A stretch of DNA of 64,000 bases, from contig CALSQR010000001.1 of assembly GCA_943788505.1 (NCBI GenBank), forward strand, positions 496,001-560,000, given 5' to 3'. Positions 1-64,000 of this stretch are shown piece after piece (the first letter of the stretch is position 1; every line of letters begins with the position of its first letter). Made by a program: the position numbers and the translations under genes. Below the pieces are notes generated by a model, which was not told where the DNA came from, ran no database searches, and saw only the letters and a list, made by a program, of their open reading frames with translations. The DNA comes from an uncultured bacterium (GTDB lineage: Bacteria; Bacteroidota; Rhodothermia; Rhodothermales; UBA10348).

Positions 1-1838
1 AGGTTTAATCGAACTGTGGTTGGGAGCTCGATTTGATCATTCTCGATGCCCAAACCGTACGACCTCCCCGTAAATACTCCGTCTGCATGAAGGACAAGCG
101 TACCCGTCACATCAATTCGCGTCGTGAGGGTAGCAAGTAATTCAGGTTTTTCCGTTAAATGCCGATTTCCATCATCTGTGATAGCAACGGGACGTAACCA
201 CGTGCCATGTCCTTCGAGCCTGACTCTTCGCGAGGCTATCAAAGAGCCCGTCATTTCAATACCAAGAACGCGACTACCATCCAGATTGATTCGTTTTCGC
301 TTGTTCGTACCGTCGACTTGGACATTCACTTGGTCGATCGTCCCAATCGTTCGCTGGATGAACACGCCTCCCCCAATGCTCCATTCTTCGCGCGTCAGAT
401 TCAGTGCGCCTTCGGCCAGCCAAGACCTCTCAGGAGTAAGGTCTGGATTGACAATGTACCTGTTTAGCGCCGTCCCGAAAAGCTCCCTCATGGTCGGAAA
501 ACGGGGTTTGCTTCCTGCATTTAGATACAAAGAAACATCTTTACGTAGAGAACGGACCCATTCCGTGTTTACACTCCAGGCATAAAACCCATCTTGATCA
601 TCGAATTTGCCGACCTCTGGTGTCAACATTCCGTCCAACGTTGCGCCGAACACCCAGTGCCCATCGTCCGTTGGCCGTGATGTTATTTCCATCCCGGTAG
701 AATGAAGTACACTACGATATCGAACGCGGAGTGCCGATTTGATTTCAGGAACTAGTTCCTTGTCATCTTGCCGATGCCCGGAGATCGATACCAGGTGAAT
801 ACCACGAACCAGGACCGGCCCAAGTTCAGATTCCGCTATTAGGCGAAGCCCGGCAGCGTCGTCGAGATCACGTTGAGACGCGGTTCGTTGATCATAGGTG
901 ACATCAGAATAATTATCGATTTGTTGCCTAAATCGATTGAGCCACGCTGTTCCTGACAGCCGCCAATCATCCCTATCTGAGACGGCATTCAAAATGGCCA
1001 TGGTGTTTTGCCAGCGCGGGTAGCGCCAATAGCGCACATTTTCCATCGACGGGTCCAAATGACCTTCGGGAGGAACACCTTTTTCGGCAGACGCATGAAG
1101 GAGCGTAAAACCCCAGCGAGTTCGATCGCCAGTTAGATCATATCTGACGTAGATATTCCCTTCTCTACGATCGGAGTTAGCTCTCCTCGTCATCTCCGGC
1201 TCAAAGGGCAAATCTGCTCCTCTTGGAACAATCATGCCACCGGACTTGGCAATCGTAGCACCAACCAGAATGGAACTACGTTGCGTCCGATTAGCAAACA
1301 ATCCGCGGATCTGCCTCGATGATCCACTTCCTCCTTGAAGGGTCATTTCAGACAACCGACCGGGCGTTTGCAAGCGCCGACTCTGAAGATTTACCGCTCC
1401 ACCGGAAACGTTGGTACCGTAGGCGGCTCCTACTGCACCTTTCTCAATGGTCATTCCACCAATGATGTTAGCAGGCACCAAGCTGAGGTCGATTCGATTA
1501 TCCCAAGCAATATTCAGCGGTGCCCCATCGAGAAAAAGAGCGACTTGGCGTTCACCTGAAGCCCGAACATAGACCAACGCTTCTCCTCTTGAATTCGTTT
1601 GCACAGTGGCTCCCGGAAGCAATCGGAGCGTACCGGCAACATCTGGCGCATCTTGTCGAGCCAGATCAGCAAGGCTAACTCTGAATAATTGCTCTGCCCG
1701 GTCTGATTCTCTGCCCTCGCCACCAATAACTATCTCTGAAAGATCATAAGAGCGTAATGAATCCGATTGGACTTGGCCAAGCACGGTAAGTGGGGCAAGA
1801 AGGACCGTCGACAAAAAGAGAAGTAACCTTAAGGACAT
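1..1838 (-). CDS. TonB-dependent outer-membrane receptor, 5' part (runs off the window)
   Basis: Seen: an open frame from ATG at 1838 to the window edge with no stop in the parts I translated. It begins MSLRLLLFLSTVLLAPLTV, a signal peptide ending near LGQVQ. A plug-domain pattern follows: SEIVIGG, then DLARQDAPDVAGTLRLLPGA, then an FLDGAPLNIAW stretch and EKGAVGAAYGTNVSGGAVN, the usual end of a TonB receptor plug. The rest is rich in aromatic and charged beta-strand pattern. Known: such proteins import ligands too large for porins across the outer membrane using TonB energy. No CarboxypepD_reg-like domain precedes the plug, unlike the receptor at 46187-48487. The substrate cannot be told. 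The 3' end is missing. Confidence 0.85.
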   Translation of the reverse strand, partial: MSLRLLLFLSTVLLAPLTVLGQVQSDSLRSYDLSEIVIGGEGRESDRAEQLFRVSLADLARQDAPDVAGTLRLLPGATVQTNSRGEALVYVRASGERQVALFLDGAPLNIAWDNRIDLSLVPANIIGGMTIEKGAVGAAYGTNVSGGAVNLQSRRLQTPGRLSEMTLQGGSGSSRQIRGLFANRTQRSSILVGATIAKSGGMIVPRGADLPFEPEMTRRANSDRREGNIYVRYDLTGDRTRWGFTLLHASAEKGVPPEGHLDPSMENVRYWRYPRWQNTMAILNAVSDRDDWRLSGTAWLNRFRQQIDNYSDVTYDQRTASQRDLDDAAGLRLIAESELGPVLVRGIHLVSISGHRQDDKELVPEIKSALRVRYRSVLHSTGMEITSRPTDDGHWVFGATLDGMLTPEVGKFDDQDGFYAWSVNTEWVRSLRKDVSLYLNAGSKPRFPTMRELFGTALNRYIVNPDLTPERSWLAEGALNLTREEWSIGGGVFIQRTIGTIDQVNVQVDGTNKRKRINLDGSRVLGIEMTGSLIASRRVRLEGHGTWLRPVAITDDGNRHLTEKPELLATLTTRIDVTGTLVLHADGVFTGRSYGLGIENDQIELPTTVRLN

Positions 1839-2040
1839 GCAGTCGATGATTATAAAAGAAACTCGAAAGGCCACGGCGGATTGAGGAACGTCCCCAACGG
1901 GCCCTTTATCAATCGGGTTCCACATGCTGGTTAGCCTTCAACGCCTTTCAGCCTCTGAGGGTAATAATTAGCGCAAGACTCATCATCATGAAACCCGCAC
2001 CCGCTAGGCTAGGTAGATAGACCTCACTATCAGAACCCGC
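1839..2040. other. Divergent intergenic region between TonB receptor and DUF4175-like gene
   Basis: About 200 bases separate two divergent starts, so promoters for both genes must lie here. I found no hairpin, repeat or clear -35/-10 pair that I would commit to. Confidence 0.4.
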
Positions 2041-5000
2041 ATGAGTACCCTGACCCAGCAACTTGTCCAGCTGATCCTGAAACGACTAGCCCACGCCCGG
2101 CTTCGTTTGTTGCAGGCTGACCTCACGGCAGGGCTCGTCCTTTTGCTGGGGAGTATACTGGCACTTTGGTTTGTCTTTGCACTTCTAGAATCCATTTTCT
2201 GGTTTGCAACTCCAGTTCGCTGGGCCCTTGTCGCAGTCGGGATGGTCACCGTCCTCGGCCTAGTCCTACTCAGTATTGTCCTTCCATTATTGCGTCACTG
2301 GGGGTTGCTTCCCGGAAGAGACGAATTGACAATCGCTCGACAGATAGGTCGCGTTCACCCAGATGTTGGGGATCGCTTGCTAAACCTCATTCAGTTGTCG
2401 CAAGGCAAGCATAGTGCAAGCCCTGAGCCGTTTATTGACCAAGCGGTACAACGTCTGGCTGAACCGATGGAGCAAACTGACTTCAATCGCATCGCCAGCT
2501 GGCAAACGGCCCTGCGCTACTCTAAGTGGTGTACCGCTCCCCTGTTACTTGTCATCGTTTCCGTGATAGCCGCTCCCGTTTCTTTCATGGAAGCCTCGGA
2601 GCGCATCATTCGGCCGAGTGAAAACTTCGAGCGACCTGCACCTTTTGTGATTTCTGTTGAACCTGGTAATGCAGAGCTGATTACGGGTGATGATTTAGCA
2701 GTTTCAGTGATGATTACTGGGATCCTTCCTGAAGAAACTCCCATTCTTGAAACGCTGACAGAGGGTGAAATGAGGTCCCGGTTTATTAACCTCACGCCAG
2801 ACTCTTCAGGTCTACTTCTTCATACCTATGAAGATGTGCGCTTTGGTTTCCAATACCGTATTTCAAGTGAGACCGTGACGACGCCGTGGTATGAAGTGAC
2901 ATTAGTCGACCGTCCGATTGTTCAGCAGCTAAACGTTCGTCTCAATTTTCCCAGATACAGCCGTATTCCTGCGCTGTCCCTTGACGCCAATGTTGGGGAC
3001 GTCGCTGCGTTGAAAGGCACGTCCATGGAAATCCGAGCCGCGTTGTCTGGTTCGGATGTGACATCTGCCACTGTAGAATTCGAATCAGGCCGATCTGAAG
3101 AATTAATTATTGATGGTCGTGAGGCAACGGGTAGGTTCACACTTACACGCAACGACACATACCACGTCGTTTTAGAATCTCCCGATGGCATCCGAAATCT
3201 GGATCCGATCTCGTATCGCATTGAATCGATGGACGATGCACTTCCTTCTGCTACTCTCATCGCGCCAGCACCGCTGGTCGATCTTGGAGATGACCTAACA
3301 GTTGGCCTACTGACAAATATTACCGATGACTTCGGATTCAGTCGGCTCTTACTTCATTTTCGTTTATCCGATTCACGTTTTGGCACTGTGTCCGAGACGT
3401 TCTCCTTCATTGAGATTGAGCTTGACGACGTATTCCAATTGGATCAGGAGATTGTCAAAGTGTGGCGCCTCTCAGACGAAACCAATCTGGATCCCGTACC
3501 CGGAGATGTGATTGACTACTACGTCGAAGTCTTCGACAACGACGGTTTTTCAGGTGCTAAATCAGCTCAAACAAGGATCCATCAGTTGAGGATGCCATCC
3601 ATTGCAGAACGCTACGAAAGCCTTGATGACAGCCAAGATGACACTGAAGCCTCGCTAGAACAGCTTCTCGACGAAGCAGACGAAGCTAGAAAACAGTTCG
3701 AGGAGCTAAAGGAGCAACTACTCGAGAATCCGGAGGCTGATTTTCACGAAGAGCGACTGTTGGAACAGCTACAGCAGAAACAAGATGCTTTAGAAGAGTC
3801 GGTCAACAAGGTGGCCGAAAAAATGGAAGAGCTTGCTCAGCAGATGCAAGAGAACGACTTGGTCTCCGAGGACACAATGAACATGTTCGAGGAACTGCAG
3901 GAAGTCGTAGAGGAAGTGCGTACGCCGGAATTGATGGATGCTCTGAAGCAGCTCCAAAGTGCCATGCAAAACATGGACATGAATGAGATGCAGGATGCTT
4001 TGGAAAAATTCGAGTTTTCCGAGGAAATGTATCAGGAGCGTTTAGAGCGGACTCTAGACCTGTTTAAGAAATTCAGGGTCGACCAGGATATGGAAGAGAT
4101 CGAGGAGCGTGCCAAAGACCTGTCCGAGACAGAGCAGCGTCTGGCGGACGAAACCGAAAAATTAGAGGAAGAACAGAAACAGGCCGAAGACCCTCAGGAT
4201 GCCAATAGTGACAATGAGCAACCTGGTGAGCGCAAGGATGAGTTGGCTGAGGAACAGGAGCTTGCAGCGGAAGAAATGAAGGCGCTCGGGGAGAAGATGG
4301 AGGAAGTTCGCAAGCGGATGGAGGAGATGGACAACATGCCTGCTGAGGAAATGCAGGATCTGATGGAGGACACGCAGGACCAAGAGATGTCACAGAAGAT
4401 GAAGGATAATGCTCAAAAAATGCGGGAGAATGAGCTGCAAGAAGCAGGACAAGAACAACAGAAAATGTCTGAGCAGCTGGATCAGCTTTCTTCCCAAATG
4501 GATCAGATGCAGATGAGCATGCAAGGCGCACAGATGCAGCTAAATATCGCTGCCATCAGATCTGCTCTTGAGGACATGCTGACACTGTCCGAACGCCAGG
4601 AGTTCCTGCGACTCGATGTCTTGCAAATGAGCGCCGACTCTCCCCTTCTGCGCGATGCTGCTCAATCACAACTCGACCTTAGCGAGGGGCTTGCCATTAC
4701 TGCTGACTCTCTCCAATCGATTGCAAAGGAAATCCCGCAGATGACACGCGATGTTCAACAGCGAGCAGGAGATGCAATTCGGGAGATGAGCGACGCCACC
4801 GCTTCACTGACTGAGCGTGCGGCCAGACGAGCTGCAGGTCATCAGCGAGGTGCAATGACCAACCTGAATGAACTGGCCTTGATGTTGTCCGAGCTACTGA
4901 ATCAGCAGATGAACGGATCGGGTACCGGCCAGAGTAATCAGAGTATGGAGCAAATGATGGAACAGCTCCAGCAAATGGGTCAGCAGCAGCAGCAGTTGAA

Positions 5001-5508
5001 TCAGCAGATTCAGCAGCTCCTCAATGATATGCAAGGTCAACGCCTGACGCAGGATATGACGGAGAGGCTACGTCAATTAGGCGCACAACAGGAGCAAATG
5101 CGAAACGAGGTCCGCCAAATGAATCGTAATCGAGATGCTCGCAATAAACTACTTGGTGACCTAAACAGAGTTGCTGACCAGATGATGGAAACGATTGAAG
5201 AGCTGCAGCAGAATCGTGTATCACGAAGAACCATTCAACGACAGCAGCAGATCCTGACCCGCCTTCTCGAGGCATCCCGCTCCATGGAGCAAAAAGGAAA
5301 AGATGACAAACGGGAAGGTAAAACCGTTGATGAAAACCTTCGCGAGAGCCCAGATTCACTTACACCGAATGAACAGGCGGAGCGACTGAGGCGTGATCTG
5401 ATTCGCGCTCTAGAGTCCGGGTATTCCTCAGACTACGAGGCTCTTATCAGGCGGTATTTCGATCTTCTTCAGTCTCAATCTAAAGGCGTACCTGAACCTC
5501 AGCCCTAG
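2041..5508 (+). CDS. DUF4175-like large membrane-anchored coiled-coil protein
   Basis: 1155 aa. Two hydrophobic segments lie near residues 28-60 and 60-85, a third near 163-185, then an extracytoplasmic beta-rich region to about residue 510. From about 540 to the end the protein is a very long Glu/Gln/Met/Lys-rich helix, with many Q and M runs around residues 820-1010. This layout and length resemble the DUF4175 proteins of Bacteroidota and related phyla, whose function is not established. The ATG at 2041 is directly followed by the first membrane segment after about 27 residues, which fits. It overlaps the convergent DCC gene by four bases. A structural or envelope-tethering role is only inference. 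The low-complexity helix can give false matches to myosin- or SMC-like proteins. Confidence 0.75.
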   Translation: MSTLTQQLVQLILKRLAHARLRLLQADLTAGLVLLLGSILALWFVFALLESIFWFATPVRWALVAVGMVTVLGLVLLSIVLPLLRHWGLLPGRDELTIARQIGRVHPDVGDRLLNLIQLSQGKHSASPEPFIDQAVQRLAEPMEQTDFNRIASWQTALRYSKWCTAPLLLVIVSVIAAPVSFMEASERIIRPSENFERPAPFVISVEPGNAELITGDDLAVSVMITGILPEETPILETLTEGEMRSRFINLTPDSSGLLLHTYEDVRFGFQYRISSETVTTPWYEVTLVDRPIVQQLNVRLNFPRYSRIPALSLDANVGDVAALKGTSMEIRAALSGSDVTSATVEFESGRSEELIIDGREATGRFTLTRNDTYHVVLESPDGIRNLDPISYRIESMDDALPSATLIAPAPLVDLGDDLTVGLLTNITDDFGFSRLLLHFRLSDSRFGTVSETFSFIEIELDDVFQLDQEIVKVWRLSDETNLDPVPGDVIDYYVEVFDNDGFSGAKSAQTRIHQLRMPSIAERYESLDDSQDDTEASLEQLLDEADEARKQFEELKEQLLENPEADFHEERLLEQLQQKQDALEESVNKVAEKMEELAQQMQENDLVSEDTMNMFEELQEVVEEVRTPELMDALKQLQSAMQNMDMNEMQDALEKFEFSEEMYQERLERTLDLFKKFRVDQDMEEIEERAKDLSETEQRLADETEKLEEEQKQAEDPQDANSDNEQPGERKDELAEEQELAAEEMKALGEKMEEVRKRMEEMDNMPAEEMQDLMEDTQDQEMSQKMKDNAQKMRENELQEAGQEQQKMSEQLDQLSSQMDQMQMSMQGAQMQLNIAAIRSALEDMLTLSERQEFLRLDVLQMSADSPLLRDAAQSQLDLSEGLAITADSLQSIAKEIPQMTRDVQQRAGDAIREMSDATASLTERAARRAAGHQRGAMTNLNELALMLSELLNQQMNGSGTGQSNQSMEQMMEQLQQMGQQQQQLNQQIQQLLNDMQGQRLTQDMTERLRQLGAQQEQMRNEVRQMNRNRDARNKLLGDLNRVADQMMETIEELQQNRVSRRTIQRQQQILTRLLEASRSMEQKGKDDKREGKTVDENLRESPDSLTPNEQAERLRRDLIRALESGYSSDYEALIRRYFDLLQSQSKGVPEPQP

Positions 5509-5900
5509 AGAAAGCGAGACTTGATATCTGGGGTTGGGATTCTGCAGGCATCAGACTTACCAAACCACCCGTATCGGTGGTTGGCGATCCAGTTATACAC
5601 TGCATTTCGGAAGCCTAAAGGAAAAATGCGCAATCCGTAGAGCCATGGCCATAGGCCGGGCATCTCCCGGAAGATTTGCAAAACGGCATCCGAGCTAGTG
5701 TAGGTCTCACCGTCTTTGATCAAGACGATAGAGTCAAAGTACCCCACAGGAAGATTATGCTCGCGCAAGCATGCAAGTCCTTCGGGTGACTGGAGGGCCC
5801 CAAAGCGAAACCGGGCTCCCGGATCACGATCGATCAAGAAGTTGACGCTTCCGTTACAGAAGTTGCACACTCCGTCAAATAGGATGATGGCTGACTTAAT
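5505..5900 (-). CDS. DCC-family thiol-disulfide oxidoreductase (DUF393)
   Basis: The conserved core reads ILFDGVCNFCNGSVNFLIDR, with the DxxCxxC-type motif that names the DCC family. It continues with RFGALQSPEG, SDAVLQIF and a C-terminal WIANHRYGWFG, all typical. The first ATG/GTG/TTG codon in frame is GTG at 5870, inside the motif, and would remove ILFDG. Just upstream the frame is closed by TGA at 5904-5906. The only sensible start that keeps the motif is ATT at 5900, six bases after a GGAG Shine-Dalgarno (in the string acggagtgagtcATT). That gives about 131 aa, the usual family length. Predicted role: thiol-disulfide exchange, substrate unknown. Non-canonical ATT initiation is an inference; a sequence error is the alternative. 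Confidence 0.8.
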   Translation of the reverse strand: MKSAIILFDGVCNFCNGSVNFLIDRDPGARFRFGALQSPEGLACLREHNLPVGYFDSIVLIKDGETYTSSDAVLQIFREMPGLWPWLYGLRIFPLGFRNAVYNWIANHRYGWFGKSDACRIPTPDIKSRFL

Positions 5901-6288
5901 GACTCACTCCGTCGTGTTATCTGGTCAATCGGTTGGTTCAGTTTAGAGCACTTTAGTTACGTTTTGGATCCCGTCAGGTTTTCGTTCCACATCTTTCCTG
6001 GCCCACAATCACTCTTAATAGTGTTGGTTCACAAAGCTCAAACGGCAGGGTAGTCTTGTAAAAACAGCCAGTTATTGGTAAATTAAAGGTTCTGTGTGTT
6101 TTAGCGGACCCGAATCTGCTACACCAGCGCCAACCGACCGGGAATAGGAGGTGCTTTGTGCGCACGGAGCCGACGATGCTCACCACATGAAACGGTGCTC
6201 GTACCAATTCGGGCGGCGTTCCAAGTACCATCGGCTCCCCTTCTCTCTGTCGAATCCCTTCCGAGCCCGACAATTAAGTGAATCAGGT
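5901..6288. other. Intergenic region without a supported gene
   Basis: Nearly 390 bases between the divergent DCC gene and the starch-synthase-like gene. The downstream frame stays open back to 6151, but the translated extension has no hydrophobic or conserved pattern and I do not accept it as coding. AT-rich stretches near 6056-6095 could hold the promoter of the downstream run. I see no tRNA fold or riboswitch. Confidence 0.4.
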
Positions 6289-7062
6289 ATGGCAAACGCG
6301 ATGAGGATTCTGTTCATTTCAGGGGAGGTAGCCCCTTTTTCTAGTCAATCGGAAGTCGCCCCGATCGTTCGGTCTCTTCCTGAAGCTCTACATGAGTCCG
6401 GTAAGTTTGAGACCAGGATCATGATGCCGCGCTATGGCACGGTCAGCGAACGTAGAAATAGACTGCACGAAGTAATTAGACTTTCGGGAAGTGAAATCAC
6501 CCTGGGAGATCATACTGAGACGCTCCGTGTGAAAGTCGCCTCCATTCCTGGAATACGCCTGCAAGTGTACTTCATGGATAACGACTTCTACTTCAAACGA
6601 AAAGGAATATATCGAGATCGCCAGGGTAATTTATTTGCCGACAATCTTGAACGTTCCGCTTTCTATGCCCGAGCCGTTATCCGCACTATCCGCAATTTGG
6701 GCTGGCAACCTGATTTGGTTCATGCCTTTGGTTGGTTAAGCGGACTAGTACCCTACGTACTGAGGACTGAGTTCGGAGAAGATGAGCTTTTTAAGAATGC
6801 CAAGATTGTTTACACCCCCGATCAAGTAGATTTCGAAGCACGATTTGAGACGGACAGCTTCGCTCGCTTAAGTCTTGCGCCACACGACAAATTGGTGGGA
6901 CAGCAACCGACAGAGTCTGGAGCAACGTTTGCAGACGCAGTCATTTTACCCCCATCCATGTCAGAAACCAGTGATGCGGCCTCATTCAGCGGTAATGCCG
7001 AGCTGGAAATGGATGAAGCTGTTGCTGTATATGAAAGCGTCATGAGTGGCGTACCTGCGTGA
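6289..7062 (+). CDS. Glycogen/starch synthase-like protein, N-terminal domain only
   Basis: About 257 aa from ATG 6289 (MANAMRILFISGEVAPF). It matches the N-terminal Rossmann half of GT5 glycogen synthases: MMPRYGTVSERRNRLHEVIR, VYFMDNDFYFKRKGIY, DLVHAFGWLSGLVPY. It stops at about half the length of a true synthase and has no C-terminal nucleotide-binding domain. The N-terminal KxGGL(G/A)D motif that binds ADP-glucose reads SSQSEVAP here. This short form next to a DUF4270 gene is a recurring arrangement in Bacteroidota, and its role is unknown to me. Catalytic glycogen synthesis is unlikely. The start was chosen because the alignment to the family begins there; the frame itself is open from 6151. 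Confidence 0.8.
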   Translation: MANAMRILFISGEVAPFSSQSEVAPIVRSLPEALHESGKFETRIMMPRYGTVSERRNRLHEVIRLSGSEITLGDHTETLRVKVASIPGIRLQVYFMDNDFYFKRKGIYRDRQGNLFADNLERSAFYARAVIRTIRNLGWQPDLVHAFGWLSGLVPYVLRTEFGEDELFKNAKIVYTPDQVDFEARFETDSFARLSLAPHDKLVGQQPTESGATFADAVILPPSMSETSDAASFSGNAELEMDEAVAVYESVMSGVPA

Positions 7063-7137
7063 CCCTATTAATGCCCCGTGAAGGGGAAACAAGTTGCCCA
7101 AGGCTGGCATTTCACCGGTCAGCCTGACGCTAGGCGG

Positions 7138-7163
7138 AACCCCGAGACCATGCGTTCGGGGTT
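7138..7163 (+). terminator. Weak terminator-like hairpin
   Basis: AACCCCGA and TCGGGGTT form an 8-bp stem with a 10-base loop, 76 bases after the stop of the starch-synthase-like gene. The following tract (tcggcatttta) is only moderately T-rich, so this may be an attenuating hairpin rather than a full stop. Confidence 0.45.
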
Positions 7164-7212
7164 TCGGCATTTTACCAGCAGGCATACGATTTAGTGATGC
7201 TGCTCCGTTAGG

Positions 7213-8421
7213 ATGACGGCCTTTATTCCCAACACAACAAAGCACTCCATGCGGACTTCCGTCCGGCAGCTGCCAGTCAGACTGCTTATTCCCCTCTTGT
7301 CGTTCTTTTTAATCGCCGGTTGTGATGACCCATCCAATGTCGGCCAAGGACTGGTTGACTCACAGGCAGGAGAAACCAGAATCCTTGAGATGGACGCTAC
7401 CTCGTTTGAAGCAAATGAACTGGCAGATCTTACAGGTGGCAACACAGCCTCCGGTTCATTTTATGCTCTTTTTGGACAGGTTGATGACCCTGTAGCAGGA
7501 AATATGATCGCCACAGGAGTCGTTGATTTCGTACCCGAAAGTCAATTCAGCACGGCATTCACCGGTGGAATTGTCAATTTCGCCGAATTGCAGTTCAATA
7601 TTGAATACCTCTACGGTGATACCACGTCTGCCATACAATTTGAATTACTCCCGATCCTCTCGCCGTGGGAATCATCAACGCTGCGTTCGGATTCTACGAT
7701 TCAAACTGGAACTAGTATTGCCACGTACTCCGTTGCCGCGAGTAAAGGAATCACAAAGATCACTCTTCCTCAATCCTGGGTTTCCAATTTCGACCAGCTC
7801 TTGAGAAGCAGTGGATTCTCTGATGAGTTTCATGGTTTTGTAATCCAGCCTATCGCCAGTGGCGCTATCGCTGGAATAAGGTTTACAAATTCTCAACTTC
7901 GCGCCACAGCTGTACCAGGTGACACTACAACCTATGTTCTATCAAAGGTTGGTACATTAACAGCGCCACTTTCCAGCTCCATCGAAGATGTAGTTCTCCT
8001 TCACGACGCAGGCCGTTCTGGACTCGACATCCGCTTTCCCATTGCTGGATCTGAGTCAGAGCCACTAATGATTCACCGGGTTAGAATGGCCTTCCAGGCT
8101 ATGAATTTGGCAGATCGCTATCCAACGGGATTTGTACGCTCTTTTCCAGCATCCGTTGGGCTACGTGCAGTCTCAAATGATGGGCTAACTAGGCTGGACA
8201 TTCTTGAAGTCCCTATAAACGCTGATGGTGCCTTTTCCTTCGATAACGGCACCCTCACCAATATTTTCCAGTCTGCAAATCTCGAGAAATCGGTCCTTGA
8301 TCGGTTTGAGATCTACTTACCTACAGATCAGAGTGGAGTTGGCTTTCTCGCCTTTCCTGCAACTGCAGGCTTGGGATCCACTTTCCCGACGGCGGAATTG
8401 ACCGTCACACCGATAAACTGA
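7213..8421 (+). CDS. DUF4270-family lipoprotein
   Basis: 402 aa from ATG 7213, or 390 aa if the ATG at 7249 (MRTSVRQLPVRLLIP) is used; the latter gives a more normal lipoprotein signal. The hydrophobic stretch ends in the lipobox FLIAGC, followed by DDPSNVGQGLVDS, which is how DUF4270 proteins begin. The rest is Ser/Thr-rich beta-strand pattern. DUF4270 proteins are surface or periplasmic lipoproteins of Bacteroidota with no proven function. It lies between the starch-synthase-like gene and an outer-membrane barrel, 13 bases before the latter, so co-transcription is likely. Confidence 0.75.
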   Translation: MTAFIPNTTKHSMRTSVRQLPVRLLIPLLSFFLIAGCDDPSNVGQGLVDSQAGETRILEMDATSFEANELADLTGGNTASGSFYALFGQVDDPVAGNMIATGVVDFVPESQFSTAFTGGIVNFAELQFNIEYLYGDTTSAIQFELLPILSPWESSTLRSDSTIQTGTSIATYSVAASKGITKITLPQSWVSNFDQLLRSSGFSDEFHGFVIQPIASGAIAGIRFTNSQLRATAVPGDTTTYVLSKVGTLTAPLSSSIEDVVLLHDAGRSGLDIRFPIAGSESEPLMIHRVRMAFQAMNLADRYPTGFVRSFPASVGLRAVSNDGLTRLDILEVPINADGAFSFDNGTLTNIFQSANLEKSVLDRFEIYLPTDQSGVGFLAFPATAGLGSTFPTAELTVTPIN

Positions 8422-8434
8422 TTCAAGATCACGA

Positions 8435-9751
8435 ATGAAATTCGAAGCTATCCTATCAAGTCGGTGTTACCGCTCCATCCTTGCCGGTGCAGTCATAGCA
8501 TTTTTGCTTCCTGCGCTTGCCGTTGCCCAACGAAGCAATGATGGTTCTGTATATACACGATTTGGCCTTGGCGACCGCCAGACATGGAATTCAGCTCGAG
8601 GCCAGGCCATGGGCGGCGGCGGATATGCATTGCCATCGACGCTTTATATCAACATGGCTAATCCGGCTTCTCTAAGTGATCAGATCCTCACTCGATTTGC
8701 GGGAGGCCTTACTTACCAGACGCTTACCACCTCCTCTGATGGGTTTGAATCTGGACGACTCGCCTCAGGCTCACTGTCAGGGGTGCATGCAGCATTCCCT
8801 ATCAAAATAAACAAAACCGGAATCGGTCTATCATTGGCCCCATATACACGCATTTCGTACCGCATTCAAGATCTCAACACTATTGCGGGAGAGATGGAGG
8901 ACACGGGCGTTATTCGAGAGTATAGCGGCAATGGGGGACTTTATGCCCTTACCGGTGGCATCGGCCATCGGTTGTCTGATAATTTGAGTCTTGGTGTTTC
9001 GGCCCAAATGATCTTTGGCTTGCTCGAAGAGGCCCAAAGCTCACGGTTCAACAATTCCCTTTATACCGACAGGACGGTAGAAAAGTCCACCCGACTACGT
9101 GGTGCTACAGCATCCCTAGGAGCCCGTTATGTGGTTCCTGGGCTTCCAAGAGGCAAGGGTCTCGTTTTTGGTGCTACTCTGACTTTACCTACCACACTCA
9201 GTGGAGAGCGAATTGCCGCACTGACCACTTCTGTAGGCACGGATACGTTAGGAACGACAACAAAAGGAGACGCTAGCATCCCAGTTACTATTGGTGCCGG
9301 AGTGGCGTTTCAACCGAGCGAAAAATGGTCACTTGTTGCTGACCTACTGTATGAAGGATGGTCAAGCTTTTCTAGCGATTTTGACTTCCCCGGATATGAT
9401 CATACCGCTAATGCAGATTTAAATAATCGGGTCAGAATATCTGCAGGAGTAGAATTTTGGCCAGCTGGCAACCGCCCGTTTGCGTCCTATGGCGCCAAGA
9501 TCGCATATCGAGCTGGACTCTATTCTGATCGTTCATATACATCTCCCGACCCAGATCAAATTATTCGAGCACTGGGTGTAACAGGAGGTTTGAGTCTGCC
9601 TTCATTGCTGCCTGGCACGACAATTGACTTAAACGTGGATGTCGGGCGCCGCGGATCTACTTCCAACGGGCTCGTCCACGATCGGTACATCCGATTCGGC
9701 CTCAACATAAATTTTGGTGAACGTTGGTTCGATCGCTTGCCTCTTGGCTAG
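8435..9751 (+). CDS. Outer-membrane beta-barrel protein (FadL/PorV-like)
   Basis: 438 aa with a signal peptide (ILAGAVIAFLLPALAVAQ). The mature N-terminus reads SVYTRFGLGDRQTWNSARGQ, then AMGGGGYALP and INMANPASLSD. The pattern 'G-RQ-AMGG-G-A....NPA.L' is shared by FadL-type transporters and the PorV/UPF0164 barrels of Bacteroidota. Alternating beta-strands continue to the end, which is NINFGERWFDRLPLG rather than a terminal aromatic residue. Likely an outer-membrane channel or assembly factor; cargo unknown. It begins 13 bases after the DUF4270 gene and is part of the same run. Confidence 0.65.
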   Translation: MKFEAILSSRCYRSILAGAVIAFLLPALAVAQRSNDGSVYTRFGLGDRQTWNSARGQAMGGGGYALPSTLYINMANPASLSDQILTRFAGGLTYQTLTTSSDGFESGRLASGSLSGVHAAFPIKINKTGIGLSLAPYTRISYRIQDLNTIAGEMEDTGVIREYSGNGGLYALTGGIGHRLSDNLSLGVSAQMIFGLLEEAQSSRFNNSLYTDRTVEKSTRLRGATASLGARYVVPGLPRGKGLVFGATLTLPTTLSGERIAALTTSVGTDTLGTTTKGDASIPVTIGAGVAFQPSEKWSLVADLLYEGWSSFSSDFDFPGYDHTANADLNNRVRISAGVEFWPAGNRPFASYGAKIAYRAGLYSDRSYTSPDPDQIIRALGVTGGLSLPSLLPGTTIDLNVDVGRRGSTSNGLVHDRYIRFGLNINFGERWFDRLPLG

Positions 9752-9807
9752 CAACAACGTCATCTTTTGAAATTGTACAAACAACGTACTGTAAAACGAC
9801 AGGTACC

Positions 9808-11136
9808 ATGTTATTCCGCCTCCCAAAAATCGGGACCAACGCTGCTGCGTCTGTTTTCCTGATTGCTCTTTTCGGATTGTCTGCAATGCCAAATCTGGCA
9901 ACTGCACAATCTGCAGAATGTAATGAAGACGACATACGCATGAACTATAGCCTTTATTACGAAGACTATAAGATTGAAAGTTGGGAAACGTCCCTTCCCT
10001 ATCTGAAATGGATCATTCGCTGTGCTCCTGGATTTCCTTCTAATAATGACCGTAACTATGATCGATTGACGCAGGTCTATGAAGGCCTAGCCCTCTCTTC
10101 GGACGATGCAGACCTACAACGCACGTATATCGACTCGGCCTTAGTCATTCACGACACTGCACCTGACTCACTGGAAAAAGCCGGAATCGAGGTAGATCGA
10201 TTCGACTGGCTCTTTTCAAAAGGCCGATTTATTCAAAAGCACAACGCCATCGTTCCAGATCTTCAGACTATCGTCGGAAGCGTTTACCACGAGGCATACG
10301 ATCTAGATCACACTCGGCTTCAAAATTACTACATCAACTACATCGTCTTCGATCTTGTCAATAAGGACAGAAAAGGCGATGCCGTAGACTTTATGGATGA
10401 GGTTGAGGTCGACTTTGCCGGCAATTCTGAGGTTTTGACGACTATCGAAAATTGGCGTGGTCAGCTCTTTACCTCACCTGAGGAGAGAATCGGATTCCTA
10501 GAAAGCCAGGTTGACAAGAATCCAGAAGATGTTGATCTGAAGGCAGAGCTGCTACAGTTGTACATGGAAGAAGGCATCCGTGACATGGCTTATGACCTGG
10601 CTGATCAGGTTATGAATGACAACCCGAATGGTCGCCTTTACCGCACTGTCGCAAAAATGCGCCTTGATGACGGAGACACAGAAGAAGCCATTCGCCTCTA
10701 TGAAGAGTCTCTCGAAATGGAAGGCGGTCCAGAAGCAGCCCGCGAAGTTTACTTTAATATCGGGATTGCCCATCAGCAGGAAGGACGCTTGGCGAGTGCG
10801 CGGTCGCAGTTCAGAAAATCAATGGAAGCCGATCCAACCTATGTCCAGGCTCTTATTGCCATTGGTGATCTGTATGTAACCGCCGTGCAAGGGTGTGGCT
10901 CTTTTGAACGTGAGGACCGTGCAGTTTACTGGCTCGCAGCCGATTATTTCGACCGCGCTGCCTCACGCACGGATAACGATGGTATCCGCAATCAGGCACG
11001 CCAGCGCTCTTCTAACATCAAGCGCTTTTTCCCAACGGCAGAGGATAAGTTCTTTAAGAACTGGAATCCGGGTGATCGCTTTACTATTGACTACGGGTGC
11101 TACACTTGGATCGGCGAATCAACAGCCGTCCGGTAA
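9808..11136 (+). CDS. Secreted tetratricopeptide-repeat protein
   Basis: About 442 aa from ATG 9808, which gives a clean signal peptide (AASVFLIALFGLSAMPNLATAQ); an open frame reaches further upstream into the barrel gene but is not needed. The central part (roughly residues 230-370) holds TPR units such as DVDLKAELLQLYMEEG, DTEEAIRLYEESLEME and GIAHQQEGRLASARSQFRKS. The end carries FFPTAEDKFF and a GCYTWIGESTAVR tail. Probably a periplasmic scaffold. It is the last gene before a strong terminator. Confidence 0.75.
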   Translation: MLFRLPKIGTNAAASVFLIALFGLSAMPNLATAQSAECNEDDIRMNYSLYYEDYKIESWETSLPYLKWIIRCAPGFPSNNDRNYDRLTQVYEGLALSSDDADLQRTYIDSALVIHDTAPDSLEKAGIEVDRFDWLFSKGRFIQKHNAIVPDLQTIVGSVYHEAYDLDHTRLQNYYINYIVFDLVNKDRKGDAVDFMDEVEVDFAGNSEVLTTIENWRGQLFTSPEERIGFLESQVDKNPEDVDLKAELLQLYMEEGIRDMAYDLADQVMNDNPNGRLYRTVAKMRLDDGDTEEAIRLYEESLEMEGGPEAAREVYFNIGIAHQQEGRLASARSQFRKSMEADPTYVQALIAIGDLYVTAVQGCGSFEREDRAVYWLAADYFDRAASRTDNDGIRNQARQRSSNIKRFFPTAEDKFFKNWNPGDRFTIDYGCYTWIGESTAVR

Positions 11137-11160
11137 ACAGTATCTGAACCTGTCGAAAAA

Positions 11161-11194
11161 GGGCGGGCGCTCAGTGAGCGCCCGCCCTTTTGTT
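11161..11194 (+). terminator. Strong intrinsic terminator
   Basis: Near-perfect inverted repeat GGGCGGGCGCTCA / TGAGCGCCCGCCC followed by TTTTGTTT. It is 24 bases after the TPR gene and ends the run of genes that starts at 6289, separating it from eno. Confidence 0.9.
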
Positions 11195-11288
11195 TGGCAC
11201 CTACTCTACGAGCCCTATTCTTCACCCAGAAATGATCGTGGAAGGGCTTCCGGGGTTTTGGTTACCCCCCTTCCTTTCCCGATTTTAA

Positions 11289-12602
<1,314 letters not shown>

Positions 12603-12640
12603 TACCTTGTAGCGTTGCTCCCCGTCATAATCTGTTTTCC

Positions 12641-12946
12641 ATGTCGATTGCGGAACGAGTTTCGGACCTTGCCTCACGGTTCAGGAAAATCCTGTTCGTC
12701 GTTGGCGCATCCTTTGTACTTATCTGGGTGTTGTTCTTCGACAGTCACAGCATTTTTGCGCGATTGCAATTGAGTGCTGAAAAATCTGAGCTTGAGGCCG
12801 ATAACGAAGTAATGCGTGCACGTATCGCCAGACTTGAGGAACAGCTGTCACGTCCTCTCACTGCTCAGGAAATCGAAGAAATTGCTAGAGAGGAGTACGG
12901 AATGAGTCGAGACGGCGAAACCGTGTATCCAATTAAGGAAAAGTAG
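12641..12946 (+). CDS. FtsB/DivIC-family septum formation initiator
   Basis: 101 aa. One membrane segment (about residues 15-35, ILFVVGASFVLIWVLFF) is followed by a coiled coil (LSAEKSELEADNEVMRARIA RLEEQL) and a short C-terminal motif EIAREEYGMSRDGETVYPI, typical of FtsB/DivIC. These proteins form a complex with FtsL and FtsQ/DivIB at the division site. Position directly downstream of eno is the usual place for ftsB. Confidence 0.85.
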   Translation: MSIAERVSDLASRFRKILFVVGASFVLIWVLFFDSHSIFARLQLSAEKSELEADNEVMRARIARLEEQLSRPLTAQEIEEIAREEYGMSRDGETVYPIKEK

Positions 12947-13022
12947 CGCCGAGTGCTTCGTTGCACTTCGACGCCTCGATCAGACCACCCGAGCCAACAC
13001 TACAAGTCAACCAGCTTTTCGG

Positions 13023-14003
13023 ATGTCTACCCCGCGCCTTTCCATTGGAATCGATCTTGGGGGAACGTCAATCAAGGCGGGCCTGATCTCAGATATTGAT
13101 GGGTTGATCGATGAACGCAGTGTAATTACTGAAGCAGAGTCCGGACATGTACGTGTCCTAGACCAGATATCCGACCTAGTCAGCGGTTTTTTACGCACAG
13201 ATGATGCCATTGAAGGAATCGGTATTGGCTTCCCTGGTGCCGTCAATTGGGAGCGCACAGTGGCTTCCAAGCCTGTCAACATTGCGGATTGGGAGCATGT
13301 ACACATGCCAGAGGCTATCAATAGTCGATTAGGCACCTCCCTTCCCGTTTTGGTTGAGAATGATGCCAATGCCGCCGCATTGGGTTCCGCTCGTTTCGGC
13401 GCGGGTCGAGATTTCGACTCCTTTATCATGATTACGTTGGGCACAGGGGTCGGTGGAGCGATTATCTATCAGAAAAAGATCTTCCGCGGCGCAACGGGCG
13501 CTGCCGGCGAAATCGGCCACATGACAATCGACTTTGAGGGTCCTCTAGCCCGCAGTGGCGTAGCTGGTGCAATAGAAGCTTATCTGGGACAACGTTTCCT
13601 TTCCCGGCATGCACGATATCAACTCTTGAATGAGAAGGACAGCCTGGTACATGGAATGGCCGGCCCAGATTTACTAGATATATCGCCAAAGATCCTATAC
13701 GAGGCCGCCTTGCAAGGCGACGCTGGTTCTACTGAAATACTTGCCTGGGCAGGCAATAAGCTGGGTATCGTATTGGGATCAGCTATCAATCTACTCGATA
13801 TCCGAAAGGTAGTAGTAGGCGGTGGGCTTTCAGCAGCTGGCGATTTCATTCTCGCTAGCGCCCGTAAATCAATGGTCGATTTTACTACTCCTGCCCTTCG
13901 TGATGGACTAGAAATTGTTCAAGAGAGTAGCGGTAACGAAGCTGGCATGCTTGGTGCCGGGTACTTAGTCTTCGAACAAACCGGCGAGGTGGGTTCTGAC
14001 TAG
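13023..14003 (+). CDS. ROK-family protein, probable sugar kinase (glucokinase-like)
   Basis: 326 aa. ATPase phosphate-1 motif IGIDLGGTSIKAGL at the start, VENDANAAALGSARFGAG and ITLGTGVGGAII in the middle, catalytic-type Asp in the ENDAN motif, then GAAGEIGHMTIDFEGP. In most ROK proteins the next segment is a CxCGxxGCxE zinc motif; here it reads LARSGVAGAIEAYLG, with every cysteine replaced while the flanks are kept. The rest (VVVGGGLSAAGDF) is normal. No DNA-binding domain, so an enzyme rather than a repressor. Glucose is the most likely substrate by family but the sequence does not prove it. Confidence 0.85.
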   Translation: MSTPRLSIGIDLGGTSIKAGLISDIDGLIDERSVITEAESGHVRVLDQISDLVSGFLRTDDAIEGIGIGFPGAVNWERTVASKPVNIADWEHVHMPEAINSRLGTSLPVLVENDANAAALGSARFGAGRDFDSFIMITLGTGVGGAIIYQKKIFRGATGAAGEIGHMTIDFEGPLARSGVAGAIEAYLGQRFLSRHARYQLLNEKDSLVHGMAGPDLLDISPKILYEAALQGDAGSTEILAWAGNKLGIVLGSAINLLDIRKVVVGGGLSAAGDFILASARKSMVDFTTPALRDGLEIVQESSGNEAGMLGAGYLVFEQTGEVGSD

Positions 14004-14049
14004 AACGTGGCATATCGGCCCTGCATCATCTCGGTGGCTAGGCTATCCG

Positions 14050-16698
14050 ATGATGTTCTTGCCCCTGATCCTATTCATCGGCCTTTTGCCTCAAAACGTG
14101 GTAGCGAGACAGCAAGATGCTCGGGTAGAGTCCCCGGTAGTGTTTTCAGCCGGTGATTCGCTCATTTTCCACCTAGGAAAGGGTAATCGCTCTGGCACCT
14201 TACATGGATTGGCCTCCGTCACCTACGATGGGAACGTACTCGATGCATGGGAAATTGACCTTTTGCTAGCAGATGAGGAGCTGCATGCCCGCGGACTAGT
14301 ATCTGACACTGGCTGGGTTGGGAAGCCTCGAATTCAGCAGGGAGAGGACGAGTTTTCAGGCTCTGAACTGGCTTTCAATCTTAAAACTCAACGTGGACGA
14401 GTCCTTGGGGCTCAGACGAGGTACGAGGAAGGCTTTATTGCAGCAGATGTAGTCAAGGCGCTTGAGGACAGTACTCTTTTCATTCGGAACGGTGTTTACA
14501 CTACATGTGAGTGCGTGGAAGATCCTTCTTATTCATTACGCTCCAACAAGATGAAGATGGTTGGACGCGAATGGATCTATACTGGCCCAATCCAGCTATT
14601 TCTTTTCAATATTCCGACCCCTCTGTGGCTACCCTTCGGATTCTTGCCTGCTCAAGATAGTCGCCGAAGCGGTCCTCTCCCTCCCACGTACGGCGAGGAT
14701 GAGTTTGGATTCTATCTTCGGGATTGGGGCTGGTACTTTTCGATGAATGATTACATGGATCTACAGCTCCAAGGTGGATTCTGGACGCGGGGAAGTTGGG
14801 AAGTACGCTCGTTATACCGCTATAGGAAGCTGTACGCCTATGATGGCCAGTTCCGACTCGACTATGCTAGGTTTAGAAATGGAGAGCGGGGCGATCCTGG
14901 ATACTCGATACGCCAAACCAGCGCATTTCGATGGACACATAATCAGGATATCGGCCAGAAAAGCAAGTTTAATGCAAACGTTAATCTCTCCTCCTCATCC
15001 TATCTACGCTCAGTTTCTCAGGATTACAATGATCGAATCCGTCAGGATATTCAATCCAGTCTGAAATTTACCAAGCGCTGGACAGGCAAGAATCTCTCGG
15101 TTCAAGTGAATCAGCGACAGCAGCTTACAACGAACCAAGTAACGCTAACGCTGCCCAGCTTGTCGTTTTCTCAGAGTTCATTTAAGCCCTTGGCGAGAAG
15201 CGTTCGGCAGCCTGGAAGCCGCGAATCGATCAGGGATAAGCTCACCGTGAGTTACAATGCTTCAGTAAACAATAGCTTCCGTTTTGTACCGCTTCCCGAC
15301 GAGGAGCTGCTAGCCCGAGGCGACACCTTAGCTGCAGACATCAATTGGCTAGATGCTGTCTTGTCAGGTGAGGACTACGAAAGAGCAACCGGTAGGGACA
15401 CACGTTTTGACTTTAGGGCGACACACCGCATACCTGTTTCCGCTCCGTTCTCCGTTAACAGACTACCACTTTTGGGCGATTTGTCTCTTAATTTCTCACC
15501 TACTTTCACCTACACAGAAGACTGGTATCTACAATCAGAGCTTCGGCAGCTTAACGCGGATAGCTCCGGAATTGATGTGGTCAATGATCCGGGCTTTTTC
15601 GCACTCAGACAGTTTAGTTCTTTTGTCTCTGCCAGCACGATCTTCTACGGTCTCTTTCCTGTTAACGCGTTCGGTTTTCGCGGAATTAGACACACCGTCC
15701 GTCCCAATGTTGGTATGTCGTGGCGGCCAGATTTCTACTCAGAACGCTGGGGATATGTACGCTCCTATACCGATGCTTCTGGGAATGAGATTGATTACGG
15801 AGCTGTTTCAGGTATCAGCCGGGGCAAGCAACAGGCTCTAACATTCTCATTAAACAATACCTTTGAAACTAAACGAGCTCCATCGGACTCCACCTCCAGC
15901 AACGGATCCACCCAAGTTGGCGCGCGAAATCAGGCTGTAAAGCTATTTGACCTGAACATTTCCTCCTCGTACAATTTTGCCGCCGACTCGCTTCGTATGG
16001 CAAACGTCAGTTTGAGCGGCCGAACTAGACTTTTCGGTAAGGTAGACCTTGATGTAAGGAGCTCGTTCTCACCCTACGAAGTGTCCTCCCTCGGAGTACG
16101 TACAACGGAAAGTGCCTTCTCGGTGAGCTCGCCTCTCGGCCGGATGACCTCAACAAACATTACACTCAGAACCTCTCTGCGTTCGCGTCAGGGTAATGGA
16201 GACCGCCCAATTACGAGTCCTAGAGGTGCCATGATGCCAACCGGGACAACCTTCGGAGACACTCGTTTCGGAAACGACGGTTATGGTAGCGGTCTCGCTG
16301 GGTCTAACGGGCTCCTTCAAAACAACTATGCCACAGCCGGCTCGGATTTTTCCATCCCTTGGTCTCTAAATCTCGACTTCTCCTATGGGGTCACGAAACC
16401 AGGTATCAGCACCATACGGCGCGCGATTCTGAATGCGTCATTCGATTTTAGTCTAACTCCGAATTGGAAGGTGGCCAGCAGAACTGGGTACGACTTCGAA
16501 CAAAAACAGATGGCTACAACAAATGTAGCTCTTGCTCGGGACTTTGAGTGTTGGCAGATGGCGTTTAACTGGATTCCCTTCGGTCGCTACCAGTCTTGGG
16601 GCTTTGACCTGCATGTTAAAAGCGGTGCCCTTCGAGACCTGTTGCGCATTCGCCAGCCTAAATCAGACGTTAGAGACCGCTTCGGTAGCTCGTTCTAG
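14050..16698 (+). CDS. LptD-like LPS-assembly outer-membrane protein
   Basis: 882 aa. A signal peptide (MMFLPLILFIGLLPQNVVA) leads into an OstA/LptA-like jellyroll (about residues 35-150: LHGLASVTYDGNVLDAWEID, GSELAFNLKTQRGRVLGAQT). Then come the family segment TTCECVEDPSYSLRS, the IPTPLWLPFGFLPAQ stretch and a large C-terminal barrel. The last 70 residues (PNWKVASRTGYDFEQ, ECWQMAFNWIPFGRYQSWGF) are the characteristic end of Bacteroidota LptD. Role: inserts LPS into the outer leaflet with LptE. An LptF/G-like permease of the same pathway lies at 19042-20124. Confidence 0.85.
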   Translation: MMFLPLILFIGLLPQNVVARQQDARVESPVVFSAGDSLIFHLGKGNRSGTLHGLASVTYDGNVLDAWEIDLLLADEELHARGLVSDTGWVGKPRIQQGEDEFSGSELAFNLKTQRGRVLGAQTRYEEGFIAADVVKALEDSTLFIRNGVYTTCECVEDPSYSLRSNKMKMVGREWIYTGPIQLFLFNIPTPLWLPFGFLPAQDSRRSGPLPPTYGEDEFGFYLRDWGWYFSMNDYMDLQLQGGFWTRGSWEVRSLYRYRKLYAYDGQFRLDYARFRNGERGDPGYSIRQTSAFRWTHNQDIGQKSKFNANVNLSSSSYLRSVSQDYNDRIRQDIQSSLKFTKRWTGKNLSVQVNQRQQLTTNQVTLTLPSLSFSQSSFKPLARSVRQPGSRESIRDKLTVSYNASVNNSFRFVPLPDEELLARGDTLAADINWLDAVLSGEDYERATGRDTRFDFRATHRIPVSAPFSVNRLPLLGDLSLNFSPTFTYTEDWYLQSELRQLNADSSGIDVVNDPGFFALRQFSSFVSASTIFYGLFPVNAFGFRGIRHTVRPNVGMSWRPDFYSERWGYVRSYTDASGNEIDYGAVSGISRGKQQALTFSLNNTFETKRAPSDSTSSNGSTQVGARNQAVKLFDLNISSSYNFAADSLRMANVSLSGRTRLFGKVDLDVRSSFSPYEVSSLGVRTTESAFSVSSPLGRMTSTNITLRTSLRSRQGNGDRPITSPRGAMMPTGTTFGDTRFGNDGYGSGLAGSNGLLQNNYATAGSDFSIPWSLNLDFSYGVTKPGISTIRRAILNASFDFSLTPNWKVASRTGYDFEQKQMATTNVALARDFECWQMAFNWIPFGRYQSWGFDLHVKSGALRDLLRIRQPKSDVRDRFGSSF

Positions 16699-16708
16699 AA
16701 ACCGAGTC

Positions 16709-17722
16709 CTACAAGTCGTCTTCTACCCAACGATAAGCCAGAATACGAACCTTTGTTTCGTCACTTATTTCCTGATCGCCCCCGATACGGGCCGTAAGGG
16801 TAACACCAGCTGCCATTAGGGTGAGTTCTGTAGTCATTCCAAGAAACTGACGAGCTACCACCCGGGCGTCAACACCACCCTCAGAAGAGGTCTCGATCTG
16901 TTCTGGTCGGATGCTCAACGCCTTGCCGGGTATAGCATTTTCTCCCGTAAGCTCGTAAATCGCTTCAGCAGAGGTCACAATGTTGCTTCCCCCTAGAAAG
17001 GAGGCGACGAAGGCTGTGGCCGGCTCCCTATACAGGTCTGTTGGCTTTCCCGTCTGAACGATTCGACCTGCTCTCATCACCGCCAATTGATCGGACAGAG
17101 CAAGCGCCTCTTCCTGATCATGAGTTACGTAGATACTGGTCAGGCCAAGTCGGTGTTGCAGGCTTTTGAGTTCCGCCCGCGTCTGATGGCGAAGGGCGAC
17201 ATCTAGATTGGAAAGAGGCTCGTCGAATAGTATAACACGGGGCTCGATGGCTACAGCACGAGCTAAAGCCGTTCGTTGCTGCTGTCCACCCGAAAGCGAG
17301 GTGACCGGCGTGTCGGCGAACCCAGATAAATCGACTCTTTGTAGTGCGTCATCTACTCTTCGCTTCACATCGGGTGCTGACAGCTTCCTAACTTTCAGAC
17401 CATACGCTACATTTTGACCGACCGTCATATGCGGGAAAAGCGCGTAGTTCTGAAACACCATCGCCGTCGGACGGCGCCTGGCTTGTAGATCTGTTACGTC
17501 TTCTTCCCCTATGAAGATCTTTCCGCTATCCGGTGCTTCAAACCCAGAGATTATCCTGAGCGTCGTGGACTTCCCACACCCGCTGGGACCTAAAAGGGAA
17601 AAGAAGGAACCCGAGGGAATATCGATCGACACCCCATCAACCGCTTTCAGCTCGCCAAATGAACGGGAAACCTGTTCAAGGCGGACGCCTGCCGTCGTTG
17701 GAGTATGGCTTGGGTCAGTCAC
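16709..17722 (-). CDS. ABC transporter ATP-binding protein, PotA/FbpC type
   Basis: 337 aa with all nucleotide-binding motifs: Walker A LGPSGCGKST (about residue 43), Q-loop FQNYALFPHMTV, signature LSGGQQQRTALARA, Walker B VILFDEPLSNLD, switch His in VTHDQEEAL. A TOBE-like C-terminal domain follows from about residue 245 (SIRPEQIETSSEGG). This is the class that energises importers for polyamines, iron(III), sulfate or sugars. No permease or binding-protein gene is adjacent, so the substrate is open. It starts 11 bases after sucC on the same strand, so the two are probably co-transcribed. Confidence 0.88.
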   Translation of the reverse strand: MTDPSHTPTTAGVRLEQVSRSFGELKAVDGVSIDIPSGSFFSLLGPSGCGKSTTLRIISGFEAPDSGKIFIGEEDVTDLQARRRPTAMVFQNYALFPHMTVGQNVAYGLKVRKLSAPDVKRRVDDALQRVDLSGFADTPVTSLSGGQQQRTALARAVAIEPRVILFDEPLSNLDVALRHQTRAELKSLQHRLGLTSIYVTHDQEEALALSDQLAVMRAGRIVQTGKPTDLYREPATAFVASFLGGSNIVTSAEAIYELTGENAIPGKALSIRPEQIETSSEGGVDARVVARQFLGMTTELTLMAAGVTLTARIGGDQEISDETKVRILAYRWVEDDL

Positions 17723-17733
17723 TAAAGCGTGAT

Positions 17734-18909
17734 TTAGCCTTCGAGTGCCGACTGAACTTTGTCAGCTGCTTCTTGAAATAGGATGGCTGTCTGCACTTCG
17801 AGACCGCTTTCGTCGAGAATAGCTTTACCCTCCTCGGCGTTCGTTCCCTGAAGGCGGACTATAAGTGGCAGTTTCATATCCACTTTGCCGGCTGCTTCGA
17901 CTACACCTTTTGCGACTCGGTCACATCGGACAATTCCGCCAAAGATATTGACAAGAATAGCCTTGACTTCTGGGTCCTTCAAAATGATTCTGAAGCCAGC
18001 TTCAACTGTAGCAGGATTGGCCCCACCCCCAACGTCCAGGAAGTTGGCCGGTTCGCCGCCAGCCAGCTTGATGATGTCCATGGTTGCCATAGCCAAGCCA
18101 GCCCCATTTACCATGCAGCCTACGTTTCCGTCCAATTTGACGTAGTTGAGGTGGTGCTCTGCTGCTTCCACTTCAAGTGGATCTTCTTCGTTCACATCCC
18201 GCAACTGCGCAAGGTCTTTGTGACGGTAGAGCGCGTTGTCGTCCAGATTGATCTTTGCATCAATCGCCAATACGTCACCTTGTTCAGTGAGCGTCAGGGG
18301 GTTGATTTCTGCAATCGAACAGTCACTTTCCTCATAAGCCCGGTGCAGCGCCAAAATAAATCGAACCGCTTTTTTGAAAGCATCGCCCTCAAAACCGAGC
18401 CCAAATGCTAAACGGCGAGCCTGAAAGCCTTGCAGGCCGATCACAGGATCAACCCATTCTTTCAGAATGAGCTCCGGCGATTCCTCGGCTACTGTCTCGA
18501 TTTCAACACCGCCTTCTGTTGATGCCATGATGACCGTCTGGTTACGACCACGATCCAACGTGATACCCAGATAGAACTCTTTGGCAATGTCCACAGCATC
18601 TGCAATCAAAACCGAGCGGACTTTCTGTCCTTCTGGCCCGGTCTGAGGTGTTTTCAGCATCATACCAAGAATGGCATCCGCCTTTTCTCGGACATCATCA
18701 AAACTTTTTGCAAGCTTGACACCTCCGCCTTTGCCTCGACCACCAGCATGGATCTGCGCCTTGACGACGAAGAGGTCCGTTCCGGTTTCTTTGTTCAAGG
18801 ATTCTGCGGCGCGAACAGCCTCATCAGCTGTTGTGGCAACCACTCCCCGTTGAACTGCTACGCCATATTTGGCGAGAATGTCTTTGGCCTGGTACTCGTG
18901 GACTTTCAT
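17734..18909 (-). CDS. sucC: Succinyl-CoA synthetase beta subunit (ADP-forming)
   Basis: 391 aa, normal length. Starts MKVHEYQAKDILAKYGVAVQ, with an ATP-grasp fold (VVKAQIHAGGRGKGGGVKLA), IAEINPLTLTEQGDVLAIDAK, NGAGLAMATMDIIKLAGGEP and FLDVGGGANPATVEAGFRII. It joins SucD to convert succinyl-CoA to succinate with nucleotide phosphorylation in the TCA cycle. The alpha subunit gene sucD is not adjacent: the downstream partner is an ABC ATPase. Separation of sucC and sucD is known in this phylum. Confidence 0.96.
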   Translation of the reverse strand: MKVHEYQAKDILAKYGVAVQRGVVATTADEAVRAAESLNKETGTDLFVVKAQIHAGGRGKGGGVKLAKSFDDVREKADAILGMMLKTPQTGPEGQKVRSVLIADAVDIAKEFYLGITLDRGRNQTVIMASTEGGVEIETVAEESPELILKEWVDPVIGLQGFQARRLAFGLGFEGDAFKKAVRFILALHRAYEESDCSIAEINPLTLTEQGDVLAIDAKINLDDNALYRHKDLAQLRDVNEEDPLEVEAAEHHLNYVKLDGNVGCMVNGAGLAMATMDIIKLAGGEPANFLDVGGGANPATVEAGFRIILKDPEVKAILVNIFGGIVRCDRVAKGVVEAAGKVDMKLPLIVRLQGTNAEEGKAILDESGLEVQTAILFQEAADKVQSALEG

Positions 18910-18948
18910 GGATCTGGAATTGCGTACTTTGGATGACGAAAACTACGG

Positions 18949-18977
18949 TTGACAACCACGGAATACCCGAATACGAA
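18949..18977 (+). promoter_or_regulatory. Possible sigma-70-like promoter for the LptF/G gene
   Basis: TTGACA at 18949-18954 and TACGAA at 18972-18977, 17 bases apart, about 65 bases before the TTG start at 19042. The -35 is perfect but the -10 is poor, and the consensus in this phylum differs, so this is tentative. Confidence 0.3.
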
Positions 18978-19041
18978 AAGTTTGAACTACTTTTTCGCTG
19001 TTTCTTTTCAGCTCATCGCTTCGGAAGCCAATTATTAGCCC

Positions 19042-20124
19042 TTGACCTACGATTTACACATCATCAAACGGCTCCTCACAGGATATGTCCTCCTTATCGG
19101 AGGGCTGATCCTGTTCTTTGTTGTTCTACACTATGTAGAGTACATCGACGACTTTATGGACCGCGGTGCCACGATGAGCGAAGTGTTTCTCCTGTACTAC
19201 CCGAACTATGTACCGGAAATAATTCGCCTAACCTCGCCCCTTGCGCTCTTTATTTCAGCCATTATTCTGACTTCTAGGCTAGCACAACGCCTTGAGCTTT
19301 CCTCGCTGCAAACGGCCGGTGTGTCTTTGTACCGGTTGATGCTCCCCTTTGTACTTAGTGGACTTGCCATTTCCTTGTTCATGTTTTGGTTTAACGGATG
19401 GATCGTACCACAGACAAACCAAACGCGTCTTGCCTTTGAGCAAGACTATACTAAGGATGCCCCTAGCAGAGCGGAGTACGCAAATATCCATCGTCAAAAT
19501 GCTCCCGGGAGTATCCTGTCTGTCAATTTCTACGAGCGGAAATCACAGACGGCAACTAGCGTAACGCTTCAGCAATTCACGCAGGAAGGAACGTTAGTAC
19601 AGCGAATTGATGCGGATCGGATGAGTTGGGTCGACTCTACTGGGGCATGGACACTCATTTCCCCCATTATCCGGACATTCGATGAAAATGGGGAAACACG
19701 TCGCATAGAAGTGGCGCGTCTTGACACGATTCTAAGCCTGGGTCCGCGTGATCTCGCCCGTGTTCAAGGGGATGTAGATGCCATGACCGTACCAGAATCC
19801 AGGGATTACCTTCAGACGCTGAATAGGACTGCGGCCAATCGAACGGGGCCTTCATTAGTGGCTTACTACACTAAATTTTCCTACCCATTCGCCAATTTGA
19901 TTCTAGTTCTCATGGCCGTACCGATTGCTAGTGTACGCCGCCGCGGAGGCCAAGCGGTCCAACTGGGAATCGGCTTGTTCGTAGCATTTGTGTACTTGGC
20001 CGTCATGAAGCTAAGCGAGCCATTCGGTTATGCTGGAGTGATCTCACCTGTGGTTACTGCCTGGTTGCCCCACGCAATATTCCTACTTGTGGCCATTGTA
20101 CTACTGATAAATACCCGAAAGTAG
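19042..20124 (+). CDS. LptF/LptG-family LPS export permease (YjgP/YjgQ)
   Basis: 360 aa. The start must be TTG at 19042: the frame is closed by TAG at 19036-19038 only two codons upstream, and the first membrane helix begins about ten residues in (LLTGYVLLIGGLILFFVVLH). The N-terminal part has further helices (LALFISAIILTSRLAQRLEL, LPFVLSGLAISLFMFWF), a periplasmic jellyroll in the middle (residues about 130-260), and three C-terminal helices (FSYPFANLILVLMAVPIASV and two more). LptF and LptG with the LptB ATPase pull LPS from the inner membrane towards LptD, which is encoded at 14050-16698. Which of the two it is cannot be told. Confidence 0.88.
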   Translation: MTYDLHIIKRLLTGYVLLIGGLILFFVVLHYVEYIDDFMDRGATMSEVFLLYYPNYVPEIIRLTSPLALFISAIILTSRLAQRLELSSLQTAGVSLYRLMLPFVLSGLAISLFMFWFNGWIVPQTNQTRLAFEQDYTKDAPSRAEYANIHRQNAPGSILSVNFYERKSQTATSVTLQQFTQEGTLVQRIDADRMSWVDSTGAWTLISPIIRTFDENGETRRIEVARLDTILSLGPRDLARVQGDVDAMTVPESRDYLQTLNRTAANRTGPSLVAYYTKFSYPFANLILVLMAVPIASVRRRGGQAVQLGIGLFVAFVYLAVMKLSEPFGYAGVISPVVTAWLPHAIFLLVAIVLLINTRK

Positions 20125-20144
20125 GCAGTGGTTCAGCTATCGAA

Positions 20145-20471
20145 TCAGGCTTCGCCGCCTGGAATTCCAAAGTGAATAGCTGGTCCTTGACTGCCGGTCT
20201 CTTCAATCTCTCCGTGTGAACGTTCAAATCGTTCAATGTTATCAGCCAGCGCCCTGAGCAAACGCTTTGCATGAGACGGGGACACAATAACCCGGCTTTT
20301 TACCTTCGCTTTCGGTACGCCTGGCATAACGCGGATGAAATCCAGAATAAACTCTTCGGAGGAGTGGGCTAGCATGACCAAATTCGAATACGTGCCCTCC
20401 GCTACATCTTCGGTAAGTTCAATATTTATCTGTGGGGCTTGCTGCCTATCGGCGTCTTTTTTCTCTTTCAT
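20145..20471 (-). CDS. DUF3467 domain protein
   Basis: 108 aa. The core QINIELTEDVAEGTYSNLVM, EFILDFIRVMPG, KVKSRVIVSPSHAKRLLRAL is the DUF3467 signature found widely in Bacteroidota. No catalytic motif, signal or membrane segment; function unknown. It is convergent with the LptF/G gene with 20 bases between them. Confidence 0.85.
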   Translation of the reverse strand: MKEKKDADRQQAPQINIELTEDVAEGTYSNLVMLAHSSEEFILDFIRVMPGVPKAKVKSRVIVSPSHAKRLLRALADNIERFERSHGEIEETGSQGPAIHFGIPGGEA

Positions 20472-20565
20472 CGTAGAAGTGATCTTATATAATTAATATC
20501 TGGCGTCGAGCCGCTGGACGTAACCAGCAGCAACCCATCTGGATCAAAAGGACCCATCTCGGGGC

Positions 20566-21948
20566 CTATTTCTGTCGAGAAGCCAAAGCTTCGATCAAAT
20601 CACTCTTTGTGATGATCGCGAGGCCTCGTTCTCCTCTATCAACCAATACGGCCCCCGGAGCCTCTCTCAGGAGTGAACTGAGCCCACTTAGTGGAAGACT
20701 TTCCTCGACAACGGGCAGAGGCTTGCCCATGTTCTCGGAGACTGCATGTTTTCCGGCATCTGGATCATCAATCAGCCTGTTAAGCACGACGGATTCGGTT
20801 AGACTACCAACGATCTCGTTGCCTTCCATGACTGGAAGCTGTGAGATGGAATGATCAACCATTCTCGTAATAGCCGTTTGCAACGTGTCTGAAGGAGAAA
20901 CTGCGATGAGGCCTTCCCGATCAGATGGCACCACATCCACCGCGCTGAGCTCCCCACGTTCGTCAAGAAAGCCATGACTCCGCATCCAGGTGTCATTGTA
21001 GGTCTTCGAAAGATAACGGAAACCAGAATCGGGAAGCAGAATCACGACTAGGTCGTCCTCACTCAAGTTGGAGCGATTAGCTTCCAGCCATTTCAATGCG
21101 CCAGAAACTGCTAATCCGCAGGATTGACCAACGAACAGCCCCTCTTCTCGCGCAAGGCGTCGAGTCATCAACATGTTTTCTCGGTCCGTTGAGCGGACAT
21201 AGTCATCAACTACATTGAAATCCATGTTGGCTGCTAGAATATCCTCTCCTGCCCCTTCGGTCAGATAGGGATAGATCTCAGTCTCATCAAATTCCTTGGT
21301 AAAGAAATACTTGTGATAGACGGACCCATACGTGTCCACTCCAATGATTTGGATATCCTCATTCTTTTCCTTCAAGTAGCGGCCGGTCCCAGAAATCGTG
21401 CCTCCTGTTCCAGCTGACGCTATGTAATGAGTAATTTTTCCTTCTGTTTGCTCCCATAACTCCGGTCCTGAAGAGGCATAATGAGCAGCCGCGTTCGCTG
21501 GATTATCGTACTGATTCATGTAGACCGCTCCTGGAGTCTCTTTCGCGAGCCGCGCGGAGACAGAATAGTAGGAACGGGGATCTTCTGGGGCGACATTTGT
21601 CGGGCATATACGGACTTCTGCCCCCAGCGCCCGCAGCACATCAGCCTTTTCCGGACTCTGCTTGTCTGTTGTGACGAAAATACAGGAGTATCCTTTCTGA
21701 ATGGCCACCAATGCGAGGCCTGCCCCTGTGTTACCACTCGTGCCTTCCACGATCGTGCCACCTGGCTTCAAATCACCTGATAGCTCTGCTGCTTCAATCA
21801 TAGCCACGCCAATGCGGTCTTTGACAGAACCACCGGGGTTGAAGTACTCGACCTTTGCAAGGACTGTACAAGGATAATCGGCCGTGATCCGGTTTAAACG
21901 CACAAGAGGTGTGTTGCCGATAGTGTCGATGATCGAATTATGCCACAT
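20566..21948 (-). CDS. Cystathionine beta-synthase with C-terminal CBS pair
   Basis: 460 aa. PLP fold-type II enzyme: NTPLVRLNR, PLP lysine in NPGGSVKDR (about K43), phosphate/substrate loop GTSGNTGAGLAL, IASAGTGGTISGTGRYL glycine loop. About residues 340-460 hold two CBS modules (AVSPSDTLQTAITRMVDHSI, then LPVVEESLPLSGLSSLLREA). The length, the CBS pair and the GVDTYGS stretch favour cystathionine beta-synthase (serine + homocysteine) over cysteine synthase. The heme-binding N-terminus of animal enzymes is absent. The CBS pair may bind an adenosyl ligand, as in relatives. Confidence 0.87.
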   Translation of the reverse strand: MWHNSIIDTIGNTPLVRLNRITADYPCTVLAKVEYFNPGGSVKDRIGVAMIEAAELSGDLKPGGTIVEGTSGNTGAGLALVAIQKGYSCIFVTTDKQSPEKADVLRALGAEVRICPTNVAPEDPRSYYSVSARLAKETPGAVYMNQYDNPANAAAHYASSGPELWEQTEGKITHYIASAGTGGTISGTGRYLKEKNEDIQIIGVDTYGSVYHKYFFTKEFDETEIYPYLTEGAGEDILAANMDFNVVDDYVRSTDRENMLMTRRLAREEGLFVGQSCGLAVSGALKWLEANRSNLSEDDLVVILLPDSGFRYLSKTYNDTWMRSHGFLDERGELSAVDVVPSDREGLIAVSPSDTLQTAITRMVDHSISQLPVMEGNEIVGSLTESVVLNRLIDDPDAGKHAVSENMGKPLPVVEESLPLSGLSSLLREAPGAVLVDRGERGLAIITKSDLIEALASRQK

Positions 21949-22151
21949 AGTGCTGAATGAGTAGCGTATGAGTGTGCTGAACTGGCTTGATTTGTGCGTC
22001 TGAGTCTCTTAGGCCACCGATATGGTCAGAACATGAAAACATCTATATTCGGTATCGCCCAAGAGTAAAGGAATGTACGATTTCCCTTCGGGGAATAGGA
22101 CTCTTGAGTTGTTTTTGACACAGAAGTCTCATGCAGCAGTAGCCCCCACGA

Positions 22152-23603
22152 ATGGCTGAACACGACGAACCACTATCCTTAATAGAACCGGACCTTCTGA
22201 TAGCAACCTGCCAGGCAGACGGGAGCATCCTTACTCGCAATGATGCGTGGACGCATGTGCTGGGCGACGGAGAATCGCTGTGGAAGCGACTCGAGCATTC
22301 CGATCAGGAATTAGCTGCTCGCAATGTAGCTGAAGCAGCAAGTGGGTCGCTGGTAACTCACGCCTTGTTCATGGCAACATCCCTTCACAGGGATATTCCG
22401 ATACCCATCCTTCTTCATTTCGTCCCAGTCCACATTCCTGGAGATAAGGACATTCGGGCCGTAGCGATCACGGGAGAGGTTCTCACTGAGCCTTCTACGT
22501 GGACTGAAAGTCAGACACACCGCCACAGGATGGAGACCTTGGGGCGCATGACAATGGGGATGGCTCATGATTTCAACAATCTGCTTAGCGGTATCCTGGG
22601 GCATATAGAGTTGTGGCGTCTTGAGCAGCCTCCGACGCCCGCCTCGGAGAATCACTTAAAGACAATTGAGCAAGCAGCTACCGATGGCGCAGACCTTATT
22701 GGACGCATCCAACGCTACATCCGCCAAGAGGCTCGCTCCTCGTTCGAGCCAGTAGATTTAGTCGCACTTGTCGAAGATTGCGTCACGTTCACACGCCCAT
22801 ATTGGTACAACGAACCTCGGCGACAGGGTATTCACATCGAGGTCGAACATATCTCCGAAGAGATCCCCCTTATTGATGGGTCCCGTGCGGAACTGAGGGA
22901 TGTTTTCGTTAATCTGATCCTCAATTCCGTGCATGCCATGCCCAAAGGGGGACGCATTCAACTCCGTACGCGGTACGCTGACAACGAAATCGTGATTGAT
23001 GTTCAGGATAACGGAGAGGGTATGCCCGAAGTCGTACGCAATCGTGTTTTTGAGCCTCTGTTTTCAACCAAGGGCGAACAGGGAAATGGAATGGGACTTG
23101 CGGTTGCTGCAGGGACGATGCGTGAGCATTTTGGTAGCATCTCAGTTGCCTCAGTTGATGGCGAAGGCACTACGTTCACTCTCCGATTCCCAGTCTCAAC
23201 CAATGATCCTATTCAGCCCATTGCACCGCTCGACCAGGAGGTGCTTCAAGCGACGACAAAGGGTCGCACCGTGCTTGTTGTTGATGATGAAGACATGGTA
23301 CGCAACGTGATCTGCCGATTGCTCGGGGTACGGGGTCATTCTGCCACCGGAGTTTCATAGGGGCAGGAAGCACTAGACATGCTTGTAGAACAAACATTTG
23401 ACCTAGTCCTGACAGATCAGGGCATGCCGGGGATGACGGGAAGAGAATTGGCTCATCAGATTCGCAAGACAAACACAGAATTGCCTGTCCTGCTGTTAAC
23501 CGGGGATACCGACATCACTGTCGATACATCTGAGATCGGATTGGTACTGACAAAACCATTCCGAATTGATGATGTTGAAAGAGCCATCGCTTCCCTGACC
23601 TGA
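22152..23603 (+). pseudogene. Hybrid sensor histidine kinase interrupted by in-frame TAG in the receiver domain
   Basis: One reading frame runs 22152-23603 (484 codons) but has TAG at 23358-23360 (codon 403). Before it: a PAS-like sensor part (about 1-120), H-box GMAHDFNNLLSGILGHIE (about H139), N-box DVFVNLILNSVHAMP, G-boxes VQDNGEGMP and GNGMGLAVA, then the first half of a receiver with the acidic VVDDEDM pair. After it, in the same frame: GQEALDMLVEQ, phospho-acceptor Asp in LTDQGMPGMTG, LLTGD and the conserved Lys in LTKPF. All receiver residues survive on both sides, so the stop is recent, is read through, or is a sequence error. The product ending at 23360 (402 aa) would keep an intact kinase core. 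No separate response regulator gene is adjacent. Confidence 0.85.
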
Positions 23604-23699
23604 CGGATCAGCCGAAAGCAGGACAGTTTGTCATACCATCCTCTTTGGCTTGGTTTTTGGACACCGACGTGCGAAGCATACTGACACACCCAGCACCCC

Positions 23700-26198
23700 A
23701 TGCACCAGGACCTGGTTCTCCTACTCGAAGACGATCCCGAACAGAGCATTCCCCTGCCCACGGCAGATGAGGAAAAGGCGATGAGCACGTCCGATATCCC
23801 GGACACGCTGCCCATTTTGACGCTCAGAAATACCGTCCTTTTTCCCGGCGTAGTCCTTCCCATTACTGTGGGACGTGACACATCATTGAAATTGGTCAAA
23901 GACTCCTTTGGGAATGACCGTTTAATTGGAGTAGTTGCGCAGAAAAGCGCAGAAACTGAAAATCCGTCCCCTTCTGACCTGTTCGAATACGGTACGGTAG
24001 CAAGCATTTTGAAGCTTATCAAAATGCCGGATGGCACGAAATCCATCGTGATTCAAGGCAAACGCCGTTTCAGGATATCGGAGTTCGTCCAGCTCGAACC
24101 CTACTTCACGGCGAGAGTCGAACCGATTGTTGAGGATTTGGCCAATGAGGACATTGAAATCCAGGCCCGTATTCGCTCCATCAAAGATCTAGCGATTCAG
24201 ATTGTCAATCTGTCTCCAAATCTGCCAAGCGAAGCTGCGTACGCGATTCAAAACATTGAATCACCAACATTTCTGATTCACTTTATTGCTTCGAATCTGC
24301 AGATAGATGTGGAAGACAAGCAAGAGTTGCTAGAGACCCTTCCCTTGGTGGATCGGGCTGATTTAGTGATGGACTACCTTAATCAGGAACTGCAGGTTCT
24401 GCAACTCTCAGAAGAAATCAGAACGAGAGTGAAGACGGATGTGGATCAGCAACAGCGCGAATATTTACTTCGCCAACAGCTGAAGGCCATCCAGGATGAA
24501 CTGGGCGAGGCAGAAGGAAACGGGAATGAAATTCGGGAGCTTCGTGATCGTGCAGCGAAAAAAGCATTACCTGACCATGTAGTGACCATCATGGAGAAAG
24601 AGCTAGAGAGGCTTGCCCGCTCTAACCCCGCTTCTCCTGACTATGCCGTGACGCGTAATTACGTGGATTGGATCCTAGATATTCCTTGGATGGAGTACTC
24701 GAAGGATAAGCTTGACATCAAACGAGCCGGAAAAATCCTGAATCAGGACCACTACGGGCTAGAAGCCGTCAAGCAACGTATTCTTGAGTATCTGGCTGTC
24801 CTGAAGTTGAAGGGAGATATGAAGGCTCCTATTCTGTGCTTCCATGGGCCTCCAGGCGTTGGCAAGACCTCTCTTGGAAAGAGCATAGCCCGTGCACTTG
24901 GTAGAGAGTTTGTTCGAATGTCTCTCGGTGGCGTGCGAGATGAAGCAGAAATCCGAGGTCATCGCCGAACCTACGTTGGAGCACTTCCTGGACGGGTAAT
25001 TCAGGGTATGAAGAAAGCGGGCACGGCGAATCCTGTCTTCATGCTAGATGAAGTGGATAAGCTTGGATCTGACTTCCGTGGCGATCCTTCCTCCGCTCTA
25101 CTCGAAGTATTAGACCCCGAACAAAATCACGCCTTTAATGACCATTATTTGGAGGCGGATTACGATCTATCGAATGTCCTCTTTATTGCGACAGCTAACT
25201 ACTTAGACCAAATTCCTGCTCCCTTACGCGATCGTATGGAGATGATTGAAATAAATGGATATACGCAGGAAGAAAAGCTAGCAATAGCCCAGCAGTACCT
25301 CGTTCCAAGACAGATTGATCGTAATGGACTATCTAAAGATCAGTTTTCTATTACTAAAGCTGCGCTTCGTGAGATTATCGATGGATACACGCGTGAATCA
25401 GGGGTACGTCAACTAGAACGTACGATTGGCGCAGTGGCTCGGGGAGGTGCCAAAAAGGTCGCAATGGGGGAATCTGAGCAGATGGATGTCGATATAGCCG
25501 ACATTGAAGGCTTCCTGAAGGCACGGAAGTTCTACTCCGATATCGCAGAACGCACTTCTGTGCCTGGTGTGGCTACCGGCCTCGCTTGGACACCTGTAGG
25601 TGGTGACATTCTATTTATTGAGGTGTCCGTTTCTCGTGGTTCGGGTCGAATGATTCTGACGGGTCAACTGGGTGATGTCATGAAGGAATCTGCGCAAGCA
25701 GCCCTGTCCTATGTAAAGGCTAATGCTGAGACATGGACTATTCCGTCGGACGCTTTCCGGTATTGGGACTTGCATATTCATGTCCCGGCTGGTGCGGTGC
25801 CGAAAGATGGGCCTTCTGCCGGTGTAGCCATGCTAAGCGCTCTAATTTCCATTTACACCCAACGTAAGGTCAAGCACAATGTGGCAATGACTGGAGAAAT
25901 CACCTTACGTGGTTTAGTATTGCCAGTAGGCGGGATCAAAGAGAAAGTCCTAGCGGCCAAACGAGCTGGTATCAAGCAAGTGATTCTTCCCGAAAAGAAT
26001 CGCAAAGACATTGAGGAGATCAAACCATCTTCACTACGCGGATTGAAAGTCGAGTACGTTAAGCAGATGGAGGACGTGATTGATTTGGCGCTTTTGAAAA
26101 AGCCAATCCACAACCCAACTACATATTTCACTATCCCGGATTCGGAAAGGGGCCAGAGAACTAGCGGCTCAAATGGAACGGCCGTTTCTGCGAATTGA
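23700..26198 (+). CDS. lon: ATP-dependent protease Lon
   Basis: 832 aa. N-terminal substrate domain (LPILTLRNTVLFPGVVLPIT), long coiled coil (about 200-320), AAA+ module with Walker A HGPPGVGKTSLGKS (about residue 383) and Walker B NPVFMLDEVDKL, and a protease domain with Ser in KDGPSAGVAM (about 707) and the dyad Lys in GIKEKVLAAKRAG (about 750). The ATG at 23700 gives an acidic 28-residue leader before the second Met at 23781; Bacteroidota Lon proteins usually carry such a leader, so I keep the long form. Degrades misfolded and regulatory proteins in the cytoplasm. No CIRCE-like element seen upstream. Confidence 0.97.
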   Translation: MHQDLVLLLEDDPEQSIPLPTADEEKAMSTSDIPDTLPILTLRNTVLFPGVVLPITVGRDTSLKLVKDSFGNDRLIGVVAQKSAETENPSPSDLFEYGTVASILKLIKMPDGTKSIVIQGKRRFRISEFVQLEPYFTARVEPIVEDLANEDIEIQARIRSIKDLAIQIVNLSPNLPSEAAYAIQNIESPTFLIHFIASNLQIDVEDKQELLETLPLVDRADLVMDYLNQELQVLQLSEEIRTRVKTDVDQQQREYLLRQQLKAIQDELGEAEGNGNEIRELRDRAAKKALPDHVVTIMEKELERLARSNPASPDYAVTRNYVDWILDIPWMEYSKDKLDIKRAGKILNQDHYGLEAVKQRILEYLAVLKLKGDMKAPILCFHGPPGVGKTSLGKSIARALGREFVRMSLGGVRDEAEIRGHRRTYVGALPGRVIQGMKKAGTANPVFMLDEVDKLGSDFRGDPSSALLEVLDPEQNHAFNDHYLEADYDLSNVLFIATANYLDQIPAPLRDRMEMIEINGYTQEEKLAIAQQYLVPRQIDRNGLSKDQFSITKAALREIIDGYTRESGVRQLERTIGAVARGGAKKVAMGESEQMDVDIADIEGFLKARKFYSDIAERTSVPGVATGLAWTPVGGDILFIEVSVSRGSGRMILTGQLGDVMKESAQAALSYVKANAETWTIPSDAFRYWDLHIHVPAGAVPKDGPSAGVAMLSALISIYTQRKVKHNVAMTGEITLRGLVLPVGGIKEKVLAAKRAGIKQVILPEKNRKDIEEIKPSSLRGLKVEYVKQMEDVIDLALLKKPIHNPTTYFTIPDSERGQRTSGSNGTAVSAN

Positions 26199-26232
26199 AA
26201 AAATCGGGGTCTAGTCTAGTAGGATGCGAAAT

Positions 26233-26577
26233 TCAGGATGATCTGCGTTTCTTCTCCGCTCTCGGAATTTCGATTTCGTCAATGATTAGAGCGTCAATAC
26301 TACCTTCTGACGCATCTTTGGGATCAGCATTAGTATGACTGGCTGAGCTTTTCCCAGGATGTGCGCGATGTTCAGAACTGCCTTCCGTGAAGGCCTTTTC
26401 GGCTTGAATCCATACATCTCCGATGGTGGAAACCGTGAAATCAAATATGGAGCCAAGCGTCCGAAAAGCGCCACCGGCTAGGTACACAGCCTTCCCTACC
26501 GTGTTGAGCCGCTCAAACTCTACAACCCGGTTATCAGTAGCCCGCTTGCGATCTGATCTGCCACCGCCTTGCTCCAT
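26233..26577 (-). CDS. Small phasin-like protein, function unknown
   Basis: 114 aa, not recognised. The core FERLNTVGKAVYLAGGAF then RTLGSIFDFTVSTIGDVWIQ is an amphipathic helix pair; the C-terminal half is charged and probably disordered (EKKRRSS end). The core lines up with the upstream neighbour (26581-27036): FExL, four residues, KA, then a small-residue-rich hydrophobic helix and a Phe near AEKAFTEG. It begins three bases after the stop of that gene, so they are translated together. The helix style recalls phasins or granule/nucleoid-associated proteins, but that is only a resemblance. Confidence 0.6.
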   Translation of the reverse strand: MEQGGGRSDRKRATDNRVVEFERLNTVGKAVYLAGGAFRTLGSIFDFTVSTIGDVWIQAEKAFTEGSSEHRAHPGKSSASHTNADPKDASEGSIDALIIDEIEIPRAEKKRRSS

Positions 26578-26580
26578 TTT

Positions 26581-27036
26581 CTAGGACTCCTTGTCAGTGG
26601 CGCTCTTGCCGGTGTCGCCCGATGTTCCAGTTTTCTTCGATGAACCTGCTTTCTTTGCTGCAGGCTTCTTACTCCTCGGTTTTCCCTTTGCTGCTGCTTT
26701 GCTTTTGGTGGCCGTTTTGCCCGTAGACTTTTTACGCGCTGAGGTATCGTGATTCTCCTTCCCTTCAGCTGCATCGTCTGCATGGTCTACATCGTCTGCA
26801 TGGTCTACATCGTCTCCCTCGGCATTGCACGCATCGCGGAAGGTCTGTTCCATTTGTTCACCGAACCTCTGCAAACCACCTACAACGGTTGCTACAGCGG
26901 ATTCGAATAGAAACATAGCCTTTTCTTCCAGTCCGAGCTCTTCGAACGTGCTCCTAGCACTTCCATATGTCTCTGAGCGATGGGAGTGCCCTTCGTTATC
27001 GTGTTCTTCTTGCTTCTTGTTTCCCTTATCTGCCAT
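26581..27036 (-). CDS. Small phasin-like protein with histone-H1-like Lys/Ala tail
   Basis: About 151 aa from ATG 27036 (MADKGNKKQEEHDNEG). The frame stays open upstream to 27174 but that part overlaps the ppdK terminator hairpin and looks non-coding. Core: FEELGLEEKAMFLFESAVAT VVGGLQRFGEQMEQ, related to the downstream gene. Then an acidic Asp/His repeat (DVDHAD twice, from an 18-base DNA repeat at 26772-26815), then a basic tail (KKSTGKTATKSKAAAKGKP, SKKPAAKKAGSSKKTG) like histone H1 or PhaF/PhaI-type tails. An amphipathic core plus basic tail could tie a granule or membrane surface to DNA; this is inference. No polyhydroxyalkanoate genes are in the window. Confidence 0.6.
   Translation of the reverse strand: MADKGNKKQEEHDNEGHSHRSETYGSARSTFEELGLEEKAMFLFESAVATVVGGLQRFGEQMEQTFRDACNAEGDDVDHADDVDHADDAAEGKENHDTSARKKSTGKTATKSKAAAKGKPRSKKPAAKKAGSSKKTGTSGDTGKSATDKES
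26772..26815. repeat. 18-bp tandem repeat within the phasin-like gene
   Basis: Unit CATCGTCTGCATGGTCTA, two full copies plus eight bases. It encodes the Asp/His repeat on the minus strand and is in frame, so copy changes would only lengthen the linker. Confidence 0.85.
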
Positions 27037-27140
27037 GGCCTTAATTCCCTCAATAGTGTCGGATTGGCGCGTGGATCCGTTGCGTTGGACCTGAAGCATA
27101 GGTAGACGAGTCCCAGCCATACAGGTTGCATAAACGAAAG

Positions 27141-27169
27141 CGGGTGGGCGGCCTTCGGCCGCCCACCCG
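27141..27169 (-). terminator. Strong intrinsic terminator of ppdK
   Basis: Perfect stem CGGGTGGGCGGCC / GGCCGCCCACCCG around TTC (a GAA tip when read on the minus strand). Read on the minus strand it is followed by CTTTCGTTT and lies 40 bases after the ppdK stop. Confidence 0.85.
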
Positions 27170-27208
27170 TTCAATCTTACTCCAGCTTATCTCCATAAGA
27201 AGGATAAA

Positions 27209-29857
27209 TCAACCTTCATTAGCAAGAGCTGCCTGAGCTGCAGCCAGTCGAGCAATCGGTACGCGGAATGGTGAACAGGATACGTAGTCCATGCCTACTT
27301 CATAGCAGAAGTGAACAGACCTTGGATCACCACCATGCTCACCACAGATTCCGACTTTCAGGCCATCACGCGTTGAACGACCGCGTTCGGTACCCATGCG
27401 AACCAATTGCCCGACACCATTGATGTCGAGTGACTGGAATGGATCCTCCGGCAGAATCTTACGATCAACGTATTCTGGCAAGAAGACACCGGCATCATCG
27501 CGACTATAACCGAAAGTCATCTGAGTCAAGTCGTTCGTTCCGAACGAGAAGAATTCAGCTTCTTTCGCGATTTGATCAGCTGTCAAGGCTGCGCGTGGAA
27601 TCTCGATCATCGTTCCAATCAGGAAGTCTACGCGAGCGCCCTTTTCTTCGAAGACCTTCTCTGCCGTGGCGGCAATGATGGCCTTTTGGTTGGCGAACTC
27701 CTCGACCGTCCCGATTAGAGGGACCATGATTTCAGGATAGACTTCAACCCCATCTTCGGATAGCTCAACAGCCGCCTCAATGATGGCGCGCGTCTGCATT
27801 TCCGTGATTTCTGGATACGTGATGCCAAGGCGGCAACCACGATGACCCAGCATCGGATTGAATTCGGACAGTGATTCAACTTTAGCCTGGACAGCTTCAA
27901 AGCTGATGCCCATTTTCTCCGCCATGTCACGTTTATCTGCTTCCTCGTGGGGCAAAAACTCGTGAAGAGGTGGATCAAGCAATCGAACGGTTACCGGCAT
28001 GCCAGCCATGGCTTTGAAGATGCCTAAGAAATCTGCTTTCTGGTAAGGCAGAAGTTTAGCTAGAGCATCTCGACGAGCCTCGACCGTAGACGAAAGAATC
28101 ATCTCACGAACGCTGTCGATTCGGTCTCCTTCAAAGAACATATGCTCTGTACGGCACAGCCCAATACCTTCGGCACCAAACTCAATAGCTTTCAAGGAGT
28201 CTGCCGGAGTGTCAGCATTCGTACGCACCTTCATTGTGCGGTATTCATCTGCCCATGCCATAAAGCGACCAAAATCACCGGTAAGCTCTGGAGCAACCAA
28301 ATTCTGTGCACCAAGGATGATTTCCCCAGTCGAACCATTGATTGACACCCAATCACCTTCAGCCACCGTGACCTTACCGTTAGTAAAGGACTTATTGGCG
28401 TAGCTAATCACGATATCGCCACATCCTGCAACACAAGGCTTACCCCATCCACGGGCAACAACAGCCGCGTGGCTTGTCATTCCACCGCGAGAGGTCAAAA
28501 TTCCTTGCGCAGCATTCATTCCCCCTACGTCTTCGGGGCTGGTCTCAATGCGAACCAGAATAACCTTTTTCCCTTCTGCATCTGCCTCCTCTGCATGTTC
28601 GGCAGAGAAAACTACCTGACCAACGGCAGCACCAGGTGAAGCAGGGAGGCCTTTTGCGATTACATCCTCGCTGTATCCATCTGCATCTTCGAAGCCAGGG
28701 TGGAGCAACTGGTCTAAGTGACCAGGCTCTACCATGTCTCGGACGGCTTCCTTCGTGGAAATCAGTCCTTCGTCCACCATATCGACAGCGATCTTCACTG
28801 CCGCAGCACCTGTGCGCTTACCACCGCGAGTCTGCAGAATGAAGAGGTTACCCTCCTGTACGGTGAACTCAATGTCCTGCATATTGCGATAATGCTTCTC
28901 AAGCTGCTGAGTAGCAGCTACAAGGCGATCGTACGCTTCAGGAAAATGTTCGGCCATCTGCGAGATGTCCTCCGGCGTGCGGATACCTGCAACGACATCT
29001 TCACCCTGGGCATTTACAAGAAACTCTCCATAGAGCTTGTTCTCACCATGGGATGGGTTGCGAGTGAAAAGAACACCCGTTCCACTTCCATCTCCCATGT
29101 TTCCGTACACCATCGCCTGTACGTTTACAGCTGTACCAATAAGTCCAGAGATCTTATTGATTGAGCGGTACTTAAGCGCGCGATCACTATCCCATGAGCC
29201 GAAAACGGCGTTAATGGACAACTTCAGCTGCTCGTACGGGTCATCAGGGAACATGAACCCTGTGTGCTGGCGATAAATAGCCTTGTAACGATCCACGAGC
29301 GTGCGAAGGTCATCGCCCGAGAGATCGACATCATTCTCTACGCCCCGTTCTTTCTTGAGAGCTTCGATGGCCTCTTCGAAAAGCTCGTGATGGACACCCA
29401 TAACAACGTCACCGAACATGTCGATGAATCGACGATACGCGTCAAACGCGAAGCGCACATTACCCGTCTTGCGAGCAAGACCCTCAACAGCAGCATCGTT
29501 CAGGCCAAGATTGAGGACCGTGTCCATCATTCCTGGCATAGAAACAGCTGCACCTGAACGCACTGATACGAGAAGCGGATTCTCGGAATCGCCAAAGCCA
29601 GCGTTCATTTGCTTTGCAACATGGTCGATGCCCTGACGAATTTGATCGTCTAGGCCTTCTGGCCATGCGCCATTGTTGTTGCTGTAGTACGCGCAGCTGT
29701 CTGTGTTGATGGTGAATCCTGGAGGCACTGGGAGGCCAATGGAACACATTTCAGCTAAGTTGGCGCCTTTGCCACCGAGGTGGGCCTTCATTGACTTGTC
29801 GCCGTCGACGACGCCGTCTCCGAACTTGTAAACCATCTGGGTCAGAGAATCTGCCAT
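27209..29857 (-). CDS. ppdK: Pyruvate, phosphate dikinase
   Basis: 882 aa, normal length. Interconverts pyruvate, ATP and Pi with PEP, AMP and PPi. N-terminal ATP-grasp ([40 protein letters not shown]), central phospho-His domain with the catalytic His in [15 protein letters not shown] (about residue 459) and C-terminal TIM barrel ([40 protein letters not shown]). Start [15 protein letters not shown] fits the family. It shares a 295-base divergent region with topA, in which paired TTTCGCT/AGCGAAT half-sites occur (see the entry at 29967-29983). Could serve gluconeogenesis or PPi-based glycolysis. Confidence 0.97.
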
Positions 29858-30152
29858 GGAATAATGTTGTGCGTTATTTGGAGAGATGCGGAACGCGCCT
29901 GCTAATCAGCAGACCGTGTTGAATTCGTATTCCCGGTTCCAGTTGGATTGTGGTCCGCGGGACGCTTTTCGCTCATAGCGAATCCTAAAAAATATACGAT
30001 CAAGCCATGCTCATGTCGTCGTCTTACGTTCTAAGAAATCATTAAAGCGTGGTAGCGCTTCCAGAACACGCAGCGGAACGCAACTTCACACCGAGCGTGA
30101 GAGGGGTCACATTATAAGTAGCAGGCCCCCAGCGTAGACAGGACCCTTTCCT
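29858..30152. other. Divergent promoter region ppdK / topA
   Basis: 295 bases with no gene. A short perfect hairpin CTGCT-aatc-AGCAG sits at 29899-29912 in the ppdK leader. The half-site pair at 29967-29983 is listed separately. TATAAG at about 30113 in front of topA may be a -10, with no good -35. No tRNA fold found. Confidence 0.4.
29967..29983. promoter_or_regulatory. Possible second binding site for the XRE/ScfR-like regulator
   Basis: TTTCGCT-cat-AGCGAAT: two inverted half-sites, 6-7 of 7 bases identical to the half-site of the AGCGAAATTTCGCT palindromes in front of the XRE gene at 60873, but in the opposite arrangement. About 110 bases upstream of ppdK. A seven-base word is common by chance, so only the paired arrangement and the metabolic link give it weight. 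Confidence 0.25.
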
Positions 30153-32783
30153 ATGAAGCGACTCGTTGTCGTCGAATCCCCAACCAAAGCCAGAACCATC
30201 CGGAAATTCCTTCCCGACAGCTATGTCGTGGAAGCCAGTATGGGGCATGTGCGTGATCTTCCGCCATCTGCATCGCAGATCCCGGAGAAGTTCAAAAAAC
30301 AGAAATGGTCACGCTTGGGCGTCAATGTAGATGAGGATTTTTCTCCTCTTTACATCGTGCCAACCGACAAGAAAAAGGTCGTCAAGCTACTAAAGGACGC
30401 GATGAAGGATGCTGAAGAGCTCTACATTGCAACGGATGAAGACCGCGAGGGAGAGTCAATCGGCTGGCACCTTCTCGAAGTCCTAAATCCGAAGATCCCT
30501 GTTCGCCGAATGGTCTTTCACGAGATCACAAAATCGGCGATTATGGAGGCCTTGGATAATACTCGCGAGATGGATACTCATCTAGTTGAGGCTCAGGAGA
30601 CTCGTAGAGTGCTTGATCGCCTTGTTGGGTACTCAATTTCACCTCTTCTCTGGAAAAAGATTGCACCGAAGCTTTCCGCTGGTCGAGTTCAGAGTGTAGC
30701 CGTGCGGGTTTTGGTAAAACGAGAGATTGAACGCATACTTTTTATACCCGCCTCCTATTGGGGCCTGAAGGCAGGTCTGGGACAAGAAGCCAGAAGCTTC
30801 GAAGCGGTGATGACCCACACTCGAGGCCTTCGCCTCGCAACAGGCAAGGACTTCGACGACAATACCGGTCGACTAAATGAGGGCACAGTGGATGGCAAGG
30901 ACCTCACTGTACTCAAGGAAGACCGGGCGCGTGAGCTCGAGGCTACGCTTGCGAAGAATGATTGGGTAGTCACGGACGTAGAAGAACGCAAAGTGACGCG
31001 CAAGCCCACTGCACCTTTCATTACCTCTACCCTTCAGCAGGAGTCTTCCAGGAAACTGCGGTTGTCGGCTCGCGAAACAATGCGCGTAGCCCAAAAACTG
31101 TACGAGCAAGGTTTCATCACCTATATGCGTACTGATTCAACTAGTCTTTCAGCGGAAGCAGTTAATGCAGCTCGCGCAGCCGTTTCCTCCCGCTATGGGG
31201 ATGAATACCTAAGTGATGGCGCCCGCGAATTCGCCAACAAGGTCCGCAATGCCCAAGAAGCTCATGAGGCGATCCGGCCATCGGGTACTGAAATGCGAAC
31301 GGCGTCTGAACTAAAGCTGCGCGGTGACGAATCTTCGCTATATGACCTGATTTGGAAACGAACGCTAGCCTCCCAGATGGCAGAAGCTCGTATTCGGCGC
31401 GTTACAGTTCGTGTAACAGCCGGCACCGGAGATGACGAGTCAGTTTTCCGTGCCAGTGGACAGACTATCGAATTTGCCGGATTCATGAGGGCCTATGTCG
31501 AGGGTTCTGACGATCCCGATGCAGCGCTGGAAGATGGAGAAAATCCACTACCACCAATGGCTGTAGGAGACGTTCTGGATCTTAGTGGTCTTGATGCTAC
31601 AGGCCACGCTACGAAACCACCCGCGCGATACACGGACGCCACCCTCATCAAGATTCTAGAGCAGGAAGGCATCGGTCGTCCGAGTACCTACGCCTCTATT
31701 ATTGATACCATCGTTCGACGAGGCTATGTTCGGCGCGACCGGAATCAGTTGATCCCCACGTTTACAGCCTTTGCTACTAACAATCTTCTGGAGCAACAAT
31801 TTTCAACGCTAGTCGATACAGGCTTCACCGCCGAAATGGAACAGGTGTTGGATGATATCGCAGACGGCAAGGTAAAAGCGCTCCCCTATCTCAAAGAGTT
31901 TTACTCTGGCAAGAACGGACTAGCCGGTCTGGTCGAAGGTGGGTTGGATTCTATCGATGCCCGAGAAGTCTCGGGTGTAAACTTCGATAAGTGGAAGCCT
32001 TTTGTCGTTCGAGTTGGGAAATACGGCCCATATGTTGAGCTGGGAGAAGGCGATGAGCGTAAAGTAGCCTCCATCCCCTACAATGTGGCGCCTGGGGACT
32101 TAGAGGCTGCAGACCTTCAGGGCTTCTTGGATGAAAAAGACCGTGGCGACGATGTACTTGGTATCCACCCTGAAATGGAAATGCCAGTTTTCGTAAAAAA
32201 AGGGCCCTATGGTCATTACGTTCAGCTGGGAGACGATGAACAGGAAGGAAAGCCAAAGCGCATTTCAGTTCCAAAGACAATGGATCCTGGATCCGTTGAT
32301 TTCGATACTGCTCTGAAGTTGCTTCAGCTCCCCCGCGAATTGGGTAATCACCCAGAAACGGGAACGGTGCTAAAAACGAATATTGGACGCTTTGGCCCGT
32401 ACGTACAACACGGTTCTGTCTTCGCATCCCTCACGAAAGATGATGATGTCTTAGAGATTGGATTCGATCGGGCGTTGGAGCTGATTGCAAAAAAGGAAGC
32501 CCGTAACAAACCTCTACGTATCATCGGAGATCATCCAGAATCTGGCGAACAGGTCGGAATCTGGGAAGGTCGCTACGGCCCTTACGTAAAGCATCAACGT
32601 GTCAATGCCTCTCTTCCAAAAGACCGGCCGACAGAGGCGGTAACAATGGAAGAAGCTATTGAGCTGCTGAACGCCAAGGCCGCGGGAAAGAAAAAATCGT
32701 CAAAGGCCAAGGCCAAGCCCAAGGCGAAGCCGAAAGCAAAGGCAAAACCTAAGGCCAAGGCCAAACCCAAGCCCAAGAAATAG
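30153..32783 (+). CDS. topA: DNA topoisomerase I (type IA)
   Basis: 876 aa. Relaxes negative supercoils. Toprim domain at the start (VVVESPTKARTIRKFL; ATDEDREGESIGWHL), catalytic Tyr in GFITYMRTDSTSLSAEA (about residue 323), and IGRPSTYASIIDTIVRRGYV. From about residue 600 there are four copies of the TopA C-terminal repeat with the core F/Y-GPY-V (VRVGKYGPYVELG, VKKGPYGHYVQLG, TNIGRFGPYVQHG, EGRYGPYVKHQ) instead of four-cysteine zinc fingers. The last 30 residues are almost only Lys, Ala and Pro (AKPKAKPKAKAKPKAK), probably a DNA-contacting tail. Start ATG 30153 fits the family. Confidence 0.97.
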   Translation: MKRLVVVESPTKARTIRKFLPDSYVVEASMGHVRDLPPSASQIPEKFKKQKWSRLGVNVDEDFSPLYIVPTDKKKVVKLLKDAMKDAEELYIATDEDREGESIGWHLLEVLNPKIPVRRMVFHEITKSAIMEALDNTREMDTHLVEAQETRRVLDRLVGYSISPLLWKKIAPKLSAGRVQSVAVRVLVKREIERILFIPASYWGLKAGLGQEARSFEAVMTHTRGLRLATGKDFDDNTGRLNEGTVDGKDLTVLKEDRARELEATLAKNDWVVTDVEERKVTRKPTAPFITSTLQQESSRKLRLSARETMRVAQKLYEQGFITYMRTDSTSLSAEAVNAARAAVSSRYGDEYLSDGAREFANKVRNAQEAHEAIRPSGTEMRTASELKLRGDESSLYDLIWKRTLASQMAEARIRRVTVRVTAGTGDDESVFRASGQTIEFAGFMRAYVEGSDDPDAALEDGENPLPPMAVGDVLDLSGLDATGHATKPPARYTDATLIKILEQEGIGRPSTYASIIDTIVRRGYVRRDRNQLIPTFTAFATNNLLEQQFSTLVDTGFTAEMEQVLDDIADGKVKALPYLKEFYSGKNGLAGLVEGGLDSIDAREVSGVNFDKWKPFVVRVGKYGPYVELGEGDERKVASIPYNVAPGDLEAADLQGFLDEKDRGDDVLGIHPEMEMPVFVKKGPYGHYVQLGDDEQEGKPKRISVPKTMDPGSVDFDTALKLLQLPRELGNHPETGTVLKTNIGRFGPYVQHGSVFASLTKDDDVLEIGFDRALELIAKKEARNKPLRIIGDHPESGEQVGIWEGRYGPYVKHQRVNASLPKDRPTEAVTMEEAIELLNAKAAGKKKSSKAKAKPKAKPKAKAKPKAKAKPKPKK

Positions 32784-32835
32784 CGCTGAATGGCCACGTC
32801 GTGCTAGAATCAGAAGGCACTGTGCTTCTTCAGCG
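32784..32835. terminator. Possible shared hairpin between topA and rsgA
   Basis: CGCTGAA (32784-32790) and TTCAGCG (32829-32835) can close a stem, and a second imperfect stem AGAAGGCAC/GTGCTTCT lies inside. It sits between two convergent stops and includes the rsgA stop. No clear T-run. Confidence 0.3.
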
Positions 32836-33774
32836 ACCTACGTCTGCATTCCCTAGTTGAAGCGAGCGAAGCATGTTGATATAGCTCTCGTATCGTTCGA
32901 TCGGGAGTACATCCTCCTCTACCAGATCCTTGATATGACAATCAGGCTCATGGTCATGGGTACAGTTGGGGAATCGGCATTCTCCCAGGTACTTACGGAA
33001 CTCCACAAAGTGATGAGACAAGTGAGCCGGCTCAATGTCATAAAGGCCGAATTCTCGTAGACCAGGTGTATCCCCGATGAATCCGCCGTCCGGCCGGACT
33101 TCTCCTACCTGAATTAGTTCAGCATATGTGGTCGTATGCTTTCCTTTTTGCGTTGCCTGACTGATCACGCCGGTTCGCAATTCCAGATCTGGAAGCAAAG
33201 CGTTTAATAGAGATGACTTTCCAACACCTGAAGGCCCCACGAAGACATGGATGCCCGTTAGCAACTCGTCTCGCAGATCATCGATGCCGTCGCCTGTCTT
33301 CGTACTGGTAAACAGTACTTCAAAGCCTAGGTCTACGTACATCCCAGCTATGAAGCCTACGTGCTCCTCAGCCCGCTCATCAAATAGGTCCGTTTTGTTG
33401 ATGATAATACCCGCTTCAATTCCGCGAGCATCAGCCATGACGAGGAATCGATCAATGAAACCGGGATTGATTCTCGGTTCGCGTACGCTTTGAACGATCC
33501 AAGCTCTGTCCACGTTTGCAATGATAACATGCTCGCGCCCGACCCTGCGTCCGGCAGCTCTTCTACTCAACTTGCCGTGACGTTCTCCACGATCGGTTAT
33601 TACGCCTGACTCATCCTCATTCATCAGAATGGTCACATGATCCCCGATGACGACCGGGTTCGTAGTATCCTCTTCTTTGAGCCGGAAACGACCTCGAATA
33701 GTGCATGACACCATGCCCTTTTCGGTCAGGACATCATGCCTACTACCCGTCGACCGAACTACGATGCCTTTCAC
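32830..33774 (-). CDS. rsgA: Ribosome small-subunit GTPase RsgA (YjeQ)
   Basis: 314 aa. Circularly permuted GTPase: an N-terminal OB fold, then G4 INKTDLFDE, then G1 VGPSGVGKSSLLN, then G3 DTPGLREFG. C-terminal zinc site CRFPNCTHDHEPDCHI. It matures the 30S subunit. Starts one base after the stop of the small membrane protein gene at 33776, so the two are probably co-translated. Confidence 0.95.
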   Translation of the reverse strand: MKGIVVRSTGSRHDVLTEKGMVSCTIRGRFRLKEEDTTNPVVIGDHVTILMNEDESGVITDRGERHGKLSRRAAGRRVGREHVIIANVDRAWIVQSVREPRINPGFIDRFLVMADARGIEAGIIINKTDLFDERAEEHVGFIAGMYVDLGFEVLFTSTKTGDGIDDLRDELLTGIHVFVGPSGVGKSSLLNALLPDLELRTGVISQATQKGKHTTTYAELIQVGEVRPDGGFIGDTPGLREFGLYDIEPAHLSHHFVEFRKYLGECRFPNCTHDHEPDCHIKDLVEEDVLPIERYESYINMLRSLQLGNADVGR

Positions 33775-33775
33775 G

Positions 33776-34114
33776 TTAGGAACGGTTTTTTTCTTGGCGG
33801 CTCACAGGTGCCACGTCCATTACCTCTTCATCTTTTGAAAAGTCGATGCGCTGCGTACTGTCATGTGCTTGCAACTGACCTGGCGCTTTTCCAAGGCGAG
33901 CTATTTCAAGTTCAAGGTCTTCGATTTTGGAAACTAGAGGAAGGGAAGCATCCTCAACAGCATTTCGCATCAGGCGCTCCAATTCGCTCGTAGTCATGCT
34001 TGAATCTCCAGTCGTTTTCGTGTTGTCAAACCGCTTGCGACGATGCCGCAGAATCATTGACGTGAATGACAGCACGAAAACACTGAGAACTAATAGTACT
34101 AGTACTTCTTCCAT
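33776..34114 (-). CDS. Small one-TM coiled-coil protein A
   Basis: 112 aa, not recognised. One membrane helix (EEVLVLLVLSVFVLSFTSMI, residues 2-21), a basic stop-transfer (RHRRKRF), then a coiled coil beginning SELERLMRNAVEDASLPLVS KIEDLELEI, then a disordered charged tail. Same design and similar coiled coil as the upstream gene (34169-34456): SELE, AV, A, PL, I-(E/D)-x-LE at matching spacing. The design recalls PspB, and PspC proteins are encoded at 57.7 kb, but sequence similarity to PspB is not convincing. Confidence 0.6.
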   Translation of the reverse strand: MEEVLVLLVLSVFVLSFTSMILRHRRKRFDNTKTTGDSSMTTSELERLMRNAVEDASLPLVSKIEDLELEIARLGKAPGQLQAHDSTQRIDFSKDEEVMDVAPVSRQEKNRS

Positions 34115-34168
34115 AACACGACTTGGGTTGGGTGCGGTAGTTAATCAGCCTCAGCAGATGACATCAGG

Positions 34169-34456
34169 TCAGTCTTCTCGGGACTCAGCCTGCGACTCTT
34201 CGCTTGCGCCCTCAATCATTTTTTGAGAGGGTCCTTGAGGCAGGCTGCGGATCTCAAGCTCATCGATGCGTTCCTGCAGGGGAGCCACCGCTTTTCCTAC
34301 GGCCGCATCGATAATGTCCTCCAATTCTGACAAAAGAAGAGATGAACCTTCGGGTGATCGATCCGCAAGAAGCTTTTCTCGATTGAAATCGAGAATCATC
34401 TTGGCAACCATGAGAGCTGATCCAAATACCAAGGCAACTATAAGAGCAGGAAGCAT
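34169..34456 (-). CDS. Small one-TM coiled-coil protein B
   Basis: 95 aa, not recognised. Membrane helix at residues 2-21 (PALIVALVFGSALMVAKMIL), then FNREK and a coiled coil beginning SELEDIIDAAVGKAVAPLQE, then an acidic tail ending EESQAESRED. It is a paralogue of the next gene downstream (33776-34114), 54 bases away, and the pair precedes rsgA on the same strand. Probably inner-membrane with the coiled coil in the cytoplasm. Confidence 0.6.
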   Translation of the reverse strand: MLPALIVALVFGSALMVAKMILDFNREKLLADRSPEGSSLLLSELEDIIDAAVGKAVAPLQERIDELEIRSLPQGPSQKMIEGASEESQAESRED

Positions 34457-34566
34457 GCAGATGTTCGATCTGATCCAAGAGCCCTTGCGACTCCGGGAGA
34501 TGAGACTAATTCGGAATATCCTGTTTTGATACGCCGTAATTCTCTCTGAAGTTACGCCATTTCGGC

Positions 34567-35778
34567 TCAGAGATCGTTGCCGCGAGGCGTAAATGACTGA
34601 ATACCTGTCAGCTCCCTTCCCAGAATCAAGCCGTGGATGTCGTAAGTGCCTTCATAGGTGTTCACGCTTTCCAGATTGACCATGTGATGAATAACGCGGT
34701 ACTCTCCCGTGATCCCATTGCCACCCATCATGTCGCGTGCGACCCGAGCAATGTCCAATGCGCGACCGCTATTGTTTCGTTTTGCCAACGAGATCATGGC
34801 CGGAACTGCTTGACCCTGATCCTTTAGTTCTCCCAAACGCCAGGAAAGAAGCTGCATTTGAGTGATGTCGGTTACCATATTTGTAAGCTTCGTCTGCACC
34901 AACTGCATAGCCCCCAACGGGTAGCCAAACTGCTTTCTCTCCATTACATACTGTCGTGCCCTAGAGAAACAGTTCTCTGCTGCCCCCAGCGTTCCCCAAA
35001 CAATGCCATACCGAGCATTATTGAGGCATGAAAATGGACCTTTCAACCCGGTTACATCCGGAAACATGTTTCCTTCCGGCACAAACACGTTGTCCATCAC
35101 AATCTCACCTGTGTGAGAAGCACGCAATGACATTTTGTTGTGTGTCACCGGAGCAGAAAGACCTTCCATTCCTTTTTCCAGAACAAAGCCACGGATTACG
35201 CCTGCATCTCCCGCCTTTTCTTTCAGCTTCGCCCATACGATGAACACGTCCGCAATCGGGGAATTCGTTATCCACATTTTGGCTCCATTCAGGATGAAAC
35301 CCCCGTCGGCCCGCAGAGCGGTCGTTGTCATAGACCCAGGATCAGACCCGTGATCAGGCTCTGTTAGACCAAAGCAGCCAATCAACTCAGCTGTAGCAAG
35401 CTTTGGCAAGTACTTCAGGCGCATCTCCTCGGTCCCGAATGCATTAATCGGGTGCATGACGAGAGAACTTTGCACAGATGCAAACGAGCGATAGCCCGAA
35501 TCTACCCGCTCCAGTTCACGAGCAATCAATCCGTACGCCGTGTAGCTAGCTCCCACTCCGCCGTACTGTTCTGGGATCGTGGCGCCTAATAAACCTAGCT
35601 CTCCCATCTCTTTGGGAATCTCTGATTCAAAAATCCCCTCTTGATTCCCTTCTAGTGCACGTGGCTCTAAATAGGTCTGCGCATATTCACGCGCGGTTTC
35701 CATTATGAGTCGTTCTTCTTCACCCAACAGGGATTCAAAGTGGAAAATGTCTTCTGCGTTAAAGAAGGGTTTCGACAT
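34567..35778 (-). CDS. Acyl-CoA dehydrogenase, glutaryl-CoA dehydrogenase-like
   Basis: About 403 aa from ATG 35778 ([18 protein letters not shown]). The frame is open to 35826 but the extra 16 residues look unlike protein. Family motifs: [39 protein letters not shown] (FAD and substrate loop), [56 protein letters not shown] and catalytic Glu in [10 protein letters not shown]. The DxGSxP loop, EYRV and [10 protein letters not shown] style are those of glutaryl-CoA dehydrogenase, which oxidises and decarboxylates glutaryl-CoA to crotonyl-CoA. Stand-alone gene. Substrate is by family resemblance. Confidence 0.88.
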
Positions 35779-35968
35779 GAGAGTCTTCACACAAATGGTT
35801 GTTGATACCGTTGACACAAGATACATCGAGAGACATCTCCAGAAATGGATAAAAGATGCTCATTGTTGAACTTGACGCGTTTTCCATCATTGGAGACTAT
35901 GTTAAAAAAACTGAGGCTGATACTTTTCCTCTTCCAGTCTCTTTCCCCCACACGTCCCAATTTTCTAA

Positions 35969-37063
35969 ATGTATCGAATTGCGCTGATTGGTCTCGGACT
36001 TATGGGTGGATCAATGGGCCTCGCTCTCAGGGAGGGCGATCCAACACTTGAGATCATCGGAGTAGATGAGCCTGGCGTTCTGGATCAGGCCTTGCGTAAA
36101 GGTGCAATTACAAAAAGCGCATCTTCCCCGAATGAAGCCGTAGCCGAGGCAGACATTGTTATTCTTGCTACGCCCCTTTCTGTCACGTTAGGTCTGATAC
36201 GCGAAATTGGTCCAAATCTACGCCCTGGGACGCTCGTTCATGACATCTGTTCTGTGAAAGTGCCCGTGGAGACCTGTGCGCAACACGCTCTCGGTGATGG
36301 AGTTTTCTTTGTAGGTGGTCATCCGATGACGGGTTCAGAGAAGGCAGGTATTCGACACGCAGATGGACTTCTCTTTGAGAATGCGACGTATGTACTTTGT
36401 CCTTCGAGTAGCAGCGAGGAAAGTGAGATGTACGGCGAACTCAAACGATTACTTTCTTCCTTGGGAGCTCGGCTTCTAGAGATGGAGTCTCTCGTTCATG
36501 ATCGAATTGCATCCAGGGTCAGCCATTTACCCCAGTTGCTTTCGGTGCTGCTCGTGAACTTGGCCTCAAAATCCCGCAAACTGGATAGAAATATTCTGGA
36601 TCTAGCCGCGGGAGGATTCCGCGATATGACTCGTATTGCCGGTTCTCCATTCCCGATGTGGCATGATATCCTTGATGGTAACCGGGATGAAGTACTCTCC
36701 GCACTTACAGATTTCGAGCGATTGCTCGCTGAACTGAAGTCCGATCTCGCTTCAAAAAGCCTTGATTCTGTTGGCGAGCGTTTCCGAGATGCAGAGCAAA
36801 CTCGAAACTTCATTCCCTCTGACCGAAAAGGATTTCTTCAACCTCTTGCTGACGTTTATGTATTTACGTCGGATCGGCCAGGTGCTCTTGTGGATATGAC
36901 TAGTGCACTTCACGAAGCTGACCTGAGCATCAAAGACATAGAATTGCTTCGAATTCGGGAGAACACCGGCGGCACCTTCCGCATAGGATTTGAGACGCCT
37001 ATAGAGGCTGATGCGGCCGTTCGGGCTCTTTCTGAGGCCAATTTCCTTTCGTATCGGCTCTGA
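35969..37063 (+). CDS. tyrA: Prephenate dehydrogenase with C-terminal ACT domain
   Basis: 364 aa. NAD-binding motif ALIGLGLMGGSMGLALR at the start, ILATPLSVTLGLIREIG, catalytic His region FVGGHPMTGSEKAGIRHA, DRIASRVSHLPQLLSVLLV. Residues about 290-364 form an ACT domain (ADVYVFTSDRPGALVDMTSA), likely for tyrosine feedback. Converts prephenate to 4-hydroxyphenylpyruvate. No other aromatic pathway gene is adjacent; gcvT follows after 150 bases. Confidence 0.92.
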   Translation: MYRIALIGLGLMGGSMGLALREGDPTLEIIGVDEPGVLDQALRKGAITKSASSPNEAVAEADIVILATPLSVTLGLIREIGPNLRPGTLVHDICSVKVPVETCAQHALGDGVFFVGGHPMTGSEKAGIRHADGLLFENATYVLCPSSSSEESEMYGELKRLLSSLGARLLEMESLVHDRIASRVSHLPQLLSVLLVNLASKSRKLDRNILDLAAGGFRDMTRIAGSPFPMWHDILDGNRDEVLSALTDFERLLAELKSDLASKSLDSVGERFRDAEQTRNFIPSDRKGFLQPLADVYVFTSDRPGALVDMTSALHEADLSIKDIELLRIRENTGGTFRIGFETPIEADAAVRALSEANFLSYRL

Positions 37064-37215
37064 TACTAAGGTCGATCTTCCCCGTATTGCGTTTTCTGAA
37101 AAGCTATTACCGTCAAGATTCGTACAAAGCGCACCGATGGTAGTCCTGTCTCGTTGCCTTGGGATGTCGAAGCGCGTATCATCGGTTTCCCCGTATCTAA
37201 CCCTCCTTTACTGCC

Positions 37216-38331
37216 GTGTCTGACACTCAACATCTGAAGCAAACCCCCATCCAGGACCGCCATGTCGCTCTGGGTGCCAAAATGGTTCCTTTCGCCGGGT
37301 TTAATATGCCCGTGCAGTACACGGGTATTATCGATGAACATCATGCTGTGCGCAACAGGGCTGGGCTCTTTGATGTGAGTCATATGGGTGAAGTCCGGGT
37401 AACTGGAGATCGCGCGTTGGACTTCGTTCAGAAGCTTATATCTAATGACGCGAGTACGCTTATCGATGGAAAAGCGCTCTACACTGTAATGTGTAAGCCA
37501 GATGGTGGTATTGTTGATGACCTGCTGGTATATCGTCTTGCAGCGGACGATTATCTGCTCGTGATCAATGCATCGAATATCGATGGGGACATCGCATGGA
37601 TGCGCGCTTCAAATGATGTTGGCGCGACTCTAACGGACGAAAGTGATGCGACAGGACTGTTGGCACTTCAAGGGCCGGCAGCTTTTGACGTCCTCACTGC
37701 TGCAACAGGATATGATGCCTCTTACCTTTCTTTTTACCACTTTGACGCCGTTACGGATGGTACGGTCTTAGGCTTGTCTAACGTGATCATCTCACGCACA
37801 GGATACACGGGTGAACCAGGCGTGGAGATATACTGCCGCGCAGAGGACACAGGTACAATTTGGGATGCTCTTATGAGCGTTGCTGATCAATTTGGCATGC
37901 AACCAACCGGACTTGGCGCTCGAGATACGTTACGTTTAGAAAGCGGGTACTGTTTGTACGGGAACGACATTTCGCTCGAGACCAATCCGCTAGAAGCAGG
38001 TCTGGGTTGGGTAACCAAGCTTGCAAAGCCCGCTTTCAACGGTAGAGAGACATTAGCTGCTCTAAAAGAAGCCGGTCTTGAAAGGAAGCTTGTTGGTTTT
38101 GTTGTAAACGAAAAAGGGATTCCTCGCGGGGGATATGAAATCCAAAATGGGGATGGTGAGACGATCGGACAGGTAACATCGGGCACACAGTCCCCGGTCC
38201 TTAGCAAGGGTATCGGCATGGGATACGTTAAGAATGTGCCCGAGTACACCACTCCCGGCTCTGTGCTTCATGTGGCTGCTCGCGGGCGGACTTTTGCCGT
38301 GACTGTGGTTAAACCGCCTTTCCATAAGTAA
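37216..38331 (+). CDS. gcvT: Aminomethyltransferase, glycine cleavage T protein
   Basis: 371 aa from GTG 37216 (MSDTQHLKQTPIQDRHVALG). Folate-binding core: MVPFAGFNMPVQYTGIIDEH, AGLFDVSHMGEVRVTG, GIVDDLLVYRLA, ISRTGYTGEPGVEIYC, GARDTLRLESGYCLYGNDIS. The C-terminal part has GYVKNVPEYTTPGSVLHVA. It transfers the aminomethyl carbon to tetrahydrofolate in glycine cleavage. gcvH and gcvP are not adjacent. I looked for a glycine riboswitch in the 150 bases upstream and found none. Confidence 0.95.
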   Translation: MSDTQHLKQTPIQDRHVALGAKMVPFAGFNMPVQYTGIIDEHHAVRNRAGLFDVSHMGEVRVTGDRALDFVQKLISNDASTLIDGKALYTVMCKPDGGIVDDLLVYRLAADDYLLVINASNIDGDIAWMRASNDVGATLTDESDATGLLALQGPAAFDVLTAATGYDASYLSFYHFDAVTDGTVLGLSNVIISRTGYTGEPGVEIYCRAEDTGTIWDALMSVADQFGMQPTGLGARDTLRLESGYCLYGNDISLETNPLEAGLGWVTKLAKPAFNGRETLAALKEAGLERKLVGFVVNEKGIPRGGYEIQNGDGETIGQVTSGTQSPVLSKGIGMGYVKNVPEYTTPGSVLHVAARGRTFAVTVVKPPFHK

Positions 38332-38381
38332 GAGCGCATCTTTACGTTGGCGCCGCGCTGTCATTCTGCGTAGATTCCGAT

Positions 38382-40862
38382 ATGCCGACAACTGTACAGA
38401 AGCGCAAGCCGTCCCGCAAGGAAAAGGACGCCACCAAATCCATCATTTCCGAGGATCGCAAACGCGAAATCCTGGGGTTGCTGACCATTGTCGTCAGTCT
38501 TCTCCTTGCTCTGGCCATTGTGACCTACGATGCTGCCGATGATTTATTGGCCAGGCGTTTTTCTATTGATTCGCTAATCGCTCCGGGATCGCGTAGCGCA
38601 ACAAACGCACTCGGCCTAACAGGAGCTGCTTTGGCTCGCATGCTGGTGCCTGGGTTTCTTGGCTACTGCGTATTGCTCATTCCCTGCTTGACTACCATTT
38701 GGGGTTATAGCTGGCTACGCCATCGGACCATTGAGCGGTTGCCAATGGCCTCCTTCCTCGTGATCGCTGGAGCTTGGTTTCTTGCCACTTTGTTTGGGTG
38801 GATCTCGTTATCGGCTGGTTCTGACCTAATTGAGTGGAGTGGACTTTGGGGTCAGGGTACCGCCCTGTGGATGCAGCAGATACTCGGTGCTTCAGGATCA
38901 TTAATTATAATCCTGGCACTTTTGGTTACATCGGCTCTTCTTTTGATCGATCGAGATATTCAAAAATCGATGGATCGAATGGAAAATGGGATGGCGGCGT
39001 TGAGAGACGCATTCAAGGATCGTCGGGCGCATAGCAAGAAGGCAAAAGCTGAAAAGGCACTAAACAAAGAGAAGGAAGCTGATCTAGTCGCCAAGGAACG
39101 GGAAAACCGTCTCAAAGAAGAGGCCCGCCAGCGAGAAACAGAGCGTCTGACGCGTACTCCGTCCAAAGCAGCTACAGATTCAATGGCTACTGATCCAATA
39201 GCCAACGCTCCGGCGGCTAAGGCTCCATCGTCGGATTCGTCAGCTAAAGATCGCACTGCTTCGGCACCTGCCACTGCTCCAACTTCGAGCGAGGGAAATT
39301 CGCGGGACGATGTCGAGATCATAGTCCACGAGCAAAAACGAGAAGAAAAGGCCCGTCGCCCTTCTCGAAATGAGTTGTCGTCGGCTGACTATGATTTTGC
39401 CCAGCCTGGCATGGATTTGTTAGATCCAACGGAAGAAAGTCGACATCGGATCGACTATGATGAGCTGGAGGAAAACAAGCAGATCCTACTTGATAAGCTC
39501 GCGACGTACAACATCGAGATTATTGGAATCGATGCTGTGGTCGGACCGACTGTTACCCTTTTTGAGCTTACACCTGCTCCGGGCGTTAAGATCAGTCGCA
39601 TAACAGCGCTTGAGAATGATATCGCCATGGCTTTGGCAGCTCGTGGAATCCGAATTATTGCCCCCATTCCAGGCAAATCTGCCATCGGCGTCGAGATTCC
39701 GAACAGACACCGTGAGTTTGTGCGCATTCGCGACATCATCGAAACGCGGACATTCCAAGAGACCAAAATGGAGTTACCCTTAATCCTGGGTAAGTCCATT
39801 GAGGGAGAGACGGTGTTGCAGGACCTGACAAAAATGCCCCATGTACTTATCGCAGGGGCAACCGGTTCTGGTAAGTCTGTAGGTGTGAATACGTTCATTG
39901 CAGGCTTACTCTATTCAGTACCTCCCACCCTTCTGAAGTTCGTGATGATCGATCCTAAAAAGATCGAACTATCTTCGTATGCCCGGATTGCCTCACATTA
40001 TGTTGCGATGCCGCCGGAAGCTGACGACGCTATCATTACCGACTTTTCCCAAGCCCTTGGAACACTGAAAAGCTGCGAAAAGGAAATGGAAGGCCGGTAC
40101 GACTTGCTTTCCCTAGCGCAAGTCCGATCCGTAAAGGAATACAACAAACGTTTCCGATCAGGTTCTCTTGACCCGGAAGAAGGCCATCGCATTCTCCCCT
40201 ACATCATCGTAATCGTCGATGAGCTGGCTGACCTCATGATGACTGCTGGAAAGGATATCGAAGCTCCCATCGCACGTCTGGCTCAAATGGCACGCGCCGT
40301 CGGAATCCACTTGATTCTAGCAACGCAACGTCCATCCGTAGATGTTATCACCGGACTCATCAAGGCCAATTTCCCGTCCCGTATTGCTTATCAGGTAGCC
40401 TCTAAAATCGACTCCCGGACTATTCTCGACCAGAATGGAGCTGAAGGTCTAGTCGGAAATGGTGACCTCCTCTACATGCTTGGGTCTCGAATTACACGTC
40501 TTCAGGGGCCGTACGTCTCTAACGAAGAGATTGATCGGATCACAGGCTTTATTGGCGATCAGGAAGGACCTGGTCCGTATCTGCTGCCCTCCATCGAAGA
40601 GGAGTCCGGCCCGGCATCAATGGCCGGATCTGGCACGGGGCCACGCGACGAACTGTTCGAAGATGCGGCTCGTATTATTGTGCGCGCTCAGCAGGGGTCT
40701 GTATCACTATTACAAAGGAAGCTTTCTGTCGGGTACTCTCGAGCAGCTCGCATCGTCGACCAACTTGAAGATGCAGGCATCGTGGGGCCATTCGAAGGGT
40801 CCAAAGCACGGCAGGTTCTTGTAGAAGATGAACCCACGCTTGACCAGTTCTTTTCCCAATAG
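38382..40862 (+). CDS. ftsK: DNA translocase FtsK
   Basis: 826 aa. Four membrane helices in residues 28-190 (ILGLLTIVVSLLLALAIVTY; LVPGFLGYCVLLIPCLTTIW; two more), then a charged Ala/Ser/Lys linker to about residue 340. The motor follows: alpha domain (NIEIIGIDAVVGPTVTLFEL), Walker A AGATGSGKSVGVN, Walker B IIVIVDELADLMM, ATQRPSVDVITGLIKANFPS. The C-terminal gamma winged helix (SVSLLQRKLSVGYSRAARIV) binds KOPS-like sites. Pumps chromosome termini through the septum and activates Xer recombination. Confidence 0.96.
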   Translation: MPTTVQKRKPSRKEKDATKSIISEDRKREILGLLTIVVSLLLALAIVTYDAADDLLARRFSIDSLIAPGSRSATNALGLTGAALARMLVPGFLGYCVLLIPCLTTIWGYSWLRHRTIERLPMASFLVIAGAWFLATLFGWISLSAGSDLIEWSGLWGQGTALWMQQILGASGSLIIILALLVTSALLLIDRDIQKSMDRMENGMAALRDAFKDRRAHSKKAKAEKALNKEKEADLVAKERENRLKEEARQRETERLTRTPSKAATDSMATDPIANAPAAKAPSSDSSAKDRTASAPATAPTSSEGNSRDDVEIIVHEQKREEKARRPSRNELSSADYDFAQPGMDLLDPTEESRHRIDYDELEENKQILLDKLATYNIEIIGIDAVVGPTVTLFELTPAPGVKISRITALENDIAMALAARGIRIIAPIPGKSAIGVEIPNRHREFVRIRDIIETRTFQETKMELPLILGKSIEGETVLQDLTKMPHVLIAGATGSGKSVGVNTFIAGLLYSVPPTLLKFVMIDPKKIELSSYARIASHYVAMPPEADDAIITDFSQALGTLKSCEKEMEGRYDLLSLAQVRSVKEYNKRFRSGSLDPEEGHRILPYIIVIVDELADLMMTAGKDIEAPIARLAQMARAVGIHLILATQRPSVDVITGLIKANFPSRIAYQVASKIDSRTILDQNGAEGLVGNGDLLYMLGSRITRLQGPYVSNEEIDRITGFIGDQEGPGPYLLPSIEEESGPASMAGSGTGPRDELFEDAARIIVRAQQGSVSLLQRKLSVGYSRAARIVDQLEDAGIVGPFEGSKARQVLVEDEPTLDQFFSQ

Positions 40863-40931
40863 CATTCAGTGATGGATGGTGGCAAATTGTATGTCACTCC
40901 CCATCCAAAATCAACGCATCGAATAACGCTC

Positions 40932-42077
40932 ATGTCCGGCAGCGACGCATTATTTCCAACTATCGGGATCCTTGGTGGAGGCCAATTAGGCCGAATGACT
41001 GCCCTTGCCGCTATTCGGATGGGTATGCATGTCCGAACACTGTCCCCCTCTCCATCTGGACCGGTTGCCCCACTAGGCGAGGCCATTATCGGTGATTGGA
41101 CGAATGAGAAAGTCATGAAGGACTTTCTTGAAGGGTGTGATGTGGTCACGGTAGAAAGCGAGTGGGCCCCCGCAGATGTTGCTGAGCGGGTGTCTAATGG
41201 ATCCGTCCCAGTTTGGCCCTCCGCCACTACGCTGAAGCTTATTCGTCATAAAGGAATCCAAAAGGACACGCTGCAAAGTGCTGGCATACCTCTGGGAGAC
41301 TATCGTGCCTGTATCACCTTGGAGGACGCCGTTCAAGCTCTTTCAGCTTTTGGCGGTAAAGCAGTTGCAAAGAAGTTTGAAGGCTCTTACGACGGCTACG
41401 GTAACGCAACGGTCACGTCTGAAGAAGAACTCAAACAGGCTTGGAAAGAGCTGTCTGCCTCTGACGGGTTATTGATGGAGGCATTTGTACCCTTCGTACG
41501 CGAGCTGGCCGTTATCGTCGCACGGTCCCCCTCTGGCCAAACAGCCGTTTATCCCGTGGTTGAAACAGAACAAAAAGACCACCGATGCCATGCCGTCATT
41601 GCTCCAGCCCGGATCCGCACCGAGACGGCTGATCTAGCTCGAGATGCAGCTTTAGCAGCCGCAGAAGCGGTCAAGGCTGTCGGCATCCTCGGCGTTGAGC
41701 TGTTCGAACTCTCCGATGGGACAATACTTCTGAACGAACTGGCACCAAGGCCTCACAATACGGGACATTATTCAATTGAAGGGTGCCATGCTTCGCAATT
41801 TGAAAATCATGCACGCTCGATCCTGGACTTGCCTCTCGGTAATCCTGACTTACGTGTTCCGGTAGCTGTGATGATCAATGTGCTTGGCCACCGCGCCGGA
41901 CCTGTCCAAACGGATGGGTTTTCTGATGCGCTTTCGATCGATAATGCTTCTGTTCACCTTTACGGGAAACTAGAAGCTCGCCCCAAGCGCAAAATGGGTC
42001 ACGTGACCGTAACTGGGGACGATATCGATACCCTTCGGCGGCGCGCGGAGCGTTCGGCTGATGCCATAATGCTATGA
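40932..42077 (+). CDS. purK: N5-carboxyaminoimidazole ribonucleotide synthase
   Basis: About 381 aa from ATG 40932 (MSGSDALFPTIGILGGGQLG). The frame is open from ATG 40869, only 7 bases after ftsK, but the family alignment begins at the GGGQLG motif, so I prefer the inner start; neither has a strong Shine-Dalgarno. ATP-grasp fold: AVAKKFEGSYDGYGNATV, GLLMEAFVPFVRELAVIVAR, LLNELAPRPHNTGHYSIEGC. Uses ATP and bicarbonate to make N5-CAIR from AIR. purE follows 65 bases on and takes the product. Confidence 0.94.
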   Translation: MSGSDALFPTIGILGGGQLGRMTALAAIRMGMHVRTLSPSPSGPVAPLGEAIIGDWTNEKVMKDFLEGCDVVTVESEWAPADVAERVSNGSVPVWPSATTLKLIRHKGIQKDTLQSAGIPLGDYRACITLEDAVQALSAFGGKAVAKKFEGSYDGYGNATVTSEEELKQAWKELSASDGLLMEAFVPFVRELAVIVARSPSGQTAVYPVVETEQKDHRCHAVIAPARIRTETADLARDAALAAAEAVKAVGILGVELFELSDGTILLNELAPRPHNTGHYSIEGCHASQFENHARSILDLPLGNPDLRVPVAVMINVLGHRAGPVQTDGFSDALSIDNASVHLYGKLEARPKRKMGHVTVTGDDIDTLRRRAERSADAIML

Positions 42078-42142
42078 CATGCCTTCTCTAAAGCCAACGC
42101 ACTAACCCTCATATCAATTAACATCTTAACTCAGTACATCCA

Positions 42143-42655
42143 ATGTCGCAAAATGACTCTGTGAAAGTTGGCGTCGCCATGGGAAGCCAGTCAGATTGGC
42201 CTGTAATGGAAGCCGCTGCCGACCTGCTTGCTGAATTCGGTGTCGCGTTCGAAGCGCGTGTCTTGAGCGCACATCGCACGCCAGAGGCCATGACTGCCTA
42301 TGCAGAAGAGGCTGCATCACGCGGATTGAAAGTGATCATTGCAGGAGCCGGCGGAGCCGCCCACCTTCCTGGAATGATTGCTGCGTCCACATCATTACCC
42401 GTCATTGGCGTCCCCGTGCCAACACACAACCTCAAGGGCCTAGACTCTCTACTTTCTATTGTCCAGATGCCAGGCGGCGTTCCTGTAGCTACCGTGGCTA
42501 TTGGCGGCGCAAAGAATGCGGGCCTGCTTGCCGTGCAGATTTTAGCAACGTCCGACGAAAACCTCTTTGACAGCCTAGAAACCTACAAAGCCTCCCTGAA
42601 AAGTCTGGTGAGAGACATGGATCAGCAGGTCGGCGAAATGGCTGCTCGTAAGTAG
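42143..42655 (+). CDS. purE: N5-CAIR mutase (class I PurE)
   Basis: 170 aa. Motifs: [35 protein letters not shown] and the catalytic [14 protein letters not shown] segment. Working with PurK marks the class I (bacterial two-step) route in de novo purine synthesis. It is the last gene before a strong hairpin. Confidence 0.96.
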
Positions 42656-42699
42656 CCAAGATCCCACACGACCCCCAGCGTACTGACCCTATTAAGAGC

Positions 42700-42735
42700 A
42701 ATAAGGCCGCGCACCATTAGGTGCGCGGCCTTATT
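42700..42735. terminator. Strong, probably bidirectional terminator
   Basis: Perfect stem AATAAGGCCGCGCACC / GGTGCGCGGCCTTATT with loop ATTA, 45 bases after purE and 60 bases beyond the stop of the convergent GWxTD gene. AT-rich flanks on both sides suit both directions. Confidence 0.85.
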
Positions 42736-42795
42736 AATGAAGTAGCTTTTACGCTCGCGGCGCATCACGCAAGATGACTCCGTCGTGGATTTCTC

Positions 42796-45243
42796 TTACT
42801 CTAAGAATAGGTCTTTCGTCATCTCAACGTCCCGACCTGAATTCTGATCAGTAATCTTTACCGTAAGCGTAAATAGGCCCGAATCCAGATTGTCTGCGTC
42901 AAGAATGAGGTACTGTCCGTCCTCTGAGGCCTCTACAGAGATCGGCACACCGGTCGAAACACCTCGTCCGCCCCCACCAACTAGACCGCGAAATACACGA
43001 GTCAAACTATTGCCCATTTCTTTGGGTGTCAGTTCAGCCTCTACCTCATAACGTGCCAGACCAGTATCGTCCTGAGCGAGATTGTACACCTCGAAATAGA
43101 TATAAATAGGCTGATCAGTTCCGAACACCGTCCAAGGAGCAGGCTGAATCGACAAGCCTTTCCTGAGAATGTTTGAGCTAGACCCTTCTGCCAAGTCCGC
43201 TTCTTCGATCCGATAAGCCAATAGAATATCAGACATAGATAGCTGAGTCCCTGAAAAGTCCTGTACCTCTACCTTTCTTCTCTGGACTGCTACTGTACCG
43301 CCGCCGGCCGTCTCGAACTCGACGGAAATCTCGTGATTCCCAGGAGGGGTTGTAAGGCGTTGCGTGTCAACCCATAGGTTCGACTCATCGAATCGCACGA
43401 TCTGAGAAATGGGTAGACCATAGATTGTGCGACGACGCTCAACGAGCATATCTCGGTTCTCAGCAACAACAAACATCCCTTGGTTGGCCGTGAGGCTTAT
43501 AAACTCGGCTGATGGATCGTATGCATCAGTGATCGGCACAGCATAATTCACGTAGACGTCGGTCGTTCCATCGGCTCCTTTGAAGGAGGCAACTGCATAA
43601 GGCAACTCAATTTGACGTCCTGGTGCTTCATACTCGTACCGTTCCGGTGTCTCGCGGATGGTCTCTTTTGCTTTGATGATGTAGTCGTTTACATACGGAA
43701 TAGCACCATTTGCGATATCTTCCGCTGAAGGGCTATACAAACGATATTCGCCGTTACGGAAGGGATCTTCAAATACGAATTTGAAGTCACCATAATCCCA
43801 AATGTTATAGGTGTTTGCTTCTTCAAACATGTCCCATCCACTGCCCTGGCGTCCAACTTGAATCGCCAATCCTGAATCACCCGTCGGGTCCTGGTCTGAG
43901 CCCATCTTTGCCGGCGCGCCTTGCATGACTCCCGATCCGGAACGAGGGATAATGACAACATCCCCCTGTGGTGCACCATATCTAACAAGAATTTGACCAC
44001 GTTCGGTGTTCCATCCTTTCAGGTTTACTGCCGGAGAACCATAAAGTAGATCCGCATACGTCAATCGGGCATAATGCTCTATTTTTCTTTCATTAAACGG
44101 GGTTAGAAATCTGGGATCCTTCGATGTCCAAAAACGAGCAGTATAGGCCGCTTCATCCTCTTTATACCTTTTGAGTTCATCCTCTGGCAGAATGTTCTCC
44201 AGATGACTAAAAGCGTATTCAGTTTCACTATCCATAAACCTGAAAGAAGTCTCAAATGACTTTGATGCAGCCTCTAGATTTCCAGAATGATAATGGGCGT
44301 ACCCGAGATACGTCCATAGTTCAGGATCTTCGGGGAAAAAGACATACATCTGGGAAAGCATCTGCAGAGCATCGTCATATTCTCCCTTAAGAGAATATAT
44401 CTCCATCAGATGGTCGTAAACAGTCCGTTGCCTAGGATCTGCTTCTAAAGCGGCATTGAGATGTCCAATCGCTCTATCGTATGCTTCCTGAGCTCTTTCT
44501 GAAAGATCCAATACTGGTATACCTTGGCTTTTGAGAGCCTCTACGTCAAACTCATCGGCCATAAACACGTTGTTAGGATTCCAAGACACCCCTGCTTGCT
44601 GAATAGATATGTTGGGAATCTCAGACTCTTGAATTCCTCCGTTAGCGAGGTCGTAAGCATTTGCTTGATCCACAAGGTACCCGGCCATTGGATCATATTC
44701 CGTTCTGGAACGATAATCTGCTCGCAAAAAGTCCAACGCTGGGTACATAAACGCGTTGCGATACCGCCAGAAGTCCCTAATAAACGTTGCTCCTAGTTCC
44801 TCGTGGGCAAACGAGTTGGTTTCATCTAGCTTAAGAATATCTACGGCGAGACGTCTCCTTCGCGCTTCGCGTGATTGTTCGACCATGAACAACCTTGATT
44901 CCGCTCTTAGCTGCTGAAGTAAAGCAACCATGTATTGGACATTGTTCGGTTCGATAGCCAAAGCTGCTTCCAACTCCTTACCAGCACGTGATGGGTCTCT
45001 CAAGTCTGTTTCCCAATAGAGCCTAGCAAGCAGGAAATGGGCTTCCGCATTTGTGGGGTCCGCCTTGAGCGCTTCTTCGAAATACGTCACGGCATCAGAG
45101 TGATTACCACTACGGAAGGCCAAAATGCCCTCGGTCATAGGGTCAGCATCTTGAGCGAAGATCGGAATCGAACTAAAAAGTGCCACGAGAACGATACCTA
45201 TCGTTCTTGAGAAGCGTTTTCCAAGGTCAAAGTTACTTGTCAT
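42796..45243 (-). CDS. GWxTD-domain protein with TPR repeats (second copy)
   Basis: 815 aa. Signal peptide (TIGIVLVALFSSIPIFAQ), then TPR units (about 30-130 and 235-340: NHSDAVTYFEEALKADPTNA EAHFLLARLYWE; EYDDALQMLSQMYVFFPEDP). The GWxTD region follows (about 375-460: FWTSKDPRFLTPFNERKIEH YARLTYADLLYG; GWNTERGQILVRYGAPQGDV), then KFVFEDPFRNGEYRLYSP and beta-sandwich domains to the end. Paralogue of 48484-50742 in the same operon. GWxTD proteins are widespread in Bacteroidota and Acidobacteriota and have no established function. Last gene of the operon, 50 bases after the DUF4249-like gene. Confidence 0.8.
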   Translation of the reverse strand: MTSNFDLGKRFSRTIGIVLVALFSSIPIFAQDADPMTEGILAFRSGNHSDAVTYFEEALKADPTNAEAHFLLARLYWETDLRDPSRAGKELEAALAIEPNNVQYMVALLQQLRAESRLFMVEQSREARRRRLAVDILKLDETNSFAHEELGATFIRDFWRYRNAFMYPALDFLRADYRSRTEYDPMAGYLVDQANAYDLANGGIQESEIPNISIQQAGVSWNPNNVFMADEFDVEALKSQGIPVLDLSERAQEAYDRAIGHLNAALEADPRQRTVYDHLMEIYSLKGEYDDALQMLSQMYVFFPEDPELWTYLGYAHYHSGNLEAASKSFETSFRFMDSETEYAFSHLENILPEDELKRYKEDEAAYTARFWTSKDPRFLTPFNERKIEHYARLTYADLLYGSPAVNLKGWNTERGQILVRYGAPQGDVVIIPRSGSGVMQGAPAKMGSDQDPTGDSGLAIQVGRQGSGWDMFEEANTYNIWDYGDFKFVFEDPFRNGEYRLYSPSAEDIANGAIPYVNDYIIKAKETIRETPERYEYEAPGRQIELPYAVASFKGADGTTDVYVNYAVPITDAYDPSAEFISLTANQGMFVVAENRDMLVERRRTIYGLPISQIVRFDESNLWVDTQRLTTPPGNHEISVEFETAGGGTVAVQRRKVEVQDFSGTQLSMSDILLAYRIEEADLAEGSSSNILRKGLSIQPAPWTVFGTDQPIYIYFEVYNLAQDDTGLARYEVEAELTPKEMGNSLTRVFRGLVGGGGRGVSTGVPISVEASEDGQYLILDADNLDSGLFTLTVKITDQNSGRDVEMTKDLFLE

Positions 45244-45293
45244 TGTCGTGCTGTTGAATGCATTTCTAGCTCTACGCTAAATAGGCGCTATGA

Positions 45294-46190
45294 TCATCGG
45301 TCAATAGAAAAGCCCGCATCACGAGCTATTTCGTCATCAAGAACAAAGATGAAGGAATCGAAATATCCTCCACCCACGAATCCGAATCCATTATGGACAT
45401 TTGAAAACGTACCAGGTTGAACGAGCAACTCGGGGTCGAAAGATCCCACCGGACTCTCCCATTCTTCAGAAACCACGAAAGCTTTTACTTCAATCTGGTG
45501 TAGAATCACTGGGGTCCTTCCCGGTTGAATCTGCAGCGCGGAGAAAATGGCTCCGATATCGGACGAAGGTATTATAGTGACTGCCCATGTACCGTCGCTG
45601 TTTTCTTGAACGCGACCGCTCTTAATATCTACCCGAACGGTCGTTGTATCGCTTCCATCAGGAAATGGTATTCGGACGAAATAGCTAACATCAGCTTGAA
45701 TGATGCGAGGTACATCTGCCCAGTTCATTGTTACGATCACATTGCTCCTTGACGAGACGATGTTGTCAATCCGCACATCTCCGTCGGGAGGAGTTATGAG
45801 ATCTACAAAGGCCTCACGCCCGTCGCTGCGAACGGCAGTAATAATGTATCTGGTCGAGTGAGTAGCTCTAAAGTCTGCTACAAATACATGCCCAATGCTA
45901 CGATCACGAAACGTTATGACCGAATCACGCCAAACGATCGTTTCGCCAGTGTCCATATTGACTGAAGTCACAACTGCATCAAGAAAATCCGTCGTGGTAG
46001 GAAAAAGTATTCCATCAACCGTAAAGATCCTTAATGCTTGCTGGTCTGAGGATGGATCCAAATACCCATACATTGAGAACGCCTCCTCTGTCTCAAGTAC
46101 TGGGTCTACTGACTCTTGGCATCCTACAATCACCATCGCGAAGAGCGTCAATAGAGGAAGCCAAATAGCTATTTTATCTCCTGATCTCAT
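45294..46190 (-). CDS. DUF4249-like lipoprotein, partner of the TonB receptor
   Basis: 298 aa. Lipoprotein signal with lipobox AMVIVGC (Cys about residue 24), followed by QESVDPVLETEEAFSMYGYL. Beta-rich body with VNMDTGETIVWRDS, TRYIITAVRSDGREAFVDLI TPPDG and an end FVGGGYFDSFIFVLDDE. It resembles DUF4249 lipoproteins, which are usually encoded beside TonB receptors in Bacteroidota; the match is by pattern, not certain. Its ATG overlaps the receptor stop (ATGA), so it is translated from the same message. Likely a surface or periplasmic ligand-handling partner. Confidence 0.6.
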   Translation of the reverse strand: MRSGDKIAIWLPLLTLFAMVIVGCQESVDPVLETEEAFSMYGYLDPSSDQQALRIFTVDGILFPTTTDFLDAVVTSVNMDTGETIVWRDSVITFRDRSIGHVFVADFRATHSTRYIITAVRSDGREAFVDLITPPDGDVRIDNIVSSRSNVIVTMNWADVPRIIQADVSYFVRIPFPDGSDTTTVRVDIKSGRVQENSDGTWAVTIIPSSDIGAIFSALQIQPGRTPVILHQIEVKAFVVSEEWESPVGSFDPELLVQPGTFSNVHNGFGFVGGGYFDSFIFVLDDEIARDAGFSIDR

Positions 46191-48487
46191 TCGAATTCCA
46201 ATTTCAGTCCGAACGTCGGAATTAATGGGAGTTGATCAACACGGCGAAGCGTAAATACATCCAGATAAAACAAGTTGCGTCGATCATATGCATTAATGAC
46301 TCCTGCCAGTACGGTAAGGGTTGCTTCTCCAGGAAGGGTCATTGATCGGTCGATTGTCACATCCAGCCTGTGATAAGTAGGTAAGATTCCGTTGTACGGC
46401 TTCTGATAGATCACGCGTCGATTCCCGGGATCATTGTACACATCCAGTTCTCCATCAACGAGCATAAAACCGTCAAAACCAAGAGCTCTACTATAGGGAA
46501 GACCAGAACCGAACTGCCAACGGACATCAATATCAAAAGGCCTGAAATCAAACGAGGTAACCAGATTAAGCTGATGTCTACGGTCGTGAGCTGGGCGGAA
46601 ACTGAGTTCCTTGCTGCCATACCACAGCTCAATGGACTCTTGCTGCGCTGTGTAACGAACTGATGAAAGGCCGTAGGTAATTAATCCGGTGAACGGTTTT
46701 TTACGGTATTCTACTCTAAAATCACCACCGTATACCCTGCCTTCAGCGGGCTGGATTCTCGTCGTAAATCTAGGATAAGCAGTCCATTCTGGAATGTAGA
46801 GATTGTTGAGTTTCTTGGCGTACCCCTCTACGCTCACCTCTAGATGCTCGTTGAACATTCTACGATAGCCCGCAATTACGTGAATAGCTTCGGGCACCTT
46901 TTGATCAAACGTGCTTGAGGTCCAGGCCGTAAATACGCCAGCGGCATCCCTCCTATCTGTCAACCCTACGATCTCCTGGTGAAAAATCCCGGCAGCAAAG
47001 GTGTATTCATCTCGGTCATTGACCTTCACTGCGCGAAATCTAGGCTCTAGGAAACCTGAGTTTTGACTTGGAAAAGAATGGATTCTAAATCCAGTACGTA
47101 CCTGCCAGCCATAGGCTAACCTGAATTCTGGTTCGATATACATACCAACTTCCGTAGCATACTCTTTGCGGTCCGAAAAACCCTGATACAAGCCATCAAG
47201 ACTGGCTTGCAATTCCACAGTTCTTGCAAATAGCCCCCATCTCACTTCAGTATTGCGATGGAAGTGAGTAATGTTCACCGTGGTATTGGCACTGGACAGC
47301 TTCGAAAACCGTTCTTCCTGACTCAGGCCACCTAGAGATGACTTAAGTCGAGATCCGGACAGGATAAACTCAGCCATGACTGGGAAAGCACGCGGAAAAA
47401 CCAAATAACGCATTGAAGCTGATCTATTCTGCCAGCTGAGAAATTGTTCATCTTGCAGGTCATTCCCTTCAAACACAGTACCTCGGTCATCTGTTCGAAG
47501 CAGTGAAAGGGAGAGCTGCGTATTTGAGTTGATGAATGCGTGCGTCTTGGCAAAGAAGTCGCTGAACTGGAATGGAAGGTCATCCTGAACAAGCTTAGAC
47601 GCACCCTGCTCAATCACTGACTCGCGATAACTGACTAGAAAGGAAACGACATCAACTGCGATCGGACCCTCCAGCGTAAATCCGGAAACAAAAGGTGCCA
47701 ATGAGCCAGAACCCGCAAAGCCACGCTTATCGCCATTTCTACTCTTTACATCAATGACAGACGATATTCGGCCGCCATACTGACTTGTAAATCCTCCTGC
47801 GTAGACATCGACTTCCTGCAGTATATCTGTCGGAAAGGAGGAAAAAAAGCCAAGTATGTGAAATGGCTGATATACCCACATTCCGTCCAATAAGACCAGA
47901 TTCTGCCAAGGCTCACCTCCTCGAATGAAGAGTTGGCCTCCGCGATCCCCGATGGAAACTATGCCGGGCAAGGTCGTGAGATAGTTAATTAAGTCTCCAG
48001 AGACGTCGGGCGACGGAATCATTTCGACATCTGCGGGTCGGATTGACGTCTGCCCAGCCAGAATACGCGCAGCTCCTGTGTCGGAATCTCCTCGAACGAC
48101 CACCTCATCTAGTTCAGTCTCAGTCTCTTGCATGACGAGGTTCACTATCAAGCGATCTCCCTGCCCAATAGTGAGCGTATCCCGTTCAGTAGCATACCCC
48201 ACGAAGGTTGCTCTCAATACGTAGATACCCGGTGAAATACCTGGCAACGCGTAGACTCCATCTGATCCAGAGGCTGTCCCGGCCACGAGCGTATCCGCTT
48301 GAAAAAGAGCAATGTTGACCCCTTGAAGCCATTCTCCATCGCTTGCTGCAACGACGGTACCTCGCAAAATAGCCTGTTGAGCGTGCACCGGAGTGGCAAA
48401 CAGACCTATTACAAGCAGCATGCATTGTCCAATGAACAATGGATTCCTTTTCAGGCGCAAGAAACTCGTTATTAGGCTACGTTTCAT
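46187..48487 (-). CDS. TonB-dependent receptor with N-terminal CarboxypepD_reg-like domain
   Basis: 766 aa. Signal peptide (LFIGQCMLLVIGLFATPVHAQ), a CarboxypepD_reg-like domain (about 37-120: LRGTVVAASDGEWLQGVNIA, GISPGIYVLRATFVGYATER), then the plug (TSIRPADVEMIPSPDVSGDL, LPGIVSIGDRGGQLFIRGGE, VYAGGFTSQYGGRISSVIDV). A 22-strand barrel follows, ending in FGLKLEFE. The start and stop codons overlap with both neighbours, so it is the centre of the operon. The substrate is unknown. Lack of a SusD partner argues against a classical glycan system. Confidence 0.9.
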   Translation of the reverse strand: MKRSLITSFLRLKRNPLFIGQCMLLVIGLFATPVHAQQAILRGTVVAASDGEWLQGVNIALFQADTLVAGTASGSDGVYALPGISPGIYVLRATFVGYATERDTLTIGQGDRLIVNLVMQETETELDEVVVRGDSDTGAARILAGQTSIRPADVEMIPSPDVSGDLINYLTTLPGIVSIGDRGGQLFIRGGEPWQNLVLLDGMWVYQPFHILGFFSSFPTDILQEVDVYAGGFTSQYGGRISSVIDVKSRNGDKRGFAGSGSLAPFVSGFTLEGPIAVDVVSFLVSYRESVIEQGASKLVQDDLPFQFSDFFAKTHAFINSNTQLSLSLLRTDDRGTVFEGNDLQDEQFLSWQNRSASMRYLVFPRAFPVMAEFILSGSRLKSSLGGLSQEERFSKLSSANTTVNITHFHRNTEVRWGLFARTVELQASLDGLYQGFSDRKEYATEVGMYIEPEFRLAYGWQVRTGFRIHSFPSQNSGFLEPRFRAVKVNDRDEYTFAAGIFHQEIVGLTDRRDAAGVFTAWTSSTFDQKVPEAIHVIAGYRRMFNEHLEVSVEGYAKKLNNLYIPEWTAYPRFTTRIQPAEGRVYGGDFRVEYRKKPFTGLITYGLSSVRYTAQQESIELWYGSKELSFRPAHDRRHQLNLVTSFDFRPFDIDVRWQFGSGLPYSRALGFDGFMLVDGELDVYNDPGNRRVIYQKPYNGILPTYHRLDVTIDRSMTLPGEATLTVLAGVINAYDRRNLFYLDVFTLRRVDQLPLIPTFGLKLEFE

Positions 48488-50742
48488 CTGGCGGATTCGA
48501 TTACAATTTCCCGTCGGGATACAGCTTGCCTACCGGTAGACGATTCGGTCATGCGAATAGCTAGTGTGTAGGTACCCGGAGCCAAATCCTGCGTTTCCAA
48601 AATGAGAGAGCGCCCTTGTGAATCAGACACAATTTCATCCATAAATTGCACCGATACTGCGGCATTCTCTCTGCGTCCAAAAAGCCGTCCAAGAAGCGAT
48701 GTGCCTACCTCATTGAGACCTCCTTCCGCCACGACCGCCTGTACAGCTAGCGACTCACCAGTCATGACATCTTGCAATCCGTACGCTTCTACATATAGAT
48801 GAAGGTGTTCACCCTGCGCGTAGCTACTCCATACTTTGGGAAAGATGTATAGATCATTGCGCCGAAAAGCGCCCTGAGGAACGGCTTTGGATGCTGGATT
48901 GGCATCTAAGATATCCGAAGCAAGGACTATGTCAGAGACAAGTAGTTGCCCTTCGTCTGCAAAATGGGGAAGATCGATTCGGGCTGCTGCCCAAAACACT
49001 TCATTCGTGACCTCCAGCGAAATCTCCCTTTCCCGAAAGTCTGTCTCGTGTGTAATGATAGTATTGGGACACTCATCGCTCACTTTCACGGGTGTACTGA
49101 AAGCAGGCGGCGGCACAGACGCTCCTTCTTCGCGATCAAATATCAGAATCCGATCCTGTGACGTGAAGCCTCCTCGCAAAAAACAAACAGGAGCAATTAC
49201 TACGCGTGAATCGCCATTACGTAGGACGGAGGAAAGAACTTGCAATGGAAGTCTATTAGACATGTCTACCTCTGTTCTCAAGGGATCATCTCTAAACACT
49301 TCTCGAGCCTGCAGAACGAAGTCGTTAAACCCGATTGGAGGACGAGGACCATTAAGTTGATCTGCGGGTGGCGAATAGAATATTGGCTTCCCTGTTTTTG
49401 CGATATCATGGAAGTACCAATACCTGTCCCCGTAATGAAGAACGTGGTATCTCGAGCCTTCATCTTGGAATTGGATATAAGATTTGGGTGAACCATATCG
49501 GACAATCACTTGCCCTGGTTCTGTTTCCCACCCACGATACCCCTCCTCAGGCCGTCCCCATAACAGATCAACCTTTGTCATACGCGACATATGCTCGGTA
49601 AGACGTTCGTTATCCGGTGTCGTCCATCTAGGATCCTGCCTACTCCAGAAATCAGCCAATTGTGATGCACCAATCCGTTTATAATCGCTTTCTACGACGC
49701 GGCTGACAACACGCGATGGGTTCTGCCAAATCAGTGCCTCCTCTTCCGTCATTAGAGCAATAGCCTTCTCAAATTCAATTGAAGCACGGTCCTTGTTGCC
49801 TAATTCGTACTGAAACATCCCCAGCAAGCGATGGCCTTCTGAAGCATTTGGGAATCGCCCAACATATTCGGCGACAACCATTAGACCATCCTGAAGACGT
49901 CCAGCCCGGAGTGTTGACTCGGACAGATTCCGGATGGCTTCAGCCCTCAAATGTCCAGATACCGAAGCTCTGATGAAATAGCGCACCGTTTCCGTGGATA
50001 TCTCATTGAACGCATCATCACTCCAGATCACTTGAATTTCAGGAGAGCCAGACAGACGGGCCTCAAATTTTGGCTTACCTGTCCTGGGGTCGATCTCAGA
50101 CGAGGCATACATGGCCAGAAACTCCAATCCACCGTCCGAGGAGGCATCAATCCCGAATCGAACAGCGCCATCCAATGTCCGTTGTTGATCCAGACGTAAC
50201 CGGCCCGCTACCAAATTGGCAATTGCGTCGGTAGGATCTTCTTCCAGCAACTCCTTCGCCCTTTTCATCTGCATGGCGTCGCGGTAGGTCGGAAGGAAGG
50301 AAATACCATATCGGTAGTCTCTCCAAAGGTCCAATGCTTCTATGTCTGGCCGTTTGCGCGTACTTCGGGGAAGCTTTCGCAGTGCAGAATTGGCTGCCGA
50401 CGGTTCTGGATTTGGACCAAACAACATTGCCGATGCTAACAGAATTAGGCCGTCTTCATCACGGGGCCAGCGATTGAGAATCTGCATGGCCTGTGCCCTA
50501 ACAAGTTGATAATTGCCTGCAGAAAGAGCCATTTCTGCCTGCCTAACTCGGTCATCTCGGGTCAATCCAGTTTCGGAAACAGCTATCTCCTCCTGATTTT
50601 GAGCGGAGGCTGGCGTAACCGCAATTAATACGGCTAGCAAACACCAAAGCAGAAGCATCCTGACATGGACGATGCTACGACCGACCATCACTGATTCAAT
50701 GGATAGACGAGACCTTACGATCCGGAGGTTGATCATGGTCAA
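48484..50742 (-). CDS. GWxTD-domain protein with TPR repeats (first copy)
   Basis: 752 aa from ATG 50742; ATG 50688 (MVGRSIVHVRMLLLWCLLAV) would give a tidier signal peptide ending PASAQ. N-terminal TPR-like region, then EFLAMYASSEIDPRTGKPKF, IRNLSESTLRAGRLQDGLMV and NKDRASIEFEKAIALM. GWxTD region: FWSRQDPRWTTPDNERLTEH, VDLLWGRPEEGYRGWETEPG, VIVRYGSPKSYIQF. Beta-sandwich domains follow (DFVLQAREVFRDD; LAPGTYTLAIRMTESSTG). First gene of the operon; its stop overlaps the receptor ATG. No enzyme motif seen. Confidence 0.8.
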   Translation of the reverse strand: MTMINLRIVRSRLSIESVMVGRSIVHVRMLLLWCLLAVLIAVTPASAQNQEEIAVSETGLTRDDRVRQAEMALSAGNYQLVRAQAMQILNRWPRDEDGLILLASAMLFGPNPEPSAANSALRKLPRSTRKRPDIEALDLWRDYRYGISFLPTYRDAMQMKRAKELLEEDPTDAIANLVAGRLRLDQQRTLDGAVRFGIDASSDGGLEFLAMYASSEIDPRTGKPKFEARLSGSPEIQVIWSDDAFNEISTETVRYFIRASVSGHLRAEAIRNLSESTLRAGRLQDGLMVVAEYVGRFPNASEGHRLLGMFQYELGNKDRASIEFEKAIALMTEEEALIWQNPSRVVSRVVESDYKRIGASQLADFWSRQDPRWTTPDNERLTEHMSRMTKVDLLWGRPEEGYRGWETEPGQVIVRYGSPKSYIQFQDEGSRYHVLHYGDRYWYFHDIAKTGKPIFYSPPADQLNGPRPPIGFNDFVLQAREVFRDDPLRTEVDMSNRLPLQVLSSVLRNGDSRVVIAPVCFLRGGFTSQDRILIFDREEGASVPPPAFSTPVKVSDECPNTIITHETDFREREISLEVTNEVFWAAARIDLPHFADEGQLLVSDIVLASDILDANPASKAVPQGAFRRNDLYIFPKVWSSYAQGEHLHLYVEAYGLQDVMTGESLAVQAVVAEGGLNEVGTSLLGRLFGRRENAAVSVQFMDEIVSDSQGRSLILETQDLAPGTYTLAIRMTESSTGRQAVSRREIVIESAR

Positions 50743-50926
50743 ATACCGATTAGCCTAGGTGGCAACGATGATGGCAAGAATGTAGGGGATGCAGGCTCTA
50801 TCGACCGTTATTGACCATCACTTTCGCCCTCCATTGGAGGAATGGATCCGTGAATGAACCTTAGGGGCGCTTGAATGGAGCGATAATTCCTGTAAATCTC
50901 CTATCGCAGACGACCGCCCGCTCTAT

Positions 50927-51394
50927 TTACTGATCCTGTAGACGTCGAACATCTGCCCGATCAAGCTTACGTTTTGACTCTCTTTCTGCGATTGAGGCCC
51001 TCTTATCATAGAGCTTCTTCCCCTTGCCTAATCCTATTTCAATTTTGGCCTTACCATTTTTGAAATAGATTTTCATCGGCACTAGTGTGTACCCTTTTTG
51101 AGCAGCAGCCTTGCCTAGTTTTTCAATTTCTTTTCGATGCAGCAGCAGCTTTCGTGTCCGAACGGGGTCATGATTGGCGCGATTACCGTGATCGTACGGT
51201 GCGATGTGACATTGTCGTAGAACCATTTCGCCGCCCTCAACAAGACAAAACGCTTCTTGCAGATTGGCCTTACCAGCCCTTAGCGATTTTACCTCAGTAC
51301 CCTGAAGCACCATACCAGCCTCAAACCGCTCATCAATTTGGTATTCATGAGTCGCTTTTCGATTGCGAGTTACGGTATGAATCGAGTCTGCCAT
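50927..51394 (-). CDS. smpB: SsrA-binding protein SmpB
   Basis: 155 aa. Core: ATHEYQIDERFEAGMVLQGT EVKSLRAGKANLQEAF, CHIAPYDHGNRANHDPVRTR KLLLHRKEI, and the basic C-terminal tail (LYDKRASIAERESKRKLDRA). Binds tmRNA and takes it to stalled ribosomes. It starts 8 bases after the MqnA-like gene; no tmRNA gene is next to it. Confidence 0.97.
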   Translation of the reverse strand: MADSIHTVTRNRKATHEYQIDERFEAGMVLQGTEVKSLRAGKANLQEAFCLVEGGEMVLRQCHIAPYDHGNRANHDPVRTRKLLLHRKEIEKLGKAAAQKGYTLVPMKIYFKNGKAKIEIGLGKGKKLYDKRASIAERESKRKLDRADVRRLQDQ

Positions 51395-51402
51395 CAGGGA
51401 AG

Positions 51403-52233
51403 TTAGTCTTCATCAGAGGAAGGATTTTGCAGCGTGGCAAATTGCACGGGCAAGACTTCCTCTGTGATTCCATAAAAAAACAGGTGATCACACAATTCGG
51501 TGAGACTAGCTACAGCAAGATCATCCATGGTAACACGCAATTCGTTGAGGAAGAAATCTTCAGCTACAGAATCCAGATCCCATCGTTGGACAGCTTCAAC
51601 TCGGTGAGTATCAAGATGCTTCATGGCGTCACGGATGGCAATAATCATCTTATCAGACGCTTCGTCTCGACGACAAACGAATACGGACCAAACGAACGGG
51701 TAACTCGCCATTTCTGACCACTCTAAACCGAGATCGAGTGTCGTAGCAGCAGCATTCTGCTCTGCCTTCTCCTCATCGGATAGAACGTCTTTCTTCGAAG
51801 CGGAATCCAATCCTTCCAGCGGAACCGTTATGAGCGCATGGCTCGCAATACCATCTGGCATCGTTGCCTGCTCATTAAGCACTGCAGAAGTCTGATAGTG
51901 CTCCTTCAAAATGATAGCAGCCAGAAGCGCTGAAGGTCGTCCCTCAGGCCCATGCATGATACCTAACGTGGGGGCGCCTAGTTGATCACCGATAACTAGA
52001 GCTGCATATGGGTTAACCCAGGATGAGACTGCTACCGCAGGAAGCACATCCATATCGGCATGCCCTCCTAAAGCCATTTCTGAAGGCAATAGCGCTACAT
52101 CGGCTACACTTGATTTAAGAAGGGCGATGCATTCGGCAATCGTCGTTGCCTCTACCGAAGCAATTCCTGATTCCTGCAGTGCGGTCATCACCGGATGATT
52201 AACGGGATGATTCCAGGCAGCGATTCGCATCAT
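51403..52233 (-). CDS. MqnA-like protein (futalosine menaquinone pathway family)
   Basis: 276 aa. Solute-binding-protein fold with features of MqnA: DVALLPSEMALGG, LPAVAVSSWVNPYAALVIG, RPSALLAAIILKEHY, LDLGLEWSEMASYPFVWSVF, and an end DHLFFYGITEEVLPVQFA. MqnA removes water from chorismate in the futalosine route; MqnD is a close relative. It is divergent: a charged insertion (SASKKDVLSDEEKAEQNA) lies before the LDLGLEW segment. It could be a chorismate dehydratase or a relative with another ligand. Likely in one transcript with smpB. Confidence 0.6.
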   Translation of the reverse strand: MMRIAAWNHPVNHPVMTALQESGIASVEATTIAECIALLKSSVADVALLPSEMALGGHADMDVLPAVAVSSWVNPYAALVIGDQLGAPTLGIMHGPEGRPSALLAAIILKEHYQTSAVLNEQATMPDGIASHALITVPLEGLDSASKKDVLSDEEKAEQNAAATTLDLGLEWSEMASYPFVWSVFVCRRDEASDKMIIAIRDAMKHLDTHRVEAVQRWDLDSVAEDFFLNELRVTMDDLAVASLTELCDHLFFYGITEEVLPVQFATLQNPSSDED

Positions 52234-52287
52234 GTTTTCCGTCTTCTTTGACTTGCTTCTTCTTCCTTGACTTAGAGGTACAACAGA

Positions 52288-52319
52288 CGGGCCGCCGGCG
52301 AGTTATCGCCGGCGGCCCG
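52288..52319 (-). terminator. Hairpin after the ffh-rplS operon
   Basis: Perfect 14-bp stem CGGGCCGCCGGCGA / TCGCCGGCGGCCCG with loop GTTA, 113 bases after the rplS stop. The T-run is weak on either strand, but the stem is very stable. A smaller imperfect stem lies near 52347-52366. Confidence 0.7.
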
Positions 52320-52431
52320 AAGATCAAACAGTCAGTTTTGCTGTGAAGGTATAACCCCTCACAACCAACCTCCAATTTCACTGCGTCGCTTTTAAAAACG
52401 CTGGGAGTGACGCCCCCAACATCATAAGCGA

Positions 52432-52785
52432 TTAGCTGCGGCGGCGCTCTTTGATACGAGCTGCTTTTCCACGACGCTCGCGAAGATAATAAAGCTTCGC
52501 ACGGCGAACGCTTCCTTCGCGTACAACCTCGATTTTCGCCAGTTTTGGTGAGTACAGCGGAAATACGCGCTCTACACCAACACTGTTAGAAACTTTACGC
52601 ACGGTAAACGTGCGACGAGCTCCGCTTCCTTTGAACGCAATTACGACGCCCTGATATTGCTGAATACGCTCTTTCTCGCCTTCAACAACGCGCACATGCA
52701 CATTAACGGTGTCCCCGGCTTCAAAAGCAGGGATATCGTCGCGCTTCTGCGTCGCTTCGATCAGGTTCATCAAATCGGTAGCCAT
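52432..52785 (-). CDS. rplS: 50S ribosomal protein L19
   Basis: 117 aa, normal length. [71 protein letters not shown] and a basic end. Last gene of the ffh-rpsP-rimM-trmD-rplS operon. Confidence 0.98.
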
Positions 52786-52822
52786 GGCATACCTCTCTCG
52801 GACAATGAGTTAGTAAAAAATG

Positions 52823-53533
52823 TCAGTTGTCAGTCCTACTGCGTTCGTTCGCCGAGTCTAGTAGGTCGGGACGACGCTCACGCGTCTTAACAAGACGCTG
52901 TTCATCCCGCCATTCGTCGATTCGCCGATGATCTCCAGATGTCAAAACATCTGGCACCTTCATCTCCCTAAAGAGAGCAGGTCGGGTGTAACACGGAGCA
53001 TCCAGAAAACCATCCTGGAATGAGTCCGTCAAAGCTGAGGAGGCATCTCCTAGCACACCCGGAATCAGTCTGGCAAGCGCGTCAACAAGCACCAATGCGG
53101 GTAGTTCCCCCCCACTGAGCACGTAGTCGCCTATGGACACTTCACGCGTAACAAGCTTGTCTCGAACTCGTTGGTCAACCCCTTTGTAGTGGCCGGCCAA
53201 TAGGACAAGATGCTTCTTGAGCGAAAGCTCGTTCGCCAGCGATTGGTCCAATACCGCCCCGTCTGGGGTGAGGAATATTACCTCGTCGACGGACTCTCCC
53301 ACCTCCTCCATAATCGATTCGATACAGGAAAAGATGGGCTCAGGCTTTAGCACCATACCGGCTCCACCCCCGAAAGGAGTGTCATCCACCTGCTTGTACT
53401 TATCAAATGCATGATCGCGAAGATCATGCACGTGCACGTCAAGTAGGTTTTTTTTCCGTGCACGTCCTGGGATACTCTCTTCAAGAGGACCCCGAACGAT
53501 GTTCGGAAGAGCCGTTACAATGTCTATACGCAT
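52823..53533 (-). CDS. trmD: tRNA (guanine-37-N1)-methyltransferase
   Basis: 236 aa. Trefoil-knot SPOUT enzyme: [55 protein letters not shown] and the SAM-site [12 protein letters not shown]-like segment [20 protein letters not shown]. Methylates G37 to prevent frameshifting. 16 bases after rimM. Confidence 0.97.
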
Positions 53534-53549
53534 GAAACGTTGAGCTTAC

Positions 53550-54080
53550 TCAGAGTAGGCCTTCGACCGGATCCACAAGAATCTGATCGTTATCGAAGTC
53601 GATCTCCACCACGAAGGCATCGACCAATGGAATCATGATCTCAGCACCGGACGATTTTTTCACAAGTAAAAGATCTTGTCCGGGTCCCTCAATCACATCC
53701 TTAACGATCCCTAGATCAGGTTCATCGCTAGAAGCCACTTTCATTCCTATCAGATCGCTATAGTAAAACTCCCCTTCCTCTAGTGGAGGTAGGTCATTCT
53801 GGTCTACGAACACCTTCAATTTATTGAGACGTTCGGCAGATTGGCGATCTGTCACTCCTGAAAGAGTCAACAACACGGTGATTCCGTATTTCGAAGGCTG
53901 CAGTCTGACTGACACAATGTCAAAGGACGTGGTCGAATCTTCGTCAGATCCAACCAAAACCGATTTCAGTTCGGTGAATCGGTCTGGATCGTCCGTCTCT
54001 GGCGCAACCTTGATCTCCCCCATTACACCATGCGGTCGCACGATGCGTCCCATCTCACGAAGGGTTTTGGAGTGCTTCAT
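53550..54080 (-). CDS. rimM: 16S rRNA processing protein RimM
   Basis: 176 aa. N-terminal RimM domain (GRIVRPHGVMGEIKVAPETD) and C-terminal PRC barrel (FYYSDLIGMKV; GPGQDLLLVKKSSGAEIMIP). Binds S19 during 30S maturation. In the usual place between rpsP and trmD. Confidence 0.95.
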   Translation of the reverse strand: MKHSKTLREMGRIVRPHGVMGEIKVAPETDDPDRFTELKSVLVGSDEDSTTSFDIVSVRLQPSKYGITVLLTLSGVTDRQSAERLNKLKVFVDQNDLPPLEEGEFYYSDLIGMKVASSDEPDLGIVKDVIEGPGQDLLLVKKSSGAEIMIPLVDAFVVEIDFDNDQILVDPVEGLL

Positions 54081-54104
54081 GTCACGCCTCGAACGGACTG
54101 ATCA

Positions 54105-54935
54105 CTAATCTTTCTTTTCTGCTTTTTCTTCAGCAGCAGGAGCTTCCTCGGCTTCAGCAGCAGGAGCTTCCTCGGCTTCAGCAGCAGGAGCTTCTTCGGC
54201 TTCAGCAGCAGGAGCTTCTTCGGCTTCAGCAGCAGGAGCTTCCTCGGCTTCAGCAGCAGGAGCTTCCTCGGCTTCAGCAGCAGGAGCTTCTTCGGCTTCG
54301 GCAGCAGGAGCTTCTTCGGCTTCGGCAGCAGGAGCTTCCTCAGCTTCAGCAGCAGGGGCTGCTTTAGGAGCATCCTCTACAGCCTGAGCTGCATTAGCTT
54401 CAGCCTGTTCGGCCTGTGCCTCTGCAGCAGCGGCTTCGCGACCTGCTTCAGCAGCAGCAAGCGCAGCAGCTGCAGCTTCCTTGGCTTTTGCGGCTGCGGC
54501 AGCGCGCTCTTTGGCCAATTCAGCAGCACGTTCTGATGCACGCTGCTCTTCTTCTTTAAGGGCATGCTGGCGGCGCTCGTCCGCAGTCATTTTCCTCGAA
54601 GAAGCTGCTTTCTCAGCACGAGTAGCTCTGTGGGATTCCACGGCGGCCAAGATATCCTCTTCTGCTGCACCTTTTCGGCGCATGTGCAGGGCAAGCATTA
54701 CGCCTTCCCGGCTCAGAAGGGAGCGTACTGTATCGGACGGCTGTGCGCCAGTCTCGAGCCAGTACAGGCACCGATCATTATTGAGTGTGAGGGTCGCTGG
54801 TTCATCCAATGGATTATACCGACCGAGGTCCTCTATGTACCGTCCGTCACGCGGGCTTTTGGAGTCCGCGGCGACAATTGCGTAGAGGGGGCGTTTTTTA
54901 CGGCCCATTCGTCTTAAACGAAGCTTTACTGCCAC
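54105..54935 (-). CDS. rpsP: 30S ribosomal protein S16 with a long repetitive C-terminal tail
   Basis: 276 aa where about 80-90 is normal. Residues 1-85 are a standard S16 ([65 protein letters not shown]). Then an Ala/Glu/Lys/Arg-rich helix (about 95-180), then roughly ten tandem EEAPAAEA units and KAEKKD. Alanine/glutamate extensions of S16 are known in this phylum; the clean repeat is unusual. The tail is acidic and probably disordered or helical, outside the ribosome. First after ffh, 44 bases downstream. Confidence 0.95.
54127..54365 (-). repeat. 24-bp tandem repeat in the S16 tail
   Basis: About ten copies of a 24-base unit (plus-strand form GCTTCCTCGGCTTCAGCAGC + AGGA), differing only at silent positions (cctcgg / ttcgg / cctcag; ttca / ttcg). 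In frame, encoding EEAPAAEA. Neighbouring units share the same silent variants in blocks, a sign of slippage or unequal crossing-over. Confidence 0.9.
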
Positions 54936-54979
54936 TTTTTCTGACTGATGTTGATCTGTTGTTGATGTTCAGTGATTAC

Positions 54980-56329
54980 TTACCGACCGCCCATAAGCGC
55001 GCCCAGGTCCATAGACCGGCCTTTGCCCATTAGTTTGGTCATGGTTTTCATCATTTTGCGCATGTCCCGGAATTGCTTCAATAATTGATTCACTTCCCGT
55101 ACTTCTACGCCGGCACCGATGGCGATTCTTCGCCTCCGGCTTCCGTTAATGATCTCTGGCTTCTGCCGTTCTTCTACGGTCATGGAATAGATAATCGCTT
55201 CGATGTATTTAAATGCATCATCTTCGATATCTAGGTCCTTGACCTGACGGCCGACCCCAGGAATCATCCCGACGAGATCCTTCATGGATCCCATCTTTTT
55301 CAGGCGCCCAAGCTGATCCAGAAAATCTACCAAATCGAAATTTTCCGACCGGATTTTCTTCTGAAGCTTTTCTGCCTGACCCTGGTCAAACTGCTCCTGT
55401 GCTTTCTCAACCAGGGAAACAACGTCTCCCATTCCAAGAATTCGCTGTGCCATCCGCTCTGGGTAGAACGGCGTCAACGCATCGAGTTTCTCTCCTGTTG
55501 AGGCAAACTTGATCGGTTTCTCAACGACAGTCCTGATCGATAGCGCGGCGCCACCGCGCGTATCACCATCAAGCTTCGTGAGAACGACTCCATCAAAATT
55601 GAGGCGCTGATTGAATTCAACAGCGGTATTGACGGCATCTTGTCCGGTCATTGCATCTACAACGAATAGAATCTCATCCGGGGATACAGCCGATTTTATA
55701 TCGGCTACCTCGGTCATCATCTTATCGTCCACATGAAGTCGACCGGCCGTATCGATAATCAGAATGTCGCGAGCTTGCTCACGAGCTGCCTTCACAGCTT
55801 CGCGGGCAATCCGGACAGGATCCTGAACGATCTGACCATTCTCCTCAAGTGAGTAGACGGGTACTTCAATGGAATCGGCAAGGGTCTTTAACTGATCGAC
55901 AGCCGCCGGACGGTAGACGTCGGCTGCAGCCAGCATTGGAGACCGGCCCTTCCCTTTGAAGTGATTTGCTAGTTTTCCAGCAAACGTGGTCTTTCCAGAT
56001 CCTTGAAGGCCGGCAATGAGAATGACTGTGGGGGGATTCTGCGAGAACGTAATATCCTGCTGCGTTTCCCCGAGGAAGTGGACGAGTTCGTCATAGACGA
56101 TCTTGACCAGCAACTGTCCTGGAGAGACGGCATTGATTACATCCTGACCTAAAACCTGCTCCTTAATCCGATCCGTAAAGTCTTTCGCTACCTGATAGTT
56201 GACATCCGCATCAAGCAAGGCCCGCCGAATCTCGCGCATACTCTCCGCGATATTCAGTTCGGTAATACGCCCCTGACCGCTAAGCGATTGGAGTGCACCT
56301 TCTAGCTTTTCTGATAGACTGTCGAACAT
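54980..56329 (-). CDS. ffh: Signal recognition particle protein Ffh
   Basis: 449 aa. N domain, then the G domain with GLQGSGKTTFAGKLA, DTAGRLHVDDKM and TKLDGDTRGGAALSI, then an M domain with Met-rich helices (FRDMRKMMKTMTKLMGKGRS) that hold signal peptides and 4.5S RNA. Delivers membrane proteins to FtsY. Two inverted repeats lie in its leader (56361-56409). Confidence 0.97.
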   Translation of the reverse strand: MFDSLSEKLEGALQSLSGQGRITELNIAESMREIRRALLDADVNYQVAKDFTDRIKEQVLGQDVINAVSPGQLLVKIVYDELVHFLGETQQDITFSQNPPTVILIAGLQGSGKTTFAGKLANHFKGKGRSPMLAAADVYRPAAVDQLKTLADSIEVPVYSLEENGQIVQDPVRIAREAVKAAREQARDILIIDTAGRLHVDDKMMTEVADIKSAVSPDEILFVVDAMTGQDAVNTAVEFNQRLNFDGVVLTKLDGDTRGGAALSIRTVVEKPIKFASTGEKLDALTPFYPERMAQRILGMGDVVSLVEKAQEQFDQGQAEKLQKKIRSENFDLVDFLDQLGRLKKMGSMKDLVGMIPGVGRQVKDLDIEDDAFKYIEAIIYSMTVEERQKPEIINGSRRRRIAIGAGVEVREVNQLLKQFRDMRKMMKTMTKLMGKGRSMDLGALMGGR

Positions 56330-56360
56330 GGTCCGAAGGCTCGTGAATCAACTCATTTCC

Positions 56361-56409
56361 GACCGACCCTGAATCAGGTTCGGTCACGTCTGCACAAAAT
56401 TGTACAGAC
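56361..56409 (-). promoter_or_regulatory. Two adjacent inverted repeats in the ffh leader
   Basis: GACCGA-c-CCTGA-a-TCAGG-t-TCGGTC at 56361-56385 (11 of 12 arm bases pair) and GTCTG-c-ACAA..TTGT-a-CAGAC at 56388-56409 (9 of 10). They lie 32-80 bases upstream of the ffh ATG and are only two bases apart. They could be operators, a leader hairpin pair or a weak terminator for an upstream message. Confidence 0.5.
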
Positions 56410-56551
56410 CTGTAAAAATAGGGCTGATATTCTGTGTTATCAATGTTTTTTTCCCTGTCACAACAGAAAGACATCCCCTAATTCGGGCTGGTTAAAATGA
56501 ATCCTCCGGATCTTCACCCCGAACGGCGCGAATCAAGCACTTTACAACCGG

Positions 56552-56932
56552 TCAGGCAGCTTTTTCTGCTCTTGTCAAATCTAACGTTTCCACCGCATGA
56601 CGCAGATGTGGAATCACAATTGAGCCCCCAACAACCAAAGCAATATTCATAGCGTCCTCCAATTCAGCGTCCGAAAATCCTGCTTCAACGGCTTGCACAA
56701 CGTGATAGTCGATGCAATCATTGCATCGCAGAACCATAGACGCAACCAAACCGAGAAGCTCCTTTGTACGCGCATCAAGAGCTCCGTCCTGGTAAGCATT
56801 AGTATCTAGGTTGAAGAATCGCTTGATGCCGCGGTGAGACCCTTCATCCAGAATCCTAGCGTTCATTTTCTCACGATAAAGACGGAATTCTTCCAGGCGG
56901 TTGGTATTCTCGGATTCATTCTGGTGAGTCAT
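56552..56932 (-). CDS. Carboxymuconolactone decarboxylase / AhpD-like protein
   Basis: About 126 aa from ATG 56932 (MTHQNESENTNRLEEFRLYR); the longer open frame to 57109 overlaps the divergent cyclo-ligase gene and is rejected. The AhpD-type motif CNDCIDYH (Cys70, Cys73, His77) lies in LLGLVASMVLRCNDCIDYHV, followed by DAMNIALVVGGSIVIPHLRH. The CxxC-x3-H form suggests a peroxide or thiol-redox role rather than a ring-opening decarboxylase. Single gene, facing away from the cyclo-ligase gene. Confidence 0.88.
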   Translation of the reverse strand: MTHQNESENTNRLEEFRLYREKMNARILDEGSHRGIKRFFNLDTNAYQDGALDARTKELLGLVASMVLRCNDCIDYHVVQAVEAGFSDAELEDAMNIALVVGGSIVIPHLRHAVETLDLTRAEKAA

Positions 56933-56964
56933 TAGATTCAATGTCGAAAGATGATTGAAAGGAA

Positions 56965-57537
56965 ATGGAAGAAACCTCCAAAGACAAACAGGCCTTAAGG
57001 CGACAAATGCGCACCCGCCGGTCCCTCCTTTCAACAGAAGAATGGGAGCGCCGATCCGGTTTGATCTGCTTTCACTTACAATCCTTGGAAGAGTTCGAAT
57101 CTGCGTCAATCGTGCACATTTTTTGGCCCATTGAGGCTAACCGAGAAGTAGATCTTCGTACGCTTATACGAGCAGAGTATTCTGGAGGTCGGACTATAGT
57201 GCTACCAAGAATGGACGGTAATTCGTTAACGTTCTTGCCTTTCAGTGGGGATTCTAATCTTACCCAGGGCTCTTTTGGAGTCTGGGAGCCCAATTCCGGT
57301 ACCCCTATAGAACCTGAATCTATCGACTTGTTTGTCCTCCCAGCTTTGGCCGTCGACAGAACTGGAGGAAGACTCGGCTACGGAGGAGGCTATTATGACC
57401 GCACGTTACACGACTTAAAGAGTCTAAAAGTGGTAACAGCTTTTGATTTTCAGCTTATAGAGGACGTAGCGGTTTCCTCACGGGACGTTTCAGTAGATCT
57501 TATTGTCACAGAATCCGGAGTGATAAGAGTCTCTTGA
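56965..57537 (+). CDS. 5-formyltetrahydrofolate cyclo-ligase
   Basis: 190 aa. MEETSKDKQALRRQMRTRRS LLSTEEWERRS start, FWPIEANREVDLRTLI, GSFGVWEPNSGTPI, FVLPALAVDRTGGRLGYGGG YYDRTL. Converts 5-formyl-THF to 5,10-methenyl-THF with ATP. It overlaps no neighbour; its start is 32 bases from the divergent AhpD-like start. In many bacteria this gene is beside the 6S RNA gene; see 57544-57671. Confidence 0.92.
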   Translation: MEETSKDKQALRRQMRTRRSLLSTEEWERRSGLICFHLQSLEEFESASIVHIFWPIEANREVDLRTLIRAEYSGGRTIVLPRMDGNSLTFLPFSGDSNLTQGSFGVWEPNSGTPIEPESIDLFVLPALAVDRTGGRLGYGGGYYDRTLHDLKSLKVVTAFDFQLIEDVAVSSRDVSVDLIVTESGVIRVS

Positions 57538-57543
57538 TCTCGA

Positions 57544-57671
57544 CGATAAGCCGAGCCATTTGACGATGACACCACTGTCTTGATTGAAGGCTGCATAGGC
57601 GGAACCCAGCAACCTGGGCCGGTATCTTATGCAAAGAAGGATACCAAAGATGTAACCTCGTATCTTTATCG
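57544..57671 (+). ncRNA. Candidate structured RNA (leader or small RNA)
   Basis: Between the cyclo-ligase and PspC genes the 128 bases can fold with an outer helix, CGATAA (57544-57549) with TTATCG (57666-57671) and CGAG (57552-57555) with CTCG (57657-57660), enclosing GACA/TGTC (57568-57579), CCCAG/CTGGG (57605-57618) and GGTATC/GATACC (57621-57645). 6S RNA often lies beside this cyclo-ligase gene, so a 6S-like RNA or a PspC leader are options. I cannot test conservation, and such stems arise by chance. Confidence 0.25.
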
Positions 57672-57686
57672 CCGTAACACACGACT

Positions 57687-58388
57687 ATGGCATCCAAAGT
57701 GGGCGTCGTCACCCTGAGCATGACCATGAGTACTCGAACACGCACAGCGACAGCAGAAAACGAACAGGACCTCCTGTACGATGACGAGACCCTTGACCTT
57801 GAGGCGCTGTCTGACGACGAGTTGGAGGCCATTCTCTTTGAAGATGAGCCTCAAAAGCCCACAGGGATGTTCAATCTGCCCACGCTCACGGGTCTTTCTC
57901 TCATCTTGGTTGGGATCGCCTACTTTTTTCAGCAAATGGGTCTCTGGAGCGCAGGAATCGACCTTACGGTCCTCGCTCAGATGCTTCCTTGGCTGGCAGG
58001 AGTCCTGATTATCCTGTTGGGATTTGGGGTCCTTTCATGGAGGCCCGGACGAAACCGAAAGCGAGAGAAAGCTGAAAAGAAACTTGCAAAATCCCAGTTA
58101 AGGTCCGAGAAAAGCCGAGGTGCCAAGGTTGGCAAATCTGGTCGGAAGTCTGGGCGCAAACTGATGAAATCGCAGGACAAAAAGCTAGCCGGCGTGGCAT
58201 CCGGGTTGGCCGAATACTTTGGTATCGACCCGACACTGGTCCGCATTGGATTTGTGATCGGAACGATCGCATCGGGTGGTGGGCCTTTTCTTTTAGGCTA
58301 CATCATCCTGGCATTTGTAATGCCAAATCAGGAAAAAGCACTTAAGCCTAGTACATCGGAACGCATTACAATTATCAGAGACAGTTAA
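57687..58388 (+). CDS. PspC-domain membrane protein (long form)
   Basis: 233 aa from ATG 57687 (ATG 57720 possible). Acidic N-terminus (residues 25-55), two membrane helices (about 66-88 and 92-118), a very basic loop (120-162, GRNRKREKAEKKLAKSQLRS) and a C-terminal PspC domain (163-213: DKKLAGVASGLAEYFGIDPT LVRIGFVIG, FLLGYIILAFVMP). PspC domains sense or respond to envelope stress. Followed after 12 bases by a second, stand-alone PspC gene. Confidence 0.88.
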   Translation: MASKVGVVTLSMTMSTRTRTATAENEQDLLYDDETLDLEALSDDELEAILFEDEPQKPTGMFNLPTLTGLSLILVGIAYFFQQMGLWSAGIDLTVLAQMLPWLAGVLIILLGFGVLSWRPGRNRKREKAEKKLAKSQLRSEKSRGAKVGKSGRKSGRKLMKSQDKKLAGVASGLAEYFGIDPTLVRIGFVIGTIASGGGPFLLGYIILAFVMPNQEKALKPSTSERITIIRDS

Positions 58389-58400
58389 ACAACGGAATCG

Positions 58401-58592
58401 ATGAGTACACGTAAGCTGAAAAAGACCCCACATGACAAGATGGTTGCGGGTGTGTGCGGAGGAATCGCGGACTACTTCGGTATTGATTCGACCCTCGTTC
58501 GCGTTGGCTATGTCATTTTGAGCGTTCTAGCCACGGGCTTCCCTGGGCTGATCGTCTATATCATTTTGGCTTTTGTTATGCCGGACAACTAG
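58401..58592 (+). CDS. PspC-domain membrane protein (short form)
   Basis: 63 aa, just the PspC domain: KLKKTPHDKMVAGVCGGIAD YFGIDSTLVRVGYVILSVLA TGFPGLIVYIILAFVMPDN. Nearly the same domain as the end of the upstream protein (GIAxYFGID-TLVRxGxVI, YIILAFVMP), so the pair arose by duplication. Co-transcribed with it. Confidence 0.92.
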   Translation: MSTRKLKKTPHDKMVAGVCGGIADYFGIDSTLVRVGYVILSVLATGFPGLIVYIILAFVMPDN

Positions 58593-58651
58593 GTCCGCCT
58601 TGCAAGACATCCGGGCAAACCACGTAGGTAAGTAAACCAAGCGAAGCAGAT

Positions 58652-59947
58652 TTACTCTGCGCTAGCTTCGAGTTTAGTGCCTGCGGTCACCAGTACATGG
58701 TCTGATGGATGAAGATGGGTAGCTATAGCCGCATTCACATCCTCTAGAGAAAGATTTGCTACATCCTTAGGATGAGTATCCAAGTTCTCAGGACTCCGCC
58801 CCCTGAGCATATTCAGATGCATTCGAGAAGCAAGCCCAACGGTCGTGGCGAGCTGTACTTCGTAGGAGCCAATCATGGTCATTTTGCGCTCTTCCAATTC
58901 AGCGCTAGTGATTCCGCCTTCTGCGAACTGCTGGAGCATTTCAGCGATTGAAGCAACCCCCTCGTCCAGCCTCTCCTGACTTAATGTTACCGCGGTTTTC
59001 CATGCTCCACCGTATTCGGCTGACATGTCGGACAATGATGAGTTGATTCCATATGTAAGGCCCTTAATGTCCCTAATTTTGGACATTAATCTGGAGGAGA
59101 AATTGCCTCCCAAAACGAATACAGCGGTCCACAAAGCGAGATAGTCTGAATCATTAGTTTTCACATCGACCGGGTAACCAAACACTGCATTCAAGTTCAG
59201 TCTGTCCGCAATTTCAAGATGAGTCATCGATGGAGATGGCATCAACAGATTTGGAGGGGTTTCTGCTCCGAAAGACCCCACGCGGGCAGCCCCAGGGATA
59301 GACGTAGGGATCAAGAAGGATCTAATTTCCTCGGGCGTCCAATGCCCTACATCTCCCACAACGGCAATCTTCAGATCATCGAAAATCACTCTTGACGAAT
59401 GAAATGCTCGTATCCGGTCTATTTCCATCGAAGCCAGCTTAGCTCCTAGATCGTCAAAAGATAGCTCTCTCTCTGGATGCGATGAGCCATAGAGGTGTCG
59501 GGACAATTCATTGCGAACTGCCGCTCCAGTATCCGTACGCTGTCGCTCCAATCCTGCCTGAAACCGCCTCTGTAGAAGATCTAATTCAGCCTCTGGCATA
59601 GCAGGGGCAACAAGTTGCTCACTAAGCATCGAGAGAACGAACTCTAGATCTCGCGCCAAACAACGGGCGCCGAATCGAAGGCGATTGCCTCCCATAGAAA
59701 AAGACATGGAGGCTCCAACCCGCTCCAGTGCATCGGAAATATCTGTTTTACTTTGGTCTGTAGTGCCCTTGTCTAACAGAGCACAGGCAGCATCTGCAAT
59801 AAGACCTTCCCCCGCCTCATGGTTCGGTTTGAAACGGAACGAGCCGGTGATGGAAACCACTTGCTCGACTTGCCACGGCAGAACCTGGATCTCAACAGAA
59901 TCCGTGACCATGCGCTTTAGGCCTTCAGCCAGACGGGTCTTTCTCAT
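58652..59947 (-). CDS. M16 metallopeptidase homologue without the zinc motif (non-catalytic)
   Basis: 431 aa. Two M16 domains. Where active members have HxxEH in a 'GLAHxxEHMxFKGT' setting, this one has GLIADAACALLDKGTT, with no His or Glu in place, so it cannot bind zinc. The second half keeps the Arg/Tyr pair of non-catalytic subunits (GGNFSSRLMSKIRDIKGLTY GINSS). Active M16 enzymes often pair with an inactive partner encoded next door; here the neighbours are adk and a PspC gene, so the partner is elsewhere. No signal peptide seen, so cytoplasmic unless the start is wrong. Confidence 0.85.
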   Translation of the reverse strand: MRKTRLAEGLKRMVTDSVEIQVLPWQVEQVVSITGSFRFKPNHEAGEGLIADAACALLDKGTTDQSKTDISDALERVGASMSFSMGGNRLRFGARCLARDLEFVLSMLSEQLVAPAMPEAELDLLQRRFQAGLERQRTDTGAAVRNELSRHLYGSSHPERELSFDDLGAKLASMEIDRIRAFHSSRVIFDDLKIAVVGDVGHWTPEEIRSFLIPTSIPGAARVGSFGAETPPNLLMPSPSMTHLEIADRLNLNAVFGYPVDVKTNDSDYLALWTAVFVLGGNFSSRLMSKIRDIKGLTYGINSSLSDMSAEYGGAWKTAVTLSQERLDEGVASIAEMLQQFAEGGITSAELEERKMTMIGSYEVQLATTVGLASRMHLNMLRGRSPENLDTHPKDVANLSLEDVNAAIATHLHPSDHVLVTAGTKLEASAE

Positions 59948-59965
59948 AACCGCCCCCGACTATTC

Positions 59966-60616
59966 TCAGGCAACCTGCAAATCAGCCATATGGTGGACGC
60001 TGCCAAGGATTCGTTTGAAAATCGCAGAGACTTCGCCAGCACCATCAATTTCAAAGAGGAGTCCCGCTTGACGGAAAAATTCTTCGACAGGATGTGTGTC
60101 ACGCCTGTACGTCTCGAGCCGAGCCAGAATTGATTCCGGAGTGTCATCTTTTCGCTGGACTATAAGGGTTGGATCCAAATCCGCGGGTGGCGGGTGGTAC
60201 TCCAGATGATAACTCTCCCCGGTCACTTTGTTGATGCGTCTTTTCGAAAGACGGTCAATGATTACCTCATCAGAAACCTGTAGGCTTACTACGGCTTCCA
60301 TGGGCGATTTATAGGCATCTAAAAATTCGATCAGCCACCGCGCCTGTGTCGTTGTTCTCGGGTACCCATCCAGGATAAAGCGGTCAAAACCATGTTCTGC
60401 CATAGAGCGATTGGCAAGGTCCCTAACCATTTCATCAGAGGCCAACTGGCCCGCATTCACGCACGCCTCGACCTTCTTTCCCATTTCTGATCCTTCCCGA
60501 ATGGCCGTCCTAATAAGGTTTCCGGTCGATATGATATCAAGACCGAACCGCTCTTTAAGAAGCAAAGATTGCGTGCCCTTCCCCGCTCCAGGAGGACCAA
60601 ATAACGCGATGCGCAT
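59966..60616 (-). CDS. adk: Adenylate kinase
   Basis: 216 aa, long-LID form. P-loop ALFGPPGAGKGTQSLLL, GYPRTTTQARWL, RLSKRRINKVTGESYHLEYH PPPADLDPTL (LID without the four zinc cysteines). Balances AMP, ADP and ATP. Starts 130 bases from the XRE operator cluster on the opposite strand. Note the RTTTQARWL variant of the usual RTxxQAxxL. Confidence 0.96.
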   Translation of the reverse strand: MRIALFGPPGAGKGTQSLLLKERFGLDIISTGNLIRTAIREGSEMGKKVEACVNAGQLASDEMVRDLANRSMAEHGFDRFILDGYPRTTTQARWLIEFLDAYKSPMEAVVSLQVSDEVIIDRLSKRRINKVTGESYHLEYHPPPADLDPTLIVQRKDDTPESILARLETYRRDTHPVEEFFRQAGLLFEIDGAGEVSAIFKRILGSVHHMADLQVA

Positions 60617-60731
60617 GACTGATTCCGGGGTGATCCGGTCGAATAGGTGCGTGAAAAGGAATACGGGCCTTCGTATATATACCCGATCAATCCATTCGCT
60701 GTAAAATTATTGTTACCCCAGTCTCATCACA

Positions 60732-60816
60732 AGCGAAATTTCGCTGGTGCGGTTACGATTTCGCTTGAAGAGGTCATTTTTTTACCCCTACATTTCGCTT
60801 CCAGCGAAATTTCGCT
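60732..60816. promoter_or_regulatory. Operator cluster: two AGCGAAATTTCGCT palindromes plus half-sites
   Basis: Perfect 14-base palindromes at 60732-60745 and 60803-60816, with half-sites ATTTCGCT at 60758-60765 and 60792-60799. All lie 57-141 bases upstream of the XRE start and 116-200 upstream of adk. The regulator encoded next is in the RamB/ScfR class, which autoregulates through short palindromes (RamB: TTTGCAAA type). Autoregulation is inferred. Confidence 0.75.
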
Positions 60817-60872
60817 GCTGGCGAAGCCACTCGTCGCACAATGTTTGTCCGTATTACCGTCGGAAGCAGCCC

Positions 60873-62426
60873 ATGTCATCTCACAAGGAAAAAGCCAGTT
60901 CATCATCTGTCAACGAGGAGAAGCTGCGGTTTATTCTAGGGTTCAAGTTGAAGAACCTGCGGCTTGAACAAGGTATGTCTCTCAAACAAGCCGCTTCCCG
61001 TTCTGGCATGAGCATTTCTTATCTCTCCGAGATCGAGAAAGGGAAAAAATACCCAAAAACGGAAAAGCTCCTCTCCTTGGCAGCCTGCTACGGAACCACC
61101 TATGATGACCTTGTCACTGCCGGAGAGCCAGATCGTCACCACCCGCTCGAAGCATCTTTAGAATCTGGTTTCTTCAGAGAATTCCCTTTCGAGCTATTTG
61201 GTCTACAAGCTGAAGACCTTTTTTCTTTACTCACATCTGCACCCGATAAAGCCGGAGCCTTAATACGCACCTTTCTTGAGGTTGGTGAGATGTATGATAT
61301 TCGGGTTGATCAATTTTTGTTTGCTGCACTTCGCGCTTATCAGAAGATGCACAACAATTATTTCCCTGAGATAGAAGAGGCAGTGGATGCCTTTCTGCTG
61401 AACAACCCACGCCTTGGGAGGCCGCTTGACCATCAAAGGCTGCGTAGATTCCTGGAATCAGAATGGAAATATCAAATTGACGAAGAATACCTCGGATCCC
61501 ACGATGTCCTCGGCGGATTCAGATCTGTCTTCCTCCAAGGACATCGCCCCAGACTCTTCATCAACCCCCGCCTTCTCCCGCAGCAAAAAGCATTCATTTA
61601 TGCGAAAGAAATCGGAACGCATATTCTTGGGATAACCAGTAGAACAGCGACCTCATCCTGGATCAAGGTGGAAAGCTTCGATCAGGTTTTGAACAACTTT
61701 AAGACCTCGTATTTCGCTGGGGCACTTTTGCTGGGAAGAGCCCAGACGGCTGCCGGACTACATCGAATCTTCCGTTCGCGCCAGTTTAGGCCTGAGTCAT
61801 GGTTAGGTCTTATGTCTCAGCTCAATGCAACTCCAGAAATATTTTTCTACCGTATTGGTCAGTTGGCCTATGCCGAATTCGGTTTGGAGAACCACTATTT
61901 CATGAGGCTGAACAGCCGAGAGGGTAAACAATCGTTTGATGTGACAAAGCTATTGAACCTCTCCGGATTGTCCCTTCCTCGGGGGCTTTCAGCGAATGAA
62001 CATTATTGCAGAAAGTGGGCCGGAATGAGGTTGCTACGAGCCCGTGGGCGGCAGCGGGAGATTGCCTTGCCGGACCTGCCTGCTCGATCCGGTCCCACTA
62101 TCGCAGCTCAACGAGCATTTTTATCTGGTTCAAATCAGGAAATGTTCACCTTCTCTATTTCCAGAACCCTGCAATTGTCATCTTCTGACGACTCTTGCGT
62201 AATCCTGGGGTTTGAACTAGACGATACATTCAAAGAGGCCGTGCCTTTCTGGAACGACCCGAACATCCCACTCGAGGAGGTAGGCATCACGTGTGAGCGA
62301 TGTTCATTACCGCTGGATCGATGTTCAGAACGAGTAGCCGAGGCAGATATGTTGGATAAGGCCTCCATGATTGAGGCGTACGAGGAAGCATTGGATGATA
62401 TGGTCCTGCGCTTCGACGCATCGTAG
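60873..62426 (+). CDS. XRE-family regulator of the ScfR/RamB (short-chain acyl) type
   Basis: About 517 aa from ATG 60873, with GGAAG eight bases before it; the open frame to 60747 would cover the operators and is rejected. N-terminal HTH (about residues 18-80: LKNLRLEQGMSLKQAASRSG MSISYLSEIEKGKKYPKTEK). Middle part IrrE/ImmA-like: FIYAKEIGTHILGIT stands where active members have HELGH; the metal-binding His is Lys and the second His is shifted, so no protease. C-terminus: CERCSLPLDRCSERVA, the Cys cluster of the ScfR/RamB class (CxxC...C.R). These regulators usually sense acyl-CoA or related metabolites and control acetate, propionate or glyoxylate genes. The stop codon TAG is the first three bases of an 11-bp tandem repeat. 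Confidence 0.8.
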   Translation: MSSHKEKASSSSVNEEKLRFILGFKLKNLRLEQGMSLKQAASRSGMSISYLSEIEKGKKYPKTEKLLSLAACYGTTYDDLVTAGEPDRHHPLEASLESGFFREFPFELFGLQAEDLFSLLTSAPDKAGALIRTFLEVGEMYDIRVDQFLFAALRAYQKMHNNYFPEIEEAVDAFLLNNPRLGRPLDHQRLRRFLESEWKYQIDEEYLGSHDVLGGFRSVFLQGHRPRLFINPRLLPQQKAFIYAKEIGTHILGITSRTATSSWIKVESFDQVLNNFKTSYFAGALLLGRAQTAAGLHRIFRSRQFRPESWLGLMSQLNATPEIFFYRIGQLAYAEFGLENHYFMRLNSREGKQSFDVTKLLNLSGLSLPRGLSANEHYCRKWAGMRLLRARGRQREIALPDLPARSGPTIAAQRAFLSGSNQEMFTFSISRTLQLSSSDDSCVILGFELDDTFKEAVPFWNDPNIPLEEVGITCERCSLPLDRCSERVAEADMLDKASMIEAYEEALDDMVLRFDAS

Positions 62427-62484
62427 CGGCCGATTAGCCGCCGATTAGCGGCCGATCAGAGGCCGATCAGAGGCCGATTGGCGG
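62424..62484 (+). repeat. 11-bp tandem repeat starting at the XRE stop codon
   Basis: Units TAGCGGCCGAT, TAGCCGCCGAT, TAGCGGCCGAT, CAGAGGCCGAT, CAGAGGCCGAT, then TGGCGG: five copies plus six bases. The TAG of the first unit is the gene's stop. GC-rich, so several imperfect hairpins (GGCCGAT/ATCGGCC) are possible; it may help end the transcript. Confidence 0.9.
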
Positions 62485-62553
62485 CACAAGAACTACTACG
62501 CGTACGTGAGTTACTACTAGGAAGGCGGCGAAGAAGCTGCGGGCGTTTGGGCA

Positions 62554-63552
62554 TCAAAGGCCGTATTCGATCCAACTGACCTCAGTTTTCGTCAAGAGCC
62601 ACATCCCATTCCGCCCAGGGCTGAAGTCCATCCAATCGCCAGACTGCTTGAATTCGTACGCGCTTGAAGATGGAGGTTTAAAATCAGTGACAAGTCCGTC
62701 ACGACTCAGTCTGAGTACTCTACTTGGAAATAGAAGCCAAACTGAGTCATACGCTACTTGAACAGCTCGGACGCCTTGCAGCGAAACTGTCCACTGCTCC
62801 GTCTCGCGACCTGAATTATTGAAAAGTCGAATTAAATCGAGAGCAGGTTCCATCAAAACGATGACCCCTTCGCCCGTCGCGAGAACCGAGGTATTGGTTT
62901 CCGGGTCGCCTTCCAACTGGGCAAACAAGTCAAATCGCTCAAACACCCTGTCCGATAGCATAATGCTACCCGAAGTAGCATCAAGGACAGCCAAGCGGCC
63001 GTCTTCTGTTTCTGCAATGGCGCTTGGAATCACATCAGAAGCCACCAAGGCTCGAGGGCTAGTCCAATCGTTGAAGTTGTTCGAAGGAGCTTCATTTGAT
63101 TTCCAAGTGTTCGGGAGAGTGATGCTTCCAGCGAAAGCTCCGTCCCGACTGAATCGAAGAATTCGACCGGACGCATCTGCGACCGACACGAACATCCCAG
63201 TGGCCACATCAATATCTAGTGGATCAACGAACTGGTCGTTCTCCATCCCTCGCGTACCAAACTGCCCCAAATTCTCCCCAGCCTCACTCCATTTCGAAAC
63301 GATTCCGACGCCTGATTCTAGGACCCAAATTACGCCATCACCGCCCCGGACGATTCTTCGACCATCTTGGATGGTCGAAATAATTGGCTTGCCGAGAGAT
63401 AACGAGGCCATGGATGCTGCGGGGCCTATGTCAAAACGGGCCAAATCGCTCGTCTTTAGAGCCAATCCTGTACATCCTGCCAAATTGAGCGCGATGACGA
63501 GAAACCCGGCTAAGCCGACAAATCGGCGTGGTTCTCTGTGGCCGTCAGTCAT
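62554..63552 (-). CDS. Beta-propeller-like lipoprotein
   Basis: 332 aa from ATG 63552 (MTDGHREPRRFVGLAGFLVI); the open frame to 63636 overlaps purD more deeply and is rejected. Lipobox LNLAGC puts Cys at residue 27. The body has repeats of the NHL / 6-bladed propeller type: DGRRIVRGGDGVIWVLESGV, QFVDPLDIDVATGMFVSVAD ASGRILRFSRDG, AIAETEDGRLAVLDATSGSI. Function unknown; probably a periplasmic or outer-membrane binding scaffold. Its ATG lies inside the end of purD (8-base overlap), so the two are translated in series. Confidence 0.75.
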   Translation of the reverse strand: MTDGHREPRRFVGLAGFLVIALNLAGCTGLALKTSDLARFDIGPAASMASLSLGKPIISTIQDGRRIVRGGDGVIWVLESGVGIVSKWSEAGENLGQFGTRGMENDQFVDPLDIDVATGMFVSVADASGRILRFSRDGAFAGSITLPNTWKSNEAPSNNFNDWTSPRALVASDVIPSAIAETEDGRLAVLDATSGSIMLSDRVFERFDLFAQLEGDPETNTSVLATGEGVIVLMEPALDLIRLFNNSGRETEQWTVSLQGVRAVQVAYDSVWLLFPSRVLRLSRDGLVTDFKPPSSSAYEFKQSGDWMDFSPGRNGMWLLTKTEVSWIEYGL

Positions 63553-64000
63553 TGTGGGCCAATCCTTTGTGGCCGATGTCTCGTCGGAATTGAACGCCAT
63601 CAAAATCGATCTGGGATACTGTGCGATATGCTTCATCCAATGCCACTTGCAGCGTTACACCTCTGGCTGCGACGGCGAGGACCCTGCCTCCGTTCGTCTG
63701 CAGTTCGCCCGATTCACTTACACGCGTTCCTGCATGAAAGATGACCGCAGCTTCACCTCCTGCTGAACTACTACCATTCGAATCACTCATTTCGCCGATT
63801 CCAGAGATGGCTTTCCCCTTTGCATACGAGCCTGGGTACCCGGCAGAGGCCAGCACGACACACGCAGCGGCTCCCTCATAAGATTCCACCTCTAACCCTG
63901 ATAATGTGCCATGCGCTAACGCAGCAAACACGTCTACTGCGTCCGTTTTCATCAGTGGCAACACGACTTGAGCTTCAGGGTCTCCAAGACGGCAATTATA
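63545..64000 (-). CDS. purD: Phosphoribosylamine-glycine ligase, 3' part (runs off the window)
   Basis: Only the last 151 codons are here. At the window edge the frame reads YNCRLGDPEAQVVLPLMKTD, the ATP-grasp end motif of PurD (Y-N-x-R-x-GDPE). The C-terminal domain follows (AACVVLASAGYPGSYAKGKA ISGI, FHAGTRVSESGELQTNGGRV LAVAARG). Makes glycinamide ribonucleotide in purine synthesis. The start is outside the window. Not linked to purK/purE at 41-42.7 kb. Confidence 0.93.
   Translation of the reverse strand, partial: YNCRLGDPEAQVVLPLMKTDAVDVFAALAHGTLSGLEVESYEGAAACVVLASAGYPGSYAKGKAISGIGEMSDSNGSSSAGGEAAVIFHAGTRVSESGELQTNGGRVLAVAARGVTLQVALDEAYRTVSQIDFDGVQFRRDIGHKGLAHND

Follow-up and report, generated by a model that had tools for sequence, protein, structure and literature searches.

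What two GWxTD-TPR proteins do on the two sides of the genes for a TonB-dependent receptor and a DUF4249-like lipoprotein is the question raised by positions 42796-50742 of the window (the whole stretch of 64,000 nucleotides analysed, from an uncultured bacterium of the Rhodothermales). A sequence-only reading had taken the four genes for one operon encoding an outer-membrane uptake or surface complex. Its gene map was borne out by the open reading frames: all four genes lie on the minus strand, in the order GW1 (48484-50742; 752 aa from TTG 50742, with an in-frame ATG at 50736, two codons on), receptor (46187-48487; 766 aa), lipoprotein (45294-46190; 298 aa) and GW2 (42796-45243; 815 aa). The GW1 stop and the receptor start overlap in an ATGA (48484-48487, minus strand), as do the receptor stop and the lipoprotein start (46187-46190, minus strand), and 50 bases separate the lipoprotein gene from GW2. 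The locus is bounded upstream by the conserved smpB (50927-51394, minus strand) and downstream by the convergent purE (42143-42655, plus strand). For the proposed terminator after GW2, a strong hairpin with a 16 bp stem and a 4-base loop was located between GW2 and purE (about 42700-42735, no strand assigned); it is terminator-like, but its T-tract is weak and the terminator scanner made no call there.

Both GW proteins scored above the curated cut-off of the GWxTD model TIGR04514 (28 bits), GW2 with 51.4 bits and GW1 with 38.1 bits, and in this respect the assignment of a GWxTD domain to both was upheld; the TPRs of GW1 gave weak matches in the profile search, and neither protein matched PF20094 (GWxTD_dom, gathering cut-off 26.9 bits). 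Their paralogy was confirmed by a full-length alignment over ~700 columns (probability 100, E 7e-80). GW1 is the fastest-evolving member of the locus: its identity between members of the genus is 45-47%, where the receptor and GW2 reach 74-78%, and in some genera (e.g. at L139 and L145) it has lost the GWxTD motif. Both products have the layout of exported TPR-GWxTD-Ig proteins; the AlphaFold2 model of GW2 (pLDDT 77) predicts a TPR region, a GWxTD part made of helices and a pair of Ig-like domains. A fold search with this model returned generic TPR matches and tandem FnIII matches (RbmA), and an assignment of function to GW2 on this basis was dropped. Compared with other GWxTD proteins (TIGR04514/PF20094), GW1 and GW2 share the domain above the TIGR04514 cut-off and differ in their length (750-815 aa), in the combination of TPR and tandem Ig parts and in lacking a PF20094 match. 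Two shorter GWxTD genes of the source genome score above the PF20094 cut-off (L206 8095-9693 and L207 8537-9949), one adjoining a UbiA-like gene and the other near ftsY-like and MoxR-type ATPase-like genes (names from reading of the sequence only). A literature search on GWxTD, TIGR04514, PF20094 and DUF5916 found no paper giving a function for the GWxTD family.

An action of the two GW proteins on either side of the receptor, as had been proposed, was not supported. Since both carry signal peptides and neither has a lipobox or a match to the T9SS sorting-domain profiles, GW1 and GW2 are probably both periplasmic. We regard it as very improbable that they are instead exposed at the cell surface and capture a ligand together with the lipoprotein, in keeping with the surface complex named in the sequence-only reading: export as such would suit that arrangement, and the tandem Ig domains predicted for GW2 somewhat resemble the biofilm matrix protein RbmA in structure, but the missing lipobox and sorting domain speak against it, and at two loci of other lineages (L245 and L246) a PF13715 domain, which is periplasmic in receptors, is fused at the start of the GW protein and points inward. 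A correlation of GW2 with T9SS was dropped as well; SprA matches were obtained in 146/146 genomes of the class and therefore gave no contrast.

The receptor passed the Pfam cut-off for the Plug domain (35.6 bits, cut-off 23.9) and carries an N-terminal extension, CarbopepD_reg_2 (PF13715), also above the Pfam cut-off, followed by the TonB-box-like motif ELDEVVV. The barrel profile PF00593 gave no match in the Pfam search; length and homologues are compatible with a barrel. The lipoprotein aligned with DUF4249 (PF14054) over profile positions 16-263 of 269, i.e. near full length, with 24.4 bits (E 2.5e-5); this lies below the gathering cut-off of 28.5 bits, and the protein is therefore named DUF4249-like only. 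The lipobox cysteine, Cys24, does not vary among 18 homologues, and the 4-base overlap with the receptor gene was kept in 13/16 relatives checked, so that a lipoprotein signal and receptor adjacency, as used for recognizing a DUF4249 lid, were both found. Two Ig-like domains are predicted in its AlphaFold2 model (pLDDT 84); a fold search gave generic tandem Ig matches with Z under 8, from which no function was taken, and a sequence search of the PDB gave no match. The lipoprotein is a probable lid on the receptor, and uptake across the outer membrane, as first proposed, is supported.

Such pairs have been described. According to Price et al. 2023, as cited in PMC11003636, the receptor subfamily is almost always found beside a DUF4249 protein, and joint working of the two was proposed. 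With the BT2172-BT2173 type of TonB transporter and DUF4249 lid the locus has in common the Plug receptor, the adjoining lipoprotein of the DUF4249 kind and the overlapping genes; it differs in the two flanking GWxTD-TPR genes and in a lipoprotein that stays below the Pfam cut-off. SusCD glycan importers share the PF13715 extension, a TonB-box-like motif and a lipoprotein partner, whereas the receptor studied here is shorter and far below the SusC/RagA cut-off (TIGR04056, 40.4 bits against 368.25), and the SusD family profiles gave no match among the four genes of the locus, as the sequence-only reading had stated. XusAB and BtuBG likewise pair a single receptor with a single lipoprotein lid (PMC13142918), but the lid families differ, a GWxTD partner is missing there, and the match of the receptor to the XusA chain (9gbc_A) is weak (E 6e-4). 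The receptor and DUF4249-like pair is of an already known transporter-lid type, here with GWxTD partners on both sides. The source genome contains two more such pairs, in direct tandem on a second contig (L205 7870-14347), one with a receptor of 49% identity to that of the window. The suggestion of an undescribed system does not hold for the pair, which is of known type; the link between GWxTD proteins and TonB has support from other lineages.

Conservation was analysed in a class-wide survey of 146 genomes, and in 16 genomes of the window's family; the named relatives are Rhodothermales MAGs. Within the family the four genes were intact in 9/16 genomes and spread across contig breaks in 2/16, giving the four-gene order in 11/16, so that it is not limited to the source genome and a chance grouping in one genome is ruled out. 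GW1 was missing in 3/16, with receptor, lipoprotein and GW2 kept, and GW2 stood alone at the locus in 2/16. GW2 forms the conserved core of the locus and is conserved in the order as well, identity being 76-77% in the genus and about 50% order-wide (146 class genomes), and in most genomes read it lies between smpB (often then tyrS) and purE. Among the genomes read outside the family, none had the receptor pair at the smpB/purE site, and in several a GW1-like gene stood next to GW2 in a tandem arrangement, without a receptor. In the GW tree, GW2 formed one group and the GW1 proteins of the family clustered with three of these tandem copies (support 87-92). The receptors of the locus formed one clade (98), whose sister (96) consisted of the receptors of two family genomes that lack the pair here and have the receptor elsewhere with its own DUF4249-like gene. 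Because the locus receptors are one clade and sister to those found elsewhere, a single, late insertion of the receptor pair into a GW locus of greater age is most likely. GW2 predates its association with the receptor and is mostly found without it. The four genes form an operon-like cluster, as had been claimed, but their standing as one unit is weakened by the greater age of GW2, its usual occurrence without the receptor and the loss of GW1 in some close relatives.

Conservation within the family was rejected as functional proof: the smpB-GW2-purE synteny is stable regardless, a single insertion into such a block suffices, and retention of the inserted pair is therefore weak evidence of joint function. 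Co-occurrence of GW2 with the receptor subfamily, tallied by hand, was also dropped as proof; the signal is strong within the order, yet it follows the clades, and f7 and f10 are discordant. GW2 occurs without this receptor subfamily (G135, G137) and the subfamily without GW2 (several f7 genomes), and dependence is therefore not strict. These results suit the main rival reading, in which GW2 is a general envelope protein without a particular tie to TonB and the receptor-lid pair is a passenger from one transposition, kept by inertia, so that the locus would be a neighbourhood and not a system. GW2 holds the smpB/purE site across the order without the receptor, one insertion accounts for the pair, and GW2 and the receptor subfamily can each occur without the other. 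We consider this passenger origin possible if somewhat doubtful; the overlap inside the inserted pair is maintained, which counts against it, and it leaves unexplained what was found beside GWxTD-TPR proteins in other lineages.

For this comparison, the gene neighbours of long GWxTD-TPR proteins from beyond the order were read. A TonB_C gene followed directly after the GW gene in f15 (G001 and G004, same class), f26 (G172 and G233), f44 (G260) and f55 (G407). In a fuller sample of f26 (79 genomes, 27 with GW), further GW loci with an adjoining TonB gene were L347, L352, L355, L357 and L358, and at L359 the TonB gene lay a few genes past GW. Several of the TonB matches were below the Pfam cut-off when taken alone; these proteins align with above-cut-off members, and membrane anchor and linker are present. 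GW neighbours served to build the TonB profile, which was run on fetched loci only, and the counts are therefore not those of a blind survey. A binomial calculation gave about 1e-14 for the adjacency, assuming independent loci, which they are not fully. As each of these genomes holds 3-17 TonB_C matches, chance adjacency of GW and TonB genes appears very unlikely. Proteins of about 350 aa with PF13715 were encoded directly upstream of GW at L352, L355, L357 and L358, in addition to the fusions at L245 and L246; the gene order at L347 was GW-GW-PF13715/Plug-TonB-receptor; and at L351 a DUF4249 gene, above the Pfam cut-off, followed 16 bases after GW, its product aligning lengthwise with the lipoprotein family of the window. 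The better support for a GW-TonB link comes from recurrent neighbourhoods in other lineages, which are invisible from the window sequence alone; with TonB, PF13715 and DUF4249 among the neighbours there, this support is independent of conservation within the family. The TonB gene that adjoins GW in f15 is the one found throughout the class, present in 144/146 genomes with or without GW2, so that a TonB dedicated to GW2 in the class was rejected, and a TonB-system neighbour is missing beside most GW2 genes of the Rhodothermales.

Our preferred explanation, to which we give a probability of about 0.48, is that the receptor and its lid form an import module and that the two GWxTD proteins, exported and probably located in the periplasm, act as adaptors of TonB-driven transport. 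The lipoprotein would close the receptor as a lid, and GW1 and GW2 would serve as scaffolds in the periplasm, with their TPR and Ig parts contacting the periplasmic N-terminal extension of the receptor and/or TonB, which may aid assembly or energy coupling. GW2 may have a more general role in the order, with the receptor pair having joined it later. In favour of adaptors are the four-gene order (11/16), the conserved overlap and the TonB, PF13715 and DUF4249 neighbourhoods elsewhere, all of which are gene neighbourhoods; against them count the separability of GW2 and receptor, a further GW subtype in f26 that is found beside DUF5916-type or ABC ATPase genes, the class-wide nature of the f15 TonB and the position of the pair away from GW2 in two family members. 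In a wider form, which we hold to be rather unlikely, GWxTD-TPR-Ig proteins would be unrecognised periplasmic TonB-system adaptors across Bacteroidota/FCB that act via PF13715, and the window would represent a receptor-lid pair joining such adaptors. Growth is blocked when SusC is deprived of its PF13715 extension, and this extension has been suggested to help in selecting among TonB proteins (PMC7782687). The recurrent GWxTD-TonB-PF13715 neighbourhoods and the two fusions link the GWxTD family with this extension; should GWxTD and PF13715 proteins bind each other, TonB-dependent transport in the phylum would gain an extra periplasmic component. This link beyond the locus is its interesting and testable part, and offers a first testable idea of a GWxTD role.

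The receptor's N-terminal extension may also bear on transport in the opposite direction. Oar-type receptors, which share a PF13620/PF13715 extension, can serve secretion, and Oar is needed for secretion of the PopC protease in Myxococcus (PMC6434023). By analogy, the GW proteins might be periplasmic chaperones that pass cargo to a TonB-dependent secretion channel, and TPR superhelices commonly bind peptides or proteins, an argument taken from the predicted fold only. We think such an export module improbable: a cargo gene is absent nearby, secretion still proceeds when Oar lacks its extension (PMC6434023), and the lid-like lipoprotein points toward capture and import as in the adaptor reading.

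Two further groups of genes were recorded during the reading of neighbourhoods. In f26, GW genes of a second subtype either precede genes for an ABC ATPase and a RadA-like protein or are oriented divergently to one for a DUF5916-type protein (L340, L341, L344; L250, L251, L276, L277, L342, L343, L346, L348-L350, L354). At L189 (147-6375), and also at L194 and L200, tandem arrays of two to four proteins of ~410-480 aa were observed whose only homology is with the Ig part at the C-terminal end of GW2, and neither of the two that were checked had a Pfam match.
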